Of a stretch of DNA of 64,000 nucleotides, positions 1-64,000 are shown one piece after another. Position numbers and translations under genes: made by a program. Each line of letters begins with the position of its first letter. Position 1 is the first letter of the stretch. Under the pieces are notes generated by a model. That model had not been told where the DNA came from and did no database searches. It saw nothing but the letters and a program-made list of their open reading frames with translations. Source of the stretch: a bacterium (lineage in GTDB: Bacteria > Bacillota > Clostridia > Lachnospirales > Lachnospiraceae); the NCBI GenBank assembly GCA_030535455.1, contig JAUNJY010000009.1, positions 18,061 through 82,060 of the forward strand, given 5' to 3'.

Positions 1-115
1 TTATAAATGTCTGTACACTTAAGTCTAACTGAGTTTCTTTTCCGATTTGCTGTATAATTCTAGTACATGTCTCTAGAAAAAATGCATCATCGTCGCATAA
101 ACAAATATTAATCAT
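1..115 (-). CDS. Response regulator, N-terminal fragment cut by the window edge
   Basis: Only the first 38 residues are present; the rest lies beyond the left edge. The ATG at 115 follows a strong purine-rich ribosome binding site (GGGGGGAGG) about 6 bases upstream. The start MINICLCDDDAFFLE has the hydrophobic first strand and acidic cluster (Asp8-Asp10) of a receiver domain. An output domain, possibly LytTR, cannot be seen, so the regulator subclass is a guess. Confidence 0.6.
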   Translation of the reverse strand, partial: MINICLCDDDAFFLETCTRIIQQIGKETQLDLSVQTFI

Positions 116-199
116 AGTCCTCCCCCCTAATTGATTACAAACTATATTTAGTATTATAATCCTCAATAGGAGAAAAGGCAATTATGAACCGTGCATTTT

Positions 200-1282
200 T
201 TAAACAAAATAGTACTGATTCTTTCCATTTTCTTTTGCTTTATATAGAGCATGGTCTGCCATCTTATAATTATCGATATAATCACATTCTAAATCTAGCC
301 ACTTTACTCCTACACTAATTGTAAATCTTGGATATAATACTTCTTCACTTAAATCGTCTAGTATATTTTCAATAACTTCAACTACGGTCTGCTTCTCCCC
401 TCGGATTAATCCAACAAACTCGTCTCCACCTAGTCGATAAAACTTCCCTTTTGTATGCCTTTTGAGTATTCTCCCAAGCACTCGCAGACACTCGTCTCCC
501 ATTGGGTGACCCATTCGGTTATTTATCATACGAAAATCATCTAAATCGATTAGTACTAAATAATACTCTTCGTTCTTCTCTCCATATATATTATGAATGG
601 TAAATTCATAATTTCTTCGATTATTTAATCCTGTCAGTAAATCCGTCGTTGCTTTCTTATATTCAATCATTTCTTTGGTAATATTTTTTCCAATACAAAG
701 TATTCCGCCATTAATTCTCTCTTTTACAACGCGATAAAAGGCATTGCCTCTTGTCTCAATCGCAACATAAGATCCTCTAATCAGCGTCTCTTCATCGCTT
801 ATTCTTGATTGCTCTAAGAACTCTTTTGGAATAAACTCAATATCTTTTCTTCCAATAATCTCAGAGTTTCCTTTGCCTAAAAATGTTTTATATGTTTGAT
901 TTGCATATTGATACGTCATTGTAGCATCTTTGTAATACATAAGATCTCCAGACTTATCAAGTATCTTATTGATTACTGGAACAATTTTTTCTTCCTTCTC
1001 TTGCTCCTTGATCTCAACAACTATATATTCCATTATGGACTGTATCCTGCATGTCAGGTGATATTCCTTATCATCCATACATAATGAAACATCCTTATAT
1101 GTTATATCCTCTTTGGATATTATATCCTCCGATAATATGTTCTTACCTACTTCTATTTGTCCCTCTTTTGTAAACATAATATCTGCCTGTTTATTTGCAT
1201 AAACAAGTTTATTTATATTATTGAAAACTAAAAAACCATTGCTATGCTCTGCAATGATTTGTTTAAATATATTATTCTTCAT
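200..1282 (-). CDS. PAS-GGDEF diguanylate cyclase
   Basis: A 360-residue soluble protein with no membrane segment. Residues about 1-95 and 105-205 look like two PAS sensor domains (the second contains YYKDATMTYQYANQTYKTFLG). The cyclase domain follows: TDLLTGLNNRR at about 213-223, then RLGGDEF with an intact GGDEF at 285-289. Enzymes with this motif make cyclic di-GMP from two GTP. The RxxD inhibitory site expected five residues upstream is not visible, so product inhibition may be lacking. Transcription is monocistronic or follows the MazF gene at 1347-1670. Function is confident; the signal sensed is unknown. Confidence 0.9.
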   Translation of the reverse strand: MKNNIFKQIIAEHSNGFLVFNNINKLVYANKQADIMFTKEGQIEVGKNILSEDIISKEDITYKDVSLCMDDKEYHLTCRIQSIMEYIVVEIKEQEKEEKIVPVINKILDKSGDLMYYKDATMTYQYANQTYKTFLGKGNSEIIGRKDIEFIPKEFLEQSRISDEETLIRGSYVAIETRGNAFYRVVKERINGGILCIGKNITKEMIEYKKATTDLLTGLNNRRNYEFTIHNIYGEKNEEYYLVLIDLDDFRMINNRMGHPMGDECLRVLGRILKRHTKGKFYRLGGDEFVGLIRGEKQTVVEVIENILDDLSEEVLYPRFTISVGVKWLDLECDYIDNYKMADHALYKAKENGKNQYYFV

Positions 1283-1346
1283 AATGCTCCCCTATCATTG
1301 TACATAAAATTAATAGTTACTTACGCTATTTTATGTACATATAGGT

Positions 1347-1670
1347 TTACATTCCCATACTTACCGCTAATGCCCGATCAATCATTCTTAGCTCACGTTC
1401 CGATACGGAACCTACAACTTCCATAACTCTGTTACGCGAAATGGATTTAACTTGGTTTAACAGAATGATCGATGGTCTGCCTAGACATTCACCATCTATA
1501 TTAACATGAGCTACCTTATCTGATATCTCCTGACATGACGTAATTGCCGCTACAATTGTTGTTTGGCTTGTTTCGTTACTTGTATCATTTTGAATGATAA
1601 CAACCGGCCTAACTACAACTTTATCTTTGTCCTGACTTAAATTAACGAAGCAAATGTCGCCCCTTTTCAT
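1347..1670 (-). CDS. MazF/PemK-family endoribonuclease toxin, no antitoxin seen
   Basis: A 107-residue protein with the MazF/PemK start (MKRGDICFVNL) followed by VRPVVIIQND and the later LNQVKSISRNR strand, all typical of EndoA/MazF toxins that cut mRNA at short sequences. Length matches the family. GAGAGACAG upstream serves as a ribosome binding site for the ATG at 1670. In Bacillus the antitoxin gene directly precedes the toxin; here the 290 bases upstream hold a terminator and a structured repeat but no antitoxin-like frame, so the gene looks solitary. Clostridial solitary mazF genes are common, so it may be controlled from elsewhere or not act as a classic toxin. Confidence 0.88.
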   Translation of the reverse strand: MKRGDICFVNLSQDKDKVVVRPVVIIQNDTSNETSQTTIVAAITSCQEISDKVAHVNIDGECLGRPSIILLNQVKSISRNRVMEVVGSVSERELRMIDRALAVSMGM

Positions 1671-1812
1671 ATTCTGTCTCTCCTATGTTCTATTCTATTG
1701 TAAATTATCCCCTTGCTCACATTTTATCATTTTTAACTTCTCTTTGGCATGCTTTATCCATAAACACCATTTTTTCCGGCGTAAACGACACTTTTTTTCG
1801 ACATAAGCAGCA

Positions 1813-1907
1813 TTTTTTAATTGGATAATTTTCCTGCGCCGGGTCGAACCGGGTCGCGCTAGCGACATTCTCCTGTCAGGTGAGTGTGTTTCCTATCAAT
1901 CAAAAAG
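1813..1907. repeat. Structured intergenic repeat, GTCGC/GCGAC core (copy A)
   Basis: A T-rich arm (TTTTTTAATTGGAT from 1813) can pair with ATCAATCAAAAA at 1895-1906. Inside it lies a core shared with copies near 23.1 and 63.8 kb: GTCGC (1853-1857) pairs with GCGAC (1862-1866), and ACCGG (1848-1852) pairs with CAGGT (1877-1881) with one mismatch, followed by GAGTGTG. No protein-coding potential. It lies between the mazF-like gene and the transketolase terminator. Function unknown. Confidence 0.55.
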
Positions 1908-1950
1908 AGCTATCCACATAGCCCTTACAGACAATGTGGATAGCTCCATT
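1903..1950 (-). terminator. Rho-independent terminator of the transketolase operon
   Basis: The arms GAGCTATCCACAT and ATGTGGATAGCTC form a perfect 13-bp stem; on the minus strand it is followed by TTTTTG, just after the transketolase C-terminal gene that ends at 1963. Confidence 0.85.
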
Positions 1951-1962
1951 ATTTAATATATC

Positions 1963-2904
1963 TTATTTCACAAAAGCTTTTACTTTTTCAGCAATGCTTT
2001 CGCCATCTAATCCGTATTTTTTGATTAAGGCAACTGCTGGGCCTGATTCACCAAATACATCATTTACACCAATTTTTAAAACTTGTGTTGGGTAGTTTTC
2101 AGAAAGCACGTCACATACAGCACTTCCAAGACCGCCGATTACAGAATGTTCTTCTACAGTTACAACTTTACCAGTTTCTTTTGCAGAAGCGATAATTAAT
2201 TCTTTATCAATTGGTTTGATTGTGTGGATGTTTACTACTTTTGCACTAATTCCTTCTTTTTCAAGAAGATCTGCAGCGATTAAGGATTCGTTTACTTCAA
2301 GACCAGTAGCAACGATTGTTACGTCTTTACCTTCTCTTAAAACAACACCTTTACCGATTTCAAATTTGTAATCTTCTGTATCGTTGATTACAGGTACTGC
2401 AAGTCTGCCGAAACGAAGGTAAACAGGTCCTTCATATTCATAAGCAGCTTTCACAGCAGCTCTTGCTTCCACATCATCAGAAGGGTTGATTACAACCATG
2501 CCTGGGATTGCTCTCATTAAAGCGATATCTTCATTACATTGGTGTGTTGCTCCATCTTCACCTACGGAGATACCAGCATGTGTTGCTCCAATCTTAACAT
2601 TTAAGTGTGGGTAACCGATAGAGTTACGAACTTGTTCAAACGCACGTCCTGCTGCGAACATCGCGAAGGAACTTGCGAAAGGTACTTTACCTGTTGCAGC
2701 AAGTCCTGCTGCGATACCCATCATGTTACATTCTGCGATACCACAGTCAATGTGACGTTCTGGGAACTCTTTTTTAAAGATTACTGTTTTAGTAGCCTCT
2801 GCTAGATCGGCATCTAAAACATATAAGTTATCATGTTCTTTTGCTAATTCAACTAAAGCTTTACCATAGCTTTCTCTCGTTGCAACTTTTCTTACTTCTG
2901 ACAT
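1963..2904 (-). CDS. Transketolase, C-terminal subunit
   Basis: A 313-residue protein carrying the pyrimidine-binding and C-terminal domains of transketolase (GEDGATHQCNEDIALMR near residue 118; IVATGLEVNESL in the last domain). With the N-terminal subunit encoded just upstream it rebuilds one full transketolase, which moves two-carbon units between ketoses and aldoses with thiamine diphosphate in the pentose phosphate pathway. Its ATG lies inside the end of the upstream gene (13-base overlap), so the two are translationally coupled. Split transketolases of this kind are common in Firmicutes and archaea. A DXS-type enzyme is less likely because of the length and subunit split. Confidence 0.93.
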   Translation of the reverse strand: MSEVRKVATRESYGKALVELAKEHDNLYVLDADLAEATKTVIFKKEFPERHIDCGIAECNMMGIAAGLAATGKVPFASSFAMFAAGRAFEQVRNSIGYPHLNVKIGATHAGISVGEDGATHQCNEDIALMRAIPGMVVINPSDDVEARAAVKAAYEYEGPVYLRFGRLAVPVINDTEDYKFEIGKGVVLREGKDVTIVATGLEVNESLIAADLLEKEGISAKVVNIHTIKPIDKELIIASAKETGKVVTVEEHSVIGGLGSAVCDVLSENYPTQVLKIGVNDVFGESGPAVALIKKYGLDGESIAEKVKAFVK

Positions 2905-3731
2905 AATTCTTCACCTACCTTTTCTAAATCTGCTAAAGCGATTGCTAATTGTTCATCGTTAGGAGCGGAACCATGCCATTTGCATTGATTTTCCATAAAG
3001 GAAACGCCTTTACCTTTTGTACTCTTAGCAATAATTGCTGTTGGCATACCTTTGCATGCTCTTGCAGCTTTAAATGCACGGTCTAATTCTTCAAAGTCGT
3101 GTGCACATTCAACATTGATTACATTAAAGTTAAATGCTTCGAATTTCTTATCAATTGGGTATGGAGAACATACATCCTTGATACTTCCATCTATTTGTAA
3201 TCCATTGTTATCCACGATAACAACTAAATTATCTAATTTTTTCGCGCCTGCAAACATGGCAGCTTCCCAAACTTGACCTTCTTGGATTTCGCCATCTCCA
3301 AGTAATGTATACACACGGTAGTCATCATTTGTGAGTTTTGCTGATAATGCCATTCCTACTGCTGCAGAAATTCCTTGTCCAAGAGAACCACTAGACATAT
3401 CTACGCCTGGAATATGCTTCATATCTGGATGTCCTTGTAAATAAGAACCTACATGACGTAATGTAGTAAGATCCTCTACTGGGAAAAATCCTCTATTAGC
3501 AAGTGTAGAGTAGTAACCAGGAGCCGTATGTCCTTTTGATAAAACAAATCTGTCACGATCCGCTTTTCTTGGATTTTCTGGGTCAATATTCATTTCTTCA
3601 AAATATAAATAAGTATAAATGTCAGCTGCGGATAATGAACCGCCTGGATGTCCTGATTTTGCGCTATGCACTGCTTTAACGATCCCTTTTCGTATCTCAT
3701 TAGCAGTCTTTTGAAGTTCTAATGTATTCAT
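2892..3731 (-). CDS. Transketolase, N-terminal subunit
   Basis: A 279-residue protein with the thiamine diphosphate-binding half of transketolase. The signature starts GDGEIQEGQVWEAAMFAGA and ends in DNN about 27 residues later, and SGHPGGSLSAADI near residue 27 is the phosphate-contacting N-terminal motif. It pairs with the C-terminal subunit whose start codon overlaps its stop. The 276 bases upstream to the M18 peptidase gene hold no gene and must contain the operon promoter. Confidence 0.93.
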   Translation of the reverse strand: MNTLELQKTANEIRKGIVKAVHSAKSGHPGGSLSAADIYTYLYFEEMNIDPENPRKADRDRFVLSKGHTAPGYYSTLANRGFFPVEDLTTLRHVGSYLQGHPDMKHIPGVDMSSGSLGQGISAAVGMALSAKLTNDDYRVYTLLGDGEIQEGQVWEAAMFAGAKKLDNLVVIVDNNGLQIDGSIKDVCSPYPIDKKFEAFNFNVINVECAHDFEELDRAFKAARACKGMPTAIIAKSTKGKGVSFMENQCKWHGSAPNDEQLAIALADLEKVGEELCQK

Positions 3732-4007
3732 CTTGATACCACCTTTACTATATTCGCGACTTTGTCGACTAAAATACGTATTTTATTTTTATAAAATACA
3801 CATTTTCACTAATTCTATTCTATTATAACAGATTCTTGTTTTTGTACAAGCATAAGAGCTAGCAAGTTTTCTATGGGTTTTGTCGCATTCTCTTGTAACA
3901 TCTGCACAGTGCTTTTTCCCTTTCTGCCGCCTATGCGTGACATAACATCTACAAAGTGTGCCCATTGCGTTTATAAACTTTGGGCATTTCTAGCAAATGC
4001 TAATGAT

Positions 4008-5294
4008 TTATAAGCTAAAATAAGCTGTAAGCAAACATTCTAAGTATTCCTGATCCTTTGCACCCATCGTCTCTCTGCTAGAATGCATTGCTAACAAAGG
4101 AATTCCAATATCCTGAGTCGGAATTGGCAAGATTGCATTCACAATCGCACCTAGAGTAGATCCGCCTTTTACATCTGAACGGTTATAAAATTTCTGATAT
4201 GGTATATTCATCTTTTCACAAATACCTACTACCATTCCAACCATTGCTGCATCGCTGGCATAGGACTGGGAGCTGGCGATTTTCACCGCTACCCCTTTAT
4301 TAAGGTAGACTTTATTTGTAATATCCGATTTCTCTTTTTTGTTTGGGTGAATTGCATGAGCAACATCGACACTAAGGCAATTACTCTTAAGAAGCGCATT
4401 GTCATATTGCATCTTGCTTCCACCAAGGGTACAGTATAACTTTTCAAGTAAGATACCAAGTAAATGAGAATCTGCACCTTTCTTGCTTCTAGATCCGACT
4501 TCCTCATGATCAAAACAGCCAATCACATCAATGCCTGTTTCTCTTGTTCCATTTACTAATGCCGTAATACAAGCCTGTACACTGGAGATATTATCAATTC
4601 TTGGTGCTGAAATAAACTCGTTGTTTAATCCGACTTCGCAGCCTTCTTCTAAACAATACACGCCTAATTCATAATCTAAGATATCATCCTTAGCCACACC
4701 TGCCTCTTTTGCAAGGGCATCCATAAATGTCACTGTATCGATTTCTTCACCTGACATTCCAAGAAGAGGAAGTAAGTCGATTTGATTATTAATTTCCACT
4801 CCACTATTTACGTTGCGATTTAAATGGATTGCAAGGTTTGGAATTGTAATGACTGGGCGTTTAAAATCCACTAATTTAATTGTTGGTGCAAATATGTCAT
4901 CACTCTTTACTGCAACTTTTCCTGCAATGGATAATGGACGGTCAAACCATGTATTTAAGATTGGTCCACCATAAACTTCCACATTTAACTTCTTATATTC
5001 ACCATCTATGATTTCAGGATTTCCCTTAATTCGTAGTGCCGGTGAATCTGTATGAGCATGGGCAAAACGGAAGCCTTGTCCTAACTCGAACTCTCGATTG
5101 ATATGAAATGCCATAAACGAAGAGTCGTATAAATCGATATAGTATCCTTTTCCACGTTCTAACTGCCATTCCTCTGAAAGCGCAAGTTCTGTATATCCAG
5201 CTTCTTGTAATTGTCGCTTACTTGCCTCAACACAATGAGTTGGAGAAGTGGATTCGCTGATTGTTGTTAAAAGTCTTTTTGTAATTTTATTCAT
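4008..5294 (-). CDS. apeB: M18-family aminopeptidase
   Basis: A 428-residue cytosolic metallopeptidase of the M18 (aspartyl aminopeptidase-like) family, the usual length. Metal-binding landmarks are visible: HAHTDSPALRIKG near residue 93, CFDHEEVGSRSKKGAD in the middle and DVAHAIHPN further on. These enzymes remove N-terminal residues from peptides using two zinc ions. It appears monocistronic, with its own promoter region after 5294. Bacterial M18 enzymes vary in residue preference, so aspartyl specificity is not assured. Confidence 0.93.
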   Translation of the reverse strand: MNKITKRLLTTISESTSPTHCVEASKRQLQEAGYTELALSEEWQLERGKGYYIDLYDSSFMAFHINREFELGQGFRFAHAHTDSPALRIKGNPEIIDGEYKKLNVEVYGGPILNTWFDRPLSIAGKVAVKSDDIFAPTIKLVDFKRPVITIPNLAIHLNRNVNSGVEINNQIDLLPLLGMSGEEIDTVTFMDALAKEAGVAKDDILDYELGVYCLEEGCEVGLNNEFISAPRIDNISSVQACITALVNGTRETGIDVIGCFDHEEVGSRSKKGADSHLLGILLEKLYCTLGGSKMQYDNALLKSNCLSVDVAHAIHPNKKEKSDITNKVYLNKGVAVKIASSQSYASDAAMVGMVVGICEKMNIPYQKFYNRSDVKGGSTLGAIVNAILPIPTQDIGIPLLAMHSSRETMGAKDQEYLECLLTAYFSL

Positions 5295-5464
5295 TCATAA
5301 CCATCCTTTACTTTTTCTGCCTAACTGTTTTGTCTACCAAAGTATAACATTAAATACATTATTTCTCTATAACATTTAATTGTGGGTAGTTAAAATACAA
5401 GAAACACCAAGAAACTAAAATACTACAAAAAGGAGACACATAACTGTGCCTCCCCTAATCAAAA

Positions 5465-5923
5465 TTATAATGAATGCTTTAGTATTAGCCGATCTAATAC
5501 TGACTTATAAATAATCACTATATGTGCATCGATGAAACAATATTTATTTACGATAAACTCATACACCTTATAGAAAAATGCAATCGTCATTACACCTATA
5601 CTAGCAACACCAATCCAAAAATTGACTCCTAGGAACAGTAATAGTAAAATTCCGATAATATATGCACACACAGTAAACTTAAAGGTCTTGCTGATACGCA
5701 GTACATAAAACATTGATTCTGATAAATTTTTCATCATTTTATTTAATGACTCTATGTCCTTATCTTTCAACCTTAGATACATATCGGTATAAATTTCTTC
5801 ATTTTCTAATACATGATGGTTATAGGCTTTGTCTGCAATTAACTTTTGGTAACAAGCAAAATATCTTTCGTAGCACACATCACCTAATTCTTTGCTAATA
5901 AGCTTACGGAATACACTTGCCAT
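5465..5923 (-). CDS. Small membrane protein, unrecognised
   Basis: About 152 residues. I start it at the ATG at 5923 because GGTGGGTGG sits at a good distance; an in-frame TTG at 5941 would add six residues. The first 80 residues are helical and charged. Two adjacent hydrophobic segments follow (FTVCAYIIGILLLLFLGVNF and WIGVASIGVMTIAFFYKVY), so it is probably a two-pass inner-membrane protein. I do not recognise the family. The neighbours, M18 peptidase and a PAS protein, do not suggest a role. Confidence 0.6.
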   Translation of the reverse strand: MASVFRKLISKELGDVCYERYFACYQKLIADKAYNHHVLENEEIYTDMYLRLKDKDIESLNKMMKNLSESMFYVLRISKTFKFTVCAYIIGILLLLFLGVNFWIGVASIGVMTIAFFYKVYEFIVNKYCFIDAHIVIIYKSVLDRLILKHSL

Positions 5924-6175
5924 ATTTCGTCCACCCACCAAATTTCTTACGCGCTCTTTTTATTGTTACCAATAATTATCAATCCATACATGTTTTGTTT
6001 CGAGCGTCTACTATATTATATTAGAGAATGTAAAATATGAAACCCGTACACCAAAGAATTGTAATCTTTGTAAAATTGCAAATATTCATAAAACGTTCAT
6101 AAATTATCCATAGTCTCATCATATATGTCCAATATACTAAATATATCAAAAGTCAATAAGATAGTTTTTCATATA

Positions 6176-6208
6176 AAGCCTGGTAGTTGCTCCCCCTCTG
6201 CCGGGCTT
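6176..6208 (-). terminator. Hairpin downstream of the PAS protein gene
   Basis: AAGCCTGGTAG pairs with CTGCCGGGCTT over 11 bp (two G-U pairs on the plus strand). On the minus strand it is followed by TTTATATG, a weak T-run, so termination is likely but not certain. Confidence 0.5.
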
Positions 6209-6234
6209 CTCCTCTGTCTAGGGAAAAATTACTG

Positions 6235-7296
6235 TTACTTATAAAAACCATCCAGCATCTTTATGGCTTGTTCATATCGAAATAACATTACCTCTTGTCT
6301 TACCTGTTTTAACAGAACTACCTCATTACTTGGCGCAATGGTCAATACATAGGCTAGGATTTCAATAGATTTCATATAGTCATATGTCGCCATTGCCTGC
6401 CTTGCTTCCTTAATCAGATCTGTATAGTTTCTTTTCTCCCACACATCCACTTGCTTTCCCATGATCTTTTCTATGTATGGCTTAATCCGGCTCTCGTATC
6501 CTTTTTCTTGTTTCCCTAGCAGATATGTCTCCTCTGTGTTTCTCTTTCGAAGACTGACTGCCATACCGCTTTTTATGGACTTTACCATAACATTAAATGC
6601 CTGTAACTCATATTGCTCAAAAGACCCTTTGTACTTTACTGCCACATCCCGTGTAAAGCTTTTCCCTTCTGCAAGCGTCTGAAATAATTCTCCAAGCATG
6701 CTTAAAGACAGCCTATTCTGAAAAAAGGTGGTGTAGTGCATTCCTAATGCTTCAATTCTGCTAGAAAGCCCAAAGATACGAACTGCTTCTTCCGAACATT
6801 GCAGCAAGCAGTTCCTATTATCAAAGAAAAGAAAGACATCGCTGCTTAATGCAAGACTGGACTCTAAAATCATCTGAGCCTGGTAGCTTTCCGTACAATC
6901 ATAAAAAACAAGCAAATATTCTTCTTCTCTCTCATTGTCGCTTAATGTGGTAATTTCTACCTGATTCCATAAAAACATGCCTCTTGGGCTATGTACTGCA
7001 ATAAGCCCTTGTGTTGCGCGGGCTGACTTTTGTTCTTCTTTTCTCTTTTTATGTTCCGTAAAAAAATCAGAGAGTGTACTGCACTCTAATAAGGCTGCAA
7101 GGGGCTTCTCCCTTACCTGGTCAATGGACAATGAAAACCGCTCCAGCAACGCTTTTGTCACCTTCTTTACCATTCCTTCAGAATCAATAACCGCACAGGC
7201 AATCAACTGTGAGCGAAAGACTGCCTGATAACTTTTTTCTACTCTGTTAATCTCTTCTTTTCCCACGATTTTCACCTCTGTTCTCCCTTTTCCCAT
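6235..7296 (-). CDS. PAS-domain protein with helical C-terminal repeat
   Basis: A 353-residue soluble protein. Residues about 20-140 and 145-260 resemble two PAS domains (SQLIACAVIDSEGMVKKVTK; LSSDVFLFFDNRNCLLQCS). The last 80 residues have the alternating small/large pattern of TPR-like helices (IEILAYVLTIAPSNEVVLLK). No GGDEF, EAL, HD, kinase or DNA-binding domain is visible, so the output is unknown; it may be a sensory scaffold. The ATG at 7296 is the first in frame. It is divergent from upp, whose promoter lies in the short gap. Confidence 0.6.
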   Translation of the reverse strand: MGKGRTEVKIVGKEEINRVEKSYQAVFRSQLIACAVIDSEGMVKKVTKALLERFSLSIDQVREKPLAALLECSTLSDFFTEHKKRKEEQKSARATQGLIAVHSPRGMFLWNQVEITTLSDNEREEEYLLVFYDCTESYQAQMILESSLALSSDVFLFFDNRNCLLQCSEEAVRIFGLSSRIEALGMHYTTFFQNRLSLSMLGELFQTLAEGKSFTRDVAVKYKGSFEQYELQAFNVMVKSIKSGMAVSLRKRNTEETYLLGKQEKGYESRIKPYIEKIMGKQVDVWEKRNYTDLIKEARQAMATYDYMKSIEILAYVLTIAPSNEVVLLKQVRQEVMLFRYEQAIKMLDGFYK

Positions 7297-7379
7297 TTAT
7301 CCCTTAATATTACCATTTTATAGGATGATTTTCTATATTTTATTTTTAATATTTTCCTTTTAACTTTGAAAGAATATGG

Positions 7380-7385
7380 TATAAT
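7380..7385 (+). promoter_or_regulatory. Promoter -10 box of upp
   Basis: A perfect TATAAT preceded by TATGG sits 61 bases before the upp start codon. A -35 match is weak (TTTTAA-like), and no attenuator hairpin is obvious in the leader. Confidence 0.6.
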
Positions 7386-7446
7386 ACTACTAGTTTTGAA
7401 ACTAAGAAAAAACTACAAAAGTAAACCAAATTTTAGGAGGCATAAC

Positions 7447-8076
7447 ATGTCAAAAGTTATAGTAATGGATCATCCTTTGATTCAACACAAGATTGGTATC
7501 ATGCGTGTAAAGACTACATCCACAAAGGAATTTAGGGATTTAGTAAGCGAAGTAGCTATGTTAATCTGCTACGAAGCAACTCGCGAACTTCCATTAGAGG
7601 ACATCGAAATTGAAACACCACTTACAAAGGCTACTGTAAAAGAAATTGCAGGTAAAAAGCTTTGTATCGTACCAATTTTAAGAGCAGGTCTTCATATGGC
7701 TGATGGTATCTTAAACTTAATTCCTAACGCAAAAGTTGGACATATTGGTTTATACCGTAATGAAGAAACACTTGAACCAGTAGAATACTTCTGTAAACTA
7801 CCTGTAGATGCTGCAGATCGTGAAATCTTCGTTGTAGACCCTATGTTAGCTACAGGCGGTTCCGCTATTGCAGCTATCGATTTACTTAAGAACAGAGGAA
7901 TTAAAAAGATTCATTTCTTATGCTTAATTGCAGCTCCTGAAGGCGTTAAAAAATTCCAAGAAGCACATCCAGATGTTGATGTATTCATCGGTGCACTTGA
8001 TGAACGTTTAAATGAAGACGGATATATCCTTCCAGGCTTAGGCGACGCTGGAGATCGTATTTACGGAACAAAATAG
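7447..8076 (+). CDS. upp: Uracil phosphoribosyltransferase
   Basis: Converts uracil and PRPP to UMP in pyrimidine salvage. The 209-residue product from the ATG at 7447 matches the family length and start ([17 protein letters not shown]). That ATG follows AGGAGG by six bases; an upstream in-frame ATG at 7366 would add 27 residues unlike the family and lies upstream of the -10 box, so it is rejected. The PRPP-binding loop [11 protein letters not shown] is intact and the uracil-binding end [13 protein letters not shown] is present. It is transcribed alone and ends at a strong terminator. Confidence 0.97.
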
Positions 8077-8090
8077 TTTTATAATGTAGT

Positions 8091-8142
8091 AAAAAAAAAT
8101 GCTGTCCAAACACATATAACGTGTTAGGGCAGCACTTTTTTT
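8091..8142 (+). terminator. Terminator between upp and galactose mutarotase
   Basis: TGCTGTCC and GGGCAGCA flank an inner stem (ACAC/GTGT), with A9 on one side and T7 on the other, so it can stop transcription from both convergent genes. Confidence 0.9.
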
Positions 8143-8183
8143 GCATTCGATTTTTCTATTTTTTCGTCCTTATGAAACCAGTC

Positions 8184-9242
8184 TTACACAAATTTATAAA
8201 TTGTCGTTGTCTCATATTTCTCATTTGCTTTTAAGATTGTAGATGGGAATGTTGGAACGTTGCAAGCATTTGGAAAACTTTGTGTCTCTAAGCAGACAGC
8301 AGCTCTTAATGGGTAGGCAGCATGTCCTTTATAGGTACATCCTTCAGTAGGAGTAAGGAAATTAGATGTATAAAGCTGCATTCCGATTGCATCTGTATAC
8401 ACTTCCATATGTCTTCCTGATGTCTCATCAATCAAATCTGCTACCTTTTTCGTCAAATCACGATTATTTTCAAGTACATAGTTATGGTCATAGCCTAAAC
8501 AATCAATCAATGGCTTGTAGTCTGCATCAATATCTTTTGAAAGGGCCTTGTACTCTCTAAAGTCCATCGGCGTCCCTTCTACGTCTAGGAATGTTCCATC
8601 ACAGATGCTTTCTTCATCGCTCTTTGTAATCTTTGATGCTTGAATTCGAAGCAGATGATCCATGGCACTACCGCTCTTATGACCTTTCAGATTAAAATAA
8701 CTATGATTTGTCAGATTGACAATGGTCGTCTGATCTGACACCCCTTCATAGTGAAGGATCAACTCATTATCATCCGTTAACGTATAGCTTACCTGATACG
8801 TAAATGTTCCAGGGAATCCTTGTTCCATATGTGGGCTCACACGATGAAACGTTACTGTATCCTGGCCCTCTTCCTCTTTTGTGGTCGCAGTATAATAAAC
8901 ACGTCCGTAACCTGCTCCACCTCCATGAAGATCATTGTTTCCATCATTTTTATCCAGTTCATACGTAACACCGTCAATGACTGCTTTTGCATCTTTGATA
9001 CGATTTGCATTACGGCCAATTGTAGCCCCTAGGTTTGGAGCATTTACTTCATAGCTTTTTACGTCATCATATCCTAATACAACGTCCTCTTTGATATTAT
9101 CTTTATCCGGAACAAGCAGGCTCATTAACGCTGCGCCCTGATTAATTACATGAGCTTCCATTCCCTTGCTATTTACCATCTTATAAATCATAACTTCTTG
9201 ATTATCTTTTGTCATTCCAAATACTTCTTGTTTTATGCTCAT
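8184..9242 (-). CDS. galM: Galactose mutarotase (aldose 1-epimerase)
   Basis: A 352-residue cytosolic protein of the aldose 1-epimerase family, which interconverts alpha and beta anomers of galactose or glucose. The catalytic-histidine region NLTNHSYFNLKG is intact, as is the N-terminal GATIGRNANRI motif. The C-terminal ETQSFPNACNVPTFPS carries the conserved Glu-Thr-Gln. It lies between upp (convergent) and an EAL protein (same strand, 12-base gap), so it could share a transcript with the latter. No galactose genes adjoin it, so the sugar is not fixed by context. Confidence 0.93.
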   Translation of the reverse strand: MSIKQEVFGMTKDNQEVMIYKMVNSKGMEAHVINQGAALMSLLVPDKDNIKEDVVLGYDDVKSYEVNAPNLGATIGRNANRIKDAKAVIDGVTYELDKNDGNNDLHGGGAGYGRVYYTATTKEEEGQDTVTFHRVSPHMEQGFPGTFTYQVSYTLTDDNELILHYEGVSDQTTIVNLTNHSYFNLKGHKSGSAMDHLLRIQASKITKSDEESICDGTFLDVEGTPMDFREYKALSKDIDADYKPLIDCLGYDHNYVLENNRDLTKKVADLIDETSGRHMEVYTDAIGMQLYTSNFLTPTEGCTYKGHAAYPLRAAVCLETQSFPNACNVPTFPSTILKANEKYETTTIYKFV

Positions 9243-9254
9243 ATCTATCCACCT

Positions 9255-11144
9255 CTACATCATACTTTCTTTTACTATTTTAACAATGTTCTCATAACTT
9301 AGTGGTACGCAAAAATAATTTCCTTGATAACCGAAGACTTGCTGCTTGCTGAAAAACTCGTATTGTCTTTTCAGTCCGACTCCATCCACGATAATTGGTA
9401 TCTTACTTTCCTTCAGTACGTCCATGGCCATATTAAACTCTGCCCTATGCTCTTCATCTCCTTGAAACAGTTCCATCAAATCCTGGTCAGTCTTGATTAT
9501 ATCTACAGGCAGACTCTGGATACGGTTAAGACTAATCTTGCACCCATTAAATTTACAAATTCCTATTTGAAATCCTTCTGCCTTATAGCCGTCTAACAAT
9601 TCTTTCATTAGTTTAATATCTTCGACAGCCAGGCTTTCTTTCATCTCCAGCACAATTTCCTCTGGCATTAATCCATATTCCCTTGCCATCGATGATATAA
9701 ACTGGGCATAATTAGGCTGAATTAACTGCAATGAATTAATTGCCAAATGAAGTTTCATCCCTTTATGGTTCATCTTTGCAAATAACTCCAATGAATTTTC
9801 TATGGAAACCTCGGCTATAGGAATGGTCATCTCCAAATACTCAGAAGCATTTAAATAATCCTTTGGATTGACGATTCCATACTCCTCACTTTTATATCTT
9901 AAAATCGATTCTAGGCCAACAATCTTATTGGTTGACGCTTGTATAATTGGCTGAAAATATGTACAGAAATTATGTCTTCTTTCCTCAAATCGCTCTGCAA
10001 CACTATCCTTTCCTGATGGAATGGACAATGCGAACCTACTGCTATTGCGCCTTGAAAACGAAACTCCTTGTTGCTCGATTTCCTGGACAAAACACTCATA
10101 GTAGTAATTAAATCCATTTCTCTTACTGATTGCTACATATAATTTGACCCATACAAAACTTCCATCAGCCTTCTTAATCTGCATTTTCTGGTGGAAATAA
10201 TTATTTTCACCTTCTTCTATTGCATGCAAATTCTGTAAAAAGTTTCTCTTTGCTATTTCGCTCATTATATCTAATAAACTAACTTCTCCACTATAGCATT
10301 GTTGTGCTGTATAGCCTAGATTACTGACATTGCTAGATACATACTGAATGCTGTAATGAATGTCTTTCATCCAGCTGATTGCAATTGTCTCGCTCTTGCT
10401 TATCATCTGATTTAATATATTATTTTCTCTCATTGCAACACTATAAAAGTGTTCATATTCTTCACGGTTAAAAATCAACATATACACTGACAGTAATCCG
10501 ACAACAGTATTGTTCTTATTAAAGACGGGAACACGGTCAATCTTGCAAAAGTATCCCTTTTCATTTCTTGGTTTTATCCATTGAAGCATGTTATGAACTG
10601 GATGTTTACTAGAAAACACCTGCTCACGGTCCTCCTCAAGCTTCTCCTGAGTCTCTTCATCCAGTATTTCCGTCAAGTCAATCAGCCTTTGGTTGCTTTC
10701 GTCAGCCCCTATGTCCATGCGAAAGTTTTCGTTGCAGCCCATAATCTGATGCTTCTTATCTACCCAAACAATACGTGGCAGACGATATTTATTATGGCGC
10801 ACAAAATACTGCTTAAAGGAGTATTCAAAAAATACGATAAGCAGGTGCTGATCCTCAACGCAAATAGAATTGACTTCGCAGTCAATTTCGATATTCACTT
10901 TATTGGATGCATAAAACCGTTCGTTATAAAATCTATGATTACCATTGTCTAATATTTCTTCAGTCAGTTTGAAGGTAGGATTGGCAGCTCTTAATTTGCT
11001 AACTGTCGTGATTGGCTTTCCAAGCATATCAAGTGCTTGTTTATTATACGAAACAACCCTTCCTGTTTCGTATACATATACGATTGTCGGAAAGTTGATT
11101 CCATCTACAAACTGCTGATAAAACTGTTTTGTTAATGCCTTCAT
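9255..11144 (-). CDS. PAS-EAL protein with a degenerate, probably inactive EAL domain
   Basis: A 629-residue soluble protein with three PAS-like regions (about 15-120, 125-235 and 245-365) and a C-terminal EAL-type domain (about 385-629). The EAL motif itself reads LESILRY, the expected DDFGTG loop is replaced by CKFNGCKISLN, and the final EGVE motif is VDGVG. Active c-di-GMP phosphodiesterases need those acidic metal ligands, so I infer loss of catalysis, perhaps retaining nucleotide binding or protein contacts. Together with the GGDEF protein at 200-1282 it points to c-di-GMP-related signalling. It may be co-transcribed with galM. Confidence 0.82.
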   Translation of the reverse strand: MKALTKQFYQQFVDGINFPTIVYVYETGRVVSYNKQALDMLGKPITTVSKLRAANPTFKLTEEILDNGNHRFYNERFYASNKVNIEIDCEVNSICVEDQHLLIVFFEYSFKQYFVRHNKYRLPRIVWVDKKHQIMGCNENFRMDIGADESNQRLIDLTEILDEETQEKLEEDREQVFSSKHPVHNMLQWIKPRNEKGYFCKIDRVPVFNKNNTVVGLLSVYMLIFNREEYEHFYSVAMRENNILNQMISKSETIAISWMKDIHYSIQYVSSNVSNLGYTAQQCYSGEVSLLDIMSEIAKRNFLQNLHAIEEGENNYFHQKMQIKKADGSFVWVKLYVAISKRNGFNYYYECFVQEIEQQGVSFSRRNSSRFALSIPSGKDSVAERFEERRHNFCTYFQPIIQASTNKIVGLESILRYKSEEYGIVNPKDYLNASEYLEMTIPIAEVSIENSLELFAKMNHKGMKLHLAINSLQLIQPNYAQFISSMAREYGLMPEEIVLEMKESLAVEDIKLMKELLDGYKAEGFQIGICKFNGCKISLNRIQSLPVDIIKTDQDLMELFQGDEEHRAEFNMAMDVLKESKIPIIVDGVGLKRQYEFFSKQQVFGYQGNYFCVPLSYENIVKIVKESMM

Positions 11145-11200
11145 ATAACCCTCTTTTCTTATGTGAAAACCATTGATATTATTATAAACTAAACATTTTC

Positions 11201-12742
11201 TTAAAACAAGATACTACGAAAATTTAAACTGTTAATAAAGGTCTCCCGAAACTGCGGTGTATCCGCCAATTCAACGTGTTGTATTTGTCCTTTTTTTTCT
11301 AAATACGCCTGTCTTATCGAAGAATTTAGTAACAGCTCTTTTGCTCCCGCTATCGCTGCATTTCCTACATTGTCAACTTTCCTCACGTCCACATTAGGAA
11401 GCAGACCCAGAACCATTGCATTTCTCACATTGATATTTGAGCCAAATGCCCCTGCAAGATATATTCCGTCGATTTCTTCCTTATAAATCCCTGCCTTTCT
11501 TAAAAGGCATTCTATTCCTGCATAGATTGCCCCTTTGGCTAACTGGATCTGCCTTACATCATTTCTTGTGACATAAGCCTTTCCTGCTACCCAATATCCA
11601 TTTTCTCCATAGACATCCTCTTTGATATATCCGCTGTCATCCATCACCTGCAGCTTTAACATTGCCGCCAGCACATCAATAATCCCGGAGCCACTGATAC
11701 CAGCTGCTTCCACATGATCCACTACATTTACTACGATCTGATCATCCTTTACCACGGCCTTTGTAATCGCACCACTGTCTGCACGCATGCCACAGGATAG
11801 TCCTGCACCTTCAAACGCAGGCCCTGCCGCTGTAGAGCAGGCATATAGTGCCCCCTTTGCTGATAACAGGATTTCTCCATTGGTTCCCACATCCACAATC
11901 AGATAATTTCCTTCTTGCTGGTCTACCTTAGTAGCCACTAGACAGGCAAATGCATCTGATCCTACATGACCGCCAATAATTGGTGTCATATATACCGATG
12001 CATCCGGACATACAGTCAGCCCCAGTTCTTTCCCTGTATAATGACAGTCGCCTTTTTTTCTTACTATAAATGGCGCTTTTGCCAGCTCACATACATCCGC
12101 TTGCTGCACAAGATAGCTCATAGTCGTATTGCACACCACTGCTGCCTTAACAATTTGTCTAGAAAGTATGCCATACTTTTTACAGCATGTCTCTATTTCT
12201 TTATTCAGGCTGTCAAACAAACAATCATGCAATACCCCTTGTCCCTCCTTATGAGTAATGCAATATGTGATTCGTGCTATTACATCTGCACCATAAGTGA
12301 TTTGAGGATTATAGAAACGATGTTTGGCCACAACTCGTTTTGTCTTTGACTCAATAATATGAAACTCTACTGTGGTGGTACCAATATCGATGGCAATGTA
12401 TAATTCCTCATCTATAGGCATACTTGGCTTCACACTGTCTTTGAGCATCCATTTATTTTTCTTTCGGTTATCACGTACAAATACGGTGATATCCTGATCA
12501 ATTACAAAGGAACAGGCAAGACGCATGCCACGCATGACTTCCTCTTTTGAAAGCAGTAGTTCCTCATCCTTTGTGACTTTCTGATCATTTCCCTTTGCGA
12601 CTAAGACCTTGCACTTTCCACACGTATGATTTCCGCCACATGGACTGTCCACAAATACATTTTCCTGTTGCAGTGCCTCTATTAACAGCGTTCCTTTTTT
12701 AACTTCCAATATTTGATTTGCCGGCATTACTAAAACTTTCAT
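11201..12742 (-). CDS. Ferredoxin-domain corrinoid-activation protein (ASKHA/DUF4445)
   Basis: A 513-residue protein with an N-terminal plant-type [2Fe-2S] domain (Cys35, Cys41, Cys44, Cys77; motif SPCGGNHTCGKCKVLV) followed by an actin-like ATPase fold (YIAIDIGTTTVEFHII at about 118; IVDVGTNGEI and GISGSGIIDV later). This is the RACE/RamA-like family that uses ATP and low-potential electrons to return Co(II) corrinoid cofactors to Co(I) in methyltransferase systems. It sits next to a methionine-synthase-activation-like protein, which supports that role. No corrinoid protein or methyltransferase is in the window, so the partner is elsewhere. Confidence 0.85.
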   Translation of the reverse strand: MKVLVMPANQILEVKKGTLLIEALQQENVFVDSPCGGNHTCGKCKVLVAKGNDQKVTKDEELLLSKEEVMRGMRLACSFVIDQDITVFVRDNRKKNKWMLKDSVKPSMPIDEELYIAIDIGTTTVEFHIIESKTKRVVAKHRFYNPQITYGADVIARITYCITHKEGQGVLHDCLFDSLNKEIETCCKKYGILSRQIVKAAVVCNTTMSYLVQQADVCELAKAPFIVRKKGDCHYTGKELGLTVCPDASVYMTPIIGGHVGSDAFACLVATKVDQQEGNYLIVDVGTNGEILLSAKGALYACSTAAGPAFEGAGLSCGMRADSGAITKAVVKDDQIVVNVVDHVEAAGISGSGIIDVLAAMLKLQVMDDSGYIKEDVYGENGYWVAGKAYVTRNDVRQIQLAKGAIYAGIECLLRKAGIYKEEIDGIYLAGAFGSNINVRNAMVLGLLPNVDVRKVDNVGNAAIAGAKELLLNSSIRQAYLEKKGQIQHVELADTPQFRETFINSLNFRSILF

Positions 12743-12771
12743 CGTCTCACCTTCCTCCTATCATTCTTGTC

Positions 12772-13434
12772 TTATCTTGCTTTTCTTATCATGCAGTACT
12801 CACATCCGATTTTGGCCTTGCACCGTTTACATGGCATTTCTTCTGCTACCGGTTCCTTTAGTACATATAGGCTTCCTATAAATGAACTGCATGGTTTCAA
12901 ACTATTCTCATTGATGGTTACTCCGATCTGCTCTGCCCCTACCGCATCATACATGGACCTCATTGTCTTTAGTGGCTGTTCAAACAGGCCAGGGCCATAG
13001 TATGTAGTAATAAATGGTGCCTTCTCTTTAAAATAGTAAGCGTATAGGCCTGGAAACATGACCACCTTGATATATTCACGTACTGCATTTAAATAACTTA
13101 TTTGAAGCAAATGCATTAGAAGTCCTTCGGTAATGCTGTCTGTCTTATACTCTTTGCAGGAAACCGCCACTATGAGCTGTGCTAAAATCACCTCTTTATG
13201 AAACGGTCCTTCTATACATTCCCATTGATTAGTTAGGGTATACCTGCCTTCAGGAAGCAAATACTCCTTTTGATTCTGAAGCAGCCATAGGGCTTCCTTT
13301 TGCTGAATAAGGAAACTCTCCTTATTTTCACTGTTCATACTTCCAAGCTGATTATTTAGAGCACTTACGGCCTTTTCTTCTATCTTATTTAAAATTACTG
13401 GGTGGGATAGATCTAATGATTTATTTACTATCAT
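12772..13434 (-). CDS. Methionine-synthase-activation-like protein with Cys cluster
   Basis: A 220-residue protein. The segment YYGPGLFEQPLKTM, then QIGVTINENSLKPCSSFIGS, follows the pattern of the B12-dependent methionine synthase reactivation domain (the PGYG...IGVxLTES...P.KSVSG pattern). The tail adds four cysteines (CKRCKAKIGCEYC), which may bind iron-sulfur or zinc. The gene precedes the corrinoid activator with a 29-base gap, so the two form an operon. I infer a helper for cobalamin-dependent methyl transfer. The similarity is by pattern only and needs a profile search. Confidence 0.6.
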   Translation of the reverse strand: MIVNKSLDLSHPVILNKIEEKAVSALNNQLGSMNSENKESFLIQQKEALWLLQNQKEYLLPEGRYTLTNQWECIEGPFHKEVILAQLIVAVSCKEYKTDSITEGLLMHLLQISYLNAVREYIKVVMFPGLYAYYFKEKAPFITTYYGPGLFEQPLKTMRSMYDAVGAEQIGVTINENSLKPCSSFIGSLYVLKEPVAEEMPCKRCKAKIGCEYCMIRKAR

Positions 13435-13514
13435 CCTAATCTCCTAATTTTGCCTTTATACTGATATATTATACCATTTTTCGCTATGTTCTACTAACTT
13501 CTTTCTTATAACGC

Positions 13515-13558
13515 AAAAAACATTGCAGAAACGATTTCTCGCTCTGCAATGTTTTTTT
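13515..13558 (-). terminator. Terminator of the cold-shock gene
   Basis: CATTGCAGA and TCTGCAATG form a 9-bp stem flanked by A6 and T7, so it has a T-run on either strand. It lies downstream of the cold-shock gene ending at 13651. Confidence 0.88.
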
Positions 13559-13650
13559 AATAAATCGATCTAGTTTGTAACAATATAACTTAACTCTTTC
13601 TATGTTCACACACATCAGCGTTAAAGGTACACTGTAAAACTGTTGATAGA

Positions 13651-13851
13651 TTATAAAACTGTTACGTTAGTAGCTTGTGGTCCTTTTTCTCCATTAACTA
13701 CATCGTATTCAACTGATTGGCCTTCTGTTAAGGATTTAAATCCATCCATAGCTAATCCAGTATAGTGTACGAATACATCGTTACCAGCTTCATCAGAAAT
13801 AAAGCCGAAACCTTTTTGGTTATTAAACCATTTTACAGTACCTTTGTTCAT
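13651..13851 (-). CDS. Cold-shock protein (CspA family)
   Basis: A 66-residue single OB-fold RNA chaperone. Both RNA-binding motifs are intact: KGFGFIS (RNP1) and DVFVHYT (RNP2). The start is the ATG at 13851, preceded by GGAGG; an upstream in-frame codon would add five residues and remove the ribosome binding site. These proteins melt RNA secondary structure, often at low temperature. The leader upstream is AT-rich and about 80 bases to the next gene. Confidence 0.96.
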
Positions 13852-13935
13852 GTGTAATTCCTCCAAAAAAATTAATACGTTGTATATAACAACATGAATA
13901 TAATACCATTTTTTATAAATTCTGTCAATTATATT

Positions 13936-14214
13936 TTAATTTAGAAACAACCATATGGAGGCTATAATTTGTATAATCAATATTGCCGGAAAACCAATTA
14001 TAAACGACATATGTTTGGTTTTATGGCGAAATTTCTGCATTCCGAGGATACTTCCTACACTTCCTCCTACAATTGCTACTAAAAACAAGGTCTTTTCTGG
14101 AATTCTCCACTTGTGTCTAATTGCTCTTTTTTTATCAATTCCCATAATCGCAAACCCAATCACATTTATCACGATCAGGTATGCAACGGTTATTATTGTA
14201 ATTGTCTGTTCCAT
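13936..14214 (-). CDS. DUF1294 small membrane protein
   Basis: A 92-residue protein with three hydrophobic segments (about 5-25, 40-58 and 70-90) and the conserved region GIDKKRAIRHKWRIPEKTLF between the first two, which marks the DUF1294 family. The biochemical function of the family is not known. It is in the same direction as the hemolysin-III-like gene upstream and may be co-transcribed. Confidence 0.85.
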   Translation of the reverse strand: MEQTITIITVAYLIVINVIGFAIMGIDKKRAIRHKWRIPEKTLFLVAIVGGSVGSILGMQKFRHKTKHMSFIIGFPAILIIQIIASIWLFLN

Positions 14215-14257
14215 CTCTTAACACTCCTTTTTCCTTATTGTAAACGCAATTCCCAAA

Positions 14258-14965
14258 TTAATAAACATATAAATAAATCCCAAACCAATGGAGGATTGCT
14301 CCTGCCATTACAAAGAAGTGCCATATAAAATGATCGTATTTCTTATCTTTAACAAAGGGAATCATTCCTACTGTATAAATAATTCCTCCCACCAGGATCA
14401 TGACCATTAATGGAAGATTATTATGTATCCAGTCTGGGAAAAACATAATTCCACTCCATCCAATGATAAAATACAAAGAAAAATGAAGCCATTTTATTCT
14501 TCCAGGACCAAAGACGGCAAGCACAATGATACCCAATCCAATCAGTCCCCACTGGATACAGAACAAAGTGATACCTAATGTATTCCCCCAATATACCAAA
14601 TACAGAGGTGCAAACGTGCCTCCGATTAAAAGGTAAATAGACAAATAATCGAACCTCCTCCAAAGTCGTTTTACTGTGGATCCACTTTTAAATGCATGGT
14701 ATAGACAGCTCATTAACATCAGGAAAAATAAACTGATACCATAAAAACAGGTAGCCAGTACTTTAAGCCCCGTATCCGACTTTAACAATAATAAGATAAA
14801 TCCTGCCAAAGCCAGTGCTGCCCCGATTCCATGAGTTACCGAATTGCCAACTTCCTCTAATACGGTAAGGTGGGGTGGCTCATTTAGCTCCCTGATTTTC
14901 TGTCTTCTTTCCTGTTTTTTCTGCTTCCTATCTATGTCAACTTGCTTACCATTCTCCTTTTTCAT
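14258..14965 (-). CDS. Hemolysin III / PAQR-family membrane protein
   Basis: A 235-residue protein with seven predicted membrane segments. The family landmarks are the first-helix ExxxNSVTHGIG segment, SCLYHAF in helix 3 and HFIWHFFVMAGAILHWFGI in the last helix, which give the histidines of a buried metal site. Bacterial members are linked to membrane homeostasis; a hydrolase role is inferred from eukaryotic relatives. I start it at 14965, where GGAAAGGGAGAAAG precedes the ATG; an in-frame ATG at 15055 would add 30 residues unlike the family. Confidence 0.9.
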   Translation of the reverse strand: MKKENGKQVDIDRKQKKQERRQKIRELNEPPHLTVLEEVGNSVTHGIGAALALAGFILLLLKSDTGLKVLATCFYGISLFFLMLMSCLYHAFKSGSTVKRLWRRFDYLSIYLLIGGTFAPLYLVYWGNTLGITLFCIQWGLIGLGIIVLAVFGPGRIKWLHFSLYFIIGWSGIMFFPDWIHNNLPLMVMILVGGIIYTVGMIPFVKDKKYDHFIWHFFVMAGAILHWFGIYLYVY

Positions 14966-15156
14966 ACTATTCTTTCTCCCTTTCCTATCAGTTTTTAACA
15001 ATACGATTATACTCCAATCTACATTTGAATTCATTATAAGTAAAACTTTTTTCACAATATTTTCCTATATTTTTTACATAAAACCATCATCAGACTTTAC
15101 ATTGCACCAGTAAGATGAAATCTGTAAATAAGAATTAGGAAGGAAGGTAGTAACTC

Positions 15157-15993
15157 ATGCAACTTCGTGATCTCAAGAAATCCAAATTGGTAAGGATCGG
15201 CTCCTTTCCCTTTGCCAACCTATCCAGGCAGCTTCGAAAATTAACCTTTCAGTATACTATAGATGCCAAGAAACTACGCTCCTTTAAAGACAGCCATCCA
15301 GGCGAGCGCTGCTTTATCATAGGAAATGGACCTAGTCTTTCTGCCCATGATTTGGACCAGTTAAAAGACGAATTCACCTTTGGATTTAATAAGATTCTAG
15401 AAATCTTTCCAGAAACCGACTGGAGGCCTTCTATGTATATGTGCGTGGAATTAAATACCTTGTGCGACTGTCAAAAAGGAATTCGCAAGCTGACCATGCC
15501 CACCTTCATTTTAAAAGAAGGAAAAAAATATTTTACTTCGTTTGATTCCCATATCACCTATATTTGTAATCATGTTCCATTTCTTATTAACCGCTACAAA
15601 CGCGTAGATGGAATTTACTTAAGCGAAGATGTGTCTAAATATTTTATTGGTGGGGAAACAGTTGTCTTCAATGCCATACAGATGGCTATTTATATGGGCT
15701 TTAAGGAAATCTATCTGTTAGGTGTCGACCACAGCTATTCCAAAAAGGTAAATTCCAAAGGTGTCATTACTGTAAATCCTGACATTAAGGATTATTTCGG
15801 AAATGTAAAGACTACTCCTTATACGCTGCAGACCATTGATACGGTCAATGCTGCCTATCGTTCCTGTAAAGACTATTGTACGAAACATAATATCATCATA
15901 AAGAATTTAACTCGCGGTGGAATTCTAGACATCTTTGACCGTGATAATTTTGATCAAATCTTATTAAACGGAGGCGTTAAACATGCAAGCTAA
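15157..15993 (+). CDS. DUF115 / GT42-like glycosyltransferase
   Basis: A 278-residue protein, first of a five-gene operon. It has the Rossmann-type segment GERCFIIGNGPSLSAHDL (about residue 48) and the later IQMAIYMGFKEIYLLGVDHSY. This is the arrangement of the MptE-like/DUF115 family and also of CMP-sialic-acid transferases of family GT42 (GNGPSL ... MG/LGYKEIYLxGxD). Because the next gene makes a CMP-sugar, I infer a transferase that uses a CMP-activated keto-sugar acid; a pterin kinase role is unlikely here. A second copy of the domain is fused in the product of 18212-20266. The start follows GGAAGGTAG; the stop overlaps the next gene by 11 bases. Confidence 0.7.
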   Translation: MQLRDLKKSKLVRIGSFPFANLSRQLRKLTFQYTIDAKKLRSFKDSHPGERCFIIGNGPSLSAHDLDQLKDEFTFGFNKILEIFPETDWRPSMYMCVELNTLCDCQKGIRKLTMPTFILKEGKKYFTSFDSHITYICNHVPFLINRYKRVDGIYLSEDVSKYFIGGETVVFNAIQMAIYMGFKEIYLLGVDHSYSKKVNSKGVITVNPDIKDYFGNVKTTPYTLQTIDTVNAAYRSCKDYCTKHNIIIKNLTRGGILDIFDRDNFDQILLNGGVKHAS

Positions 15994-16636
15994 AAAAATA
16001 GTTGCGATCATACCAATCAAATTAAACAATGCCAGGCTTCCTGGCAAAAATACTAAGATACTGGGAGGACGTCCGCTGATCAGCTATGTTCTTTCTTACT
16101 TAAAAAAAGTAGATGAAATTGATGAAATCTACGTCTACTGTAGTGACACTTCAATTGAAGACTATCTAGAAGATGGCATTCATTTTCTAAAACGCCCGGC
16201 ATATTTAGATGAGCCTACTTCCAACTTCACACAAATCTTTGAGTCATTTTCAAGAAAAGTCGATGCAGATATTTATGTCTATGCCCATGCCACTGCTCCT
16301 TACATAAAATCGTCCACCATAAAACGCTGCATCCATAATGTGACCGACAAAGGATTTGACTCTTCCTTTACTGCAGAAAAGATACAGGATTTCATCTGGA
16401 AGGATGGACGTCCTCTGAATTTTGATGCTGCCAATGTGCCTCGAAGCCAGGATATTGCTCCAATTTACCGGGAAACATCTGGCGTCTACGTATTTAGCAA
16501 GCAGGTATTTGAACGCTACCATAGACGGATTGGCGCACTCCCTTGCCCTGTGGAGGTCACAAAAAAGGAACAGACTGACATCAATTACCCGGAAGATTTT
16601 GAGACTGCCCAATTATATTTTAACTATTGTGATTAA
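15983..16636 (+). CDS. CMP-sugar (acylneuraminate/ulosonate) cytidylyltransferase
   Basis: A 217-residue protein close in length to NeuA/PseF enzymes. The CTP-binding start AIIPIKLNNARLPGKN carries the conserved PGKN signature, followed by GGRPLISYVL. HATAPYIKSSTI and the C-terminal EQTDINYPEDFETAQ, with the metal-binding Asp, also match the family. It should couple CTP to a 2-keto-3-deoxy sugar acid. Substrate cannot be read from sequence. It overlaps the upstream gene and its stop overlaps the start region of the aldolase gene. Confidence 0.88.
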   Translation: MQAKKIVAIIPIKLNNARLPGKNTKILGGRPLISYVLSYLKKVDEIDEIYVYCSDTSIEDYLEDGIHFLKRPAYLDEPTSNFTQIFESFSRKVDADIYVYAHATAPYIKSSTIKRCIHNVTDKGFDSSFTAEKIQDFIWKDGRPLNFDAANVPRSQDIAPIYRETSGVYVFSKQVFERYHRRIGALPCPVEVTKKEQTDINYPEDFETAQLYFNYCD

Positions 16637-16653
16637 TGAAGGAGGACTATGTT

Positions 16654-17709
16654 ATGAGTACAATTTCTATTTTAGACTGCACCTTACGAGATGGAGGATA
16701 TATTACAGGCTGGGATTTTGGAGATACCACCATTAAAAATATGATTTCTAACCTGGTGGAAGATAATTTAGACTTTATTGAGTGTGGTTACCTAAATCAC
16801 AAAGACTATGTGCCCGGAAGTACTATCTTTAAAACTATTAAACAAATCAAAGACTTTCTTCCTTCTGACAGAAAGAATACAAAGCTGCTGGCCATGGCCG
16901 ATGTTACCCAGTTTTCACCGGAAGACCTGACCCCTTATGATGGTTCTTCTATCGATGGAATCCGAGTGGTGTTTTATAAACATCAGATCAAGGAAGCTCT
17001 AAAACTTTGTAAGGCAATTAAGAAAAATGGTTACCTGCTTTTTATCCAGCCAATGGTTACCATCGACTATACCATTCAAGAATATGCAAGTCTTACAGAA
17101 AAGCTGAATAAGCTAGCTCCTTATGCTGTTGCCATTGTAGATAGCTTTGGCTATATGAATAAAAATGACTTTCGTAAATATTTTATGATTTTAGATAACA
17201 TCCTGGCTCCTGATGTCTATATCGGATTCCATTCTCACAATAATATGCAGCTTGCCTTTCTCACAGCACAGGACATATTTGATTATAAGACAAGCCGCAA
17301 CCTGATTATTGATGGTTCCCTATATGGAATTGGACGAGGTGCCGGAAATCTGCATACCGAACTGATCACCAATTACTACAATATGGTGGTAAAGCCAAAG
17401 TATAACGTCCCAAATATCCTTTCCTGTGTGGGCACCTATATCCTGCCAATCAGAAAAACCAGAAGCTGGGGGTACTCTCCTTACTTATTTATCACCGCCT
17501 TATATCATGTCCATCCAAACTTCGCATGCTACCTGTTAGAAAAACATGATTTAAGCGTTGCTGAATTTGAAGACTATGTGAAGACAATTCCGGATGAGAT
17601 GCGTACCAAGTGCAAGAAGCCATACGTTGAACAGCTTTATCAACAGTTTATAGGAGCAGAACCAGTTCTTGCAAATGAAGACTTTGACCTGCATAAAATT
17701 GCACAGTAA
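16654..17709 (+). CDS. HMGL-like (DmpG-type) pyruvate aldolase of a glycan operon
   Basis: A 351-residue TIM-barrel protein of the HMGL-like family. It starts with ILDCTLRDGGY (metal Asp and the catalytic Arg/Asp), has the metal ligands in IGFHSHNNMQLA and a glycine-rich YGIGRGAGNLHTEL loop. Relatives include 4-hydroxy-2-oxovalerate aldolase and citramalate synthase. Between a CMP-sugar synthetase and a KdsC-like phosphatase, I infer that it joins pyruvate or acetyl donor to a sugar aldehyde in making the keto acid, where most pathways use a PEP-dependent synthase. The ATG at 16654 is chosen because GGAGG lies just before it; the in-frame ATG at 16636 precedes that site. Confidence 0.82.
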   Translation: MSTISILDCTLRDGGYITGWDFGDTTIKNMISNLVEDNLDFIECGYLNHKDYVPGSTIFKTIKQIKDFLPSDRKNTKLLAMADVTQFSPEDLTPYDGSSIDGIRVVFYKHQIKEALKLCKAIKKNGYLLFIQPMVTIDYTIQEYASLTEKLNKLAPYAVAIVDSFGYMNKNDFRKYFMILDNILAPDVYIGFHSHNNMQLAFLTAQDIFDYKTSRNLIIDGSLYGIGRGAGNLHTELITNYYNMVVKPKYNVPNILSCVGTYILPIRKTRSWGYSPYLFITALYHVHPNFACYLLEKHDLSVAEFEDYVKTIPDEMRTKCKKPYVEQLYQQFIGAEPVLANEDFDLHKIAQ

Positions 17710-17740
17710 CCATATAAATTCTATTTTTTAGAGGTGAACT

Positions 17741-18208
17741 ATGAACTATTCAATACTATGCCTGGATGTGGACGGAACCTTGACAGATGGAAAAGTATAC
17801 ATAGGAAATGACGGCGAAGTCATGAAGGCATTCAATATAAAGGATGGCTATGGAATTCGTCAGTATATTGAGGCTGGCGGTATTGTTGCCATTATTACAG
17901 GCCGGATTTCCAAAATTGTGGGACACCGTGCTTTTGAACTTGGAATTAAAGAAATCTACCAAGATATTACAAATAAAGCGCAAGTGATGGAACTTCTTGC
18001 AAAAAAATATCATACTACGATTGCAAATGTTGCCTTTGTAGGCGATGACATGAATGACCTGGAAGCAATTCAGGCCTCTGGAATAAGCTTTATGCCTAGC
18101 GATGGCTATGAGGGCCTAAAGCCTTATGTATCTGCCGTTCTTACCCATAAGGGCGGAGAAGGTGCCGTAAGGGAAGCGATCGATATCTTATTAAGTGAAG
18201 GAACGTGA
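17741..18208 (+). CDS. KdsC-like HAD phosphatase
   Basis: A 155-residue cap-less HAD phosphatase, the length of KdsC (KDO 8-phosphate phosphatase). Motifs in order: CLDVDGTLTDGK (nucleophile and acid Asp), IITGR, and GDDMNDLEAI. KdsC-type enzymes remove the phosphate from keto-sugar-acid phosphates before CMP activation, which fits the neighbours on both sides. AGAGGTG provides the ribosome binding site. The fusion of such domains with cytidylyltransferases in animal and some bacterial NeuA supports the pairing. Confidence 0.9.
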   Translation: MNYSILCLDVDGTLTDGKVYIGNDGEVMKAFNIKDGYGIRQYIEAGGIVAIITGRISKIVGHRAFELGIKEIYQDITNKAQVMELLAKKYHTTIANVAFVGDDMNDLEAIQASGISFMPSDGYEGLKPYVSAVLTHKGGEGAVREAIDILLSEGT

Positions 18209-18211
18209 GTT

Positions 18212-20266
18212 ATGATACGAAAACTATATTACAGATTATCAAAGCTAAAACAAAAGGTAACTAGTAAACTTTATCATAATACGATTTATATGAAACTAAG
18301 GTTTTCCTTATTTTCCATTGGTGAAATCAAGGAAAACCTGATTATATTTGAGTGCAATTTTGGCCGAGGATATTATGGACAATTGCGGGCCATCTATGAG
18401 GCGATGCTTTCTAATCCAGACTACTATAATTTTTATTTTATATGGAGTGTTCGAAACTATTCTTCTAACCAATCACTGCTTGAGAAAGAACGTACCGGCC
18501 TGGCCAAAATCGGCACGCCAAGCTGGCTTAAGGCTTATGCAAAAGCCAAATATATCATTACCAACAAACCAGTCTCCACCCTTGTCCATAAGCGGCCTGG
18601 CCAATGCTATATCCTTTGTTCTGATGAGTTACTGGATTATGGAACTGCAAGATATCCAGCCATGCAATGGCCCCAGTATGACTATGAGGTGGCTAGCACG
18701 TTTGGTAAGCTGCTAAATCGATATAAGACTGTAAGCGGTGCAAACAAACTGCTTTTAGGTCACTATACGGCTAATTCCCATATCGCTACAGCCAATTTAA
18801 AAGACTCTCTTATAAGCACGATTACACAGGACTCCATTGATACTGCACTTCAAAATATCCGTTTTAAGCGTCCTGGCCAGTCATTTCAAATTGTAGGGAC
18901 ATTTTTAGAAAACACAAAAGTATCGCCACCTTTAAATAGCCGTTACTATCAAAATAATCAGTACTACTTTTGCAAGCCAGGTCCTTCTTTGGACTATTAT
19001 GTATTGCTGCATATTGCAGACTTAATCGTCACCGATTCCATTGGCGTTGTACATACAGCCAATACACTGAAGAAACATTGTATTTACGTAAATAGCTATG
19101 GACGCACGCCTACCATCAGCGGCCTATACTTTACGGAGGTAAAAAGTTTTCTTGATGTCTATATGCTTCTCTCTCTTGCAAGCTTTACCAATTACAGCTA
19201 TCGTTCTATTGACTTATATGCTGAATGTGACCATGAAGAATCCTTCGTAAATTCCACTGAGTATTATGCTGCAATCGGTAAAAACATTAATCTTCCTGCC
19301 TCTTACGAGACCCTGTTCGGACACAACGAACAAATCTGCAATTCCATGGATACTTTGCTAAAGAGCTTGATTCGTCCTGTTTTAAACACTGTTTCTGTTC
19401 CTTACCATATTAAAAGGGGGAAATCGAAAAAGTTACTAAAGGCCATTCTAAAATCCATCGATACAAGACTCTATCAGTGGAAGCTTACGGTCTCCTATTT
19501 GATAAAGAAAACGGGACATTGCCTTACTACAAATGACCGAAAACTTCTATCCTATAAAAATAAGTTTCAAGGGGAACGATGTTTTCTTATCGGGAATGGG
19601 CCAAGCCTTACCACAAATGATTTAGAGCTGCTACAAAATGAATATACTTTTGCTTGCAACAGAATTTATAAACTATTTTCCGCAACCACATGGCGGCCTT
19701 CATTCTACTGCCTGATTGACGGAATTATAAGCAAATATGAGTCAAACGATATTGCAAGATATATTCGTTGTCCTATTTTCACAAATAAGAGTATCAGTGG
19801 GCGGCTTATGAAAAAAGGGAATATTGATGACCAGATTATTTACTCCAATAATCTTGGCCTTTCCAATTACAAGATCAGCAAGGACTTTTTTAATTACTAC
19901 ATTCCTTCTGGGGCAACCGTTATGACCTATATGATCGAGCTTGCCATTTATATGGGATTTAAAGAAATTTATCTGCTAGGCGTGGACTGTACTTCTAGTA
20001 TTACAACCGAAGGCGGTCACTGCGTTAATAACTATATCTCTCCTGAAATTCTTGATAAAGATAAGGAACGGATCCGTAAGCGACTTGGTTTCAGTGTCAT
20101 TACAAATGAAGATGTGGCTGATTATTATTTTAATAAATCTACATTTGCATACCGTATCATAAAACATGACCTGGCAAACGAACATAAGGAAGTAAACATT
20201 ATAAATGCCACAAGAGGCGGCATGCTAGAAGTATTTGAACGAACCCGCCTAGAAGATGTGGTATAA
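18212..20266 (+). CDS. Two-domain polymerase-like protein: glycerophosphotransferase-like plus DUF115/GT42-like
   Basis: A 684-residue protein with two halves. Residues about 35-370 resemble the CDP-glycerol glycerophosphotransferase (TagB/TarF) family (ECNFGRGYYGQLRAIYEAM; IVTDSIGVVHTANTLKKHCIYV), but the usual WHGTPLK motif is not visible. Residues about 445-684 are a second DUF115/GT42-like domain (GERCFLIGNGPSLTTNDLEL; ELAIYMGFKEIYLLGVDC), clearly related to the product of 15157-15993. No membrane segment is seen. I infer a bifunctional transferase that builds a phosphodiester- or ulosonate-containing surface polymer. Last gene of the operon, 3 bases after the phosphatase gene, followed by a strong terminator. 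Confidence 0.7.
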   Translation: MIRKLYYRLSKLKQKVTSKLYHNTIYMKLRFSLFSIGEIKENLIIFECNFGRGYYGQLRAIYEAMLSNPDYYNFYFIWSVRNYSSNQSLLEKERTGLAKIGTPSWLKAYAKAKYIITNKPVSTLVHKRPGQCYILCSDELLDYGTARYPAMQWPQYDYEVASTFGKLLNRYKTVSGANKLLLGHYTANSHIATANLKDSLISTITQDSIDTALQNIRFKRPGQSFQIVGTFLENTKVSPPLNSRYYQNNQYYFCKPGPSLDYYVLLHIADLIVTDSIGVVHTANTLKKHCIYVNSYGRTPTISGLYFTEVKSFLDVYMLLSLASFTNYSYRSIDLYAECDHEESFVNSTEYYAAIGKNINLPASYETLFGHNEQICNSMDTLLKSLIRPVLNTVSVPYHIKRGKSKKLLKAILKSIDTRLYQWKLTVSYLIKKTGHCLTTNDRKLLSYKNKFQGERCFLIGNGPSLTTNDLELLQNEYTFACNRIYKLFSATTWRPSFYCLIDGIISKYESNDIARYIRCPIFTNKSISGRLMKKGNIDDQIIYSNNLGLSNYKISKDFFNYYIPSGATVMTYMIELAIYMGFKEIYLLGVDCTSSITTEGGHCVNNYISPEILDKDKERIRKRLGFSVITNEDVADYYFNKSTFAYRIIKHDLANEHKEVNIINATRGGMLEVFERTRLEDVV

Positions 20267-20283
20267 CCGAATTTCAGGGTTCC

Positions 20284-20334
20284 TTTTTAATTGATCGGAG
20301 GCTGGTCGAAGAGAAGTTTTCCATCAATTAAAAA
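20284..20334. repeat. T-rich hairpin repeat with conserved loop (copy 1)
   Basis: TTTTTAATTGAT (20284-20295) and ATCAATTAAAAA (20323-20334) form a perfect 12-bp stem. The loop contains GAGGCTGGTCGAAGAGAA then TTTTCC. A copy at 23445-23494 has a different stem but nearly the same loop. It sits between the glycan operon and its terminator. Confidence 0.6.
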
Positions 20335-20377
20335 AGAGACGCCATGCATATTAAATCATGCATGGCGTCTCTTTGTA
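20335..20377. terminator. Bidirectional terminator after the glycan operon
   Basis: AGAGACGCCATGCAT and ATGCATGGCGTCTCT form a perfect 15-bp stem with A-rich and T-rich flanks, between convergent genes ending at 20266 and 20383. Confidence 0.9.
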
Positions 20378-20382
20378 TGAAA

Positions 20383-20958
20383 TCATACTTTCATCAAAAG
20401 AATGACTTTATTCTTACTGTCGGATTTTATTACCGAAATCAAGCCCTCTTGTTCTGCCTTCTTTTCTTGACTTCTAGTCATATGTAATAATGAGGCGATC
20501 ACTTTATCCATTCGAAGCTTTAATCCAAACTCATTATGAATTTCAATATAGTGGTTGTCCATTTGTTCTCCGCCTCTAACCACATTTTGATGTTCTTTTT
20601 CCATCACAAGCTGATAGGATACCTGCCTCTCCTCAATCCTCTTTTTATTTTTTGAGAACAAGGACTTGTCCATGCCATATGCTTTGGCTAACTGTTCGTC
20701 ATTTTGTAAGAACTGTTGATACTCCTTATCTGGAATGGACGCTGGATTTTGTCTCTCATAAATAGTCAGGTTAAGCGTATGTTTACACGTTTCGCATTGA
20801 TAAATCAGCCACACATCAATCCTATTTCCATTTGCATTTACCCGAAAGGTATTGGTATTGATAAAATGGGCCTTACAGCCACAGCCTGGGCAATTATGAA
20901 TTACCCGATAAGACTCCTGAGGGATTATTTTATAACTTATAGTTTGTAAATAGCTCAT
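20383..20958 (-). CDS. DUF1062 zinc-ribbon protein
   Basis: A 191-residue soluble protein with an N-terminal zinc ribbon: CPGCGCKAHF at about 24-33 and CETCKHTLNL at about 55. The rest is helical and charged (DKSLFSKNKKRIEERQ). This pattern matches the DUF1062 family, whose function is unknown; nucleic-acid or protein binding is possible. It has its own ribosome binding site (AAAGGAGA) and is convergent with the glycan operon. Confidence 0.75.
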   Translation of the reverse strand: MSYLQTISYKIIPQESYRVIHNCPGCGCKAHFINTNTFRVNANGNRIDVWLIYQCETCKHTLNLTIYERQNPASIPDKEYQQFLQNDEQLAKAYGMDKSLFSKNKKRIEERQVSYQLVMEKEHQNVVRGGEQMDNHYIEIHNEFGLKLRMDKVIASLLHMTRSQEKKAEQEGLISVIKSDSKNKVILLMKV

Positions 20959-21188
20959 AGTTGCATCTCCTTTTTATCTAATCGGATCTGCAAAGGCTAC
21001 TACTTGTTTTTTATTTGCAATAGCCTCTGCTATGCAAACTGTACTGGTGTAGTCATATAATTCTCCTTTTTCTAAATATTTTCTAGTTTCTTCTTAAAGT
21101 ATACGTCGAAGGATGACATGTCTCCACCTCAAACTTAATTATAAAAAAAGATGAGGAAATCTTACTTCTTTTTTCTATCAAAGCTGTT

Positions 21189-21464
21189 TTATGCTGCATG
21201 TTTCATTTCATGTAAAATTCGCTGTATGCTTTTTTCCGACAAATAATACTTTTCCGCCAATGTCCTCACATTCATTCCTTGTTTATAATCGTTATAAATG
21301 CTTTGGTTTCTATTATGCAACTGTTTTCTGGTCTGAGTCTGATGGCCCCATTCCTTTCTGGTTCCTTCTTTTCTTGGAATGTATACCATTTCCCCATCCA
21401 CATACTGCTGAATTATTTTTATTATTTCCTCCGGAAGAATTTCTTCCGCTTTCCTATAGCCCAT
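21189..21464 (-). CDS. Small helix-turn-helix protein, CD3324 family
   Basis: A 91-residue protein. The start GYRKAEEILPEEIIKIIQQY, the middle YIPRKEGTRKEWG and a C-terminal helix-turn-helix (YKQGMNVRTLAEKYYLSEKS) match the CD3324 family of clostridial small DNA-binding proteins. Target and role are unknown. The 230-base gap to the DUF1062 gene has no gene that I can support. Confidence 0.75.
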   Translation of the reverse strand: MGYRKAEEILPEEIIKIIQQYVDGEMVYIPRKEGTRKEWGHQTQTRKQLHNRNQSIYNDYKQGMNVRTLAEKYYLSEKSIQRILHEMKHAA

Positions 21465-21635
21465 ATTTGCCTCCTAATTTTATACTCTTTAGGATTAGCA
21501 CTGGCTACGGCATCTATGTACTTTTCAATGCAATAGCTAGCGCTATGCAAACATAACATCTGTTCCCATACAACAACGCCCCTTTCCTATCTTTCTATTA
21601 TTAATTTTACAGAAATAGCCTTATAATTACAAGTA

Positions 21636-21676
21636 AAAGGGCCTTAAGACAATATATCATTGTCTTAAGGCCCTTT
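21636..21676. terminator. Terminator of the MATE exporter gene
   Basis: AAAGGGCCTTAAGACAA pairs perfectly with TTGTCTTAAGGCCCTTT over 17 bp, directly after the MATE gene's stop at 21683 on the minus strand. Confidence 0.92.
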
Positions 21677-21682
21677 CCTTTA

Positions 21683-23056
21683 CTATGCTGGTTCGTTAAT
21701 TACATTGCGAATCCATTTTCCTGATTTCAAGCGTTGTAATACAAAGAATATTTTTACTACTTCTTCTGCACATACTGCTAAGAATACCTGCTCTACGGAA
21801 AGTTTCAATACCGCAGCACAGATAAATGCCAATGGTACCGCGAATACCCATACTGTACAGGACTGTAAAATGGTTGTATATCGTGTGTCACCGCCCCCAC
21901 GGTAAACACCAATAATCATTACTACGTTAAAGAAACGAAGCGCAGATACGACTGCCATAATACGAAGTACATTGGTTGTTGCCATTGCTGTTTCAGGCTG
22001 TACATCAAATAAGCTTGTAATAAATGGTGCCGTAATCCAGATCATGATTCCTAGGATCAATCCACATAACGGTGCCAAGATACCAATCTTATTTGCATAA
22101 TCTCTTGCAACCTCTTCTTCATCGGAACCAATCTTGTTTCCAATCATAATAGAAGCTGATACTGCAAGACCAATACAGATTACAAGGAACATATTGTTTA
22201 ATGTGGTTGCGATCTGCATGGTTGCCACTGCATTGGTTCCAATTAATGCATATGCCATGGAGAATGCCATTAATCCAAAGGACCAGACAAGCTCATTTAA
22301 AATAGCTGATGTAGAAACGCTAAAGTAACGATTTACATCTGCTTTTGTATAAGAAAACATTTGCTTTAATTTAGTCGCTACCAGATTTCTACGAACATAT
22401 ACCATGCTTACGATAAAGATCATTTCGATAACACGGGCAATCGTAGTTGCAATCGCTGCACCTGCAACCCCGAGTTCAGGTGCTCCCAAGTTACCAAAGA
22501 TAAATACCCAGTTTAAGAATGCATTTATTCCTACGCCGATCAAGCTGCCGAACATAGGAAGCTTTGGCTGTTCCGTACTTCTAAGAGCAGTGGAAAATCC
22601 TTGGGTAATATTAATAAAGATGGCACTTACTGATACGATTCTCATATAAGTTGCCCCTTGCTTGATTACCTCTGCATCTTTTGAAAATAAGCTCATAATC
22701 TGTGTTGGGAAACATATTCCTGCAATTCCGAATACGATTGTAGCCACAAATCCAACGGATAACACGATGCCTAACATCTTTTTGATGTTTTCCACATCTT
22801 TCTTTCCCCAATACTGCGCCATAAATACATTTGCCCCTGCATTTACTCCGGCAATACATAATAAGAAAATATAGAAGAACTGGTTTGCCAGTCCAACTGC
22901 CGCAATTGGCGTTTCTCCTAATTTACCAATCATTAAATTGTCCACTAAGTTTAATGATGATGTGATAAAGTTCTGTAACGTGATTGGTATTGCCAACGTA
23001 ATCATCGTTGTTAAAAAGACTTTATCTTTCCAAATATTTCGCATAACTCTCTCCAA
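21683..23056 (-). CDS. MATE-family multidrug/cation antiporter
   Basis: A 457-residue protein with about 12 membrane segments, the normal MATE length. The N-terminal helices read ITLQNFITSSLNLVDNLMIG and MAQYWGKKD, and the second half repeats the pattern (ILNELVWSFGLMAFS), as expected for the two-fold MATE structure. These transporters export drugs or metabolites using sodium or proton gradients; the substrate is not predictable. The start follows GGAGAGAG. The 670 bases upstream hold several structured repeats (from 23079), so a leader effect on this gene is possible but unproven. Confidence 0.92.
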   Translation of the reverse strand: MERVMRNIWKDKVFLTTMITLAIPITLQNFITSSLNLVDNLMIGKLGETPIAAVGLANQFFYIFLLCIAGVNAGANVFMAQYWGKKDVENIKKMLGIVLSVGFVATIVFGIAGICFPTQIMSLFSKDAEVIKQGATYMRIVSVSAIFINITQGFSTALRSTEQPKLPMFGSLIGVGINAFLNWVFIFGNLGAPELGVAGAAIATTIARVIEMIFIVSMVYVRRNLVATKLKQMFSYTKADVNRYFSVSTSAILNELVWSFGLMAFSMAYALIGTNAVATMQIATTLNNMFLVICIGLAVSASIMIGNKIGSDEEEVARDYANKIGILAPLCGLILGIMIWITAPFITSLFDVQPETAMATTNVLRIMAVVSALRFFNVVMIIGVYRGGGDTRYTTILQSCTVWVFAVPLAFICAAVLKLSVEQVFLAVCAEEVVKIFFVLQRLKSGKWIRNVINEPA

Positions 23057-23078
23057 ATCTTTTGTATTCTTGCGGTGC

Positions 23079-23188
23079 CCCTCAATCTTGAGGGTGGAAG
23101 ACGCTTTGTCGCGCCGAACCTGGTCGCGATAAGCGACGTCTTCCTTTCAGGTGAGTGTGCATCGTACGCCCGTCTTCCAGGGCGTTTC
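23079..23188. repeat. Structured intergenic repeat, GTCGC/GCGAC core (copy B)
   Basis: An 8-bp palindrome CCCTCAA/TTGAGGG at 23080-23094 opens the region. The core has GTCGC (23123-23127) pairing with GCGAC (23133-23137) and ACCTG (23118-23122) pairing with CAGGT (23148-23152), then GAGTGTGCAT. GGAAGACG (23096-23103) is complementary to CGTCTTCC at 23137-23144 and again at 23171-23178. A hairpin ACGCCC/GGGCGT with T3 ends the unit at about 23187. Copies A and C lie near 1.85 and 63.8 kb. Confidence 0.6.
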
Positions 23189-23271
23189 AGACTGTAGACA
23201 ATTAAACTCTAGCAGTCACTTCAGCGCACTGCTTATAGGAAAGTTTGAAAACCATAGGTTTTCATTAAAAT

Positions 23272-23421
23272 CGATATCCGGAAACCGCGCTTTTCGGATA
23301 TCGGATTAGTGCGAATAGGTCCTTATTTTTAAGGACTTGCACGAGTGAGCACTAATCATTTCCTTCGGCACTGGATGAAAGCCTGATTTCATCCAAAGCT
23401 TGGCGACTTTGTCGACAAGCT
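23272..23421. repeat. 150-nt multi-stem structured repeat (copy 1)
   Basis: Four stems in order: CGATATCCG/CGGATATCG (23272-23303) around the loop GAAACCGCGCTTTT; GATTAGTGC/GCACTAATC (23304-23357) enclosing an inner GTCCTT/AAGGAC stem and the unpaired TTGCACGAG; GGATGAAA/TTTCATCC (23373-23394); and AGCTTG/CAAGCT with inner CGAC/GTCG (23397-23421). The same plan, with different stem sequences but the same loops, recurs at 41852-42240. No coding potential that I believe. It could be a structured RNA or a non-autonomous mobile element. Confidence 0.7.
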
Positions 23422-23424
23422 GAT

Positions 23425-23494
23425 ACGCCCCGTCTTCCAGGGCGTTTTTAATGAATAGAGGCTGCTCGAAAAGAATCTTCCTATCCATTAAAAA
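23425..23494. repeat. GC hairpin plus T-rich hairpin repeat with conserved loop (copy 2)
   Basis: ACGCCC(C)GTCTTCCAGGGCGT with T5 at 23425-23449 repeats the hairpin seen at 23165-23187. It runs into TTTTTAATGAATAG (23445-23458) pairing with CTATCCATTAAAAA (23481-23494), one mismatch. The loop AGGCTGCTCGAAAAGAA matches that of 20296-20322. From 23495 to 23729 I see only AT-rich sequence and no gene. Confidence 0.55.
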
Positions 23495-23729
23495 TGCGCA
23501 AAAAAAGAAGCAAATGGGTTGTCTAGCCGCCCATCTACTTCTTTCTTTTATCCGCTCATTGTCTAATGACAGTTTTCAACTAGTATACTGGAAAACTTTC
23601 GTTACGTCAATATTTTGTACCTACCACTTTATTCCTTATAAGAGTTCATGGATCTGGTTTGCCATCATCAATCTTGATTTTAACTTCTTTGATACTCTTC
23701 TTATTTAATAATGATAACAGAATTTTGTT

Positions 23730-24389
23730 TTATCCAATATGTTCCTTTGCAACTAATTCAGACAATCGGTAGACATACTTCTCTGCAATTGCTGATATCT
23801 GTCGTTTATCCTGGATAAAGGTCTCATCATACACTCCAATGATCCGAAACCCCACCTTAGATGCCGTTTTAATTGCCGTCAGTGAATCTTCAAAGATCAG
23901 AGTATTCTCCTTTTCTCCTCCAATACGCGTCAATGCCTCTTCGAAAACAAGCGGTGAATGCTTATCCTCTCCTACTTCAGGGCAGGTTACCACAAACTCA
24001 AAGTAATTACAAAGACCTAGCTTACTTAATATGTACTGAGTCAGCTCCTGACAAGTCCCCGTTGCCACGCACATGGGAATTTCCATGTTCTTTAAATACC
24101 GTAGGAAATCAAATACACCGTTTTTCACAAACACATTATTTCTATAGCTGTACCTCATAATATTAAAAAACTCCTGTTCCAGTTCTACTCCGGTAAATGA
24201 TGTTCCATACTGTTTATTCAGCGTCTCACTAACTTCCTTATACGAAGCTGTCCGAATTAAATGAAGCAACTGTTTGGTAGGTTCAATCCCTACGCTGTTT
24301 AAAAAGATACGGCCGGCTCCCTTCCACTGTCTCATGGAGTCCACCAAGGTACCGTCCATATCAAAAATCGCGTATTCAAACTCTAACAT
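23730..24389 (-). CDS. HAD-family hydrolase (beta-phosphoglucomutase-like)
   Basis: A 219-residue HAD protein with the C1 cap of the phosphoglucomutase/phosphatase branch. Motifs: FDMDGTLVDS at residues 9-18 (nucleophile Asp10, acid Asp12), CVATGTCQELT (motif II), KHSPLVFEEAL (Lys, motif III) and IFEDSLTAIKTA (motif IV). I start at 24389, which follows GAGGAGAGG and gives the usual MLEFEYAIFDMDG start; an in-frame codon at 24431 would add 14 atypical residues. Substrate unknown: a sugar phosphate is likely. Confidence 0.9.
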   Translation of the reverse strand: MLEFEYAIFDMDGTLVDSMRQWKGAGRIFLNSVGIEPTKQLLHLIRTASYKEVSETLNKQYGTSFTGVELEQEFFNIMRYSYRNNVFVKNGVFDFLRYLKNMEIPMCVATGTCQELTQYILSKLGLCNYFEFVVTCPEVGEDKHSPLVFEEALTRIGGEKENTLIFEDSLTAIKTASKVGFRIIGVYDETFIQDKRQISAIAEKYVYRLSELVAKEHIG

Positions 24390-24497
24390 TCCATCATCCT
24401 CTCCTCTATCTACTACTATTTTCTTTCGCAAGTATTAGCATATGCCTTTTAGATAAAAAGCAAGAGATATTCAGATGAAATCCAAGTTATTTTTTAT

Positions 24498-25091
24498 TTA
24501 ATCCTGTATCTCTACTGGATAGTGTTCCTTAATCTCATGATATAAAAAACAGTTCCTGTCATGGTCATTAATCATACCGCAAGCCTGTAAATGGGAATAT
24601 ACCGTGATGGAGCCTAAATACTTAAATCCTCTTTTTTTAAGTTCTTTAGAAATCAGGTCAGACAGTTCGTTATGGTCTGGCACCCGATTATAGTCATGGG
24701 ATCTATACACAATTGTCTTATTATTAGTATGACTCCATAAAAATCTATCAAAAGAACCGTACTCTTCAATAATCTCAATAAATAACTTTGCGTTCTGTAT
24801 AATTGCCGATATCTTTCTTATAGAACGGATCATACCTTCTGTTTGCATAATCTGATCAATTTTCTCCTGGTCATACGTTGCAATTTTATAAAAGTCTAAC
24901 TCATCAAAACAGAAGCGAAAAATTTCCCGTTTTTTTAGCATCATTGTCCAGTTCAGCCCACATTGCATCACTTCCATTAATAAATATTCAAAATGCACTT
25001 TATCATCATGAACTGGAATTCCCCATTCCTTGTCATGATACTCCTGCATAATTCCGCCATCCAAGCACCAGCCGCATCGCTTTTTTTCCAT
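24498..25091 (-). CDS. tag: DNA-3-methyladenine glycosylase I
   Basis: A 197-residue helix-hairpin-helix-superfamily glycosylase that removes 3-methyladenine from alkylated DNA. The N-terminus KKRCGWC and the nearby EYHDKEWG, together with the C-terminal SHLQACGMINDH and a final Cys, provide the zinc-snap cysteines and histidines of the Tag family. MLKKREIFRFCFDELD and the length fit well. It stands alone between a HAD gene (same strand) and a divergent ferredoxin-like gene. Confidence 0.95.
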   Translation of the reverse strand: MEKKRCGWCLDGGIMQEYHDKEWGIPVHDDKVHFEYLLMEVMQCGLNWTMMLKKREIFRFCFDELDFYKIATYDQEKIDQIMQTEGMIRSIRKISAIIQNAKLFIEIIEEYGSFDRFLWSHTNNKTIVYRSHDYNRVPDHNELSDLISKELKKRGFKYLGSITVYSHLQACGMINDHDRNCFLYHEIKEHYPVEIQD

Positions 25092-25234
25092 ACTTCCTGC
25101 TCCCTTCTTGCTTTTCTTTTATCTTAACATTGTTATTACTTTTTTACACTTTCATACAATGGAATGTTTTCTCAGTTGTCTAACTTACCAATCTAATCCA
25201 TAATAATAGTATCATTACTTTAAGGAGAAATAAC

Positions 25235-25660
25235 ATGAAAATAATCTTTGATAACATGGAATGGGAAGTTTCCGATTCTTCTAAAAATATCGTTGAATTA
25301 GCAAAAGAGCATGAAATCTATATTCCTGCCCCTTGCTACTATAAAAAGGTGGAAAACGGATGCTGTAACTGCTGCCTAATCTTAGTTGACGGAAAAGAAG
25401 CAAGAGCTTGCAGCACGCTTCCTGTTGAAGGAATGAACATCACATTCAATACGACTGAATTACTTTCCAAAAGAGAACGTAATCTGACAAGCTATGCCCT
25501 TGGCATTCCAACCCAATTAGAAAGTGACCATGAACATGATCACCATCATCACGATCATGACCACTCTCATGGTGGCTGTGGAGACGACTGCAGCTGTGGC
25601 GATGATGGTTGTGGCGATGACTGTAGCTGTGGTGGAAACTGCGGGTGTGGTGGTCACTAA
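25235..25660 (+). CDS. [2Fe-2S] domain protein with Cys/His/Asp-rich metal-binding tail
   Basis: A 141-residue protein. Residues 1-95 look like the N-terminal ferredoxin domain of NuoG/hydrogenase subunits: PAPCYYKK, then GCCNCCLILVDG, then ARACSTLPVEGM give the four cluster cysteines. From about residue 100 the tail is almost only His, Asp, Cys, Gly and Ser (HDHHHHDHDHSHGGCG, then repeated GDDCSCGDD units), typical of nickel, zinc or cobalt storage tails. No membrane segment or signal peptide. I infer a redox or metal-handling role; no hydrogenase or Ni-enzyme gene adjoins it. Strong ribosome binding site AAGGAG. Confidence 0.7.
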   Translation: MKIIFDNMEWEVSDSSKNIVELAKEHEIYIPAPCYYKKVENGCCNCCLILVDGKEARACSTLPVEGMNITFNTTELLSKRERNLTSYALGIPTQLESDHEHDHHHHDHDHSHGGCGDDCSCGDDGCGDDCSCGGNCGCGGH

Positions 25661-25684
25661 ATTGTAATTCCCTATACACCAAAC

Positions 25685-25730
25685 AAAAAGACTGCTGCCT
25701 TCCTACCAAAGGATTGCACAGTCTTTTTTT
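25685..25730. terminator. Bidirectional terminator
   Basis: AAAAAGACTG and CAGTCTTTTT form a 10-bp stem with A- and T-runs between the convergent genes ending at 25660 and 25736. Confidence 0.85.
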
Positions 25731-25735
25731 ATTAT

Positions 25736-26515
25736 TTATCTTCTGCTTTTTCTATAATATAAGAATGCTAATGCGATCGCTACATAGACAATGGATAAAA
25801 ACAGGTAAAACCATATATCAACGACAAGAAAACAATAGACGAAGTTAAATGCAAAGTGGATGCATATAGAATAAATTAAATTATTACTCTTTTCCAATAC
25901 CACATTCATTACTATGGCAAGGCAGCACATGACAACTACATTTGCAACTATGTAAGGTAACATAAGGGCTCCTGAAAAATCGGAGTCAACAAACCAAAGT
26001 ACGGTATGCCAAAATGCCCAAATGATGCCCTGAATAAGAGATGCCCGTACAAAAGAATACTTTTTATTCAGCTCCACTCTAAGATAGCCTCTCCATCCGG
26101 CTTCCTCTCCTGTCGGTCCGGATAGGATTGATAATAAAAAAGAAGCCATGAATGAATAGCCACCCATAGAAAAATACGTACTAAAATTATTTCCCTGGAA
26201 CATTGCTAACATCCAAACGGCAAATATGCTGCCTGCTGCCACGATAGCTGCCGGAAGCACCAATGGCAGCACTTTAACTTTCGCCCTAAAACACTCTCTT
26301 AAAAACGCTTTTCTTGTCAGTTCCTCTCTTAGCCTTGTCCACATAATCATCAAAACAATGGTAGGCGACCAGGCACATATATCTGATAAAATTCGCATAA
26401 CAATAGGAGGCGCATTGAATACCATAGAAGCTCCCCCACAAATCACTAATACCATTGCCCAAAATACCAGATACGTGGTAATTACATAATTCCTAACTCC
26501 ATGACTTTCTTTCAT
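25736..26515 (-). CDS. CPBP intramembrane metalloprotease
   Basis: A 259-residue membrane protein with about seven hydrophobic segments. The CPBP (Abi, CAAX protease and bacteriocin-processing) motifs are present: GPTGEEAGWRGYL (motif 1, EExxxR) at about 135-147, GIIWAFWHTVLWF (motif 2) at about 165, and a later CIHFAFNF (motif 3 His). Members cleave peptides in the membrane, some in bacteriocin immunity. It lies beside the decayed lantibiotic-type transporter genes, which could fit an immunity role, but that is context only. Confidence 0.88.
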   Translation of the reverse strand: MKESHGVRNYVITTYLVFWAMVLVICGGASMVFNAPPIVMRILSDICAWSPTIVLMIMWTRLREELTRKAFLRECFRAKVKVLPLVLPAAIVAAGSIFAVWMLAMFQGNNFSTYFSMGGYSFMASFLLSILSGPTGEEAGWRGYLRVELNKKYSFVRASLIQGIIWAFWHTVLWFVDSDFSGALMLPYIVANVVVMCCLAIVMNVVLEKSNNLIYSICIHFAFNFVYCFLVVDIWFYLFLSIVYVAIALAFLYYRKSRR

Positions 26516-26608
26516 TTACCTCTTCCTTTCAATACTGATTATTTTCTCAGTTATTATTATTTTATGAGTAAATGATTGGCATCATGTCTCTTTAGGACTC
26601 TATTTTTC

Positions 26609-27498
26609 CTACCAAAGGTCAAATTTTATTACTATTTCAAACATATTCTCCTGCTTCTCTGCTTCAATCGTTCCATTCATCTTTTCTACCAATTCTTTTG
26701 TAATGGCTAGGCCAAGTCCGCTTGAGGATTTGCTCCTCGAAACATCTGCTTTATAGAACCGTTCAAAGATCAGCTCCATATTAATGCTGTCTTCCTCTTT
26801 TATATCGTTCTCGCATCGCAATACGGCCTGTCCTTCCTCTTTTCGAAAGGATATTCGCACCAATGACACCCCATGCACAATGCTGTTCTTCACAATATTC
26901 TGGACAATTCGTTGCATCATGCTCTTATTGCATTCCACTTCTAATGCCTCTTCAGAAAATAAAATATCCGGCTCTATCTTACTCTGCTTAAATTCTTCAT
27001 AAAATGCAGTCACGCCTTCAAACACAATCTGAGTCATATTTTCCTTCTGCAGCTCTAATTGGTATCCTTGATCCTGAAGTTTTGTATAGAGAAATAACTC
27101 TTCTAAAATTTCTTTGAGTATCTTTGTACGCCCCTTGATTATCTCAATATATTTTTCCTGCTGCTCCGGCTCCTGTTCCAGTTCCAAAAGCTGAAGATAG
27201 CCATCCATCGAGGTTAACGGCGTCCTGATATCATGAGACAAGCTTGTGATCGTCTGACGTAAGATGGCATCCTTCTCCATATACCTGCCTACAATCTCTT
27301 TTCCCTCTTCATTTAGCTTATTCAGCTCCTCTACAAGCTCTTTTATTTCTCCAAATGATACTTCTGATGTAACAACATATTTGTCTCATTTTTCCGTATA
27401 TACGCAATTTGACGACAGATTGCACTAATCTGTCGCCTATAAATAATAAAAAATCCTATTAAGATAATATTTATACTAATTGATATTCCTAATACCAT
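26609..27498 (-). pseudogene. Sensor histidine kinase, one frameshift
   Basis: The frame from 27280 gives a full kinase core: SLSHDIRTPLTSMDGYL (H-box), IVQNIVKNSIVHG (N-box) and SSSGLGLAITKEL (G-box). The N-terminus is in another frame: from the ATG at 27498 it reads one membrane helix (SINIILIGFFIIYRR) and stops after HLEK. The downstream frame continues naturally as SFGEIKELVEELNKLNEEG, so one base is missing near 27370-27385. The layout (short N-terminus, one helix) matches kinases paired with lantibiotic-type ABC exporters. No response regulator remains next to it. A sequencing error is possible, but several neighbours are broken too. Confidence 0.75.
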
Positions 27499-27501
27499 AA
27501 A

Positions 27502-28234
27502 CTAAATAACATCCCTTCGTTCGGTAACCATAATCGTCAGACCCGACCAAACGATAAACCATAGTATTCCCACGGTTAACGCATGCATTATAACAGCAGA
27601 ACTACTCTGGCCAGATATACGGTTGATTGTTCCAACCAAAAGATAATGATTGATATCAAATCCTTCGATCGATAGTTTTTGATTCATGACTGCAGTAATT
27701 AAATACCCGATGCCAGATGCAAACAGTATTCCAAATGCAATACTGAAATCAGATTGCTTAAATAACACTGTAATAAAGATGATCAAAACTGAGAATGCCG
27801 CCATTAGCAAGAATTGTATCCCGATATATGCTACTCTGTCAGAAGTAAGTCCAAGAGACGCCTCAGGATACAGAATATTTCCATAAATCACTTCTACTAG
27901 TATATAAGCACTTACTAGCATGGCAAGATAGAAAACAACGATTCCTATCTTTGAAATAACCAACATTGACTTATGTTTATGCATTCTTCCAATATTCTAA
28001 TAATGCCGGTTGTGTTCCATCCACTGACTGTGGCGTATTTACATAGATACCAAAGCTCATTTGAATACTTTCTTCACTTAGTTCCACCTTATTGCTATTA
28101 TCATAGGTCGTTGCGCTATCCGATTTTCCCATAGACATAGAAAATCCTGCAAACATCATAGTCACAAATAATATAATCCAAGCTGCTCTTGTGTGCAGCA
28201 TTCTATAGAAATCCATCTTTAGTAAATTAATCAT
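27502..28234 (-). pseudogene. ABC-2 type permease (lantibiotic-exporter type), broken
   Basis: The start (28234, MINLLKMDFYRMLHTRAAW) and first helix of a LanE/G-type permease run to a stop at 27977. A second frame (27984-27502) supplies the last four to five helices (ISKIGIVVFYLAMLVSAYIL to WFIVWSGLTIMVTERRD). The segment normally between them (second helix and an AEYKSGFIKNI-like loop) is missing, so a deletion as well as a frame change separates the halves. It overlaps the ATPase fragment upstream by 8 bases and the kinase start lies at its end, as in an original operon. Confidence 0.7.
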
Positions 28235-28412
28235 GAAGCATACCTCCTGTTAATGATAAATAATAGTTCTCCAATCCTTCAGAAACTGCTCGTATGGATG
28301 CCACGTTACACCCTGCAAGGACAAGCTGTTTATTAATGTCGGAAATTTCATCTATCTTTTCATAAACATATACGGTATTCTGGTCGATTACTTTATACTG
28401 TTCAATTGCCAT
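28227..28412 (-). pseudogene. ABC transporter ATPase, C-terminal remnant
   Basis: About 61 residues remain. The end IRAVSEGLENYYLSLTGG is characteristic of the C-terminus of bacitracin/lantibiotic-type ATPases (BcrA/LanF). Walker A, signature and Walker B parts are absent. Upstream the sequence runs directly into the 3' end of a glutaminase gene, so a deletion removed the rest of the ATPase and anything before it. Confidence 0.75.
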
Positions 28413-29341
28413 TCGCTGGTGCTAAACAAATGCAAATCCAAATGTTTAGAAACATACGCCAAAAGCTCACAGCCTACTTTGCAGTTTCCTTTATCATCTA
28501 GTGCCGGTCCATATACGCCTATTCCAAGTTTGGAAGTCGCAACGCTGACCAATCCGCTTTAACACCACTTTTCGTTGGAATTCCAGTCAAAACAGCAAAC
28601 TCTCTAGAGCCATCATACATACCGCAGGTTAGCATTATCGTTTTTACAGTTCTGGCAACCCAACTGCTGATCAGTCTTTCTCCGTTTTCCGGATTTACTC
28701 CATCCGTAGCCAAAATAAGTCCAAAATTATCCAGACTTTTTTGCAAAAACAGTCAGTGAGCACATCTGCGTATAAAATGTAAGACTATCCTCCACATTAG
28801 CTTTGATAATTCCTTTACTTTCAAGCAGATATGAGATTGCTCGATTTCTGGAGCAGTGAGCCATTTCAGACTGAAAACTTTCCATAACCAGACTGATTTG
28901 GTCATCCAGGCAAACCTTTTGGGTACACGCCACCATGTCTTCAAATGAACACTTTTCAAGCAGCATACTGGCAATAGTAATAGCGCCTGAATTTATCATT
29001 GAATTAAATGGTCTGTTATGTTTAAGGTCTAGTTCTACCAATGAATTAAAAGCTTCCCCAGACGGTTCCATTCCAACAAATTCAAACACATGCTTTACGC
29101 CAAATTCTTCTAATGCTTTGCAAAGAGTAATAACCTTGGAAATGCTCTGTATAGTAAAACGTTCCTCATAATCACCAATGTTATAAAAGCAGCCATCTAC
29201 TGTATGCAAACAAATTCCCAACTTGTGCTTATCTCGCTTGGCAATCTCTGGAATATATGTAGAAACATTCCCCTCCGGGATAACTGATTTTCCTATTTCC
29301 ATAGCCTCTTCTAAAACATCCATAATTCCACGTCTGTTCAT
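28388..29341 (-). pseudogene. glsA: Glutaminase A with two frameshifts
   Basis: Glutaminase A turns glutamine into glutamate and ammonia. The first 204 residues (29341-28727) carry the serine-dependent motif FTIQSISKVITL and PFNSMINSGAI. The frame then shifts at an A6 run (28737-28742 on the plus strand as T6) into KSLDNFGLILATDGVNPENGERL, and again near 28545 into TSKLGIGVYGPALDD, ending with LDLHLF as glutaminases do. The gene is thus almost full length but split in three frames. The A6 site might be a sequencing or slippage site; the second break is not in a homopolymer, so true decay is likelier. Confidence 0.8.
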
Positions 29342-29682
29342 GATTTTCTCCTTTCGTATAAAGTGTTACTTACTTTTTCAAAATGATGATTAACTGAGGC
29401 TGTTATACATTAGCATCTTCGCCCTACATGCTTTTTACAATTTTAGTAAAACTTATTCGTTTTACTAGTATACATGATAGTATGACTATTTTTTCACAGT
29501 ATAATTAAACCTAATAAGTTATATTTTATTTATAACATGTCATAAATTTACAAAAAAAGAAAAAATATGTTATTTTTATTTTATGGAATACGTATTTTTT
29601 TTACCACAATAATTTAAGGAGGTGACTATTAGTATTATTTGCTGACACTAACTAAAAAAATTAAGGGAGGATTAAAAACATA
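29342..29682. other. AT-rich intergenic region between divergent genes
   Basis: About 340 bases, strongly AT-rich, separating the divergent glutaminase and lectin/protease genes. Apart from the ribosome binding site GGGAGG at 29665-29670 I see no gene, repeat or clear promoter pair. Confidence 0.5.
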
Positions 29683-30835
29683 ATGAAGAGAATAAAAACT
29701 ATAGCTATAGCGCCATTATGTTAATTACAATTTTGCAAATTAATAATTATTTTTCAGTATCAGTTAAAGCAGGAACTAGTGATTTAGCTGGATTGGAATC
29801 TGGAACAACCTATTACATAATAAATGTATACACAGGAAAATACTTAGATGTACAAGGTGGAACGGATAAGAATGGACAAAATGTCATTGTATACAACTGT
29901 ATTGGTGGAAATAACCAAAAGTGGAAACTAAAAAGAATTTCTGGATATATTTATACATTTTTAACTAAGCTATCTAGCGCTAGAGCTATGAATGTTAGTA
30001 GTAGCAATATAGATATCAAGAACGATAGTTCCGCAAGCAGTCAAAAATTTGTATTATCTAGATATACAGATGGAAGATATTATATAAAGTATGGATCAAA
30101 ATATGTTGTTGTTACTGATGGAAAGAATGTTGGATTATCCACATCAACATCGAATGCAAAATGGTCATTTGATGAAGTAACAAAGAGCGATGCAGATATA
30201 TATGGTTTCAAATACAAAAATGGAAAAATTTTATTCTTTGATACTACAGGCTGTTACAGTCAATTTAAGAGTGGCTTCTCTTCTGCTGGATATAGCACTT
30301 ATGCATTTACAAACAAGCCAGCATCTACTGCATATAATTATATGAAGAGCGATTCCATTTTTATATTTTCAGGACATGGTGTATATACAGGGACTAAAGG
30401 TACCATAGCTATGGCAACTATAGCTTTTTTTGATAGTAATGGTAATTGGCAAAAAACTCCTCTGGTAATTTTGACGGTTACATTACTGCTGACTCTGCAA
30501 TTAGTTCATGTTGCCCTATTAATAAACTAGCTACAAATCAATTAAGTAGTGCTAAATGTATTATGTATGTTGGATGTGGAACTGGCGTAAGTTATAAAGT
30601 AGGTAATACAAGCTATAATTTAGTTAGTGCTACATACAAAAAAGGTGCACATTTTGTTCTTGGAACCGAAGATGAGGTAAAAACAGCCAAAGCATCTGAG
30701 TGGATTAATGATTTTTCTTATAAGGCTTCAAAATCAGGATCTACTATTGCAGATTGTTTATCATATGCTAACTATTATATTGGAAATATCCCAGTATGTA
30801 CGGCAGGGGATAAAAATTGTAGACTAAATTATTAG
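29683..30835 (+). pseudogene. Secreted ricin-lectin plus caspase-like (clan CD) protein, two frameshifts
   Basis: The ATG at 29683 after GGGAGG begins a signal-peptide-like MKRIKTIAIA that stops after 13 codons; the frame from 29718 continues it (MLITILQINNYFSVSVKA). A ricin-type beta-trefoil domain follows (TGKYLDVQGGTDKNGQNVIVYN, split here: TGKYLDVQGG then NGQNVIVYN, QKWKLK). Next comes FIFSGHG, and after a frame change at an A6 run (30451-30456) CIMYVGCGTG, HFVLGTEDEV and STIADCLSYANYY. The SGHG ... C order and the GxxxVLGT/xxxA tail match caspase-like CHAT/clan CD folds, with His and Cys as the dyad. I infer a secreted lectin-protease now broken, or read through by slippage. Confidence 0.65.
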
Positions 30836-30847
30836 AGGAGTGGTAAA

Positions 30848-31696
30848 ATGAAAAAAATAAAAAAAGCGAAAGAGTTAGTTTGTGGAGTAGCTATTTTAGC
30901 TTGTATATTTTCAGTATCTCAAGTTTATGCAGGACATAAAAATGATGCAGATAAAGATGGTACACAGGTAAAAAATAGTAGGCAAGTAAAGAACAATGTT
31001 TATGTAAGTAAATCGGCAAAAAAAGGAAGAAAGATTACAACTAATAAAAAAAATATAGAAGTTTCCTATGAAGAAACACAAGTTGTAGACAAAAATCTTA
31101 TAACAAATGAAGATAATAAACAATATGGAGAGTATGATATATATCACGATACCGATAATAATGAATATATTTATTTATCTGGTACTGATGAATATTGTGG
31201 CTTTAGAAAGAGTAACATTGGTTCTTCAGAATTAAAAATAAAAATCAATGAGTCTAAAGCAAAAGATATTGCAAAAAAATATTTAAGCACTATTGTAACT
31301 AATGATAAAGGCTATCAACTAAGCCAAGTAGTGTATCAAGAATGGGGATATTATTATGATATCACATTTAATTTATACACTAATGGAATAAAAACAGATG
31401 AGGAAATTCATATTTGGGTTAATACGGAGGGAGATGTAATCTCGTACTCTAACTTAATGAATGGATGTTACACTGATGTCTCCGTTGATCGTTCTAAGGT
31501 TACTAAGATGGTAAATGATACAGAGAATAAGATTAAGAAAGAACTGGTTGGAAATGAATATTCCATTGATAATCAATGCTTAACTTATACGGAAGATGGA
31601 ACACTTGCATTAGAAACAACATATTCATATTTTATTACAGATGGAGTTAATAAGATGTCGTATGAAGATGCTATAGTAACTCCTGTAGAAGAATAG
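30848..31696 (+). CDS. Exported protein, unrecognised (PepSY-like pattern)
   Basis: A 282-residue protein, 12 bases after the lectin/protease frame and probably in its operon. It has a clear signal peptide (MKKIKKAKELVCGVAILACI, then SQVYAG). The mature part is charged and contains INESKAKDIAKKYL and, later, IHIWVNTEGDVISYSN, which recall the alternating helix/strand pattern of PepSY/YpeB-type domains often linked to protease inhibition. This is a weak likeness. Next to a caspase-like gene, an inhibitor or propeptide role is an attractive guess. Very AT-rich codon use, unlike the housekeeping genes. Confidence 0.6.
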   Translation: MKKIKKAKELVCGVAILACIFSVSQVYAGHKNDADKDGTQVKNSRQVKNNVYVSKSAKKGRKITTNKKNIEVSYEETQVVDKNLITNEDNKQYGEYDIYHDTDNNEYIYLSGTDEYCGFRKSNIGSSELKIKINESKAKDIAKKYLSTIVTNDKGYQLSQVVYQEWGYYYDITFNLYTNGIKTDEEIHIWVNTEGDVISYSNLMNGCYTDVSVDRSKVTKMVNDTENKIKKELVGNEYSIDNQCLTYTEDGTLALETTYSYFITDGVNKMSYEDAIVTPVEE

Positions 31697-31700
31697 GCTT

Positions 31701-32435
31701 ATGGTGAAACATATGAGAAAAAAAATACTTAGCAGAAAAGGGATCATCCTATTAGTGTGTATTACAATAGCAATAATTATTGTATCTATTTACACAAAAT
31801 TAAAAGATGATTCCTTTTTTATTAATGAAAAAAATGTAAAATCTATTGATGTAAATATTGTTGGAGAATTACAGCAAGCTTATTATTGCAAAGATCCCAA
31901 ATTTACCGTTGTTGAAGCAAGTAACATACAATATATTCTGGATACTATAAAATCAAATGAAGATAAAAATCAAAAGAAGTATGATCAATATACAACTGCA
32001 GCAGTGGAGTATGCAATTACTATTAATTTAAAAGATGATAGTACTCAAAAGTATACTTTAAAGGCATATCAATTAAGTACAGCTAACTTTATGTCGGAAG
32101 TATTATCATCAAAAGAAGTAGTGCAGCAGATCAGGACACCTTTTACCATTGATACTTCTGTAATTAGTAAAGTTGAATTTTATTATTGGGAAGATGAAAA
32201 TGCAGAAAAAGCAAAGAGTGAGGTTATAGAAGATAATCGTACAATTGAGAATATACTTCAAATAGCTAAGCTTAATGTACTGTCTGATGCAAACAAATCT
32301 ATGGAAAGTACGAAATGTGGCTTTGTATGTTCAGACAGTAGTGGTACTGCGATATTAGTTCTTAACGTTTACTCTGGTATGGAGGGGTATAACGATTTAC
32401 TAAAGATAAAACCACTAATAAAAAACTATGTTTAA
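31701..32435 (+). CDS. Membrane-anchored exported protein, unrecognised
   Basis: A 244-residue protein with one N-terminal membrane anchor (GIILLVCITIAIIIVSIYT, about residues 14-32) and an extracellular part with repeated strands (VEYAITINLKDDSTQKYTLK; SKVEFYYWEDENAEKAKS). It begins four bases after the previous gene's stop; an alternative ATG at 31713 is equally possible. I do not recognise a family. With the two genes before it, it forms a three-gene exported-protein operon closed by a hairpin at 32470. Confidence 0.6.
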   Translation: MVKHMRKKILSRKGIILLVCITIAIIIVSIYTKLKDDSFFINEKNVKSIDVNIVGELQQAYYCKDPKFTVVEASNIQYILDTIKSNEDKNQKKYDQYTTAAVEYAITINLKDDSTQKYTLKAYQLSTANFMSEVLSSKEVVQQIRTPFTIDTSVISKVEFYYWEDENAEKAKSEVIEDNRTIENILQIAKLNVLSDANKSMESTKCGFVCSDSSGTAILVLNVYSGMEGYNDLLKIKPLIKNYV

Positions 32436-32469
32436 TGGATAGTGTACTGGTTAGATATATCGCTTGGTT

Positions 32470-32500
32470 AGGCAAGGGAGTCGCCACTCCCTTGTCTTTG
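32470..32500 (+). terminator. Hairpin ending the exported-protein operon
   Basis: GCAAGGGAGT and ACTCCCTTGT form a 10-bp stem with a CGCC loop, followed by CTTTGCT. The T-run is weak. A similar hairpin lies at 32908-32940. Confidence 0.55.
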
Positions 32501-32705
32501 CTATTGTCTAATCCAGAGTAATTAAACACATTTTATCAGTAATTTTATTTTAATAACTTACCAACCCGTACGCCCCTACTTGTGATACGGTTCTGCGTAT
32601 CTATACTAAAGGAGAGTCATAATTTCAAGTATATACTCATTTATTACAACGCTATATCATTTCAACCTTCTCCCTGATAACATATATGTAACCAAGTAAT
32701 ATTAC

Positions 32706-32746
32706 ATAGAATCTGCTTTTAGTTTCTTGAAAGTAGGTGATTCTAT
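32706..32746 (+). promoter_or_regulatory. Hairpin sequestering the start of a 29-residue peptide
   Basis: ATAGAATC and GATTCTAT pair, and inside them CTGCTTT pairs with AAAGTAG. The 3' arm contains the ribosome binding site (AGGTG) and the first bases of the ATG at 32745, so translation should be blocked while folded, as in many type I toxin mRNAs. Confidence 0.6.
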
Positions 32747-32834
32747 GAACAAAATAGAACTGCTCACATTGCTATTAGTGCTTTGTAGTTTCTTTGAAAT
32801 TATTATTGCACTGATATCCTTAGCATTAAGATAA
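32745..32834 (+). CDS. 29-residue hydrophobic peptide, type I toxin-like
   Basis: The peptide reads MNKIELLTLLLVLCSFFEII followed by ALISLALR: one membrane helix with charged ends. This resembles the putative holin-like/TxpA-BsrG toxin peptides of Firmicutes (M..YE.L.LM...F..I...LI..L.). Its start is buried in a hairpin (32706-32746), and a terminator lies about 75 bases after the stop. Type I toxins are held in check by an antisense RNA; I cannot identify that RNA by eye. It sits in a gene-poor AT-rich gap. The family assignment is by pattern only. Confidence 0.5.
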   Translation: MNKIELLTLLLVLCSFFEIIIALISLALR

Positions 32835-32907
32835 TTAGCATACTCTAAAAGGATAGGTATTTAATAATGTGGGGCCTACAAAAGCATAATTCTTTGTAAT
32901 GTTCTTG

Positions 32908-32943
32908 GTAGGGCAAGAGAGGTACATCTCCCTTGCCCTTATT
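32908..32943 (+). terminator. Terminator after the small peptide gene
   Basis: AGGGCAAGAGAG and CTCCCTTGCCCT form a stem with one bulge, followed by TATTATT. Its sequence and flanks (CTTGGTAGGGCAAG) resemble the hairpin at 32470, suggesting duplication. Confidence 0.55.
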
Positions 32944-32969
32944 ATTGACAATTTTTATAATATCAAACA

Positions 32970-33269
32970 CTATAATAACATTGTTAAACCGACAATCATT
33001 ATTGCCTGGAAACATGGCCCAAATAACAACGATAATATATTTACCATTATCTCATTTATCTTTTTCATCTTTCCTATTTCATCTACCGCATATAGCAAAT
33101 CAGACTCTTGCTTCTTTAAGTACTTAATATACTCCTGCAGAACACTAAAAATAATACAACATAAAAAAACAATGCTGCTTCTACAAAACAAATTTGATAT
33201 ATTATCGGCAAGTAAAAATATTAAACCTAAAACTACATAATAAAATATGTTTCTTTTGTATTTATTCAT
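32970..33269 (-). CDS. Small two- to three-pass membrane protein, unrecognised
   Basis: 99 residues from the ATG at 33269, chosen because GGAG precedes it by seven bases; an upstream in-frame codon at 33332 would add 21 residues. Hydrophobic segments at about 9-24 (IFYYVVLGLIFLLAD), 28-45 and 80-98, joined by a charged loop (KYLKKQESDLLYAVDEIGKM). I do not recognise it. The repeat TGATACGGTTCTxCGTA lies just upstream and again at 32583. Confidence 0.5.
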   Translation of the reverse strand: MNKYKRNIFYYVVLGLIFLLADNISNLFCRSSIVFLCCIIFSVLQEYIKYLKKQESDLLYAVDEIGKMKKINEIMVNILSLLFGPCFQAIMIVGLTMLL

Positions 33270-33335
33270 TTTTGTTCTCCACTTACTTATGATACGGTTC
33301 TCCGTAACAATTCCTAAATAAATTCCAACCATAAT

Positions 33336-33384
33336 AAAAAGATTACATACCCCGGGCGATTTGCAAGGGGCATGTAATCTTTTT
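33336..33384 (-). terminator. Terminator of the hisS-aspS block
   Basis: AAAAAGATTACAT and ATGTAATCTTTTT form a long stem around CCCC/GGGG, directly after the aspS stop on the minus strand. Confidence 0.92.
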
Positions 33385-33393
33385 CAATTAATC

Positions 33394-35193
33394 TTATTCT
33401 TCTACTTCTTCAGTAGCTTCGATATTGATTTTTAATTCTTCTAATTGCGCTTCATCAACTGGAGCTGGTGCATTTGTCATAAGATCAGATGCATCTTTTA
33501 CTTTAGGGAATGCAATTACGTCACGGATAGAATCGCAGTGAGCCATGATCATAACTAAACGATCAAGACCGTAAGCTAAACCAGCGTGTGGTGGAACACC
33601 ATATTTGAATGCATTTAATAAGAATCCAAATTGATCGTAAGCTTGTTCTTTTGTGAAACCTAATTTATTTAACATAAGTTCTTGAATGTCATCTTGGTGA
33701 ATTCTTACGCTACCACCACCGATTTCAGTACCGTTAAGTACGATATCGTAAGCTTTTGCACGAACTGCTCCAAGATCAGTTTCAAGAAGGTGAAGATCTT
33801 CTTCCATAGGCATTGTGAATGGGTGATGCATTGCAAGGAATCTTCCTTGTTCTTCAGACCATTCAAATTGAGGGAATTCAGTAACCCATAAGAATTTGAA
33901 TACGTTTTTGTCAAGAAGGTCAAGTTGTCTTGCGATTTCTAAACGAAGTGCGCCAAGAACATCCCAAACTACTTTATTTTTGTCTGCAGCGAATAATAAT
34001 AAGTCGCCTGGTTTACCATCCATAGCTTTGATTAAGCCAGCCATTTCTTCTTCAGTCATGAACTTAGCAAAGCTTGATTTGATAGAACCATCTTCTTGCA
34101 ATGCGATATAAGCTAAACCTTTTGCACCGTAAGTCTTAGCGAAGTCTACTAATGCATCGATTTTCTTTCTTGGCATAGCGCCTTGTCCTTCCGCATTGAT
34201 ACCGCGAACGGAACCACCGTTTTCTAAAGCACCTTTGAATACTACGAATTCAGAGTCTTTTACAACTTCTGAAACATCTTTTAATTCCATACCGAAACGA
34301 AGGTCTGGCTTATCAGAACCGTAACGGTCCATAGCTTCTTGCCAAGTCATTCTTTGGATTGGTAATTCAACATCTACATTTAATACTTCTTTGAATAATC
34401 TTTGTAATAAACGTTCGTTTACTTCAAGTACGTCTTCCACATCTACGAAAGATAATTCCATATCGATTTGTGTGAATTCTGGCTGACGATCAGCACGTAA
34501 ATCTTCATCTCTAAAGCATTTAGCAAGTTGGAAGTAACGGTCATAACCGGAACACATTAATAACTGCTTGAATAACTGTGGAGATTGTGGAAGTGCATAG
34601 AAGCTACCTGGGTGTACACGGCTTGGTACGATGTAATCTCTAGCGCCTTCTGGAGTAGATTTAATAAGCATTGGAGTTTCAATTTCAAGGAAACCTTCTT
34701 CTGCTAAGAATTGACGAGTAAGTGTTGCCACTTGGCTTCTCATCATCATGTTTCTTTGAAGATCTGGTCTTCTAAGATCAAGGTAACGATATTTTAAACG
34801 AAGATCGTCTTTTGTTTTAGAGTTTTCTTCAATTGGGAAAGGTGGTGTTTCGGATTCAGAAAGAATACGAAGGTCAGTTGCAACAACTTCGATCGCACCT
34901 GTCTTTAAGTTATCATTTGTTGCCCCAGAACGTGCTTCTACTTTACCCACTACTGCTACAACGAATTCACTTCTTAATTTACCAGCTTTTTCGAAAACTT
35001 CTGGATTTACAGAACTTTCTTCGAAGATTACTTGGATGATACCAGAACGGTCTCTTAAATCTAAGAATACTAATCCACCTTTATTACGGTTCTTTTGAAC
35101 CCATCCCATTAACGTTACTTCTTTGCCGATTTCAGCTGCAGTAACTTCAGTACATCTATGGCTTCTGTGTAAGCCCTTCATTGATTCTGCCAT
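33394..35193 (-). CDS. aspS: Aspartyl-tRNA synthetase
   Basis: A 599-residue class II synthetase of the bacterial type, which charges tRNA-Asp. In order: an N-terminal OB-fold anticodon-binding domain (VTLMGWVQKNRNKGGLVFLD), motif 1 to 2 (FRDEDLRADRQPEFTQIDME), the bacterial GAD insertion in the middle and motif 3 (GLAYGLDRLVMIMAHCDSIR). The acidic C-terminus is usual. It follows hisS in the common Firmicute hisS-aspS order with a 53-base gap. Whether it also charges tRNA-Asn cannot be judged here. Confidence 0.97.
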   Translation of the reverse strand: MAESMKGLHRSHRCTEVTAAEIGKEVTLMGWVQKNRNKGGLVFLDLRDRSGIIQVIFEESSVNPEVFEKAGKLRSEFVVAVVGKVEARSGATNDNLKTGAIEVVATDLRILSESETPPFPIEENSKTKDDLRLKYRYLDLRRPDLQRNMMMRSQVATLTRQFLAEEGFLEIETPMLIKSTPEGARDYIVPSRVHPGSFYALPQSPQLFKQLLMCSGYDRYFQLAKCFRDEDLRADRQPEFTQIDMELSFVDVEDVLEVNERLLQRLFKEVLNVDVELPIQRMTWQEAMDRYGSDKPDLRFGMELKDVSEVVKDSEFVVFKGALENGGSVRGINAEGQGAMPRKKIDALVDFAKTYGAKGLAYIALQEDGSIKSSFAKFMTEEEMAGLIKAMDGKPGDLLLFAADKNKVVWDVLGALRLEIARQLDLLDKNVFKFLWVTEFPQFEWSEEQGRFLAMHHPFTMPMEEDLHLLETDLGAVRAKAYDIVLNGTEIGGGSVRIHQDDIQELMLNKLGFTKEQAYDQFGFLLNAFKYGVPPHAGLAYGLDRLVMIMAHCDSIRDVIAFPKVKDASDLMTNAPAPVDEAQLEELKINIEATEEVEE

Positions 35194-35246
35194 TACAGAT
35201 TCTCCTTTGAAATAAAATTATTATTTTTATTACTTTTAAGTATTCC

Positions 35247-36494
35247 TTATTTACCGAAATACTTTACAATATCATCAATAGACATTTCCACTTGATCATG
35301 AGTTTCCATGTTCTTAATTGTTGCTGTATTGGAAGCGATTTCATCTGCACCTAAGATTACTGTGTTAAGAGCACCGATCTTATTTGCATATTTCATTTGC
35401 GCTTTAACGCTTCTGTCAAGGTAATCTGTTTCAACAACGATCCCTTGGTGACGAAGATCTGTTACGATCTTATAAGCTTTCCCTTTTGCTTCTTTTCCTA
35501 AGATACCAACATATAATTGTGGTTTAGGCTCTGCTTCTAATTCTACACCTTCTTGGTCTAAGAAGTAAATGATACGTTCAAGACCCATACCGAAACCAAC
35601 GCTTGGCATATCTTGTTTTCCATCGATTTCTTTTACAAGACCATCGTAACGGCCACCACCACATAATGTGAAGCCATCTTTGTTAACGAATTCAAATACA
35701 GTCTTAGTGTAGTAATCAAGACCACGAACGATACCTGTATCGATTTCAAATGGAATGTTAAGCTCTGTTAAAAGTGCTTGTAATTCTTCGAAATGTTCTC
35801 TACATTCGTCATCAAGGTACTCAACTGTTCTTGGAGCATCTTTTACAATTTCTTTACAAGCTGGGTTCTTACAGTCGATAACACGTAATGGATTTTTTTC
35901 CATACGTTCTAAGCATGTACCACATAAGCATTCTTTATGAGTGTTAAGGTATGCTTGTAATGCATCGTTGTAAGTCTTACGGCAGTTTGGACAGCCAATG
36001 CTGTTAATGTGTAATTTTGCATCGCTTAAGCCTAATTCTTTAATGAAAGTAGTGATTAAAGTGATTAATTCTACTTCTGCAAGTGGGCTCTTGCTTCCTA
36101 CAAATTCAACACCGAATTGGTGATGTTGACGTAAACGTCCACTTTGTGGCTGTTCGTAACGGAATGCTGGTGTTACGTAGAATAATTTTGTAGGTTGAGC
36201 TTCTGCATATAAGCTGTTTTCAAGGAATGCACGGATTGCACCTGCAGTACCTTCTGGTTTTAATGTAATGCTTCTGTTTCCTTTGTCTTCGAATGTGTAC
36301 ATTTCTTTTTGTACAACGTCAGTCGTTTCACCTACACCACGTTGGAAAAGAACAGTATGTTCGAATACAGGAGTAATAATTTCTTTTATATTATAGGCTT
36401 TACAAAGTTCTCTGGCTTTTGCTTCAATTACAGTTCTTTTATGCATATTAGCACCATACCAGTCTTGTGTTCCTTTTGGTCTTTGAGTAATCAT
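35247..36494 (-). CDS. hisS: Histidyl-tRNA synthetase
   Basis: A 415-residue class II synthetase charging tRNA-His. It starts [13 protein letters not shown], has motif 2 [20 protein letters not shown], the histidine-specific [13 protein letters not shown] and GGGRYDGLV, and a C-terminal anticodon-binding domain. A four-cysteine insertion (CPNCRKT ... CLCGTC ... CKNPAC) near residues 165-210 is probably a zinc ribbon, seen in some clostridial HisRS. No T-box is visible in the 60 bases upstream; it is likely co-transcribed with the genes before it. Confidence 0.96.
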
Positions 36495-36555
36495 AATCTT
36501 TCCTCCTATTTTCTTGTAAAAATCTATCTAAAAATTTTCACTATTTATATTTTAT

Positions 36556-37176
36556 TTAAGTAGCTTTATTGCATAAGGTTACTAATTCTCTTATCTTTTC
36601 AAATTCACTACTATGTACGACTTCTAAAAACGCTAAAAATACGCGCATATCAAAGTTCTTCACTTCATCAATCATAAGTTCCACGGCTGTATCCACGTCA
36701 AATGCTGCCCGATAAGGCCTTGTGGAAACCAATGCTGCAAATACATCGCAACACCTTAATATCCTTGCTCCAAATGGAATAGCCGTCCCGACAAGATTGT
36801 CGGGATAGCCGGAACCATCAAAGTTCTCATGATGATGATATACTGTGGATAAAACAAACTCACTATATTGCTCTTTTTCTAACACCTGATAGCTGAATGC
36901 AGAATGCATACGAACGTATTTCATTTCTTCAATGGCTAACGTATCTTCCCGCCTTCCATACAGATATTTACCAAGCTTCAGCTTCCCAATATCGTGCAGC
37001 AAGCCTGCAATGGCAATCTCATAGATAAACACATCTTCCATCTCAAGGTGTTTGGCAATCAGTACTGCTAAGTTGCTTACAAGGATCCCATGATCAATGG
37101 CATCCTGCAAATCTTTTATTAAAACCTCTTCTTCCAAAGGGGGCTCTAACTTACTTATTGCAACTGTCTCCTCCAT
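36556..37176 (-). CDS. HD-GYP domain protein
   Basis: A 206-residue soluble protein made almost entirely of an HD-GYP-type domain: GLLHDIGKLKLG (HD), then YHHHENFDGSGYP (the HH and GYP motif), then ILRCCDVFAALVSTRPYR. These metal-dependent phosphodiesterases often split cyclic di-GMP. The YP ending is preceded by an intact DGSGYP, so activity is plausible. Its ATG follows AAGGAG and lies 26 bases inside the end of hemZ, so the two are translationally coupled. Confidence 0.88.
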   Translation of the reverse strand: MEETVAISKLEPPLEEEVLIKDLQDAIDHGILVSNLAVLIAKHLEMEDVFIYEIAIAGLLHDIGKLKLGKYLYGRREDTLAIEEMKYVRMHSAFSYQVLEKEQYSEFVLSTVYHHHENFDGSGYPDNLVGTAIPFGARILRCCDVFAALVSTRPYRAAFDVDTAVELMIDEVKNFDMRVFLAFLEVVHSSEFEKIRELVTLCNKAT

Positions 37177-38635
37177 AATACTCCTTCTTGATCAGCTTTT
37201 GTTTTCTGCCAATCATTTCATCAACTCTTGTTACATATTCTTTTACATCCTTAACATTTTCCACGCGTTCAATACGTCCTTCTTCCGGAAATACGAACTT
37301 AGAAGATGCTCCTGCACCTAATGCAAGGATTGTCTGCTTCTCTTCCATAATCAGGATGTTATAGATACACTCTTTTCCTGGTTTCGAATAGCCAACGTTC
37401 TCAAGATTTGCACTCATATTCTTTTGACGATATAAGTAGTAAGGTACATAACCTTCTGCTTTTGCAAACTCACTTGTAAGAGAAAGCATCTTAGAGGCAT
37501 CACCAAACTTAAGGTCTTGATAACGATCTTTGTAAATATTTAAATATGCTGCACGTTTGATTGCAAGTGTATGGACTGTCAGGTCATCTGGATTAAGCGC
37601 CTTCAGTTCTTCAAGAGTATGCTTTACTTCTTCCTCATCTTCTCCAGGCAATCCAATGATCAAATCCATATTTATATTATCATGGCCGAGTTCTCTCGCC
37701 ATTTTAAATGTTTCTTTAATTTCTTCCACCGTATGTTTTCTTCCAATGATATCAAGGGTTTCCTGATTCATTGTCTGTGGATTGATTGAAATTCTAGTCA
37801 CTCCATATTCTTTTAGCAAACGAAGTTTTTCGTAAGTAATACTGTCCGGACGTCCAGCTTCTACTGTAAATTCATGAATGGAAGCCAAATCATAAGTGTC
37901 CCTGATCTTAATTAACAGTCTCTCTAACTGTTCTTCGTTTAACGTGGTCGGAGTACCTCCACCAATATAAATGCTTGTCAGCTTTTTATTTAATCCGTCA
38001 AAACAGTTTACAGAATAGTCTATTTCCTTAAATAAGGCATCTAAATAACTATCTACATAATCTTTATAAGCACTTACGGAAAACGCCGTAAATGAGCAGT
38101 ATAGGCATCGTGTAGGGCAAAATGGAATGCCGATGTAGATGCTATACCCATTTTTATAGTCTATCTTACGTAAGATGTCAAGTTCAAGGCTTGCAATATC
38201 CACGCTTAGGTCAGTCTTTTCTTTGGAACAAAGATATCGGTCATAGAAATATCTTTCAATCTCTTCCTTAGAATCACCCTGTTCTAACTTGGTAAGCGCC
38301 TGCTTTGTTGGTCGGATTCCAGTTAACGTTCCCCAAGGAAGCGTTGTTCCTGTAATTTCCGATAATCCTTGATATAACAGGATCTTTAACTGATTTTTAT
38401 ATTCTGCACGCTCGTCTAAATTGGCTTTGCACATGAGCGACGTAATAGGTACTCCATTTTTCTCAAATGAAATACCTATTGCGTTTTCTCCCATGCTGAT
38501 TTCAATTGTAAGCGTTACTTCTTCTTCAAATTCTTCGTCATTTTTTGTGGAGATCTTCTCCCCTTTAAAAAATGCCATTGTCAGAGCACGAACTTCATAT
38601 TCAAATTCTTCTCTTGTTCGCTTAATGTGAATCAT
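37151..38635 (-). CDS. hemZ: Coproporphyrinogen-III dehydrogenase HemZ (radical SAM)
   Basis: A 494-residue radical SAM protein of the HemZ/HemN-like family. After a clostridial N-terminal domain of about 165 residues it has IGIPFCPTRCLYCSFTAF, whose three cysteines bind the 4Fe-4S cluster, then YIGGGTPTTLNEEQLE and TVEAGRPDS. HemZ is annotated as anaerobic coproporphyrinogen oxidase, but many HemN-like proteins act in heme transfer or other chemistry; no other heme genes are here. It lies in the rel-MBL-hemZ order common in clostridia. Confidence 0.9.
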   Translation of the reverse strand: MIHIKRTREEFEYEVRALTMAFFKGEKISTKNDEEFEEEVTLTIEISMGENAIGISFEKNGVPITSLMCKANLDERAEYKNQLKILLYQGLSEITGTTLPWGTLTGIRPTKQALTKLEQGDSKEEIERYFYDRYLCSKEKTDLSVDIASLELDILRKIDYKNGYSIYIGIPFCPTRCLYCSFTAFSVSAYKDYVDSYLDALFKEIDYSVNCFDGLNKKLTSIYIGGGTPTTLNEEQLERLLIKIRDTYDLASIHEFTVEAGRPDSITYEKLRLLKEYGVTRISINPQTMNQETLDIIGRKHTVEEIKETFKMARELGHDNINMDLIIGLPGEDEEEVKHTLEELKALNPDDLTVHTLAIKRAAYLNIYKDRYQDLKFGDASKMLSLTSEFAKAEGYVPYYLYRQKNMSANLENVGYSKPGKECIYNILIMEEKQTILALGAGASSKFVFPEEGRIERVENVKDVKEYVTRVDEMIGRKQKLIKKEYYGGDSCNK

Positions 38636-38650
38636 ACTATTCCTCGTTTT

Positions 38651-39277
38651 CTATAGCTCGCTGTTATACTGTTTTTCATATCCAATCGTTGTAATATCGT
38701 TATGGCCTGGAAGTACCTGTACTTCATCATCAAGCTCAAATAAACGTGTCTTGATGAATGTCAAAAGCGTATCGTAATCTCCTGTTGGGAAATCCGTTCT
38801 TCCAACCGTTCCTCTAAATAACGTATCCCCGCTGATTAACAACATATGCTCTGGGAAGTAATAACAACATCCGCCTCTCGTATGTCCTGGCGTATAGATG
38901 ACCTGAATTTTAATTCCAGCTAACGTAAGCTCTTCTTTATCCTTTACATAAATATCTGCATTTGTACTTACAGGATGACCTGTAAATGAGGTAGACAGAT
39001 TTAGTTCAGGACTCTTTAAAAGTTCCTCTTCATTTTCGTGGGCATATAGCTTGCACCCACAATGCGCACGTAATTCATCCGCCGCGCTTATATGATCAAA
39101 ATGTCCATGAGTAAGAAGGATGCCTTTTACAGTAAGTCCTTCCTTCTCAATACACTTTATAATTTCTTTTGCATTGTCTGCAGGATCAAATACAATTGCT
39201 TCCTTTGTATCTTCATTTTCAACGATATAACAATTGGTTTGCACTGGTCCTAAGACAAGTCGATTTATATTAAGCAA
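38651..39277 (-). CDS. Metallo-beta-lactamase-fold hydrolase (glyoxalase II-like)
   Basis: A 208-residue protein with the metal-binding motif LLTHGHFDHISA (HxHxDH), a further His in YTPGHTRGGCCYY, the bridging Asp in LISGDTLFRGTVGR and a last His in LPGHNDITTI. This is the YcbL/glyoxalase II-like branch that hydrolyses thioesters such as S-lactoylglutathione; the real substrate in an organism without glutathione is unknown. It is 20 bases from rel and 15 from hemZ and belongs to the same operon. Confidence 0.92.
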   Translation of the reverse strand: MLNINRLVLGPVQTNCYIVENEDTKEAIVFDPADNAKEIIKCIEKEGLTVKGILLTHGHFDHISAADELRAHCGCKLYAHENEEELLKSPELNLSTSFTGHPVSTNADIYVKDKEELTLAGIKIQVIYTPGHTRGGCCYYFPEHMLLISGDTLFRGTVGRTDFPTGDYDTLLTFIKTRLFELDDEVQVLPGHNDITTIGYEKQYNSEL

Positions 39278-39297
39278 TCGCTTTTCCTCCTTGCTTA

Positions 39298-41610
39298 TCA
39301 GCCGCTGGTACGCTGAATGTCAAGCACGCTCTCTACATTTTGAAGCTTGCCGATTAAGATCTGAAGCTGGCTTACACCATTTACTTCGAATCCTACAGCA
39401 ATCGTAGCTGTTCCTTGCTTGTTGGTACGAACATTCATGCTTGTCACGCTGATTTTATTTTCTGTAAATACTTTCGAAATATCCACTAGCACACCGTTAC
39501 GGTTGTTGGCAAAGATCTTAAGCTCTGCAACATAAAGCTCATCTTTGGCTTTTTCCTGGTTTGCAGGGATCTGCCAATCTGCTTCGATCAGACGGGCACG
39601 ATCATCTTCCGGCAAATTCATCATATTGATACAATCTGTCCTATGGATGGATACCCCTCTTCCTCTTGTTACATAACCAACGATTTCATCCCCTGGCACC
39701 GGTGAACAGCATTTACTAAAACGAACTGCAACATCATCAATTCCTCGAACAATGATTCCGCCTTTTTTCTTCTTCTTAGTAAGTTTGCCTTCTTTTTGCA
39801 CATCACTCATTTCATTTAGAATATGAGCATCTGTGATTTCTTTTTTCTGTTTCTTGCGATACTCCTCAGACAGTTTGCTGATGATCTGCCCTTCCTTTAA
39901 GCCGCCATGACCAACTGATGCATATACGCTCTCCCAGTCTTTGAAACCATATTTCAACATAACCGGCTTCATAAATTCTTGCTTTAACAGATCGCTAAGA
40001 ACAATATTCTTACCCTTGCAGTAAGCAGTAATCAATTCCTTGCCTCGTATGATGTTATCTTCTTTTAACTGTGCCTTAAACCATTGATTGATCTTATTTT
40101 TAGCCTGTGTGGATTTTACAAGCTTTAACCAGTCCCTGCTAGGCCCTTTGGAATTCTGACTTGTAAGGATTTCAATACGATCACCGTTTTGTATCTTATA
40201 GTCAATGGTAACAAGTCTTCCGTTGACTCTTGCACCAACCATCTTATTGCCCACTGCACTATGGATGGAATATGCAAAATCAATTGGAGTCGAACCATTT
40301 GGAAGTGTCTTAACATCACCTGTAGGGGTAAACGCATATACACTTTCCGAGAATAAATCCAAATCACTCTTAAGCAAGCTTAAAAATTCTCTATTGTCTG
40401 ATAAATCTCGTTGCCATTCCAAAATCTGACGAAGCCAAGTAAGTTTTGCTTCTTCGTTATCTTTGGAGTTCTTGCCATCTTGCGCCTCTTTGTATTTCCA
40501 ATGGGCAGCAATACCATACTCAGCCGTACGATGCATTTCAAACGTACGAATCTGGATTTCAAACGGCTGTCCGTTTGGTCCCATTAACGTAGTATGAAGT
40601 GACTGATACATATTTGGCTTTGGCATTGCAATATAATCCTTAAAACGTCCCGGGACAGGAGTATACATTTCATGGATGACACCAAGGGCTGCATAACAGT
40701 CTCTTACATTGTCTACGATGATACGTACTGCAAATAAGTCATAGATTTGGTCCAATGTCTTATTCTGATTTACCATCTTCTTATAAATACTGAAGAAATG
40801 TTTTACACGGCCATAGATGTCTGCATCAATTCCTGCTTTTTCAACATGAAAGCTTACATCATCAACAATACTACTGATAAATGCTTCACGTTCACTCTTT
40901 TTTGATGCAATCTTTGTTGTTAATTCTTTATAAACATCTGGTTCTAAATATTTTAATGATAAGTCATCTAATTCAATCTTAATTTTAGAAATACCAAGTC
41001 TTTGAGCAATTGGAGCATAAATATCCATTGTCTCTCTTGCTTTTTCTTTTTGTTTTGCTGGCTTCATATATTGAAGCGTACGCATATTGTGAAGGCGATC
41101 CGCTAATTTTACGATAATTACACGGATATCTTTTGCCATGGCAAGAAACATCTTTCTAAGATTTTCTGCCTGAATTTCAATCTTGTCTGCATCATAGTTT
41201 AACTGAGTTAACTTTGTAACACCATCAACTAATAATGAGATTTCTTCACTAAACTCTTTTGTAAGTTCTTCTGTTGTAAGCACCGTATCTTCTACGACGT
41301 CATGTAGAATACCTGCTACAATCGTTTCCTTATCAAGCTCCAGTTCCGCCAAAATAATACCTACGCATAATGGATGAATGATATAAGGTTCCCCAGACTT
41401 ACGTCTTTGGTCTTTATGTGCATTATACGCGATTTTATATGCTTTTTCGATCATGCTTAAATCGGCAGATGGGTGGTAGCCTCTAATTATATCAATTAAT
41501 TGCTGATATAAAACCTCTGGATCAGTAAAATCTGCTGGTTGCAGAATTTCGCCAGTTTCATCAAATTCATTTGTTACTTTCTGTTTACTTTTCGCTTTAC
41601 TCTTTTCCAT
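39298..41610 (-). CDS. relA: (p)ppGpp synthetase/hydrolase (Rel/SpoT)
   Basis: A 770-residue bifunctional stringent-response enzyme. Domains in order: HD hydrolase (VAGILHDVVEDTVLT, with HD and ED present, so hydrolysis should work), synthetase (YKKMVNQNKTLDQIYDLFAV and IAMPKPNMYQSLHTT), TGS (VYAFTPTGDVKTLPNGSTPI), a zinc-finger/CC region (RFSKCCSPVPGDEIVGYVTR) and a C-terminal ACT domain. It makes and degrades (p)ppGpp on amino-acid starvation. I start it at 41610, where GGTGGTGAG precedes the ATG; an in-frame ATG at 41640 would add ten residues. Confidence 0.96.
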   Translation of the reverse strand: MEKSKAKSKQKVTNEFDETGEILQPADFTDPEVLYQQLIDIIRGYHPSADLSMIEKAYKIAYNAHKDQRRKSGEPYIIHPLCVGIILAELELDKETIVAGILHDVVEDTVLTTEELTKEFSEEISLLVDGVTKLTQLNYDADKIEIQAENLRKMFLAMAKDIRVIIVKLADRLHNMRTLQYMKPAKQKEKARETMDIYAPIAQRLGISKIKIELDDLSLKYLEPDVYKELTTKIASKKSEREAFISSIVDDVSFHVEKAGIDADIYGRVKHFFSIYKKMVNQNKTLDQIYDLFAVRIIVDNVRDCYAALGVIHEMYTPVPGRFKDYIAMPKPNMYQSLHTTLMGPNGQPFEIQIRTFEMHRTAEYGIAAHWKYKEAQDGKNSKDNEEAKLTWLRQILEWQRDLSDNREFLSLLKSDLDLFSESVYAFTPTGDVKTLPNGSTPIDFAYSIHSAVGNKMVGARVNGRLVTIDYKIQNGDRIEILTSQNSKGPSRDWLKLVKSTQAKNKINQWFKAQLKEDNIIRGKELITAYCKGKNIVLSDLLKQEFMKPVMLKYGFKDWESVYASVGHGGLKEGQIISKLSEEYRKKQKKEITDAHILNEMSDVQKEGKLTKKKKKGGIIVRGIDDVAVRFSKCCSPVPGDEIVGYVTRGRGVSIHRTDCINMMNLPEDDRARLIEADWQIPANQEKAKDELYVAELKIFANNRNGVLVDISKVFTENKISVTSMNVRTNKQGTATIAVGFEVNGVSQLQILIGKLQNVESVLDIQRTSG

Positions 41611-41851
41611 ACGCTCACCACCGACTTTAGACTTTATCATTTTATTATAAAGACTTTCTACGTAAAAATCAAATTATTTATGCGAATAATGTCACTTTAA
41701 AGGCCTACTACCAGCCCATTACCAAAATTTATGTATGACATGTATTAAATTAGTTTTGATTTTTTATATTAACTCCATTCTCACCTATATCTTCAGCACT
41801 TCACAAGGAAATTTCAGAAGGGGCATGGGGGACGGAGTCCACCATTTAAAT

Positions 41852-42245
41852 CAGAACGGTGAAACCGCGTTTTTGCCGTTCTGAACTAGCACCTTTAGGT
41901 CAGCATAAGCTGACTTGCACGAGAAGGGGCTAGTTGGCTCCTTATGTTCTTTTAACCGGATGAAATCCTGATTTCATCCGAAGCCTAGCGTCCCGCTAGG
42001 CGCCAAACCGCGCTTTTGCCGTTCTGAACTAGCACCTTTAGGTCAGCACAGCTGACTTGCACGAGAAGGGGCTAGTTGGCTCCTTAAGTTCTTTTTATCT
42101 TTTAACTGGATGAAATCCTGATTTCATCCAAAGCCTAGCGTCCCGCTAGGCGCCAAACCGCGCTTTTGCCGTTCTGAACTAGCTCCTTTAGGTCAGCATA
42201 AGCTGACTTGCACGAGAAGAGGCTAGTTGGCTCCTTATATTCTTT
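41852..42245. repeat. Tandem 143-150-nt structured repeats (copies 2-4)
   Basis: Two full units (41852-42001 and 42002-42151) and one partial unit (42152-42240). The first has CAGAACGG/CCGTTCTG around GAAACCGCGTTTTT; AACTAGC/GCTAGTT enclosing GTCAGC/GCTGAC and TTGCACGAG; CGGATGAAAT/ATTTCATCCG; and GCCTAGCG/CGCTAGGC. Later units lose the 5' arm of the first stem, and the last lacks stems 3 and 4. They share plan and loops, not stem sequence, with 23272-23421. The 240 bases before 41852 hold no gene I can support. Confidence 0.75.
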
Positions 42246-42263
42246 TATGAGGCTTTTTTACCC

Positions 42264-42336
42264 TTCCGGGAAATTGTATAGCAATTCCCCGGAAACGTAA
42301 AAAATGGGGATGTTCTAAACATTCCCCATTTTTTTC
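42264..42336 (-). terminator. Inverted repeat and terminator after apt
   Basis: TTCCGGG(A)AATTG pairs with CAATTC(C)CCGGAA at 42264-42294. Next to it AAAATGGGGATGTT and AACATTCCCCATTTTTTT (42298-42336) form a terminator-like stem, close to the apt stop at 42353 on the minus strand. Confidence 0.75.
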
Positions 42337-42352
42337 ATATCTATACGTTATT

Positions 42353-42877
42353 CTATTTACCTTCGTATTGAAGAACAGCTTCTACATCATAGCCATCAAG
42401 TTTCTTTCTACCTTCAAGGCCTTTTAATTCCATTAAGAATGCGATGCGTACTACTTCACCACCAAGTTGTTCAATTAATTCGATAATTGCTTCAATTGTA
42501 CCACCTGTAGCGATTAAGTCATCGATGATAACAACTTTTTGACCTGGTTTGATTGCATCTTTATGAATTTCAATTGTAGCTGTACCATATTCAAGTGAAT
42601 ATTCTTTTTCAATTGTTTCACAAGGAAGTTTACCCTTTTTACGAACAGGAACAAAAGATTTCTTTAAGTTATATGCGATAGGTACGCCAAAAATGAATCC
42701 TCTTGATTCTGGACCTACTACTACATCAAAATCTATATCTTTCACTAAATCTTGCATTTGGTTGATTGCAAGCTGAAGACCGTCTGGGTCTTGTAAAATA
42801 CTTGTGATATCTCTAAAAATAATTCCTTCTTCAGGAAAATCCGGAATACTTCTTACATATTGTTCTAATTCTTTCAT
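42353..42877 (-). CDS. apt: Adenine phosphoribosyltransferase
   Basis: A 174-residue enzyme, the standard length, that makes AMP from adenine and PRPP. The PRPP loop VVIIDDLIATGGT is intact; GPESRGFIFGVPIAYNL and the catalytic flexible loop RKKGKLPCETIEKEY are present. In Firmicutes apt is commonly found between recJ and rel, as here, linking purine salvage with the stringent response locus. Separated from rel by the structured repeats and a terminator, so the two are probably separate transcripts. Confidence 0.97.
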   Translation of the reverse strand: MKELEQYVRSIPDFPEEGIIFRDITSILQDPDGLQLAINQMQDLVKDIDFDVVVGPESRGFIFGVPIAYNLKKSFVPVRKKGKLPCETIEKEYSLEYGTATIEIHKDAIKPGQKVVIIDDLIATGGTIEAIIELIEQLGGEVVRIAFLMELKGLEGRKKLDGYDVEAVLQYEGK

Positions 42878-42954
42878 CTCTTTGGCTCCTTTAAAATACC
42901 ATAATTAAATACCGCAACAGTCATTATAACAAAATTCAAGAAAAAATACAAATA

Positions 42955-44724
42955 TTATCGATAATTTTGTATCATAAGTTGAATTGTCTGAACTCCATTG
43001 TACTCATTAATATCCGGATAAAATACCAAATCTAAATAGACTGGGCTGGCAAATCCGCCGTACAATGCTCTAAGTCCATCTTCCCCATATTTGCGGATTA
43101 CCGTCTCTTCAAATCCATCCACATTCGAGAAGATCATTGCCGTAAATCTGGCAGAAACATGGTCATCATCCACCACTGTCATCTTTAAAACATTTTTATT
43201 TTTGCCGATAACGTTTGCTTTTATTACATGAACATTACGTAATGCAAATAAAGGCTTGGTATTTCCTTTTCCATAAGGCTCTAATAATCCAATTTCATGA
43301 ATTAATTTATAATTAATCTCCGGAAGCGGAAGCTGCATGTCGATAGAAACCTTTGGTATCATTTCGTCCTCTGTAAGGGTCGTACACTCATTCAAACGGT
43401 TTCGTAAGTTATCAATATCTTCCTCTGCAAGGGATAATCCTGCTGCCATCGGATGCCCACCAAACTTAGTAAGTAAGTCCTTACATTTTGTAAGTTCTTC
43501 AAACATATTATATTCTTCAATGGATCTGGCACTTCCCTTTACCCCCTCATGCGCCTTGGTAAGCACGATGGTTGGCTTGTGGTAGCGCTCTTTTAATCGT
43601 CCTGCAATAATACCCGCCAGACTTTCATGACAGCTTGGAAGATATACAACCAACACCTTGTCATCTTGATTTTCAGACTCCTCAATCTTAAGAATGGCTT
43701 CCTCCACTCCATTGATGGTCATTTCCTTACGGTCATCATTTAACTCTTTCAACTCTTTTGCAAGTGCTTTTGCAAATTCCTTGTCCTTGCTTAAGAATAA
43801 CTGAAGTGCTAATTTTGCACTTTCTAAACGTCCTGATGCATTAATGCATGGTCCGATGACAAATCCCAAATGGTATACTGCTATCTTCTTACCTGTAATA
43901 CCTGTAGCATCAATTAGTGCCTGAAGTCCAAGGTTGGTTGTCTTGTTGATCTTATCAAGTCCATAAAATACAATATCGCGGTTTTCATTTACAAGGTCCA
44001 TAACGTCACATACTGTTGCAATCGCTGCAAACTCAAGTAATTCGTCCATTGCAGAAGATGGAACCCCCATAACGCTATATAAATATTCCACCAGCTTATA
44101 TGCAACAACACCACCGCATATACCTTCAAATGGATAGTTACAGTCATGCTGTTTTGGATTTACCACTGCATCCGCCTCTGGCAGAAGGAAAGTTCTCTTG
44201 CCATCTTCCCCTTCCACAAATGGAATATCATGATGGTCCGTAATAATTACGGTTAATCCTTTTTCCTTGGCATGCTTTACCTGCTCAATGGCTGCAATCC
44301 CATTATCACAAGTAATAATTGTATCAATCCCATCCGCGATTGCCGCATCAATTATGGAAATGTTAATTCCATATCCATCTTTGATACGTTCCGGAATTTC
44401 AAAATCTACGTTGGCTCCGCACTTAGAAAGTCCTGTATATAAAATATACGTAGACATTACACCATCCACGTCATAGTCGCCAACAATACGAATTCTGCTT
44501 CCATCCGCAATCTTATCTTTTAGGATTTCACAAGCTTCCTTCATTCCCTTCATAAGCTCAGGTTTATGAAGATGAGTCATGGACGGATTTAAATATGCCT
44601 TTAACTCTTCATTACTTTTTATATCTCTATTCACCACAAGTTTGGCAAGAATTTCGCTAATGCCAAATGTTTGTGCAATTACTTTATAATTTGCTTTTTT
44701 ATTTTTTAAAAACCATTTTTCCAT
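42955..44724 (-). CDS. recJ: Single-stranded-DNA-specific exonuclease RecJ
   Basis: A 589-residue DHH-family 5'-3' exonuclease used in recombination and mismatch repair. The metal-binding motifs are intact: VGDYDVDGVMST (motif I), TCDNGIA (II), ITDHHDIP (III, DHH) and later GPCINASGRL and KFGGHPMAAGLSL (DHHA1). I start at 44724, where GAGAGGAAC precedes the ATG; an in-frame codon five residues earlier lacks such a site. It is followed by apt after 77 bases. Confidence 0.95.
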   Translation of the reverse strand: MEKWFLKNKKANYKVIAQTFGISEILAKLVVNRDIKSNEELKAYLNPSMTHLHKPELMKGMKEACEILKDKIADGSRIRIVGDYDVDGVMSTYILYTGLSKCGANVDFEIPERIKDGYGINISIIDAAIADGIDTIITCDNGIAAIEQVKHAKEKGLTVIITDHHDIPFVEGEDGKRTFLLPEADAVVNPKQHDCNYPFEGICGGVVAYKLVEYLYSVMGVPSSAMDELLEFAAIATVCDVMDLVNENRDIVFYGLDKINKTTNLGLQALIDATGITGKKIAVYHLGFVIGPCINASGRLESAKLALQLFLSKDKEFAKALAKELKELNDDRKEMTINGVEEAILKIEESENQDDKVLVVYLPSCHESLAGIIAGRLKERYHKPTIVLTKAHEGVKGSARSIEEYNMFEELTKCKDLLTKFGGHPMAAGLSLAEEDIDNLRNRLNECTTLTEDEMIPKVSIDMQLPLPEINYKLIHEIGLLEPYGKGNTKPLFALRNVHVIKANVIGKNKNVLKMTVVDDDHVSARFTAMIFSNVDGFEETVIRKYGEDGLRALYGGFASPVYLDLVFYPDINEYNGVQTIQLMIQNYR

Positions 44725-44839
44725 GTTTGTTCCTCTCAAATGCGGGGTCTATATATAAACTTAAAATTCATTCAGAAATATACTTCGCAAAATATTAATA
44801 TACTTTACTTCTGCCAAAAAGTAAAAGGGAACTTTCTTC

Positions 44840-45979
44840 CTAACTAGCACTGATTTGCTTTTCTACTTTTTCTTTTAAGAAGTTGAGAAGACTCTTTTCC
44901 AATGTCGCTTCCCCATAATAAGGCGCCTTTGCTACTCGCTTCATTCCCTCTTTATAGCATTTTAAAGCTGCCACATCATCCTGATTATAGAGTTCTTCAT
45001 AGGCCATCTGCACACGATACGTGGAGACCTCATACTTCATTGCCTTTAAAAACTGCTGAATTTCTTTTGTATACAGCTGGTCTACTGTTCCCCTTCGATT
45101 TTCACCTATTAACTCAAGAAAGAGTTTTTCAAGCTGCACTACTTTTTGATGAATTGCATTTAAATTACCCTTATTGCAATATAGATACTCTACCTGTCTT
45201 CTTGCTTCATCAAACTCCTTGTTCGCATAAGCCATATTTACTCGATATAAATAGGCAATCAGATTGAAAGAGTCCACTTTGTCCTGGTTTTCATCCACTT
45301 TAAAATCTTCGGGATCCATTTCGGTCCATTGCTTTCCATCCGCAAGCTGCGCCACCATGGCCAGCTGCATATAAAAATACTTAATTTTTTCCGGATGACG
45401 ATGCAAGTTTAATATATTACATCCATCGCTCATCCCTTTTTCAGAATATGGAAAAATATTACTCACTCCAAGAAATAATCCAATGAGTATGCTCATTGTA
45501 AAAAAAGTTCGAACAAAGTAATTATCATTCATTGCATTTACTGCCAAAGAAACTCCAACCAATAAAAAATTAAATAGTGCACCGCCAAGATTGTACCAGA
45601 TATAAGGAATTCTCCCGTCTTTTAATTTGGGTGGCTCCATCAATGCTTGCCCCAAGGTTCCCGGAACTGAGTATCTGTTAATACGGACACCCTTCTTTGT
45701 CCTTTGAATTACAAAAGAGAAAAAACGATAGGAAATAAATCGGTATCCTGTACACAAGCCAAACACTACATGACCAAGCTCATGAATTGCAATATGTAGT
45801 AATAATACTAATATAACAAAAAACCAAATAACGCCTATGGAAAGACCAATGTTCACTTCTGCCCCTTCTACCAGACCAAGTCCTACCGTATCTAGCATCA
45901 TAACAATCCCGATTGCTCCTAGAGCGCCACACAAAGCGCATACAAAGCCTAGGCAACTCTTCTTTATCTTTTCCCTCAT
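44840..45979 (-). CDS. M50-family membrane metallopeptidase-like protein
   Basis: A 379-residue protein. The first 190 residues contain about five membrane helices with the zinc motif in LLHIAIHELGHVVFGL (HExxH). The last 180 residues are soluble and helical (AYLYRVNMAYANKEFDEARR), TPR-like. A second M50 motif (xDG) may be present as EKGMSDGCNIL. It may process membrane proteins near SecDF, its upstream neighbour, but the substrate is unknown. It begins after the secDF gene's hairpin terminator and has its own ribosome binding site (AAAGGAGAG). Confidence 0.8.
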   Translation of the reverse strand: MREKIKKSCLGFVCALCGALGAIGIVMMLDTVGLGLVEGAEVNIGLSIGVIWFFVILVLLLHIAIHELGHVVFGLCTGYRFISYRFFSFVIQRTKKGVRINRYSVPGTLGQALMEPPKLKDGRIPYIWYNLGGALFNFLLVGVSLAVNAMNDNYFVRTFFTMSILIGLFLGVSNIFPYSEKGMSDGCNILNLHRHPEKIKYFYMQLAMVAQLADGKQWTEMDPEDFKVDENQDKVDSFNLIAYLYRVNMAYANKEFDEARRQVEYLYCNKGNLNAIHQKVVQLEKLFLELIGENRRGTVDQLYTKEIQQFLKAMKYEVSTYRVQMAYEELYNQDDVAALKCYKEGMKRVAKAPYYGEATLEKSLLNFLKEKVEKQISAS

Positions 45980-46050
45980 ATCTTTTCTCTCCTTTTTCTA
46001 TCAACCGACAGAACACACTTTTTCAAGTCTCTTTGACTCCTTGCTTGCGC

Positions 46051-46096
46051 AAAAAAAATGCTGGAGGCATGCTACTGCACACTCCAACATTTTTGT
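46051..46096 (-). terminator. Terminator of secDF
   Basis: AATGCTGGAG and CTCCAACATT pair with one bulge, with A8 before and T5 after, just downstream of the secDF stop at 46109. Confidence 0.8.
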
Positions 46097-46108
46097 TATT
46101 TCTTATGC

Positions 46109-48259
46109 TTACGCACTAATTTTCTTTTTACCAACTCTTGTCTTTAAGATATACCATAAAGAACCTGTGATACAGATAGAAGAATATCCACCACCAATGA
46201 TACCTACCATTAATGGTAATGCGAATTCACGTAAATCTGTAACGCCGAATAGGTAAAGAACAAATACCATGATAAATGTTGTTAAGGAAGTATAGATACT
46301 TCTTGTAAATGTTTGAGAAATACTTTGGTTTACAACCTCACGTAATCCTTCACGGTTTCTGTTTCCTTTATAATTTTCACGAATTCTATCGAAGATAACG
46401 ATTGTCGCATTAATAGAGTAACCTACGATTGTAAGGATACATGCGATAAATGTGTTACCAACGGATAATCCACGAAGCACTGCGTAAACAGTAACAACGA
46501 TCATAACGTCATGAAGTAATGCAATTACAGCTGCAGAACCGAAACGGATATCTTTGAAACGGATCCAGATGTAAAGTAACATAAATACAGCTGCTACTAA
46601 TACGGCTTGTACTGCTTTAGTCTTCTGATCATTACTGATTGTAGAAGAAATACTTGTAAAGCTGATTTGTTCTTGATCTACTTTATAAGTATCTACGAAC
46701 ATTTTAGATAATTCTTCTTGTTTGTCAGCATCAAGTAAAGTTGTCTTGATAGAGAATTGGTTTCCTTGGTCTACTGTAGAGATTTGAGGAACTTCTCCAA
46801 CTACTGCTTCAACAGAATCACTAACTTTATTCTTTAATTCTTCTGTACATTCTTCTTTCATTGTTACTTGAGTTCCAGTACCACCTTTGAAATCAAGACC
46901 AAAGTTTAAGATATCAGAACCACTTGCTTTATGGTAAACCATAGAGCCAATACCAACTAAGATGATTACACCGGAAATTGCAGCAAATTTGCCGAAGTTT
47001 CCAACATAGTTTCTTGTCTTATATTCTTTTACTTGTCCATAAAGTTTTTCATCTGTAATGCCTAAAGCAAAGAATGCATTTAAGATGAATTTAGTTACTA
47101 CTAATGCAGTAAACATGGATAAGATAATACCGATTGCTAATGTCTGAGCAAATCCTCTGATTGTACCAGTACCGATAAAGTAAAGAACTGCTGCAGCGAT
47201 TAATGTTGTAATGTTACCATCCACGATTGCAGATAACGCTTTTTCAAAACCTAATTTGATTGCAGAACGAACTGTCTTTCCTTTACCAATTTCCTCTTTG
47301 ATACGAGTGAAAATGATAACGTTGGCATCTACCGCCATACCGATGGAAAGGATGATACCTGCAACACCAGGTAATGTTAATGTAATATTTAAACCATTTA
47401 ATGCAAGAAGTACTAATAATACATAAATTACTAATGCAATACTAGAAGCGAAACCAGGAATACGGTATACGATAATCATAAATGCTAATACAATAATGAA
47501 ACCGATAACACCTGCAAATAAACTCTTTTCAAGTGCATTAGAACCTAATTTTGCACCAACTACTTGGGTACTAACTTGCTCTAATGTAATTGGTAATGCA
47601 CCAATGTTAATGTTTGTTGCTAATGCTTTTGCTTCTTCTAATGTCTCTTGACCTGTGATAATCGCTTCACCAGTTGTAATTGTTGATTGTACTGTTGGAG
47701 CTGAGATTTCCTCACCATCATAAATAATAGAAATAGGTTTTTGAAGATTTGCAGCAGTTGCTTCCGCAAACTTCTTTGTACCCTCTTCATTTAACACTAA
47801 TTGTACTACGTTTTGGTTTACACCTTGTTCATTTGCTTGAGTAACACCTTTTGCACTCTTAATGTCAGAACCAGTTAAAACCGTATTACCTTCTGAATCT
47901 TTGAACAATAATTCAGCAGGTTTACCTAATGTCTCAAGAACTTTCTTTGCATCATTTTCACCTGGAATATCGACAGTGATTCTATTTTCACCTACAAGAT
48001 ATACATCAGATTCTACAGCGATACCTTGTACACGTTGTTTTAGCTTTTCTAATGCTAAATTCATATCTTCTTTTGAAACATTGTCATCTTTTGCTTGGTA
48101 TGTGATACTAACACCACCAGCAAGGTCAAGTCCAAGGTTAATGTTATTCGCTTTACCACGATGCCATTTACCAATACCTAAGGTAATGATTGCAGTAAGT
48201 GCTCCAATTACAGCAACAACACATAATAATTGCAGTAACCCCTTCTTTTTGTTTTTCAT
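46109..48259 (-). CDS. secDF: Fused protein-export membrane protein SecDF
   Basis: A 716-residue fusion of SecD (about 1-410) and SecF (about 420-716), with twelve membrane helices and two large outer domains. Signatures: NLGLDLAGGVSITYQA (SecD D1), GVAGIILSIGMAVDANVIIFTRIKEE (split here: SIGMAVDANVII), then GLDFKGGTGTQVTM (SecF) and TIVGYSINATIVIFDRIREN. The essential Asp and Arg residues of the proton-relay helices are present. It uses the proton or sodium gradient to help pull secreted proteins through SecYEG. The order scfB-secDF is usual in clostridia. Confidence 0.97.
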   Translation of the reverse strand: MKNKKKGLLQLLCVVAVIGALTAIITLGIGKWHRGKANNINLGLDLAGGVSITYQAKDDNVSKEDMNLALEKLKQRVQGIAVESDVYLVGENRITVDIPGENDAKKVLETLGKPAELLFKDSEGNTVLTGSDIKSAKGVTQANEQGVNQNVVQLVLNEEGTKKFAEATAANLQKPISIIYDGEEISAPTVQSTITTGEAIITGQETLEEAKALATNINIGALPITLEQVSTQVVGAKLGSNALEKSLFAGVIGFIIVLAFMIIVYRIPGFASSIALVIYVLLVLLALNGLNITLTLPGVAGIILSIGMAVDANVIIFTRIKEEIGKGKTVRSAIKLGFEKALSAIVDGNITTLIAAAVLYFIGTGTIRGFAQTLAIGIILSMFTALVVTKFILNAFFALGITDEKLYGQVKEYKTRNYVGNFGKFAAISGVIILVGIGSMVYHKASGSDILNFGLDFKGGTGTQVTMKEECTEELKNKVSDSVEAVVGEVPQISTVDQGNQFSIKTTLLDADKQEELSKMFVDTYKVDQEQISFTSISSTISNDQKTKAVQAVLVAAVFMLLYIWIRFKDIRFGSAAVIALLHDVMIVVTVYAVLRGLSVGNTFIACILTIVGYSINATIVIFDRIRENYKGNRNREGLREVVNQSISQTFTRSIYTSLTTFIMVFVLYLFGVTDLREFALPLMVGIIGGGYSSICITGSLWYILKTRVGKKKISA

Positions 48260-48299
48260 CTTCTTGTCTCCTTTAATTCATATTTCCCTTTATAAAGGT

Positions 48300-48343
48300 A
48301 TATGTGGTAGCTAACATCATTTCGCGTTAACTACCACATATTG
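48300..48343 (-). terminator. Hairpin between the SCIFF maturase and secDF genes
   Basis: ATATGTGGTAG(C)TAAC and GTTA(A)CTACCACATAT form a long stem with two small mismatches. On the minus strand no clear T-run follows, so it may be an attenuator or processing site rather than a full stop. Confidence 0.5.
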
Positions 48344-48468
48344 GTTCTAAATGACGATATAGACTTATTTTACTTCTTTTTCACACGTCTGTCCACTTTT
48401 AGAACCTGTAAAGTTCAACAATTTTTATAAAAATTATTATTAAAAATGACTATTCTCATCGTTTTTGA

Positions 48469-49848
48469 TTATTCTTCGTCGAAAGTTTCCGCCACTTTAA
48501 TCATAATTGCGCTTTCTACACGTTTTCTTTGTAATTTACATCCAATTTCATATGGCTTATTGATGCTGCCATTGAAGTTGAAGGAGTTTGCTGCACATCC
48601 GCCACTACAGTAGAATTTTGCAAAACATTGTTTACAATCATCTTTTGTATAAACGTTACAGCATTTAAAATCATCTTGAAGTTCTGGAGTAGTAATTCCT
48701 TCATATACAGTACCCATCTTGTATTCTTCTGTACCAACGAATTGGTGACATGGATATAAATCACCCCAAGGTGTTACTGCAAGGTATTCAATTCCTGAAC
48801 CACAACCGGATAAACGTTTGTAAACACAAGGACCACCAGTTAAGTCAAGCATAAAGTGGAAGAAGTTAAATCCGTTTCCTTCTTTTTTACGTTTGATCAT
48901 TTCTTTTGCTAAAAGATCGTATTCTTCAAATAATTTTGGAAGATCTTCTTCTTTGATTGCATAAGGCATTTCGTCTTCTGCAACTACTGGTTCAACAGAA
49001 ATTTGTTTAAATCCAAGGTCAGCAAGGCTTAAAACGTCTTTGGAGAAATCAAGATTATTATGAGTGAATGTTCCTCTTACATAATAGTTCATTTGATTTC
49101 TTTCTTCTGCAAATTTGATAAATTTAGGCATGAAGATATCATAGCTGCCTTTACCGTTACGAGTAGGTCTCATCATATCGTTGATTTCTTTACGTCCATC
49201 AACACTAAGAACTACGTTGCTCATTTCTTTATTTGCAAATTCCATCATTTCATCATTTAAAAGGATACCGTTTGTAGTTAATGTGAAACGGAATTTCTTG
49301 TCATGTACTTTTTCAAGTTCACGGCCATATTCAACTACACCTTTTACAACATCCCAGTTCATTGTTGGTTCGCCACCAAAGAAGTCAATTTCTAAGTTAT
49401 GACGGTTTCCACTGTTTTCAATTAAGAAATCAAGTGCTTTTTTACCAACTTCAAGAGACATTAATGCACGATGTCCTTTATATTCGCCTTCTTCTGCGAA
49501 GCAATAGCGACAAGCTAAGTTACAATCATGAGCAATGTGTAAACATAATGCTTTTACTACTGTCTTTCTCTTTTTGAAGTCGATGATCTTATTTTCATAA
49601 ATATCTTCTGAGAATAAAGTTCCATCTTCTCTTAATTGTTCGATTTCACCAAATGTTTCATTGATGTCCTCTTCTTTAATGCCTTCTGCACTATATTTTT
49701 CAAGCATTTTTGCAATAATTGCTGCTTTTTCTTCTTTTTGTTCGCAAAGTTCAATCATGTCATAGCTTAAATCATCTACTACATGAACACTACCACTATT
49801 AACATCTAATACGATGTTATAACCGTTACTTCTATACTGATGTACCAC
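48469..49848 (-). CDS. scfB: SCIFF-peptide radical SAM maturase (thioether cross-links)
   Basis: A 459-residue radical SAM/SPASM enzyme. The cluster motif is HDCNLACRYCFAEEG (Cys109, Cys113, Cys116); DFFGGEPTMNWDVVK follows, and the SPASM region ends with CKQCFAKFYCSGGCAANSF, giving two auxiliary iron-sulfur clusters. N-terminal residues 1-95 are the RRE-like peptide-recognition domain. The family installs thioether cross-links in the six-cysteine SCIFF peptide encoded just upstream (50055-50195). The first codon is GTG, with AAGGAG about 14 bases upstream, a long spacing. One of the most conserved RiPP-type pairs in Clostridia. Confidence 0.95.
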   Translation of the reverse strand: MVHQYRSNGYNIVLDVNSGSVHVVDDLSYDMIELCEQKEEKAAIIAKMLEKYSAEGIKEEDINETFGEIEQLREDGTLFSEDIYENKIIDFKKRKTVVKALCLHIAHDCNLACRYCFAEEGEYKGHRALMSLEVGKKALDFLIENSGNRHNLEIDFFGGEPTMNWDVVKGVVEYGRELEKVHDKKFRFTLTTNGILLNDEMMEFANKEMSNVVLSVDGRKEINDMMRPTRNGKGSYDIFMPKFIKFAEERNQMNYYVRGTFTHNNLDFSKDVLSLADLGFKQISVEPVVAEDEMPYAIKEEDLPKLFEEYDLLAKEMIKRKKEGNGFNFFHFMLDLTGGPCVYKRLSGCGSGIEYLAVTPWGDLYPCHQFVGTEEYKMGTVYEGITTPELQDDFKCCNVYTKDDCKQCFAKFYCSGGCAANSFNFNGSINKPYEIGCKLQRKRVESAIMIKVAETFDEE

Positions 49849-50021
49849 TTAAATAAATCTCCTTTCAGTCGAAACTTACTTTTCAAGTAACTCTCAAAAC
49901 TGCTTCTATAAATTTTATATTTTTGTATATTTCCCCTTAATCGGGTTTCTCAATTTGGATTGTTATAAGCCTATTCGGCATGATTCTTGTCCTAATTTGC
50001 ATTTTCTCCTCAAAACAAGAA

Positions 50022-50050
50022 TTAAGCAGCGGCCACTAAGCCGCTGCTAA
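50022..50050 (-). terminator. Terminator/attenuator between SCIFF peptide and maturase
   Basis: AGCAGCGGC and GCCGCTGCT form a perfect 9-bp stem five bases after the peptide gene's stop. The T-run after it on the minus strand is weak, so it should pass some transcripts to the maturase and keep peptide mRNA in excess. Confidence 0.7.
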
Positions 50051-50054
50051 CTTA

Positions 50055-50195
50055 TTAGTTGTTTTCACAAGTTTGATTTCCAACTGTACAAGATGTTTTA
50101 CAAGCTGATTGACATGAAGTTTGACATTCACCACAACCGCCTTTTTTTAATGTATCCTTAAAACTTTTAGTTTGTAAAGATTTAATACGTTTCAT
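50055..50195 (-). CDS. scfA: SCIFF six-cysteine peptide
   Basis: A 46-residue precursor. The leader is MKRIKSLQTKSFKDTLKKGG; the core has six cysteines in the typical spacing (CGECQTSCQS, ACKTSC, then QTCENN). This is the SCIFF (six cysteines in forty-five residues) peptide, the substrate of the maturase encoded next on the same strand. GGAGG lies eight bases before the ATG. A -10-like TATAAT is seen at about 50229-50234 on the minus strand. The function of mature SCIFF is not established. Confidence 0.95.
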   Translation of the reverse strand: MKRIKSLQTKSFKDTLKKGGCGECQTSCQSACKTSCTVGNQTCENN

Positions 50196-50306
50196 AAGTA
50201 TTGCCTCCTTTTTACTCATTGATTTTGCCATTATATCATACTATATTATCGAATAAAAGTACTTTTTGAGATTTTATAGCATATATGTTTTTTTTATCCA
50301 AAGTCC

Positions 50307-50684
50307 CTAACTAATCATCCCTCCGACCATTCCACTTAATCCGCAGATTAAAAATACTGCAATTGTACTTCCCAGTTCGCCAAAAATGTCCTTACTAAAA
50401 ATCAAAGAGACCACGAGGATAATTAGGAAGTATGCTATTCCCATTCCCATTCCCCATAGATATCTCTTTTCTTTCTTGGCCGTTCCTAACAAAAAGCCCC
50501 CTGCAAAACATGACACTATGTATGTCAATACGATGCCCACACTGATCACAGCACTTGGCGGATCGATCTTATACATAATCAAGGCAAGCAGTAACAATAG
50601 AACTGCCGTTAGGATGTAACTTACTAATAAAGCCTTTACTATTACTATAGCTTTGGACGACTTTGTGGATACCTTTGCCACCAC
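50307..50684 (-). CDS. TIGR04086 family four-helix membrane protein
   Basis: About 125 residues with four membrane helices (ALLVSYILTAVLLLLLALIM; VGIVLTYIVSCFAGGFLLG; YLWGMGMGIAYFLIILVV; STIAVFLICGLSGMVGGM). This is the TIGR04086 family found beside SCIFF genes in Clostridia. Translation can start at either of two adjacent GTG codons (50684 or 50681); GGAGG is best placed for the second. Its link with SCIFF processing or export is suggested by context only. Confidence 0.85.
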   Translation of the reverse strand: MVAKVSTKSSKAIVIVKALLVSYILTAVLLLLLALIMYKIDPPSAVISVGIVLTYIVSCFAGGFLLGTAKKEKRYLWGMGMGIAYFLIILVVSLIFSKDIFGELGSTIAVFLICGLSGMVGGMIS

Positions 50685-50803
50685 ATCTCCTCCTTTTCAC
50701 CATATACTAGAATATATTAAGGATGTGTCAGTTATATGCTTGTTTTTAAATTCCGTTATGTTATACTTTAACCAAACTAAAATGAACTAAGGAAGGATTA
50801 TTA

Positions 50804-51667
50804 ATGGACTATATTGATTTACACGTCCATTCGAATGTATCGGATGGAACAAGTACACCAAGCGAACTTGTAGCATATGCCTACGAGAAAAGACTAAAAG
50901 CATTTGCCCTTACTGATCACGATACTGTTGACGGAGTTAAGGAAGCCGTTGATGCTGCGAAACGACTTGCCACTGATACGTATGAACTTACCGTTGTTCC
51001 AGGCGTTGAAATTTCTGCTGCCTATAACGGAAAAGACATTCATATCCTTGGCCTCTTTTTAGATTATGAAAATAAGATTTTAGTAGATACACTGCATCAA
51101 GTTGCAGATGAAAGAAAACGTCGTAACGAGAAGATGTGCAAGAACTTACAGGATGCCGGCATCCTGATTACTATGGAAGATATTACAGAAGGCAATGAAG
51201 ATGCTGTCATTACGAGAGCGCACTTTGCCAAAGCTTTATTAAAGAAAGGCTATGTAAAAGAAATTAAAGATGCCTTTACAAAATATCTAGATGCCAGCGG
51301 TCCTTACTATGTGCCAAGAGAATATCTTTCGCCTAAGACGGCCATTGACTTAATCTTAAGCGCAGGAGGCATTCCCGTGCTTGCCCATCCCCTTCTATAT
51401 AAATTATCTTCAAATGAATTAAAAACTTTAGTAAAAGAACTAAAAGGCTATGGCTTACAAGGTATTGAAGCTGTCTATAGCTGTAACAAAGGCCTAGATG
51501 AAAGTTATGTACGCTCCATTGCCCGTGAAAATAACCTTGCAGTCAGTGGTGGTTCTGATTATCACGGCAGCGTCAAACCAGACATCGATCTTGGAACAGG
51601 TCGTGGCAACCTTAAGGTCCAGGCTTTTATTTTAGATGACTTGATTGCTTTAAAAGAAAAGAAATAA
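50804..51667 (+). CDS. PHP-domain phosphoesterase (TrpH/RNase AM-like)
   Basis: A 287-residue PHP protein. The metal ligands are clear: DLHVHSNVSDGTSTP (HxH and D), ALTDHDTVDGV (D-H-D), VVPGVEISAAYNGKDIHILG (E and H), VLAHPLLYK (H) and GGSDYHGSVKP (D-H). Relatives remove phosphate from 3',5'-bisphosphate nucleotides or trim RNA ends from the 5' side. It is the only plus-strand gene in the 33-64 kb block and is transcribed alone towards a shared terminator. Confidence 0.9.
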   Translation: MDYIDLHVHSNVSDGTSTPSELVAYAYEKRLKAFALTDHDTVDGVKEAVDAAKRLATDTYELTVVPGVEISAAYNGKDIHILGLFLDYENKILVDTLHQVADERKRRNEKMCKNLQDAGILITMEDITEGNEDAVITRAHFAKALLKKGYVKEIKDAFTKYLDASGPYYVPREYLSPKTAIDLILSAGGIPVLAHPLLYKLSSNELKTLVKELKGYGLQGIEAVYSCNKGLDESYVRSIARENNLAVSGGSDYHGSVKPDIDLGTGRGNLKVQAFILDDLIALKEKK

Positions 51668-51711
51668 AAAAGTGTGTACGTCCTACTTAGTAAGACGTAC
51701 ACACTTTTTTT
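51666..51711. terminator. Bidirectional terminator between PHP gene and yajC
   Basis: AAAAAGTGTGTACGTC and GACGTACACACTTTTTT pair over 16 bp between convergent genes. Confidence 0.93.
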
Positions 51712-51713
51712 AA

Positions 51714-52028
51714 TTATTCTGCTGAATCAGCTTTTTCGATATCAACGATAGCTTCTTTTTTCATTGGAATACGGCAGTTTTTGTTACTACCAAATTCAAC
51801 GATTACAACTTCTTCCATAATATCAATTACAACACCGTAGAAACCTGCAGTAGTTAATACGCTGTCACCGATAGCTAAACTGGATAATAAAGAAGCATGT
51901 TCTTTCTGTTGTTTCTTTTGTGGTCTGATTGCGATAAAATAAAATGCAAAACCAATGATAACAAAGTAAAGAATTGTAATCATTAATCCGCCGTTAGCAG
52001 AGCTTTGAGCTAATACATTATTTAACAT
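51714..52028 (-). CDS. yajC: Preprotein translocase subunit YajC
   Basis: A 104-residue protein with one N-terminal membrane helix (GLMITILYFVIIGFAFYFIA) and the family motif RPQKKQQKEHASLLSSLAIGD, VLTTAGFYG. It works with SecDF, encoded 3.5 kb downstream in the same direction. The ATG at 52028 follows AGGAGG; an in-frame codon at 52058 would add ten residues and is less likely. It lies 34 bases after tgt, an order shared by many bacteria (tgt-yajC-secDF). Confidence 0.96.
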   Translation of the reverse strand: MLNNVLAQSSANGGLMITILYFVIIGFAFYFIAIRPQKKQQKEHASLLSSLAIGDSVLTTAGFYGVVIDIMEEVVIVEFGSNKNCRIPMKKEAIVDIEKADSAE

Positions 52029-52062
52029 AAGTGATCCTCCTATATAGCTGTTACGCAATTTT

Positions 52063-53196
52063 TTATTGGTCTCCTCTTTGGAAACCTTCTAATTTATTTT
52101 TCTTGTATTCCTTATAACGATGTTGTTCAATCGCTTCGCGAATTTCTTCCATCATAGTGTTATAGAAATAAAGATTATGAAGTACTACTAAACGTAGTCC
52201 TAACATCTCTTTTGATTTGTGTAGATGACGAATATAAGCTCTGCTGTATGTTGTACAAGCCGGACATCCGCAACCTTCTTCAATTGGTCTGTCATCTGTT
52301 TCATATTTCTTGTTTAAGATATTGATCTTACCAAAGTTTGTGTAAGCATGTCCATGACGTCCATTACGGGATGGGTAAACACAGTCAAAGAAATCTACAC
52401 CACGGTCAACAGCCTCTAAAATATTAGCAGGTGTTCCTACACCCATAAGATACGTAGGTTTTTCAAGTGGTAAGTAAGGAACTGTCGTTTCGATAATACG
52501 ATACATATCATCATGACTTTCTCCAACAGCAAGTCCACCAAGTGCATAACCGTCAAGATCCATTTCGCTGATACGTTTCGCATGTTCAATACGAATATCT
52601 TCGAAGGTACCACCTTGATTGATACCAAATAACATTTGGTTCTTGTTAATTGTGTCTTCTAAGCCGTTTAAACGAGCCATTTCATTCTTACAACGTTCTA
52701 ACCATCTAGTAGTTCTGTCTACAGAATCCTGCATATATTGTCTTGTTGCTGGATGCGGTGGACATTCATCGAATGCCATTGCAATGGTAGAAGCAAGGTT
52801 AGACTGAATCTGCATACTTTCTTCTGGTCCCATAAAGATTTTACGTCCATCAACATGAGAGTTAAAATAAACACCCTCTTCTTTAATCTTACGTAAACCG
52901 GATAAAGAAAATACTTGGAATCCGCCTGAATCTGTTAAAATTGGTTTATCCCAAACCATGAACTTATGAAGCCCGCCCATTTGTTTTACTACCTTATCAC
53001 CTGGTCTAACATGTAAGTGATACGTATTGGATAATTCAACTTGTGTCTTAATCTGTTGTAAATCTTGTGTGGAAACAGCACCCTTAATCGCTGCACATGT
53101 ACCTACATTCATAAATACAGGAGTTTGAATTGTACCGTGAACTGTATGAAACTCTCCACGTTTGGCATTTCCATCTCTAGTTATTAATTTATACAT
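52063..53196 (-). CDS. tgt: tRNA-guanine transglycosylase (queuosine)
   Basis: A 377-residue TIM-barrel enzyme that exchanges guanine 34 of certain tRNAs for preQ1. Substrate-binding DSGGFQVFSLSGLRK, GGLAVGESHDDM and the nucleophile region FDCVYPSRNGRHGHAYT are intact, and the zinc site is CGCPAC ... YIRHLHKSKEMLG. Normal length. It starts an operon-like order tgt-yajC. Confidence 0.97.
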   Translation of the reverse strand: MYKLITRDGNAKRGEFHTVHGTIQTPVFMNVGTCAAIKGAVSTQDLQQIKTQVELSNTYHLHVRPGDKVVKQMGGLHKFMVWDKPILTDSGGFQVFSLSGLRKIKEEGVYFNSHVDGRKIFMGPEESMQIQSNLASTIAMAFDECPPHPATRQYMQDSVDRTTRWLERCKNEMARLNGLEDTINKNQMLFGINQGGTFEDIRIEHAKRISEMDLDGYALGGLAVGESHDDMYRIIETTVPYLPLEKPTYLMGVGTPANILEAVDRGVDFFDCVYPSRNGRHGHAYTNFGKINILNKKYETDDRPIEEGCGCPACTTYSRAYIRHLHKSKEMLGLRLVVLHNLYFYNTMMEEIREAIEQHRYKEYKKNKLEGFQRGDQ

Positions 53197-53344
53197 CTAA
53201 ATGTCTCCATTTCTGCTCACATGTGCCACTCATGTGATAAAAGATAATTCATCTAACAAGTATACAGAGTATCGACAGTATTTTCAATCAATTTTTAAAA
53301 ACTTTCCTAATTTTTAATAATAGTAGAAAATTCCTGTAAATCAA

Positions 53345-55492
53345 TTATTTGTCGTCTTTGTCGGTATCCTTTCTCGTCAACGTCGTCTTATAATCCGGGA
53401 ATGACAATTGTGATTCTAAATACTTATAGTAGTCATTCTCTAAGATACCCGCAGATGCCGCAAATAATGCTTTTACTTCTTTTACTTTTTCTGTCACATA
53501 TTCGTCTGAAACTTCAGATTTATCTACCAGATACGTAACATCCTTTGTCGAGTTATTGTATTTGATCTTATCCGTAATGAAATTCTTATTATTAAAGATT
53601 ACCAATCCTTCAGAATCTGATAAAATATCTTTTCCCGACAACAACCTGGAGTCATAGGTAAATCCAAATAAATTAGACAGGGTAGGCAAGATATCCAAGC
53701 TGCTGCATGGCTTTGAAATCTCAATTGGTGTCTTAATCTCTGCGTTCCATAAGATAAAATTATTTTTATACAGATCAAAATCACTATCTACCGTCGTTCC
53801 TGCAATAGAGTCAATATCCTTCTTATCCAGTTCATAAGGATAATGATCTGCACTGAGGGCAATTACCGTATCATTAAGAATTCCTTGTTTTTCAAGCTCA
53901 TCAATTAAATATTTGAGTGCACGATCCAGTTCGATATTTTGGGCAACATAAGCTTTTCCGCCTTCAGTATAAGGAAGGTCCTTTACTAAGTCTTCGTTTT
54001 TAGCAGCCATATTATTTCCTTCAAATGTATACTGGCAGTGGCCGCTCAACGTCATATAGTATGCGTGGAATAAGCTGTCCTTACTATATTCTTTAAATGT
54101 TGCCTGTACACAGTCGTAGTCAGAATTTGGCCAAAGAGCAGCATTTTTCATTGTAAAAATATCTTTTTGATACTCATCCGACAACTTCCCTAACTTGGCA
54201 GCCCTAAAATCGTATCCCAGATTTGGATGAGTCAGATAACGATCGTAATAACTCAGACTATTGCTATGGTATGCTTTGCTTTCTATTCCAAATCGATTAA
54301 ACTGTTTTGCTATGGTAAATGGCAAGGAGTTCGTCTTAGAACGCTTCATGCTGTTTGTACCATCTGGTATCAGCCCAGTTAAAGCCACATATTCACCATC
54401 TGATGTGGAAGTCTGCCACAAGGACGTATAAAAATTATTGAACACAAATCCTTCATGGGTTAATTTATATAACGTAGGAGTAAGTGTCTGATTGACTGCC
54501 CAAGGTGAATAACTTTCTGCTGTCAGCAAAATCAGATTTTTTCCTTGAAACATGCCTGTATATTTATTCTTATTGGTAGGTGTCTGATTTTTGAAAAACT
54601 CATGTAAAATCTTAACTTCCTTATTGCTCTCATTTTTAATCAATGAGTCAAAATCAATGTCCATTATATTAGGCGATGTGTCTACCGTATCTTGGGAAGC
54701 GGTTGGCTTTGGCGTTGCCGTTGCAGCCGTCCCTTTTTGATCCTGATTTTTCACAGATGAGGAGGATGCATTGGCAGCCAATAACTCCGATAAATCTCCG
54801 CTTCCTCTTCCGACTCCCTCCATATCCCTGCAGAATGTCGTAAAGATCCCCATCTGTTCTGCTGCTAGAGACTGGTCATTTAATTCATAATAATGCTCAT
54901 AGATCATTGAATTCTTCCCCATTGCATTGATAAGTGCTACCGGAAGAATTGCAAGTACCAATGCCACAATCAGTGAAACGCCAGAAACCCGGTACATATG
55001 ACGTGTAAACAACTGTCGCTTCTTAAGAAGCCAGACCAATGGAAGGATTGGTAAGAACATTAATAGAATTGCAGGTCCGTTCTTTACAATCTCCCGTAAT
55101 GCTTCTTTCCAGTACTGGGTAACGTCACCAGCCCCTCCTACTGCTAAATTCATAACCAATGGCACTTTAAAAAGTGACTTATATACTAATTCTGTACAAT
55201 AGAACAAAGCCAATGCCACAACAATTATCACACTAAGTACCTTATTCATTCGTTTTGGAAACAATCCTGTTAAAAAGGCAAATGCTGCCCCTATACCAAT
55301 AGAAAATAAAAAAGGGTAGATAAACTTAAAATCTATCGCCTTAAATGTAAATATATGATAAATCAGTTCCATCCAAACTGCCGAAAACGAAAAGAATAAA
55401 AACTGTGCAAATGTATCATACATATTATTCTTAAAGCGTCGCCTACTCCCTCTTCTTCTCCGATCAAATGTCCTTACTTGATTAAATTCCAT
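53345..55492 (-). CDS. LTA-synthase-like membrane sulfatase/phosphotransferase
   Basis: A 715-residue protein. After an Arg-rich cytosolic start (RRRRGSRRR) there are five membrane helices within about 25-200, a low-complexity linker (TATPKPTASQDTVDT) and an extracellular alkaline-phosphatase-superfamily domain. The metal and nucleophile region is LILLTAESYSPW then WQTSTSDGEYVALTGL, with later ALSADHYPYEL and a His/Asp pair. This is the LtaS type that polymerises glycerol phosphate from phosphatidylglycerol onto a lipid anchor. The exact product is not predictable. I choose the ATG at 55492; the one at 55501 is too close to GGGAG. Confidence 0.88.
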   Translation of the reverse strand: MEFNQVRTFDRRRRGSRRRFKNNMYDTFAQFLFFSFSAVWMELIYHIFTFKAIDFKFIYPFLFSIGIGAAFAFLTGLFPKRMNKVLSVIIVVALALFYCTELVYKSLFKVPLVMNLAVGGAGDVTQYWKEALREIVKNGPAILLMFLPILPLVWLLKKRQLFTRHMYRVSGVSLIVALVLAILPVALINAMGKNSMIYEHYYELNDQSLAAEQMGIFTTFCRDMEGVGRGSGDLSELLAANASSSSVKNQDQKGTAATATPKPTASQDTVDTSPNIMDIDFDSLIKNESNKEVKILHEFFKNQTPTNKNKYTGMFQGKNLILLTAESYSPWAVNQTLTPTLYKLTHEGFVFNNFYTSLWQTSTSDGEYVALTGLIPDGTNSMKRSKTNSLPFTIAKQFNRFGIESKAYHSNSLSYYDRYLTHPNLGYDFRAAKLGKLSDEYQKDIFTMKNAALWPNSDYDCVQATFKEYSKDSLFHAYYMTLSGHCQYTFEGNNMAAKNEDLVKDLPYTEGGKAYVAQNIELDRALKYLIDELEKQGILNDTVIALSADHYPYELDKKDIDSIAGTTVDSDFDLYKNNFILWNAEIKTPIEISKPCSSLDILPTLSNLFGFTYDSRLLSGKDILSDSEGLVIFNNKNFITDKIKYNNSTKDVTYLVDKSEVSDEYVTEKVKEVKALFAASAGILENDYYKYLESQLSFPDYKTTLTRKDTDKDDK

Positions 55493-55504
55493 ACACCACA
55501 TCTT

Positions 55505-55757
55505 CTCCCTTCGCCATCAAAACTCCAATATTTCCTAATTATACCATATTATTTTAACTTAAAACTATTTTTAATAAATTCGTTAAAAAAGTTAAAATCT
55601 GTGTAACTTTTATATGAAATCAACAGAATTCGGACTAACTGAAGTATGAAGATAAATGTGGTGTTTTATACAACTCGTTAGAATTATTGTCAAAGTCCTT
55701 TATAAAATTGAACTGCCTTTCTCTTTTCTCGAACTAGATAGGTTACTGCCATTCCTA
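55505..55757. other. Intergenic stretch without a gene
   Basis: About 250 AT-rich bases upstream of the LTA-synthase-like gene. I see no gene or repeat; the promoter of the downstream gene should be here but no convincing pair of boxes is visible. Confidence 0.4.
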
Positions 55758-55804
55758 AGAAAAGCTTGCACCCCATTCTATTTCAAATGGAATACAAGCC
55801 TTTT
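55758..55804 (-). terminator. Terminator of the aminotransferase gene
   Basis: AAAAGCTTG and CAAGC(C)TTTT flank an inner CCATT/AATGG stem just after the stop at 55816. Confidence 0.75.
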
Positions 55805-55815
55805 ACTAATCATAA

Positions 55816-57033
55816 TTAAAATTGTTTATATGCTGCCAAGAAATCACTTAACTTGTTCATAGATTCCTTTAACACCTTTATCTCAGGAAGGTATACGATT
55901 CTAAAGTGGTCTGGCTCCTGCCAGTTGAAACCACCGCCATGCACCATAAGTACATGTTTTTCACGAAGGAAATCAAGAACGAATTTCTCATCATTGTAAA
56001 TATTGAATTTCTTTGTATCAATCTTAGGGAACATGTAAAATGCTGCCTTAGGTTTTACAACGGATAGCCCTGGAATATCATTTACCGCATTGGTAATATA
56101 TTCTCTTTGCTCATATAATCTTCCGCCTGGAAGCAATAATTCATCGGCACTTTGATATCCGCCTAATGCTGTCTGTACAATATACTGTGCTGGTACATTG
56201 GAGCAAAGACGCATGGAAGAGAGCATATTAAGTCCTTCAATATAGCCTTTTGCCTTTGCCTTGTTTCCACTAAGCACCATCCAGCCTACTCGAAATCCTG
56301 CACAACGATGGGATTTACTTAAACCGCTAAATGTTACAAAGAATACATCATCTGCCAAGGATGCAATGGAAGTATGTTCAAGTCCATCAAATACCAGGCG
56401 ATCATAAATTTCATCAGAGAAAATGATCAGTTCTTTTTCTCTAGCAATCTGAATGATTCCTTCTAGTATTTCTTTTGGATATACAGCACCCGTTGGATTA
56501 TTTGGATTGATGATTACAATTCCCTTTGTCTTATCTGTAATCTTGCTTCTGATATCATCAAGGTCCGGATACCATTCACTTTCTTCATCGCAAATATAGT
56601 GTACTGGATGGCCCCCAGCCAAGTTTGCTGCTGCAGTCCATAATGGATAGTCAGGAGAAGGAATTAAGATTTCATCCCCATTATTAAGTAACCCCTGCAT
56701 GGAAAGAGTAATCAATTCGCTTACACCGTTTCCTGTATATATGTCATCTAAGGTAACACCTTTGATTTTTCTAAGCTGAGTATATTGCATAATTGCTTTT
56801 CTTGCTGAAAAAATACCCTTTGAGTCAGAATACCCCTGTGCATTTCTTAAATTATGAATCATGTCTTCAATTACTTCATTTGGTGCATTAAAACCGAAAG
56901 GTGCTGGATTACCGATGTTAAGTCGTAATACATCTACCCCATTTGCCATCATTTTATTCGCTTCATCAACAACCGGTCCTCTTACATCGTAACATACATT
57001 ATCTAACTTGGTTGATTTTTCAAATGTCTTCAT
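55816..57033 (-). CDS. alaA: Alanine-type aminotransferase (AlaA-like)
   Basis: A 405-residue fold type I PLP enzyme. Landmarks: GNPAPFGFNAPNEV, GVSELITLSMQ (cofactor phosphate), INPNNPTGAVYP, SDEIYDRL (Asp and Tyr that hold PLP) and the Schiff-base lysine in SGLSKSHRCAGFRVGW; FRIVYLPE near the end binds the substrate carboxylate. Overall sequence is of the AlaA/YfbQ type that makes alanine from pyruvate and glutamate. A T-box leader lies directly upstream (57075-57358), so expression should follow tRNA charging. The amino acid sensed was not securely read. Confidence 0.88.
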   Translation of the reverse strand: MKTFEKSTKLDNVCYDVRGPVVDEANKMMANGVDVLRLNIGNPAPFGFNAPNEVIEDMIHNLRNAQGYSDSKGIFSARKAIMQYTQLRKIKGVTLDDIYTGNGVSELITLSMQGLLNNGDEILIPSPDYPLWTAAANLAGGHPVHYICDEESEWYPDLDDIRSKITDKTKGIVIINPNNPTGAVYPKEILEGIIQIAREKELIIFSDEIYDRLVFDGLEHTSIASLADDVFFVTFSGLSKSHRCAGFRVGWMVLSGNKAKAKGYIEGLNMLSSMRLCSNVPAQYIVQTALGGYQSADELLLPGGRLYEQREYITNAVNDIPGLSVVKPKAAFYMFPKIDTKKFNIYNDEKFVLDFLREKHVLMVHGGGFNWQEPDHFRIVYLPEIKVLKESMNKLSDFLAAYKQF

Positions 57034-57074
57034 AACTATCTACCTCTCTTTTTCTATCTATATTTCTATTGAAA

Positions 57075-57358
57075 TAAAAATAGCCCTAAGCCATATAAAT
57101 TCTATACAGCTTAGGGCGAATTATTTAATCCGTGTTACCACCTAAATTCAAAGCATCTGCTTTGCTCTCAATCAGTACAAAGTATAACTTTATACCAGCT
57201 CCATGTAACGGTGGAGATCCGTTAATCCCTACTAAGTTTCCCTTTGAGGATTAAAGCTCGAAGACTGCTTCAGCATTACCATCATGAAGATTTTCACCAT
57301 CCATCTTCTCTCTTGGCTTCTAGTAATTGCTTACTCCTTCTTGTCATTGCCTTTGTCT
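57075..57358 (-). promoter_or_regulatory. T-box riboswitch leader of the aminotransferase gene
   Basis: On the minus strand: an AGTA-type bulge motif in Stem I, a possible specifier loop with GAAGCAG (GCA would be alanine, tentative), then the T-box sequence AGGTGGTAACACGG at about 57127-57140. This is followed by the terminator GCCCTAAGC/GCTTAGGGC with T5 (57080-57118). The antiterminator bulge pairs with the 3' end of uncharged tRNA and lets transcription continue. Confidence 0.88.
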
Positions 57359-57364
57359 TGTATT

Positions 57365-57393
57365 AATATACTCCGAGACATTAGAAAAGTCAA
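57365..57393 (-). promoter_or_regulatory. Promoter of the T-box leader
   Basis: TTGACT (-35, 57393-57388) and TATATT (-10, 57370-57365) are separated by exactly 17 bases on the minus strand, which places the start of the RNA near 57358. Confidence 0.8.
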
Positions 57394-57458
57394 CCAATTC
57401 TTTAGCAAATTAACGTAGGTGCGTACTTTCTACGAGCAAAACGCATTATTTGCCTGAT

Positions 57459-57905
57459 TTATTTACGTCCTGTAGAACCAAATCCACCTTCACCGCGTAC
57501 AGTTTCAGTCAACTCATCTACAACGTTATAATCTACTGCTAAAAATGGTGCAATTACCATTTGCGCTACTCTTTCGCCGCTTTCTACAGTAACTGCCTCA
57601 TTAGAATGATTATGAAGTGCAACCATGATTTCTCCACGGTAATCTGCATCCACAACCCCAACTTTATTTGCTGGAGCTAATCCTTTTTTACAAGCAAGTC
57701 CACTTCTTGCATAAACAAGTCCTGCATAGCCAACTGGCACTTCCATTGCAATTCCTGTATGAATTAATGTTGTTTCTCCTGGATTAATTGTTACAGCTTC
57801 CTCCATACAAGCATATAAATCAGCTCCTGCGCTGAATTCAGTTCCATAAGTAGGAACAATTGCATTTTCATTTAACTTTTTGATGTTAACTCTCATATTA
57901 GCCAT
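57459..57905 (-). CDS. dut: dUTP diphosphatase
   Basis: A 148-residue trimeric dUTPase, hydrolysing dUTP to dUMP. All five motifs can be followed: SAGADLYACM (1), ARSGLACKKG (2), GVVDADYRGEIMV (3), GERVAQMVIAP (4) and RGEGGFGSTG (5, the flexible C-terminal arm). Normal length. It lies 20 bases downstream of nrdG, so it probably shares the ribonucleotide reductase operon, which makes sense for dTTP synthesis. Confidence 0.97.
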   Translation of the reverse strand: MANMRVNIKKLNENAIVPTYGTEFSAGADLYACMEEAVTINPGETTLIHTGIAMEVPVGYAGLVYARSGLACKKGLAPANKVGVVDADYRGEIMVALHNHSNEAVTVESGERVAQMVIAPFLAVDYNVVDELTETVRGEGGFGSTGRK

Positions 57906-57925
57906 GTTGTCTTATCCTTTCTCGT

Positions 57926-58456
57926 TTACAAATTCATGCCTTCCCAAAGTTCCACGTTTCCGCTTCTTAGGGAGTCTTGTACTTTAATAATTCTTTGATT
58001 GCTTGATCCACGGAAGCGTAAAGAAAGGCTTTTCTTCTCTTCTTCAAACTTACCGTCTACAAGTATATCAATCAATGATAGTATTTCCTTTGTTTCCTCT
58101 AACGTATTACACATTCTTCCTACAATATCTGTATCAAACGTATAGCCTGAAAACATCCAGATGTCCTTCTTTGGATATACCTCTTTAACCCTACGTAGCA
58201 ACGGAAGAAGGCCTTTCTGATTTGCCGGTTCTAATGGCTCTCCACCAAGTATCGTAAGCCCTGCAACATGGTTTGGCTTTAGATACGCAATAATTTGTTC
58301 AATTGTCTCTTCAGTAAATGGTGTGCCATACTTAAAGTCCCATGCGACCTCATTAAAACAGCCTTTGCAGTGGTGCGTGCATCCACTTACAAAAAGGGAT
58401 ACACGTACACCTAATCCGTTGGCAACATCAAATTGTTTGATATCTGCGTAATTCAT
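57926..58456 (-). CDS. nrdG: Anaerobic ribonucleotide reductase activating protein
   Basis: A 176-residue radical SAM activase with VSGCTHHCKGCFNEVAW (CxxxCxxC cluster motif) near residue 25 and LTILGGEPLEPAN further on. It creates the glycyl radical on NrdD. I start at 58456 because GGAG precedes the ATG by ten bases; the in-frame codon at 58498 lies inside nrdD and adds 14 residues. It follows nrdD with a 25-base gap. Confidence 0.96.
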   Translation of the reverse strand: MNYADIKQFDVANGLGVRVSLFVSGCTHHCKGCFNEVAWDFKYGTPFTEETIEQIIAYLKPNHVAGLTILGGEPLEPANQKGLLPLLRRVKEVYPKKDIWMFSGYTFDTDIVGRMCNTLEETKEILSLIDILVDGKFEEEKKSLSLRFRGSSNQRIIKVQDSLRSGNVELWEGMNL

Positions 58457-58481
58457 TTTTTTATATCTCCAATCCGCGTGA

Positions 58482-60608
58482 CTAAATATGAAGTACACGT
58501 GATTTAATTTCTTTTGTCTTTCCTACGTTCCAGAAGTTTTCGCCAAGGTAACCGCAAGTACGACGAGTTACGTTCATCTTGTTGCGATCTTTATTATGGC
58601 ATTGTGGGCATTCCCATTCATTCTCTTCGTTAATTCCGATTTCACCATCAAAACCACATTCATGACAGTAATCAGATTTTGTATTGAATTCTGCATATTG
58701 AATGTTGTTGTAGATATATTTTACGATTTCTTCTAATGCTTCTAAATTATGACGCATATTTGGAATTTCGATATAACTGATTGCTCCACCAGTACTGATT
58801 GACTGGAATTGGCTTTCAAAGTCGAATTTAGAGAATGCATCGATTTTCTCGCGAACATCTACATGGTAAGAATTTGTATAATATCCTTTGTCTGTAACAT
58901 CCTCAATTTCACCAAATCGTTCTTTATCAATTCTTGCAAAACGATAGCATAAGCTTTCTGCAGGTGTTCCATATAAACCGAAACCAATTCCTGTTTCTTC
59001 TTTCCATGTGCTGCAAGCTTTTTCAAGACGTTTCATAAGACGAAGTGCAAATTCAGTACCTTCAGGATTTGTATGAGATACACCTGTCATTAATTTTGTC
59101 ACTTCGTATAAACCGATATATCCTAAACTGATTGTAGAATATCCGCCATGAAGTAATTTGTCGATTGTTTCACCTTTTTCAAGACGTGCAATTGCACCGT
59201 ATTGCCAGTGTATTGGACTTACATCAGATAATGTTCCTTCTAAGGCTCTGTGTCTGCACATAAGTGCTTCAAAACAAAGACTTAAACGTTCTTCAAGAAT
59301 CTGCCAGAACATTTCTTCGTCACCTTTTGCAAGAATACCAATTTGAGGTAAGTTAAGGCTGACAACACCTTGGTTGAAACGGCCTTCAAACTTATATTCT
59401 CCATTTTCGTCTTTCCATGGAGATAAGAAGCTTCGGCATCCCATACAGCTGAATACGTTTCCTTCGTAAGTCTCACGCATTTTCTTTGCACTGATATAAT
59501 CAGGGTAAAGACGTTTCGCACTACATTTTACTGCTAATTTTGTAATATAATCGTATTTTCCGCCTTCTAAACAGTTATGTTCGTCAAGAACATAGATAAG
59601 TTTAGGGAATGCAGGAGTCACATAAATGCCTTTTTCATTTTTGATACCTTCAAGACGTTGTCTTAAGATTTCTTCAATGATCATTGCATTTTCTTCAATA
59701 TATTCGTCATCCTTATCAAGATTTAAGAATAATGTTACAAATGGAGATTGTCCGTTTGTAGTCATTAATGTATTAATTTGATATTGGATTGTTTGTACGC
59801 CTGATTTTAATTCGTCCATTAAGCGATCTTTAATGAATTGATCCATTAATTCTTTGCTGATCTTGTCGCCATAGCGTTCTTCGTAATGTCTTTGATATTT
59901 TTCACGACTCTTACGTAGGTATTTTCCTAAATGTTTAACATCAACACTTTGTCCGCCGTACTGACTGCTTGCTACTGCACTGATGATCTGTGTCATAACC
60001 GTACATGCAACTTGGAAGCTCTTAGGGCTTTCAATTAATTTGGCATTCATAACTGTTCCATTTTCTAACATGTCACCAATGTTGATTAAACAGCAGTTAA
60101 AGATTGATTGTAAGAAGTAATCAGAATCATGGAAGTGTAATACACCTTCTTCATGAGCCTTTGTAATCTTTTCAGGTAATAAAAGTCGTTTTGTTAAATC
60201 TTTTGATACTTCACCGGCAATAAGGTCACGTTGTGTAGATGCGATTACTGCATTCTTGTTAGAGTTTTCCTCCATAACGTCTTTATTATTGCAATTAATT
60301 AATCCCATAATGGAATCATCTGTAGAATTAGATTTACGAACTAATTCTCTTCTGTAACGGTAAATAATATATGTCTTAGCTAATGTAAACTTCCCATAAG
60401 CCATTAATTTTTGTTCAATCATGTCTTGAATATCTTCCACGTGCATCTCTTCACGGCCAAGACCTTCAATTCCTGCTACGATAGTTTCGATCTTATCCTC
60501 TGTAATTTTATCATAATCCTCAACTTCAATATTTGCTTTACGTACAGCTACTAAAATCTTGTTACGATTGTATTCCGTAACACGTCCATCCCTTTTAATA
60601 ACGTTCAT
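58482..60608 (-). CDS. nrdD: Anaerobic ribonucleoside-triphosphate reductase (class III)
   Basis: A 708-residue glycyl-radical enzyme that makes dNTPs without oxygen. It opens with an ATP-cone (MNVIKRDGRVTEYNRNKILV) for allosteric control, followed by the barrel and the C-terminal zinc site CHECGFDGEIG ... CPQC. The radical motif RTCGYLG lies about 25 residues from the end, where the glycine carries the radical. Two NrdR operators at 31-base spacing are found upstream (60679-60725). Confidence 0.97.
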   Translation of the reverse strand: MNVIKRDGRVTEYNRNKILVAVRKANIEVEDYDKITEDKIETIVAGIEGLGREEMHVEDIQDMIEQKLMAYGKFTLAKTYIIYRYRRELVRKSNSTDDSIMGLINCNNKDVMEENSNKNAVIASTQRDLIAGEVSKDLTKRLLLPEKITKAHEEGVLHFHDSDYFLQSIFNCCLINIGDMLENGTVMNAKLIESPKSFQVACTVMTQIISAVASSQYGGQSVDVKHLGKYLRKSREKYQRHYEERYGDKISKELMDQFIKDRLMDELKSGVQTIQYQINTLMTTNGQSPFVTLFLNLDKDDEYIEENAMIIEEILRQRLEGIKNEKGIYVTPAFPKLIYVLDEHNCLEGGKYDYITKLAVKCSAKRLYPDYISAKKMRETYEGNVFSCMGCRSFLSPWKDENGEYKFEGRFNQGVVSLNLPQIGILAKGDEEMFWQILEERLSLCFEALMCRHRALEGTLSDVSPIHWQYGAIARLEKGETIDKLLHGGYSTISLGYIGLYEVTKLMTGVSHTNPEGTEFALRLMKRLEKACSTWKEETGIGFGLYGTPAESLCYRFARIDKERFGEIEDVTDKGYYTNSYHVDVREKIDAFSKFDFESQFQSISTGGAISYIEIPNMRHNLEALEEIVKYIYNNIQYAEFNTKSDYCHECGFDGEIGINEENEWECPQCHNKDRNKMNVTRRTCGYLGENFWNVGKTKEIKSRVLHI

Positions 60609-60678
60609 TTTTTTTCGTTCCTTTCGTAAAAAACTAAGTTAAAGTATAGCATAGTGAAAACAGTTCGTCTAGACCCAA

Positions 60679-60725
60679 ACACAATATTTAGTGTTGGTAT
60701 TATCTTTCAAAACTATATCTTGTAC
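60679..60725 (-). promoter_or_regulatory. Tandem NrdR operators upstream of nrdD
   Basis: ACACAATATTTAGTGT (60679-60694) is a near-perfect palindromic NrdR box. A weaker second box, AAACTATATCTTGTAC (60710-60725), begins exactly 31 bases away, the spacing NrdR requires. Both lie at the promoter of nrdD, so repression by NrdR with dATP/ATP is expected. The remaining 60726-60936 has no gene. Confidence 0.85.
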
Positions 60726-60936
60726 TACACTTGTATGATAGGCAAATGCCCATTTCATCATAGTTTCACAAAAAGTAGTCTTTTGTCAAATAATCATTTA
60801 TAATTAATCTTCATGTTATTTAGTGTTACTATTAAGTATTACTAATAAATTATATGTACAATCTGTCGAATTAATTTATCCAGAAAATCTAAAATCCTAT
60901 TCATATGACTTTGGCTCGTTGTTCGCATAAATTAAC

Positions 60937-60976
60937 AAAGAAGCTGTCTTCATTTAAGAATGAATTCAGCTTCTTT
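60937..60976 (-). terminator. Terminator of the phospholipid operon
   Basis: AAAGAAGCTG and CAGCTTCTTT form a 10-bp stem with an inner TTCATT/AATGAA stem, just after the psd stop at 60987. Confidence 0.85.
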
Positions 60977-60986
60977 CAGCTTCAAA

Positions 60987-61859
60987 TTAAGCATGTAGTT
61001 TGTAACCGATTTGTTCTCCAAGTTTCACAACTGTTTCAATGTTTTCCTTGGAGTTTTCGAGTAGGTCAGCATCCACCTGGATTTGGTCTTTCTTAACCAA
61101 TAACACAGTGGTTGAACCGCCAAACTCAAACATTCCTTTTTCTTCACCACGTTTGAACGCATGCTTTCCATGATGATTTTTGATACGTCCAATCATCATA
61201 GCGCCAACATCAACCTGAATGACCTTTCCAAAATGCTCTGTATTTAGCACCGTATATTCTCTGCAGTTACGTTTGTAAATATTGTAATGTTCTAAGGCGA
61301 TTGGATTTACAGTATGTAATTCCCCCTGGATAAAATAATTCTCCCCCTTAGTTCCATCATCAATATAGCAGTAGCGATGATAGTCATCTACCGTCAAACG
61401 AAAGATCATGCAATATCCACCATAAAATTCTTTATAGATTTCGTCTCCATCTAATAAATCTTCTAATCGATATGCGCTGCCTTTGATATGAAATACATTT
61501 TTATCATTGATCTCATAAATGGACAGTTTCGAGTCACAAGGACTGATAAAAGAATTCGGATCTCTGTTAATCACTCGCTTGTCTTTTTTGATCTTTCTAG
61601 TAAAGAACTCATTATAACTGCGATAGCGGCATTTTTCATATTCTTTTAAATTAATGTTATGATTTTTTATAAAGGGTTTAATCAAGCCAGTTGATAAAAA
61701 GCTATTCAAATAAACACCCACAGCTTTCGAAATAAATGGCTTAGTAAGTACTTTTAACACCATTCTTCCTGGTACAGTCTTATATAAAAAGCCTAGAACC
61801 ACTTCCTGCGATTCACTGGTCGTTGTATATTCCCCATCACGATTTTTTATTACACTCAT
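60987..61859 (-). CDS. psd: Phosphatidylserine decarboxylase
   Basis: A 290-residue enzyme that converts phosphatidylserine to phosphatidylethanolamine. The self-cleavage motif is FEFGGSTTVLL near residue 247, where the serine becomes the pyruvoyl group; upstream are FFTRKIKK, FISPCDSKL and VDDYHRYCYIDDG, all conserved. The protein is synthesised as one chain and cuts itself. Its ATG overlaps the pssA stop (4 bases), so the two are translationally coupled. Confidence 0.96.
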   Translation of the reverse strand: MSVIKNRDGEYTTTSESQEVVLGFLYKTVPGRMVLKVLTKPFISKAVGVYLNSFLSTGLIKPFIKNHNINLKEYEKCRYRSYNEFFTRKIKKDKRVINRDPNSFISPCDSKLSIYEINDKNVFHIKGSAYRLEDLLDGDEIYKEFYGGYCMIFRLTVDDYHRYCYIDDGTKGENYFIQGELHTVNPIALEHYNIYKRNCREYTVLNTEHFGKVIQVDVGAMMIGRIKNHHGKHAFKRGEEKGMFEFGGSTTVLLVKKDQIQVDADLLENSKENIETVVKLGEQIGYKLHA

Positions 61860-62485
61860 ACTTTAAACTCCACCATATACCATATAAATTCTAAGATTCC
61901 CAGTACCAACAGGCCTAACATGCCTCTCATCTTTAGCTTTACAATCTTAAATTTTAAAACAAATAATAATGAGATAATTGCTAAACTTGCAAAATAAACT
62001 TCTGTAAAGCAATTTCCCATATATCCTCTAAAAGAATACACCAATGGAAGAATTAATGCAACTGTTGTTACAGGCATTCCTTCGTAATATTTTCTAGCTT
62101 CTGTCGTCTGTTGCTGTCTTTCTTCTTCGCAAACATTAAAATATGCAAGTCGAATAAGGGCACATAATGTATACGCAACTAAGATTACATAGTAAATAGG
62201 GTTACTACATTCACCTTGAATAAAGCTATATCCTACCACAGATGGTAATACGCCAAAGCATACTAAATCGGCTAAAGAGTCGATCTGAATACCAAATTTT
62301 TTTTCTTGAATTGTTCTTTTTCTTGTCTTTGCAACTGTTCCATCGAACATATCGCATAATCCTGCTGCCATAAGAAATAGCAGTGCAAATGAAGCTCTTC
62401 CTTCCATTGCATTAAACATACCTAACATTGCACATGCTGCACCAATGTAAGTTAATACTACTGTATAATTATAAAATCCTATCAT
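61856..62485 (-). CDS. pssA: CDP-diacylglycerol-serine O-phosphatidyltransferase
   Basis: A 209-residue membrane enzyme that makes phosphatidylserine from CDP-diacylglycerol and serine. The CDP-alcohol motif reads MFDGTVAKTRKRT ... GIQIDSLAD, matching DGxxA(R/K)...GxxxDxxxD; a lysine replaces the usual arginine. Six helices. The start is the ATG at 62485 (GGGAGAAAC upstream), overlapping the previous gene by 4 bases; the in-frame codon at 62530 adds 15 residues and lies inside it. Confidence 0.92.
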   Translation of the reverse strand: MIGFYNYTVVLTYIGAACAMLGMFNAMEGRASFALLFLMAAGLCDMFDGTVAKTRKRTIQEKKFGIQIDSLADLVCFGVLPSVVGYSFIQGECSNPIYYVILVAYTLCALIRLAYFNVCEEERQQQTTEARKYYEGMPVTTVALILPLVYSFRGYMGNCFTEVYFASLAIISLLFVLKFKIVKLKMRGMLGLLVLGILEFIWYMVEFKV

Positions 62486-63537
62486 TTGATTGTTTCTCCC
62501 TTCAGTACTTTGCCCGGTCTTCTGCAGCATAAATGAAACACTAATGTCACAATTCCCGTCAGCAATAACATCATATAAAAGTTAATTCCTCTAGTCAACA
62601 ATATCGCGGGTGCGATCAGCTCCTCCATATACACTTTGGTGTATAACAAAAATAACATTGCTTCGGAAACACCTACTGCACCTGGTAGCGGTAATGAATC
62701 AACTGTAATGGAGATAACTACTTGAATTGCAATAATATCTCGAATGCCGAATTCATTTAATCCTAATGCTTTGTAGACAAAATAGCCTACAGAAAAATAT
62801 GCAACTCTCTCTACCAACGTTGTAAATAACATTTTCCATAATACTCGATGATTGTTTTTTACAAATTGTGCACTTGCTTGATAATCATCTAATAATGAAT
62901 AAAAAACATTTATTTTATCTTGTGGTCTTTTTACGATATGTAAAACAGCCAAAAGGTTAATTGTCTTAATTACAATTCCTTGCACTATCTTTGTTGAATA
63001 CATACACATTAAACAAACTGTTATAATAACTATATTTATTACAATCCCTAGCATAAATAGCCCAATTGTAAGTGAACTTTGTGCAATAAAGTCAAAATGC
63101 ACGAGTAATACAAGAGATCCTAATAATAACAAGACAACTTTATACACTACTGTATATAACAAAATCATTACAGAGGACTTAGATATTGAAATACCATCCT
63201 TTGACATATAATATGCCAAAATCGGCTGTCCGCCTGTTGCCGATGGTGTTATTCCACAAAAATAAATATCGATACACGCATAGCAAAAGCTCTTGATATA
63301 TCCGAACTTCACGCCTAATGAATGACCGATAATATGGAAGTTAACCCCTTCTAATCCAATATATATAAGCATAGCTGTCATTCCCATCAAAAGATACACG
63401 ACCTTTGATTCGCAAACTACTTGCCCTAATCCTTTGAAATTACAATTTTTGAAAATAAAATAATATGTAATTACCATTAGAACAATCAGGAATAGAAAAC
63501 TACTTACATACTTTTTACTTGATTGTTGTTTTTCCAT
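62482..63537 (-). CDS. Lysylphosphatidylglycerol-flippase-like membrane protein (UPF0104)
   Basis: A 351-residue protein with about eight membrane segments. Typical family features: GVNFHIIGHSLGVKFGYIKS near residue 65, TPSATGGQPILAYYM near 118, and PLPGAVGVSEAMLFLLY near 280. These match the MprF-type flippase half (LPG_synthase_TM). MprF's lysyl-transferase half is absent. Its stop overlaps the start of pssA, so it is tied to phosphatidylserine/ethanolamine synthesis; I infer lipid movement across the membrane. The ATG at 63537 is the first in frame. Confidence 0.88.
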   Translation of the reverse strand: MEKQQSSKKYVSSFLFLIVLMVITYYFIFKNCNFKGLGQVVCESKVVYLLMGMTAMLIYIGLEGVNFHIIGHSLGVKFGYIKSFCYACIDIYFCGITPSATGGQPILAYYMSKDGISISKSSVMILLYTVVYKVVLLLLGSLVLLVHFDFIAQSSLTIGLFMLGIVINIVIITVCLMCMYSTKIVQGIVIKTINLLAVLHIVKRPQDKINVFYSLLDDYQASAQFVKNNHRVLWKMLFTTLVERVAYFSVGYFVYKALGLNEFGIRDIIAIQVVISITVDSLPLPGAVGVSEAMLFLLYTKVYMEELIAPAILLTRGINFYMMLLLTGIVTLVFHLCCRRPGKVLKGETIK

Positions 63538-63741
63538 TTTTTCACCCGTATGAAGTTTTCATTTTATGAACATGCCTCTCTTTTTGTGTCTCTGATAAAC
63601 TTACAAAATACCCCTATTCTCTATCTTTCAAAGACACAATGGCATTATACCATAGGGTACCAGTGGCAAGTCAAGTAAATCGCCAAATTAATTTAATTAA
63701 TATAAATTTTCTATTAAATGCTTATTTCAATTTTATGTACT

Positions 63742-63858
63742 CAACGCCCCTTCGACACGTCATCCTTCCACTTTTCCCAGCCAGCAAGGAGAAGGGGCTT
63801 TGCCGGCGCCGAGCCCGGTCGCACTTGCGACCTCTTCCTTTCGGGCGAGTGCGCATCC
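63742..63858. repeat. Structured repeat with GTCGC/GCGAC core (copy C) and duplicated flank
   Basis: CGCCCCTTC pairs with GAAGGGGC across 63745-63798. The core follows: GTCGC (63818-63822) pairs with GCGAC (63827-63831), GCCCG (63813-63817) pairs with CGGGC (63842-63846), then GAGTGCGCAT. The whole left part (63742-63820) recurs almost unchanged at 63924-64000. No supported gene lies in 63538-64000. Confidence 0.6.
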
Positions 63859-63880
63859 CTAGCGGAGCGATTTTTATGCT

Positions 63881-63913
63881 TTCTAATAAATTGCTCTAGC
63901 AATTTATTAGAAA
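63881..63913. repeat. Perfect AT-rich inverted repeat
   Basis: TTCTAATAAATTGCT and AGCAATTTATTAGAA are perfect reverse complements (15 bp) separated by CT, lying between the two copies of the 79-base duplication. Confidence 0.7.
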
Positions 63914-63923
63914 ACCTTTGTTG

Positions 63924-64000
63924 CAACGCCCCTTCGACACGCTACCCTTCCACTTTTCCCAGCCAGCAAGGAGAAGGGGCTTTGCCGGCGCCGAGCCCGG
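63924..64000. repeat. Second copy of the 63742-63820 repeat, cut by the window edge
   Basis: About 77 bases, from CAACGCCCCTTCGACACG to GGCGCCGAGCCCGG, match 63742-63820 with only a few differences (GTCAT against GCTACC after CACG). The GTCGC core presumably continues outside the window. Confidence 0.65.

Follow-up and report, generated by a model that had tools for sequence, protein, structure and literature searches.

The operon at positions 15157 to 20266 of the window (the whole stretch of 64,000 nucleotides that was analyzed, from a member of the Lachnospiraceae) raises the question of how a bacterium could make a CMP-activated keto-sugar acid with a metal aldolase and no gene for a PEP-dependent synthase alongside it. 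An earlier note on this DNA had described a CMP-sugar synthetase, a metal aldolase, a KdsC-like phosphatase, and two DUF115 domains in one tight operon lacking a NeuB/KdsA-like gene. Both parts of that description hold: the five ORFs, checked in the window, are closely spaced on the plus strand with the expected family matches (Table 1), and no NeuB/KdsA-like match occurs among the families of the five proteins.

Organization of the operon

The gtA and cmpS ORFs overlap by 11 nt, 31 nt separate ald from the kdsC-like gene, and 3 nt separate the latter from gtB. Judging by the N termini of its relatives, the likelier start of ald is the second ATG, at 16654. The hairpin that follows the operon has a symmetric stem bounded by A and T tracts. 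A promoter scan was uninformative (20 sites versus 18.7 expected). Assembly L080 carries the same five genes in identical order, with 73 to 89% protein identity, and the order is thus not a product of chance.

Table 1. Features of the operon and its downstream flank, in window coordinates
Feature	Position	Strand	Evidence
gtA, DUF115/MptE-like protein	15157-15993	+	PF01973 50.4 bits (cut-off 34.6)
cmpS, probable CMP-sugar-acid synthetase (CTP_transf_3)	15983-16636	+	PF02348 73.6 bits (cut-off 22.6)
ald, HMGL-type (DRE-TIM) metal aldolase	16636-17709	+	PF00682 55.1 bits (cut-off 29)
kdsC-like HAD phosphatase	17741-18208	+	TIGR01670 159.2 bits (cut-off 106.95)
gtB, GT-B/glycerophosphotransferase-like and DUF115/MptE-like fusion	18212-20266	+	PF04464 38.2 bits (cut-off 22.1; first quarter of profile only), PF01973 62.0 bits (cut-off 34.6)
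Terminator-like hairpin, 18 pairs, after operon	20333-20374		Scan reported minus strand

The product of cmpS is the sole PF02348 match in its own genome; its nearest equivalog is PseF (59.1 bits, below the cut-off of 205.7), and it scores 21.7 bits against KdsB, below the cut-off of 155.2. The phosphatase lies below the cut-offs of both the stricter KdsC equivalog (149.4 bits versus 208) and KDN-9-phosphatase (110.9 bits versus 180). The only two MptE-like/DUF115 matches of the genome are likewise inside the operon, in gtA and gtB. The gtA protein weakly resembles the KDO-III transferase WaaZ (27.1 bits, below the cut-off of 200) and is a probable CMP-sugar-acid transferase; PF01973 is also the central domain of the Maf enzymes, which accept CMP-Neu5Ac and KDO (PMC11339370). 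In gtB, the DUF115/MptE-like domain lies at about 19541 to 19993, and the N-terminal part (about 18212 to 19396) is glycerophosphotransferase-like, a feature absent from the earlier note. Two relatives, in L108 and L146, combine a full-length PF04464 domain with an MptE-like domain, and the N-terminal part of gtB matches both weakly.

Gene neighborhoods of related aldolases

Neighborhoods were counted in the best 80 related loci of one genome scan, 79 of which had an upstream ORF and 72 a downstream ORF. In 59 of the 80 loci, the ORF immediately upstream of the aldolase encodes a cytidylyltransferase, and 71 loci contain one at some position. The gene directly downstream encodes KdsC in 16 cases, another HAD phosphatase in 19, and a KDG-kinase-like protein in 5. 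A separate DUF115 or polysialyltransferase-like gene accompanies 54 of the 71 loci with a cytidylyltransferase versus none of the 9 without one, and distant aldolase paralogues have no cytidylyltransferase of this kind (0/10 loci). In the clade of seven aldolases to which that of the window belongs, every locus has a cytidylyltransferase as well as a DUF115 gene of its own. The table made for the aldolase tree lists 98 members with a cytidylyltransferase, 10 with a thiamine diphosphate (ThDP) enzyme, and 18 with neither, and the gene set is found across phyla. Niameybacter massiliensis and Paenibacillus sp. HB172176 are among the cultured relatives that carry it. Among five loci with KdsB or PseF neighbors that were scanned, the cytidylyltransferases of L045 and L054 score above the TIGR00466 KdsB cut-off and that of L042 narrowly below it (153.0 versus 155.2).

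The association extends to gene fusions: in L133, aldolase, DUF115-like domain, and CTP_transf_3 form a single ORF of 768 amino acids, and in L069, a ribitol-phosphate-type cytidylyltransferase is fused to the aldolase. The neighborhood survey that the earlier note had called for therefore comes out in its favor, and the gene neighborhoods, the two fusions, and the transferase partners support a link between this aldolase and CMP-sugar-acid synthesis.

Search for a PEP-dependent synthase

The window's own assembly, which is 93.6% complete, was searched with PF03102, TIGR03569, and PF00793. No NeuB/PseI-type synthase was found in it, the sole match being a DAHP synthase (34.5 and 19.7 bits), and no KdsA was found by way of PF00793, the family to which KdsA belongs, since both of its matches were read as DAHP synthases. 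The search for a NeuB/KdsA partner encoded elsewhere in the genome, which the earlier note had said would refute its proposal if also coregulated, thus gave two DAHP synthases only, in an assembly whose incompleteness means that a NeuB could have been missed. A sialate lyase running in reverse was also considered as the source of the keto acid and rejected; the single DHDPS/NanA-family gene (PF00701) of the genome adjoins a dapB-like gene, as read from the ORFs, and for this reason looks like dapA.

These data bear on an alternative that we consider unlikely, although it survives best of those examined, namely, that the substrate of the synthetase is a sugar acid of conventional type, which the cell either takes up or produces with a NeuB/KdsA that the incomplete assembly lacks, and that the aldolase serves a separate keto-acid decoration. 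Such coexistence does occur: L115 has a pseudaminic-type gene set, NeuB included, immediately upstream of the aldolase, L133 also contains NeuB, and, of 79 genomes with this aldolase, 24 have a NeuB-scale match and 15 a KdsA match. However, neither match is present in 47 of the 79, the two NeuB loci are the only ones among 125 fetched loci (single-sequence search), the aldolase is itself fused to a cytidylyltransferase in L133 and L069, and in the window's own genome the only such cytidylyltransferase lies within the operon.

Loci with a ThDP enzyme

A minority of the related loci points in another direction. An acetolactate-synthase-like ThDP enzyme without a cytidylyltransferase was found in 6 of the 80 loci and, in a first survey, in L049, L058, L063, and L064. 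The two genes never occur together in the best 80 loci, but a rule of mutual exclusion is broken by L053, L056, and L057 of the first survey, which contain both. Matches to CDP-glucose-pathway genes are present in L049, L058, L063, L141, and L152 (family scores were checked for L063 only), and two of the five KDG-kinase-like genes lie in ThDP loci (L132 and L141), so that this kinase is not confined to loci of the CMP type. L051 and L052 gave no ThDP match; L051 carries an ABC transporter.

The ThDP ORFs beside the aldolases of L053 and L056 raised a phosphonate (CMP-AEP-type) reading, which was abandoned: acetolactate synthase is the top match of both ORFs in L053, and phosphonopyruvate decarboxylase is not among the matches listed (25 of about 50 families per ORF). 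The loci lacking a cytidylyltransferase, together with the CDP-glucose-pathway matches, would fit a ThDP enzyme that uses the 2-keto acid made by the aldolase as acyl donor for a branched sugar, the CMP context being secondary. We hold this to be improbable for the operon studied here, which has no ThDP gene and whose aldolase belongs to the clade of seven that always have the cytidylyltransferase and DUF115 partners.

Family assignment of the aldolase

The aldolase contains the TLRDG and HxH motifs, and its best named family matches are the pyruvate aldolases PRK08195 and TIGR03217; against the latter, the equivalog for 4-hydroxy-2-oxovalerate aldolase (HOA), it scores 59.0 bits, below the cut-off of 286. 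The solved chain nearest to its profile is 3dxi (2e-56), whose molecule name, 'Putative aldolase', gives no function, and the next are 4-hydroxy-2-oxovalerate aldolases, including 1nvm. A Tyr aligns with the catalytic His of DmpG. We know of no characterized member of this clade, and public records give its relatives names such as 'aldolase catalytic domain-containing protein', 'hypothetical protein', and '4-hydroxy-2-oxovalerate aldolase'. That the enzyme is instead a Claisen-type (acyl-CoA) synthase or a lyase, and the CMP-activated molecule not a 2-keto-3-deoxy sugar, seems the least probable alternative. HMGL-like enzymes do include isopropylmalate and homocitrate synthases, but these match only weakly here, behind the pyruvate aldolases, and a keto-sugar acid would suit the partner genes, which encode cytidylyltransferase, KdsC, and KDG-kinase-like proteins.

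In 68 of the 80 loci, the aldolase has an extra C-terminal domain, to which Pfam scans of members gave no match. Profile comparison suggests that it is remotely homologous to DUF115 (hhalign probability of 92.3, E value of 5.5e-7; four control comparisons gave 0.2 to 1.4), and it may share the fold of DUF115/GT42-like enzymes. A phosphatase identity for these additional 190 residues is not supported (hhalign versus KdsC, 1.4%).

Discussion

On the basis of gene context, we consider it probable that the operon serves both the synthesis and the transfer of a CMP-activated 2-keto-3-deoxy sugar acid and that no PEP-dependent synthase takes part. The central proposal of the earlier note, that the aldolase replaces the synthase and that its product is CMP-activated and transferred, is supported by the own-genome search for NeuB/KdsA, the neighborhoods, and the fusions. 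The pathway could proceed as follows: (i) the metal-dependent aldolase would condense an aldose, probably in phosphorylated form, with the pyruvate enolate; (ii) the KdsC-like phosphatase would remove the phosphate from the product; (iii) the synthetase would place CMP, from CTP, on the ring-closed keto acid; and (iv) the two DUF115 proteins would pass the sugar to an acceptor, either flagellin or a glycerophosphate-containing wall polymer. Gene order is not proof of this order of reactions. Counting against the pathway are the unreached TIGR03217 cut-off, the Tyr in place of the DmpG His, the NeuB genes of L115 and L133, the NeuB-scale and KdsA matches in 24 and 15 of the 79 genomes, the incomplete assembly, and the minority of ThDP loci.

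The operon resembles several known systems in part. With the KDO pathway (KdsA, KdsC, KdsB, and WaaA/WaaZ) it shares a KdsC-type phosphatase, assigned at the subfamily cut-off, a CTP_transf_3 synthetase, and a weakly WaaZ-like DUF115 protein; however, KdsA was not found, and a DRE-TIM aldolase is present instead. Nonulosonate pathways (NeuB/PseI, NeuA/PseF, and Maf) have counterparts in the PseF-like synthetase, which scores below the equivalog cut-off, and in the DUF115/Maf-type domains, whereas NeuB was not found, genes for UDP-sugar precursors are absent from the operon, and the phosphatase is of the KdsC type. DmpG and BphI, the 4-hydroxy-2-oxovalerate aldolases, share family and motifs with ald but differ in the equivalog score and the His position, and the C-terminal part of ald is not alignable with that of DmpG and is often replaced in relatives by the DUF115-like domain. 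The closest solved relative remains 3dxi. A literature search, judged by titles and the beginnings of abstracts and with most subscription journals outside its coverage, gave no description of this gene composition among the papers listed.

To conclude, this gut-type bacterium appears to form the central carbon-carbon bond of a sialic-acid/KDO-like acidic surface sugar by means of a different enzyme, and many other bacteria have the same set of genes. Whether this represents a third, widespread route to the CMP-activated keto-sugar acids of surface glycans, in which a DRE-TIM pyruvate aldolase stands in for the PEP-dependent synthase, both among numerous monoderm gut bacteria and in several further phyla, sometimes within one aldolase/DUF115-like/CMP-synthetase protein, we regard as evenly balanced. 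The aldolase route may yield sugar acids of yet undescribed chain lengths. Surveys of sialic-acid-like and KDO-like sugars use NeuB or KdsA as marker genes, and sugar acids made by an aldolase would therefore escape them; if the proposal is true, many gut Lachnospirales and other bacteria bear acidic surface sugars that such surveys have overlooked, and this clade of aldolases is offered a testable function.

Gene content of the operon and its genome

ORF reading and Pfam/NCBIfam matches agreed with the earlier note on the five-gene operon at 15157-20266, whose genes overlap or lie at most 31 nt apart (see the table). The closest long ORFs judged to be genes, on either flank, lie on the - strand. 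All five genes recur with their order kept in a locus from outside this contig, L080, at protein identities of 81, 86, 89, 87, and 73%.

Features of the operon and of three loci fetched from elsewhere
Feature	Coordinates	Strand	Assignment
Operon gene 1		+	DUF115/MptE-like (Pfam/NCBIfam)
Operon gene 2		+	CTP_transf_3 (Pfam/NCBIfam)
Operon gene 3		+	HMGL-like (Pfam/NCBIfam)
Operon gene 4		+	KdsC-type phosphatase (Pfam/NCBIfam)
Operon gene 5		+	fusion of glycerophosphotransferase-like N-terminal part and second DUF115/MptE-like domain (Pfam/NCBIfam)
Hairpin 3' of operon	20333-20374		terminator-like, 18 pairs
L133 ORF, 768 aa	2352-4658		HMGL-like aldolase, DUF115-like domain, and CTP_transf_3 (KdsB-like)
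L069 fusion	5569-7326		IspD-family/ribitol-5-phosphate-type cytidylyltransferase and aldolase
L053 gene	8225-9821		acetolactate-synthase-like, read as a 177-aa ORF and a 369-aa ORF that overlap

The proposal that the HMGL-type aldolase replaces a NeuB/KdsA synthase called for a search for these enzymes elsewhere in the genome, and PF03102, TIGR03569, and PF00793 revealed neither in the assembly (4.35 Mb, 93.6% complete, 7.7% contamination). The single low-scoring place found with the two NeuB models is a DAHP synthase adjoining a prephenate-dehydrogenase-like gene (names from ORF reading); PF00793, the family expected to include KdsA, matched two genes, both read as DAHP synthases and one of them identical to the NeuB-search match. 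PF00701 matched one gene, adjoining a dapB-like gene, and both PF01973 matches lie within the operon. Since the operon's synthetase is the sole PF02348 match and no NeuB or KdsA was found, the assembly offers this synthetase no partner of a known synthase type, and the aldolase is its neighbour.

The aldolase profile has as its nearest solved chain 3dxi, a 'Putative aldolase' (2e-56); the next are 4-hydroxy-2-oxovalerate aldolases, 1nvm among them (about 1e-30). The superfamily's metal-site motifs, TLRDG and HxH, are retained; however, the enzyme falls short of the HOA equivalog cut-off (59.0 versus 286 bits), and a Tyr is aligned with the catalytic His of DmpG. By sequence, it is a relative of pyruvate aldolases and a putative pyruvate aldolase.

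Conservation of the gene association

Aldolase matches (E <= 1e-20) were present in 59 of 295 genomes of the order, the source genome included, and divided into a close set and a group of remoter paralogues (approximately 27 to 33% identity). Among 40 loci fetched from this search, a cytidylyltransferase of the operon's kind occurred in 23 of the 30 close-set loci (L040-L069) and in none of the 10 distant ones (L070-L079). A 24th close-set locus, L069, carries the ribitol-phosphate-type enzyme fused to the aldolase, which suggests that the product in its genome is linked to CDP instead of CMP. One of four plasmid loci, L038 (Leisingera), has the association, with aldolase, KdsB-like synthetase, and HAD phosphatase consecutive within a polysaccharide locus; in the tree, its aldolase lies apart from the main clade, on a long branch.

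When one genome per species was scanned, at least 592 stretches matched, at least 586 of them relatives; the record titles include Lachnospiraceae, other Clostridia, Bacilli, Synergistaceae, Helicobacteraceae, Campylobacterales, Bacteroidales, Gastranaerophilales, and Treponema. The best 80, a sample that leans to window-like genes and in which the DCTLRDGG motif is invariant by construction, include 71 with a cytidylyltransferase anywhere in the locus and 59 with one directly upstream on the same strand (79 having an upstream ORF); the gene directly downstream is kdsC in 16 loci and a different HAD phosphatase in 19 (72 having a downstream ORF), many contigs being so short that misses stem partly from truncation. 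An IMG/VR contig catalogued as viral (L005) encodes a cytidylyltransferase, a long aldolase, and a KDG-kinase-like gene, and may be prophage, cargo, or mis-binned host DNA.

Genomes holding aldolase loci were searched with TIGR01362 and either PF03102 (49 genomes) or TIGR03569 (30 genomes). NeuB-scale matches (at least 139 bits, our threshold, weaker matches being at DAHP-synthase level) were found in 14 of 49 and 10 of 30, and KdsA above cut-off in 8 and 7; 31 and 16, or 47 of 79, had neither, in counts that combine two differing NeuB models and many incomplete MAGs. Single-sequence search placed NeuB in 2 of 125 fetched loci, both Campylobacterota-type records: L115, where it accompanies pseudaminic-acid-type genes (named by ORF reading) immediately 5' of the aldolase, and L133, the contig of the triple fusion, from Campylobacterales.

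Transferase and kinase partners and possible acceptors

An additional C-terminal domain of approximately 190 residues is present on the aldolase in 68 of the best 80 loci; no Pfam family matched it in those members that were scanned, and profile-profile comparison related it to DUF115 (92.3% probability, E 5.5e-7, versus 0.2 to 1.4% in four controls). In the clade that contains the operon's aldolase (seven members, SH-aLRT 99), every locus encodes a cytidylyltransferase and also has DUF115 as a separate gene, several genes off from the aldolase in L081, and none of the five members among the best 80 has the fused domain. The DUF115-like part is therefore either fused or separate.

Separate DUF115 genes occur in 26 of the best 80 loci and polysialyltransferase-like genes in 28, the latter defined by similarity to two proteins scoring above the PF07388 cut-off, one by a small margin. 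All 54 such loci are among the 71 with a cytidylyltransferase, compared with 0 of the 9 without (Fisher p 1.3e-5, a guide only, as loci are related and some truncated). Both CMP-Neu5Ac and KDO serve as substrates for Maf enzymes of C. botulinum and Geobacillus, and the PF01973 domain in one Maf structure is similar to the sialyltransferase Cst-II (PMC11339370). Loci of Clostridia-type genomes (L105 and the similar L088, L094, L097, L100, and L113) unite polysialyltransferase-like genes, an ABC-2-type exporter, a KdsB-like synthetase, and the aldolase, and appear to be poly-keto-sugar-acid capsule loci.

In 5 of the best 80 loci, a sugar kinase lies directly downstream of the aldolase. Because the kinase scanned, from L095, closely resembles 2-keto-3-deoxygluconate kinases, the putative product indicated by this partner is a 2-keto-3-deoxy sugar acid, with scores below both cut-offs (NF041633, 487 versus 700 bits; NF041332, 223 versus 440) and two of the five (L132 and L141) being ThDP loci.

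Since the N-terminal part of the last operon gene is, by sequence comparison, distantly akin to teichoic-acid-type glycerophosphotransferase domains in relatives (that of L108 scores 292 bits against the TarF cut-off of 550), a glycerophosphate-containing polymer may be the acceptor of the sugar; given five flagellin matches (PF00669) in the genome, flagellin is also a possible acceptor. Immediately 5' of the synthetase, L101, L104, L108, L126, L137, and L146 have ORFs combining a glycerophosphotransferase-like part with a DUF115 domain, both domains having Pfam matches in L108 and L146; these are possibly bifunctional polymerases.

Proposed pathway and a second context

From the genes observed directly, their order, fusions, and co-occurrence, with NeuB and KdsA not found in the source assembly, the following route can be proposed: (i) the aldolase would condense pyruvate with a sugar (phosphate) aldehyde to a 2-keto-3-deoxy acid; (ii) the KdsC-like phosphatase would dephosphorylate the product; (iii) the synthetase would activate the keto acid with CMP; and (iv) the DUF115 proteins would transfer the activated sugar acid. 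As the operon has no dedicated sugar-precursor genes, the aldehyde may be a common aldose phosphate. The earlier note knew of no characterised pathway of this composition, and titles and abstract starts, in a search with most subscription journals outside its scope, likewise yielded no published aldolase-based CMP-sugar-acid pathway; within that literature, the operon appears to be a previously undescribed variant of a known pathway type.

Six of the best 80 loci, together with L049, L058, L063, and L064, have an acetolactate-synthase-like ThDP enzyme and no cytidylyltransferase of this kind. CDP-glucose-pathway genes are matched in L049, L058, L063 (family scores checked), L141, and L152, all with the ThDP enzyme near the aldolase, and not in L064; such loci may produce branched sugars whose side chains are longer. 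A Desulfobaculum plasmid locus (L036), also without this cytidylyltransferase, has the aldolase beside transketolase-like genes and rfbH. Both partners are found in L053, L056, and L057; the split gene of L053 lies directly 3' of its aldolase. On a quick tree of 126 aldolases, in which long branches are present and near-copies aid clustering, the context labels need 10 changes versus 26.8 expected in shuffles. The two contexts plausibly share one step, formation of a 2-keto acid by the aldolase; this acid would then be either activated with CMP or, after decarboxylation, attached to a sugar.
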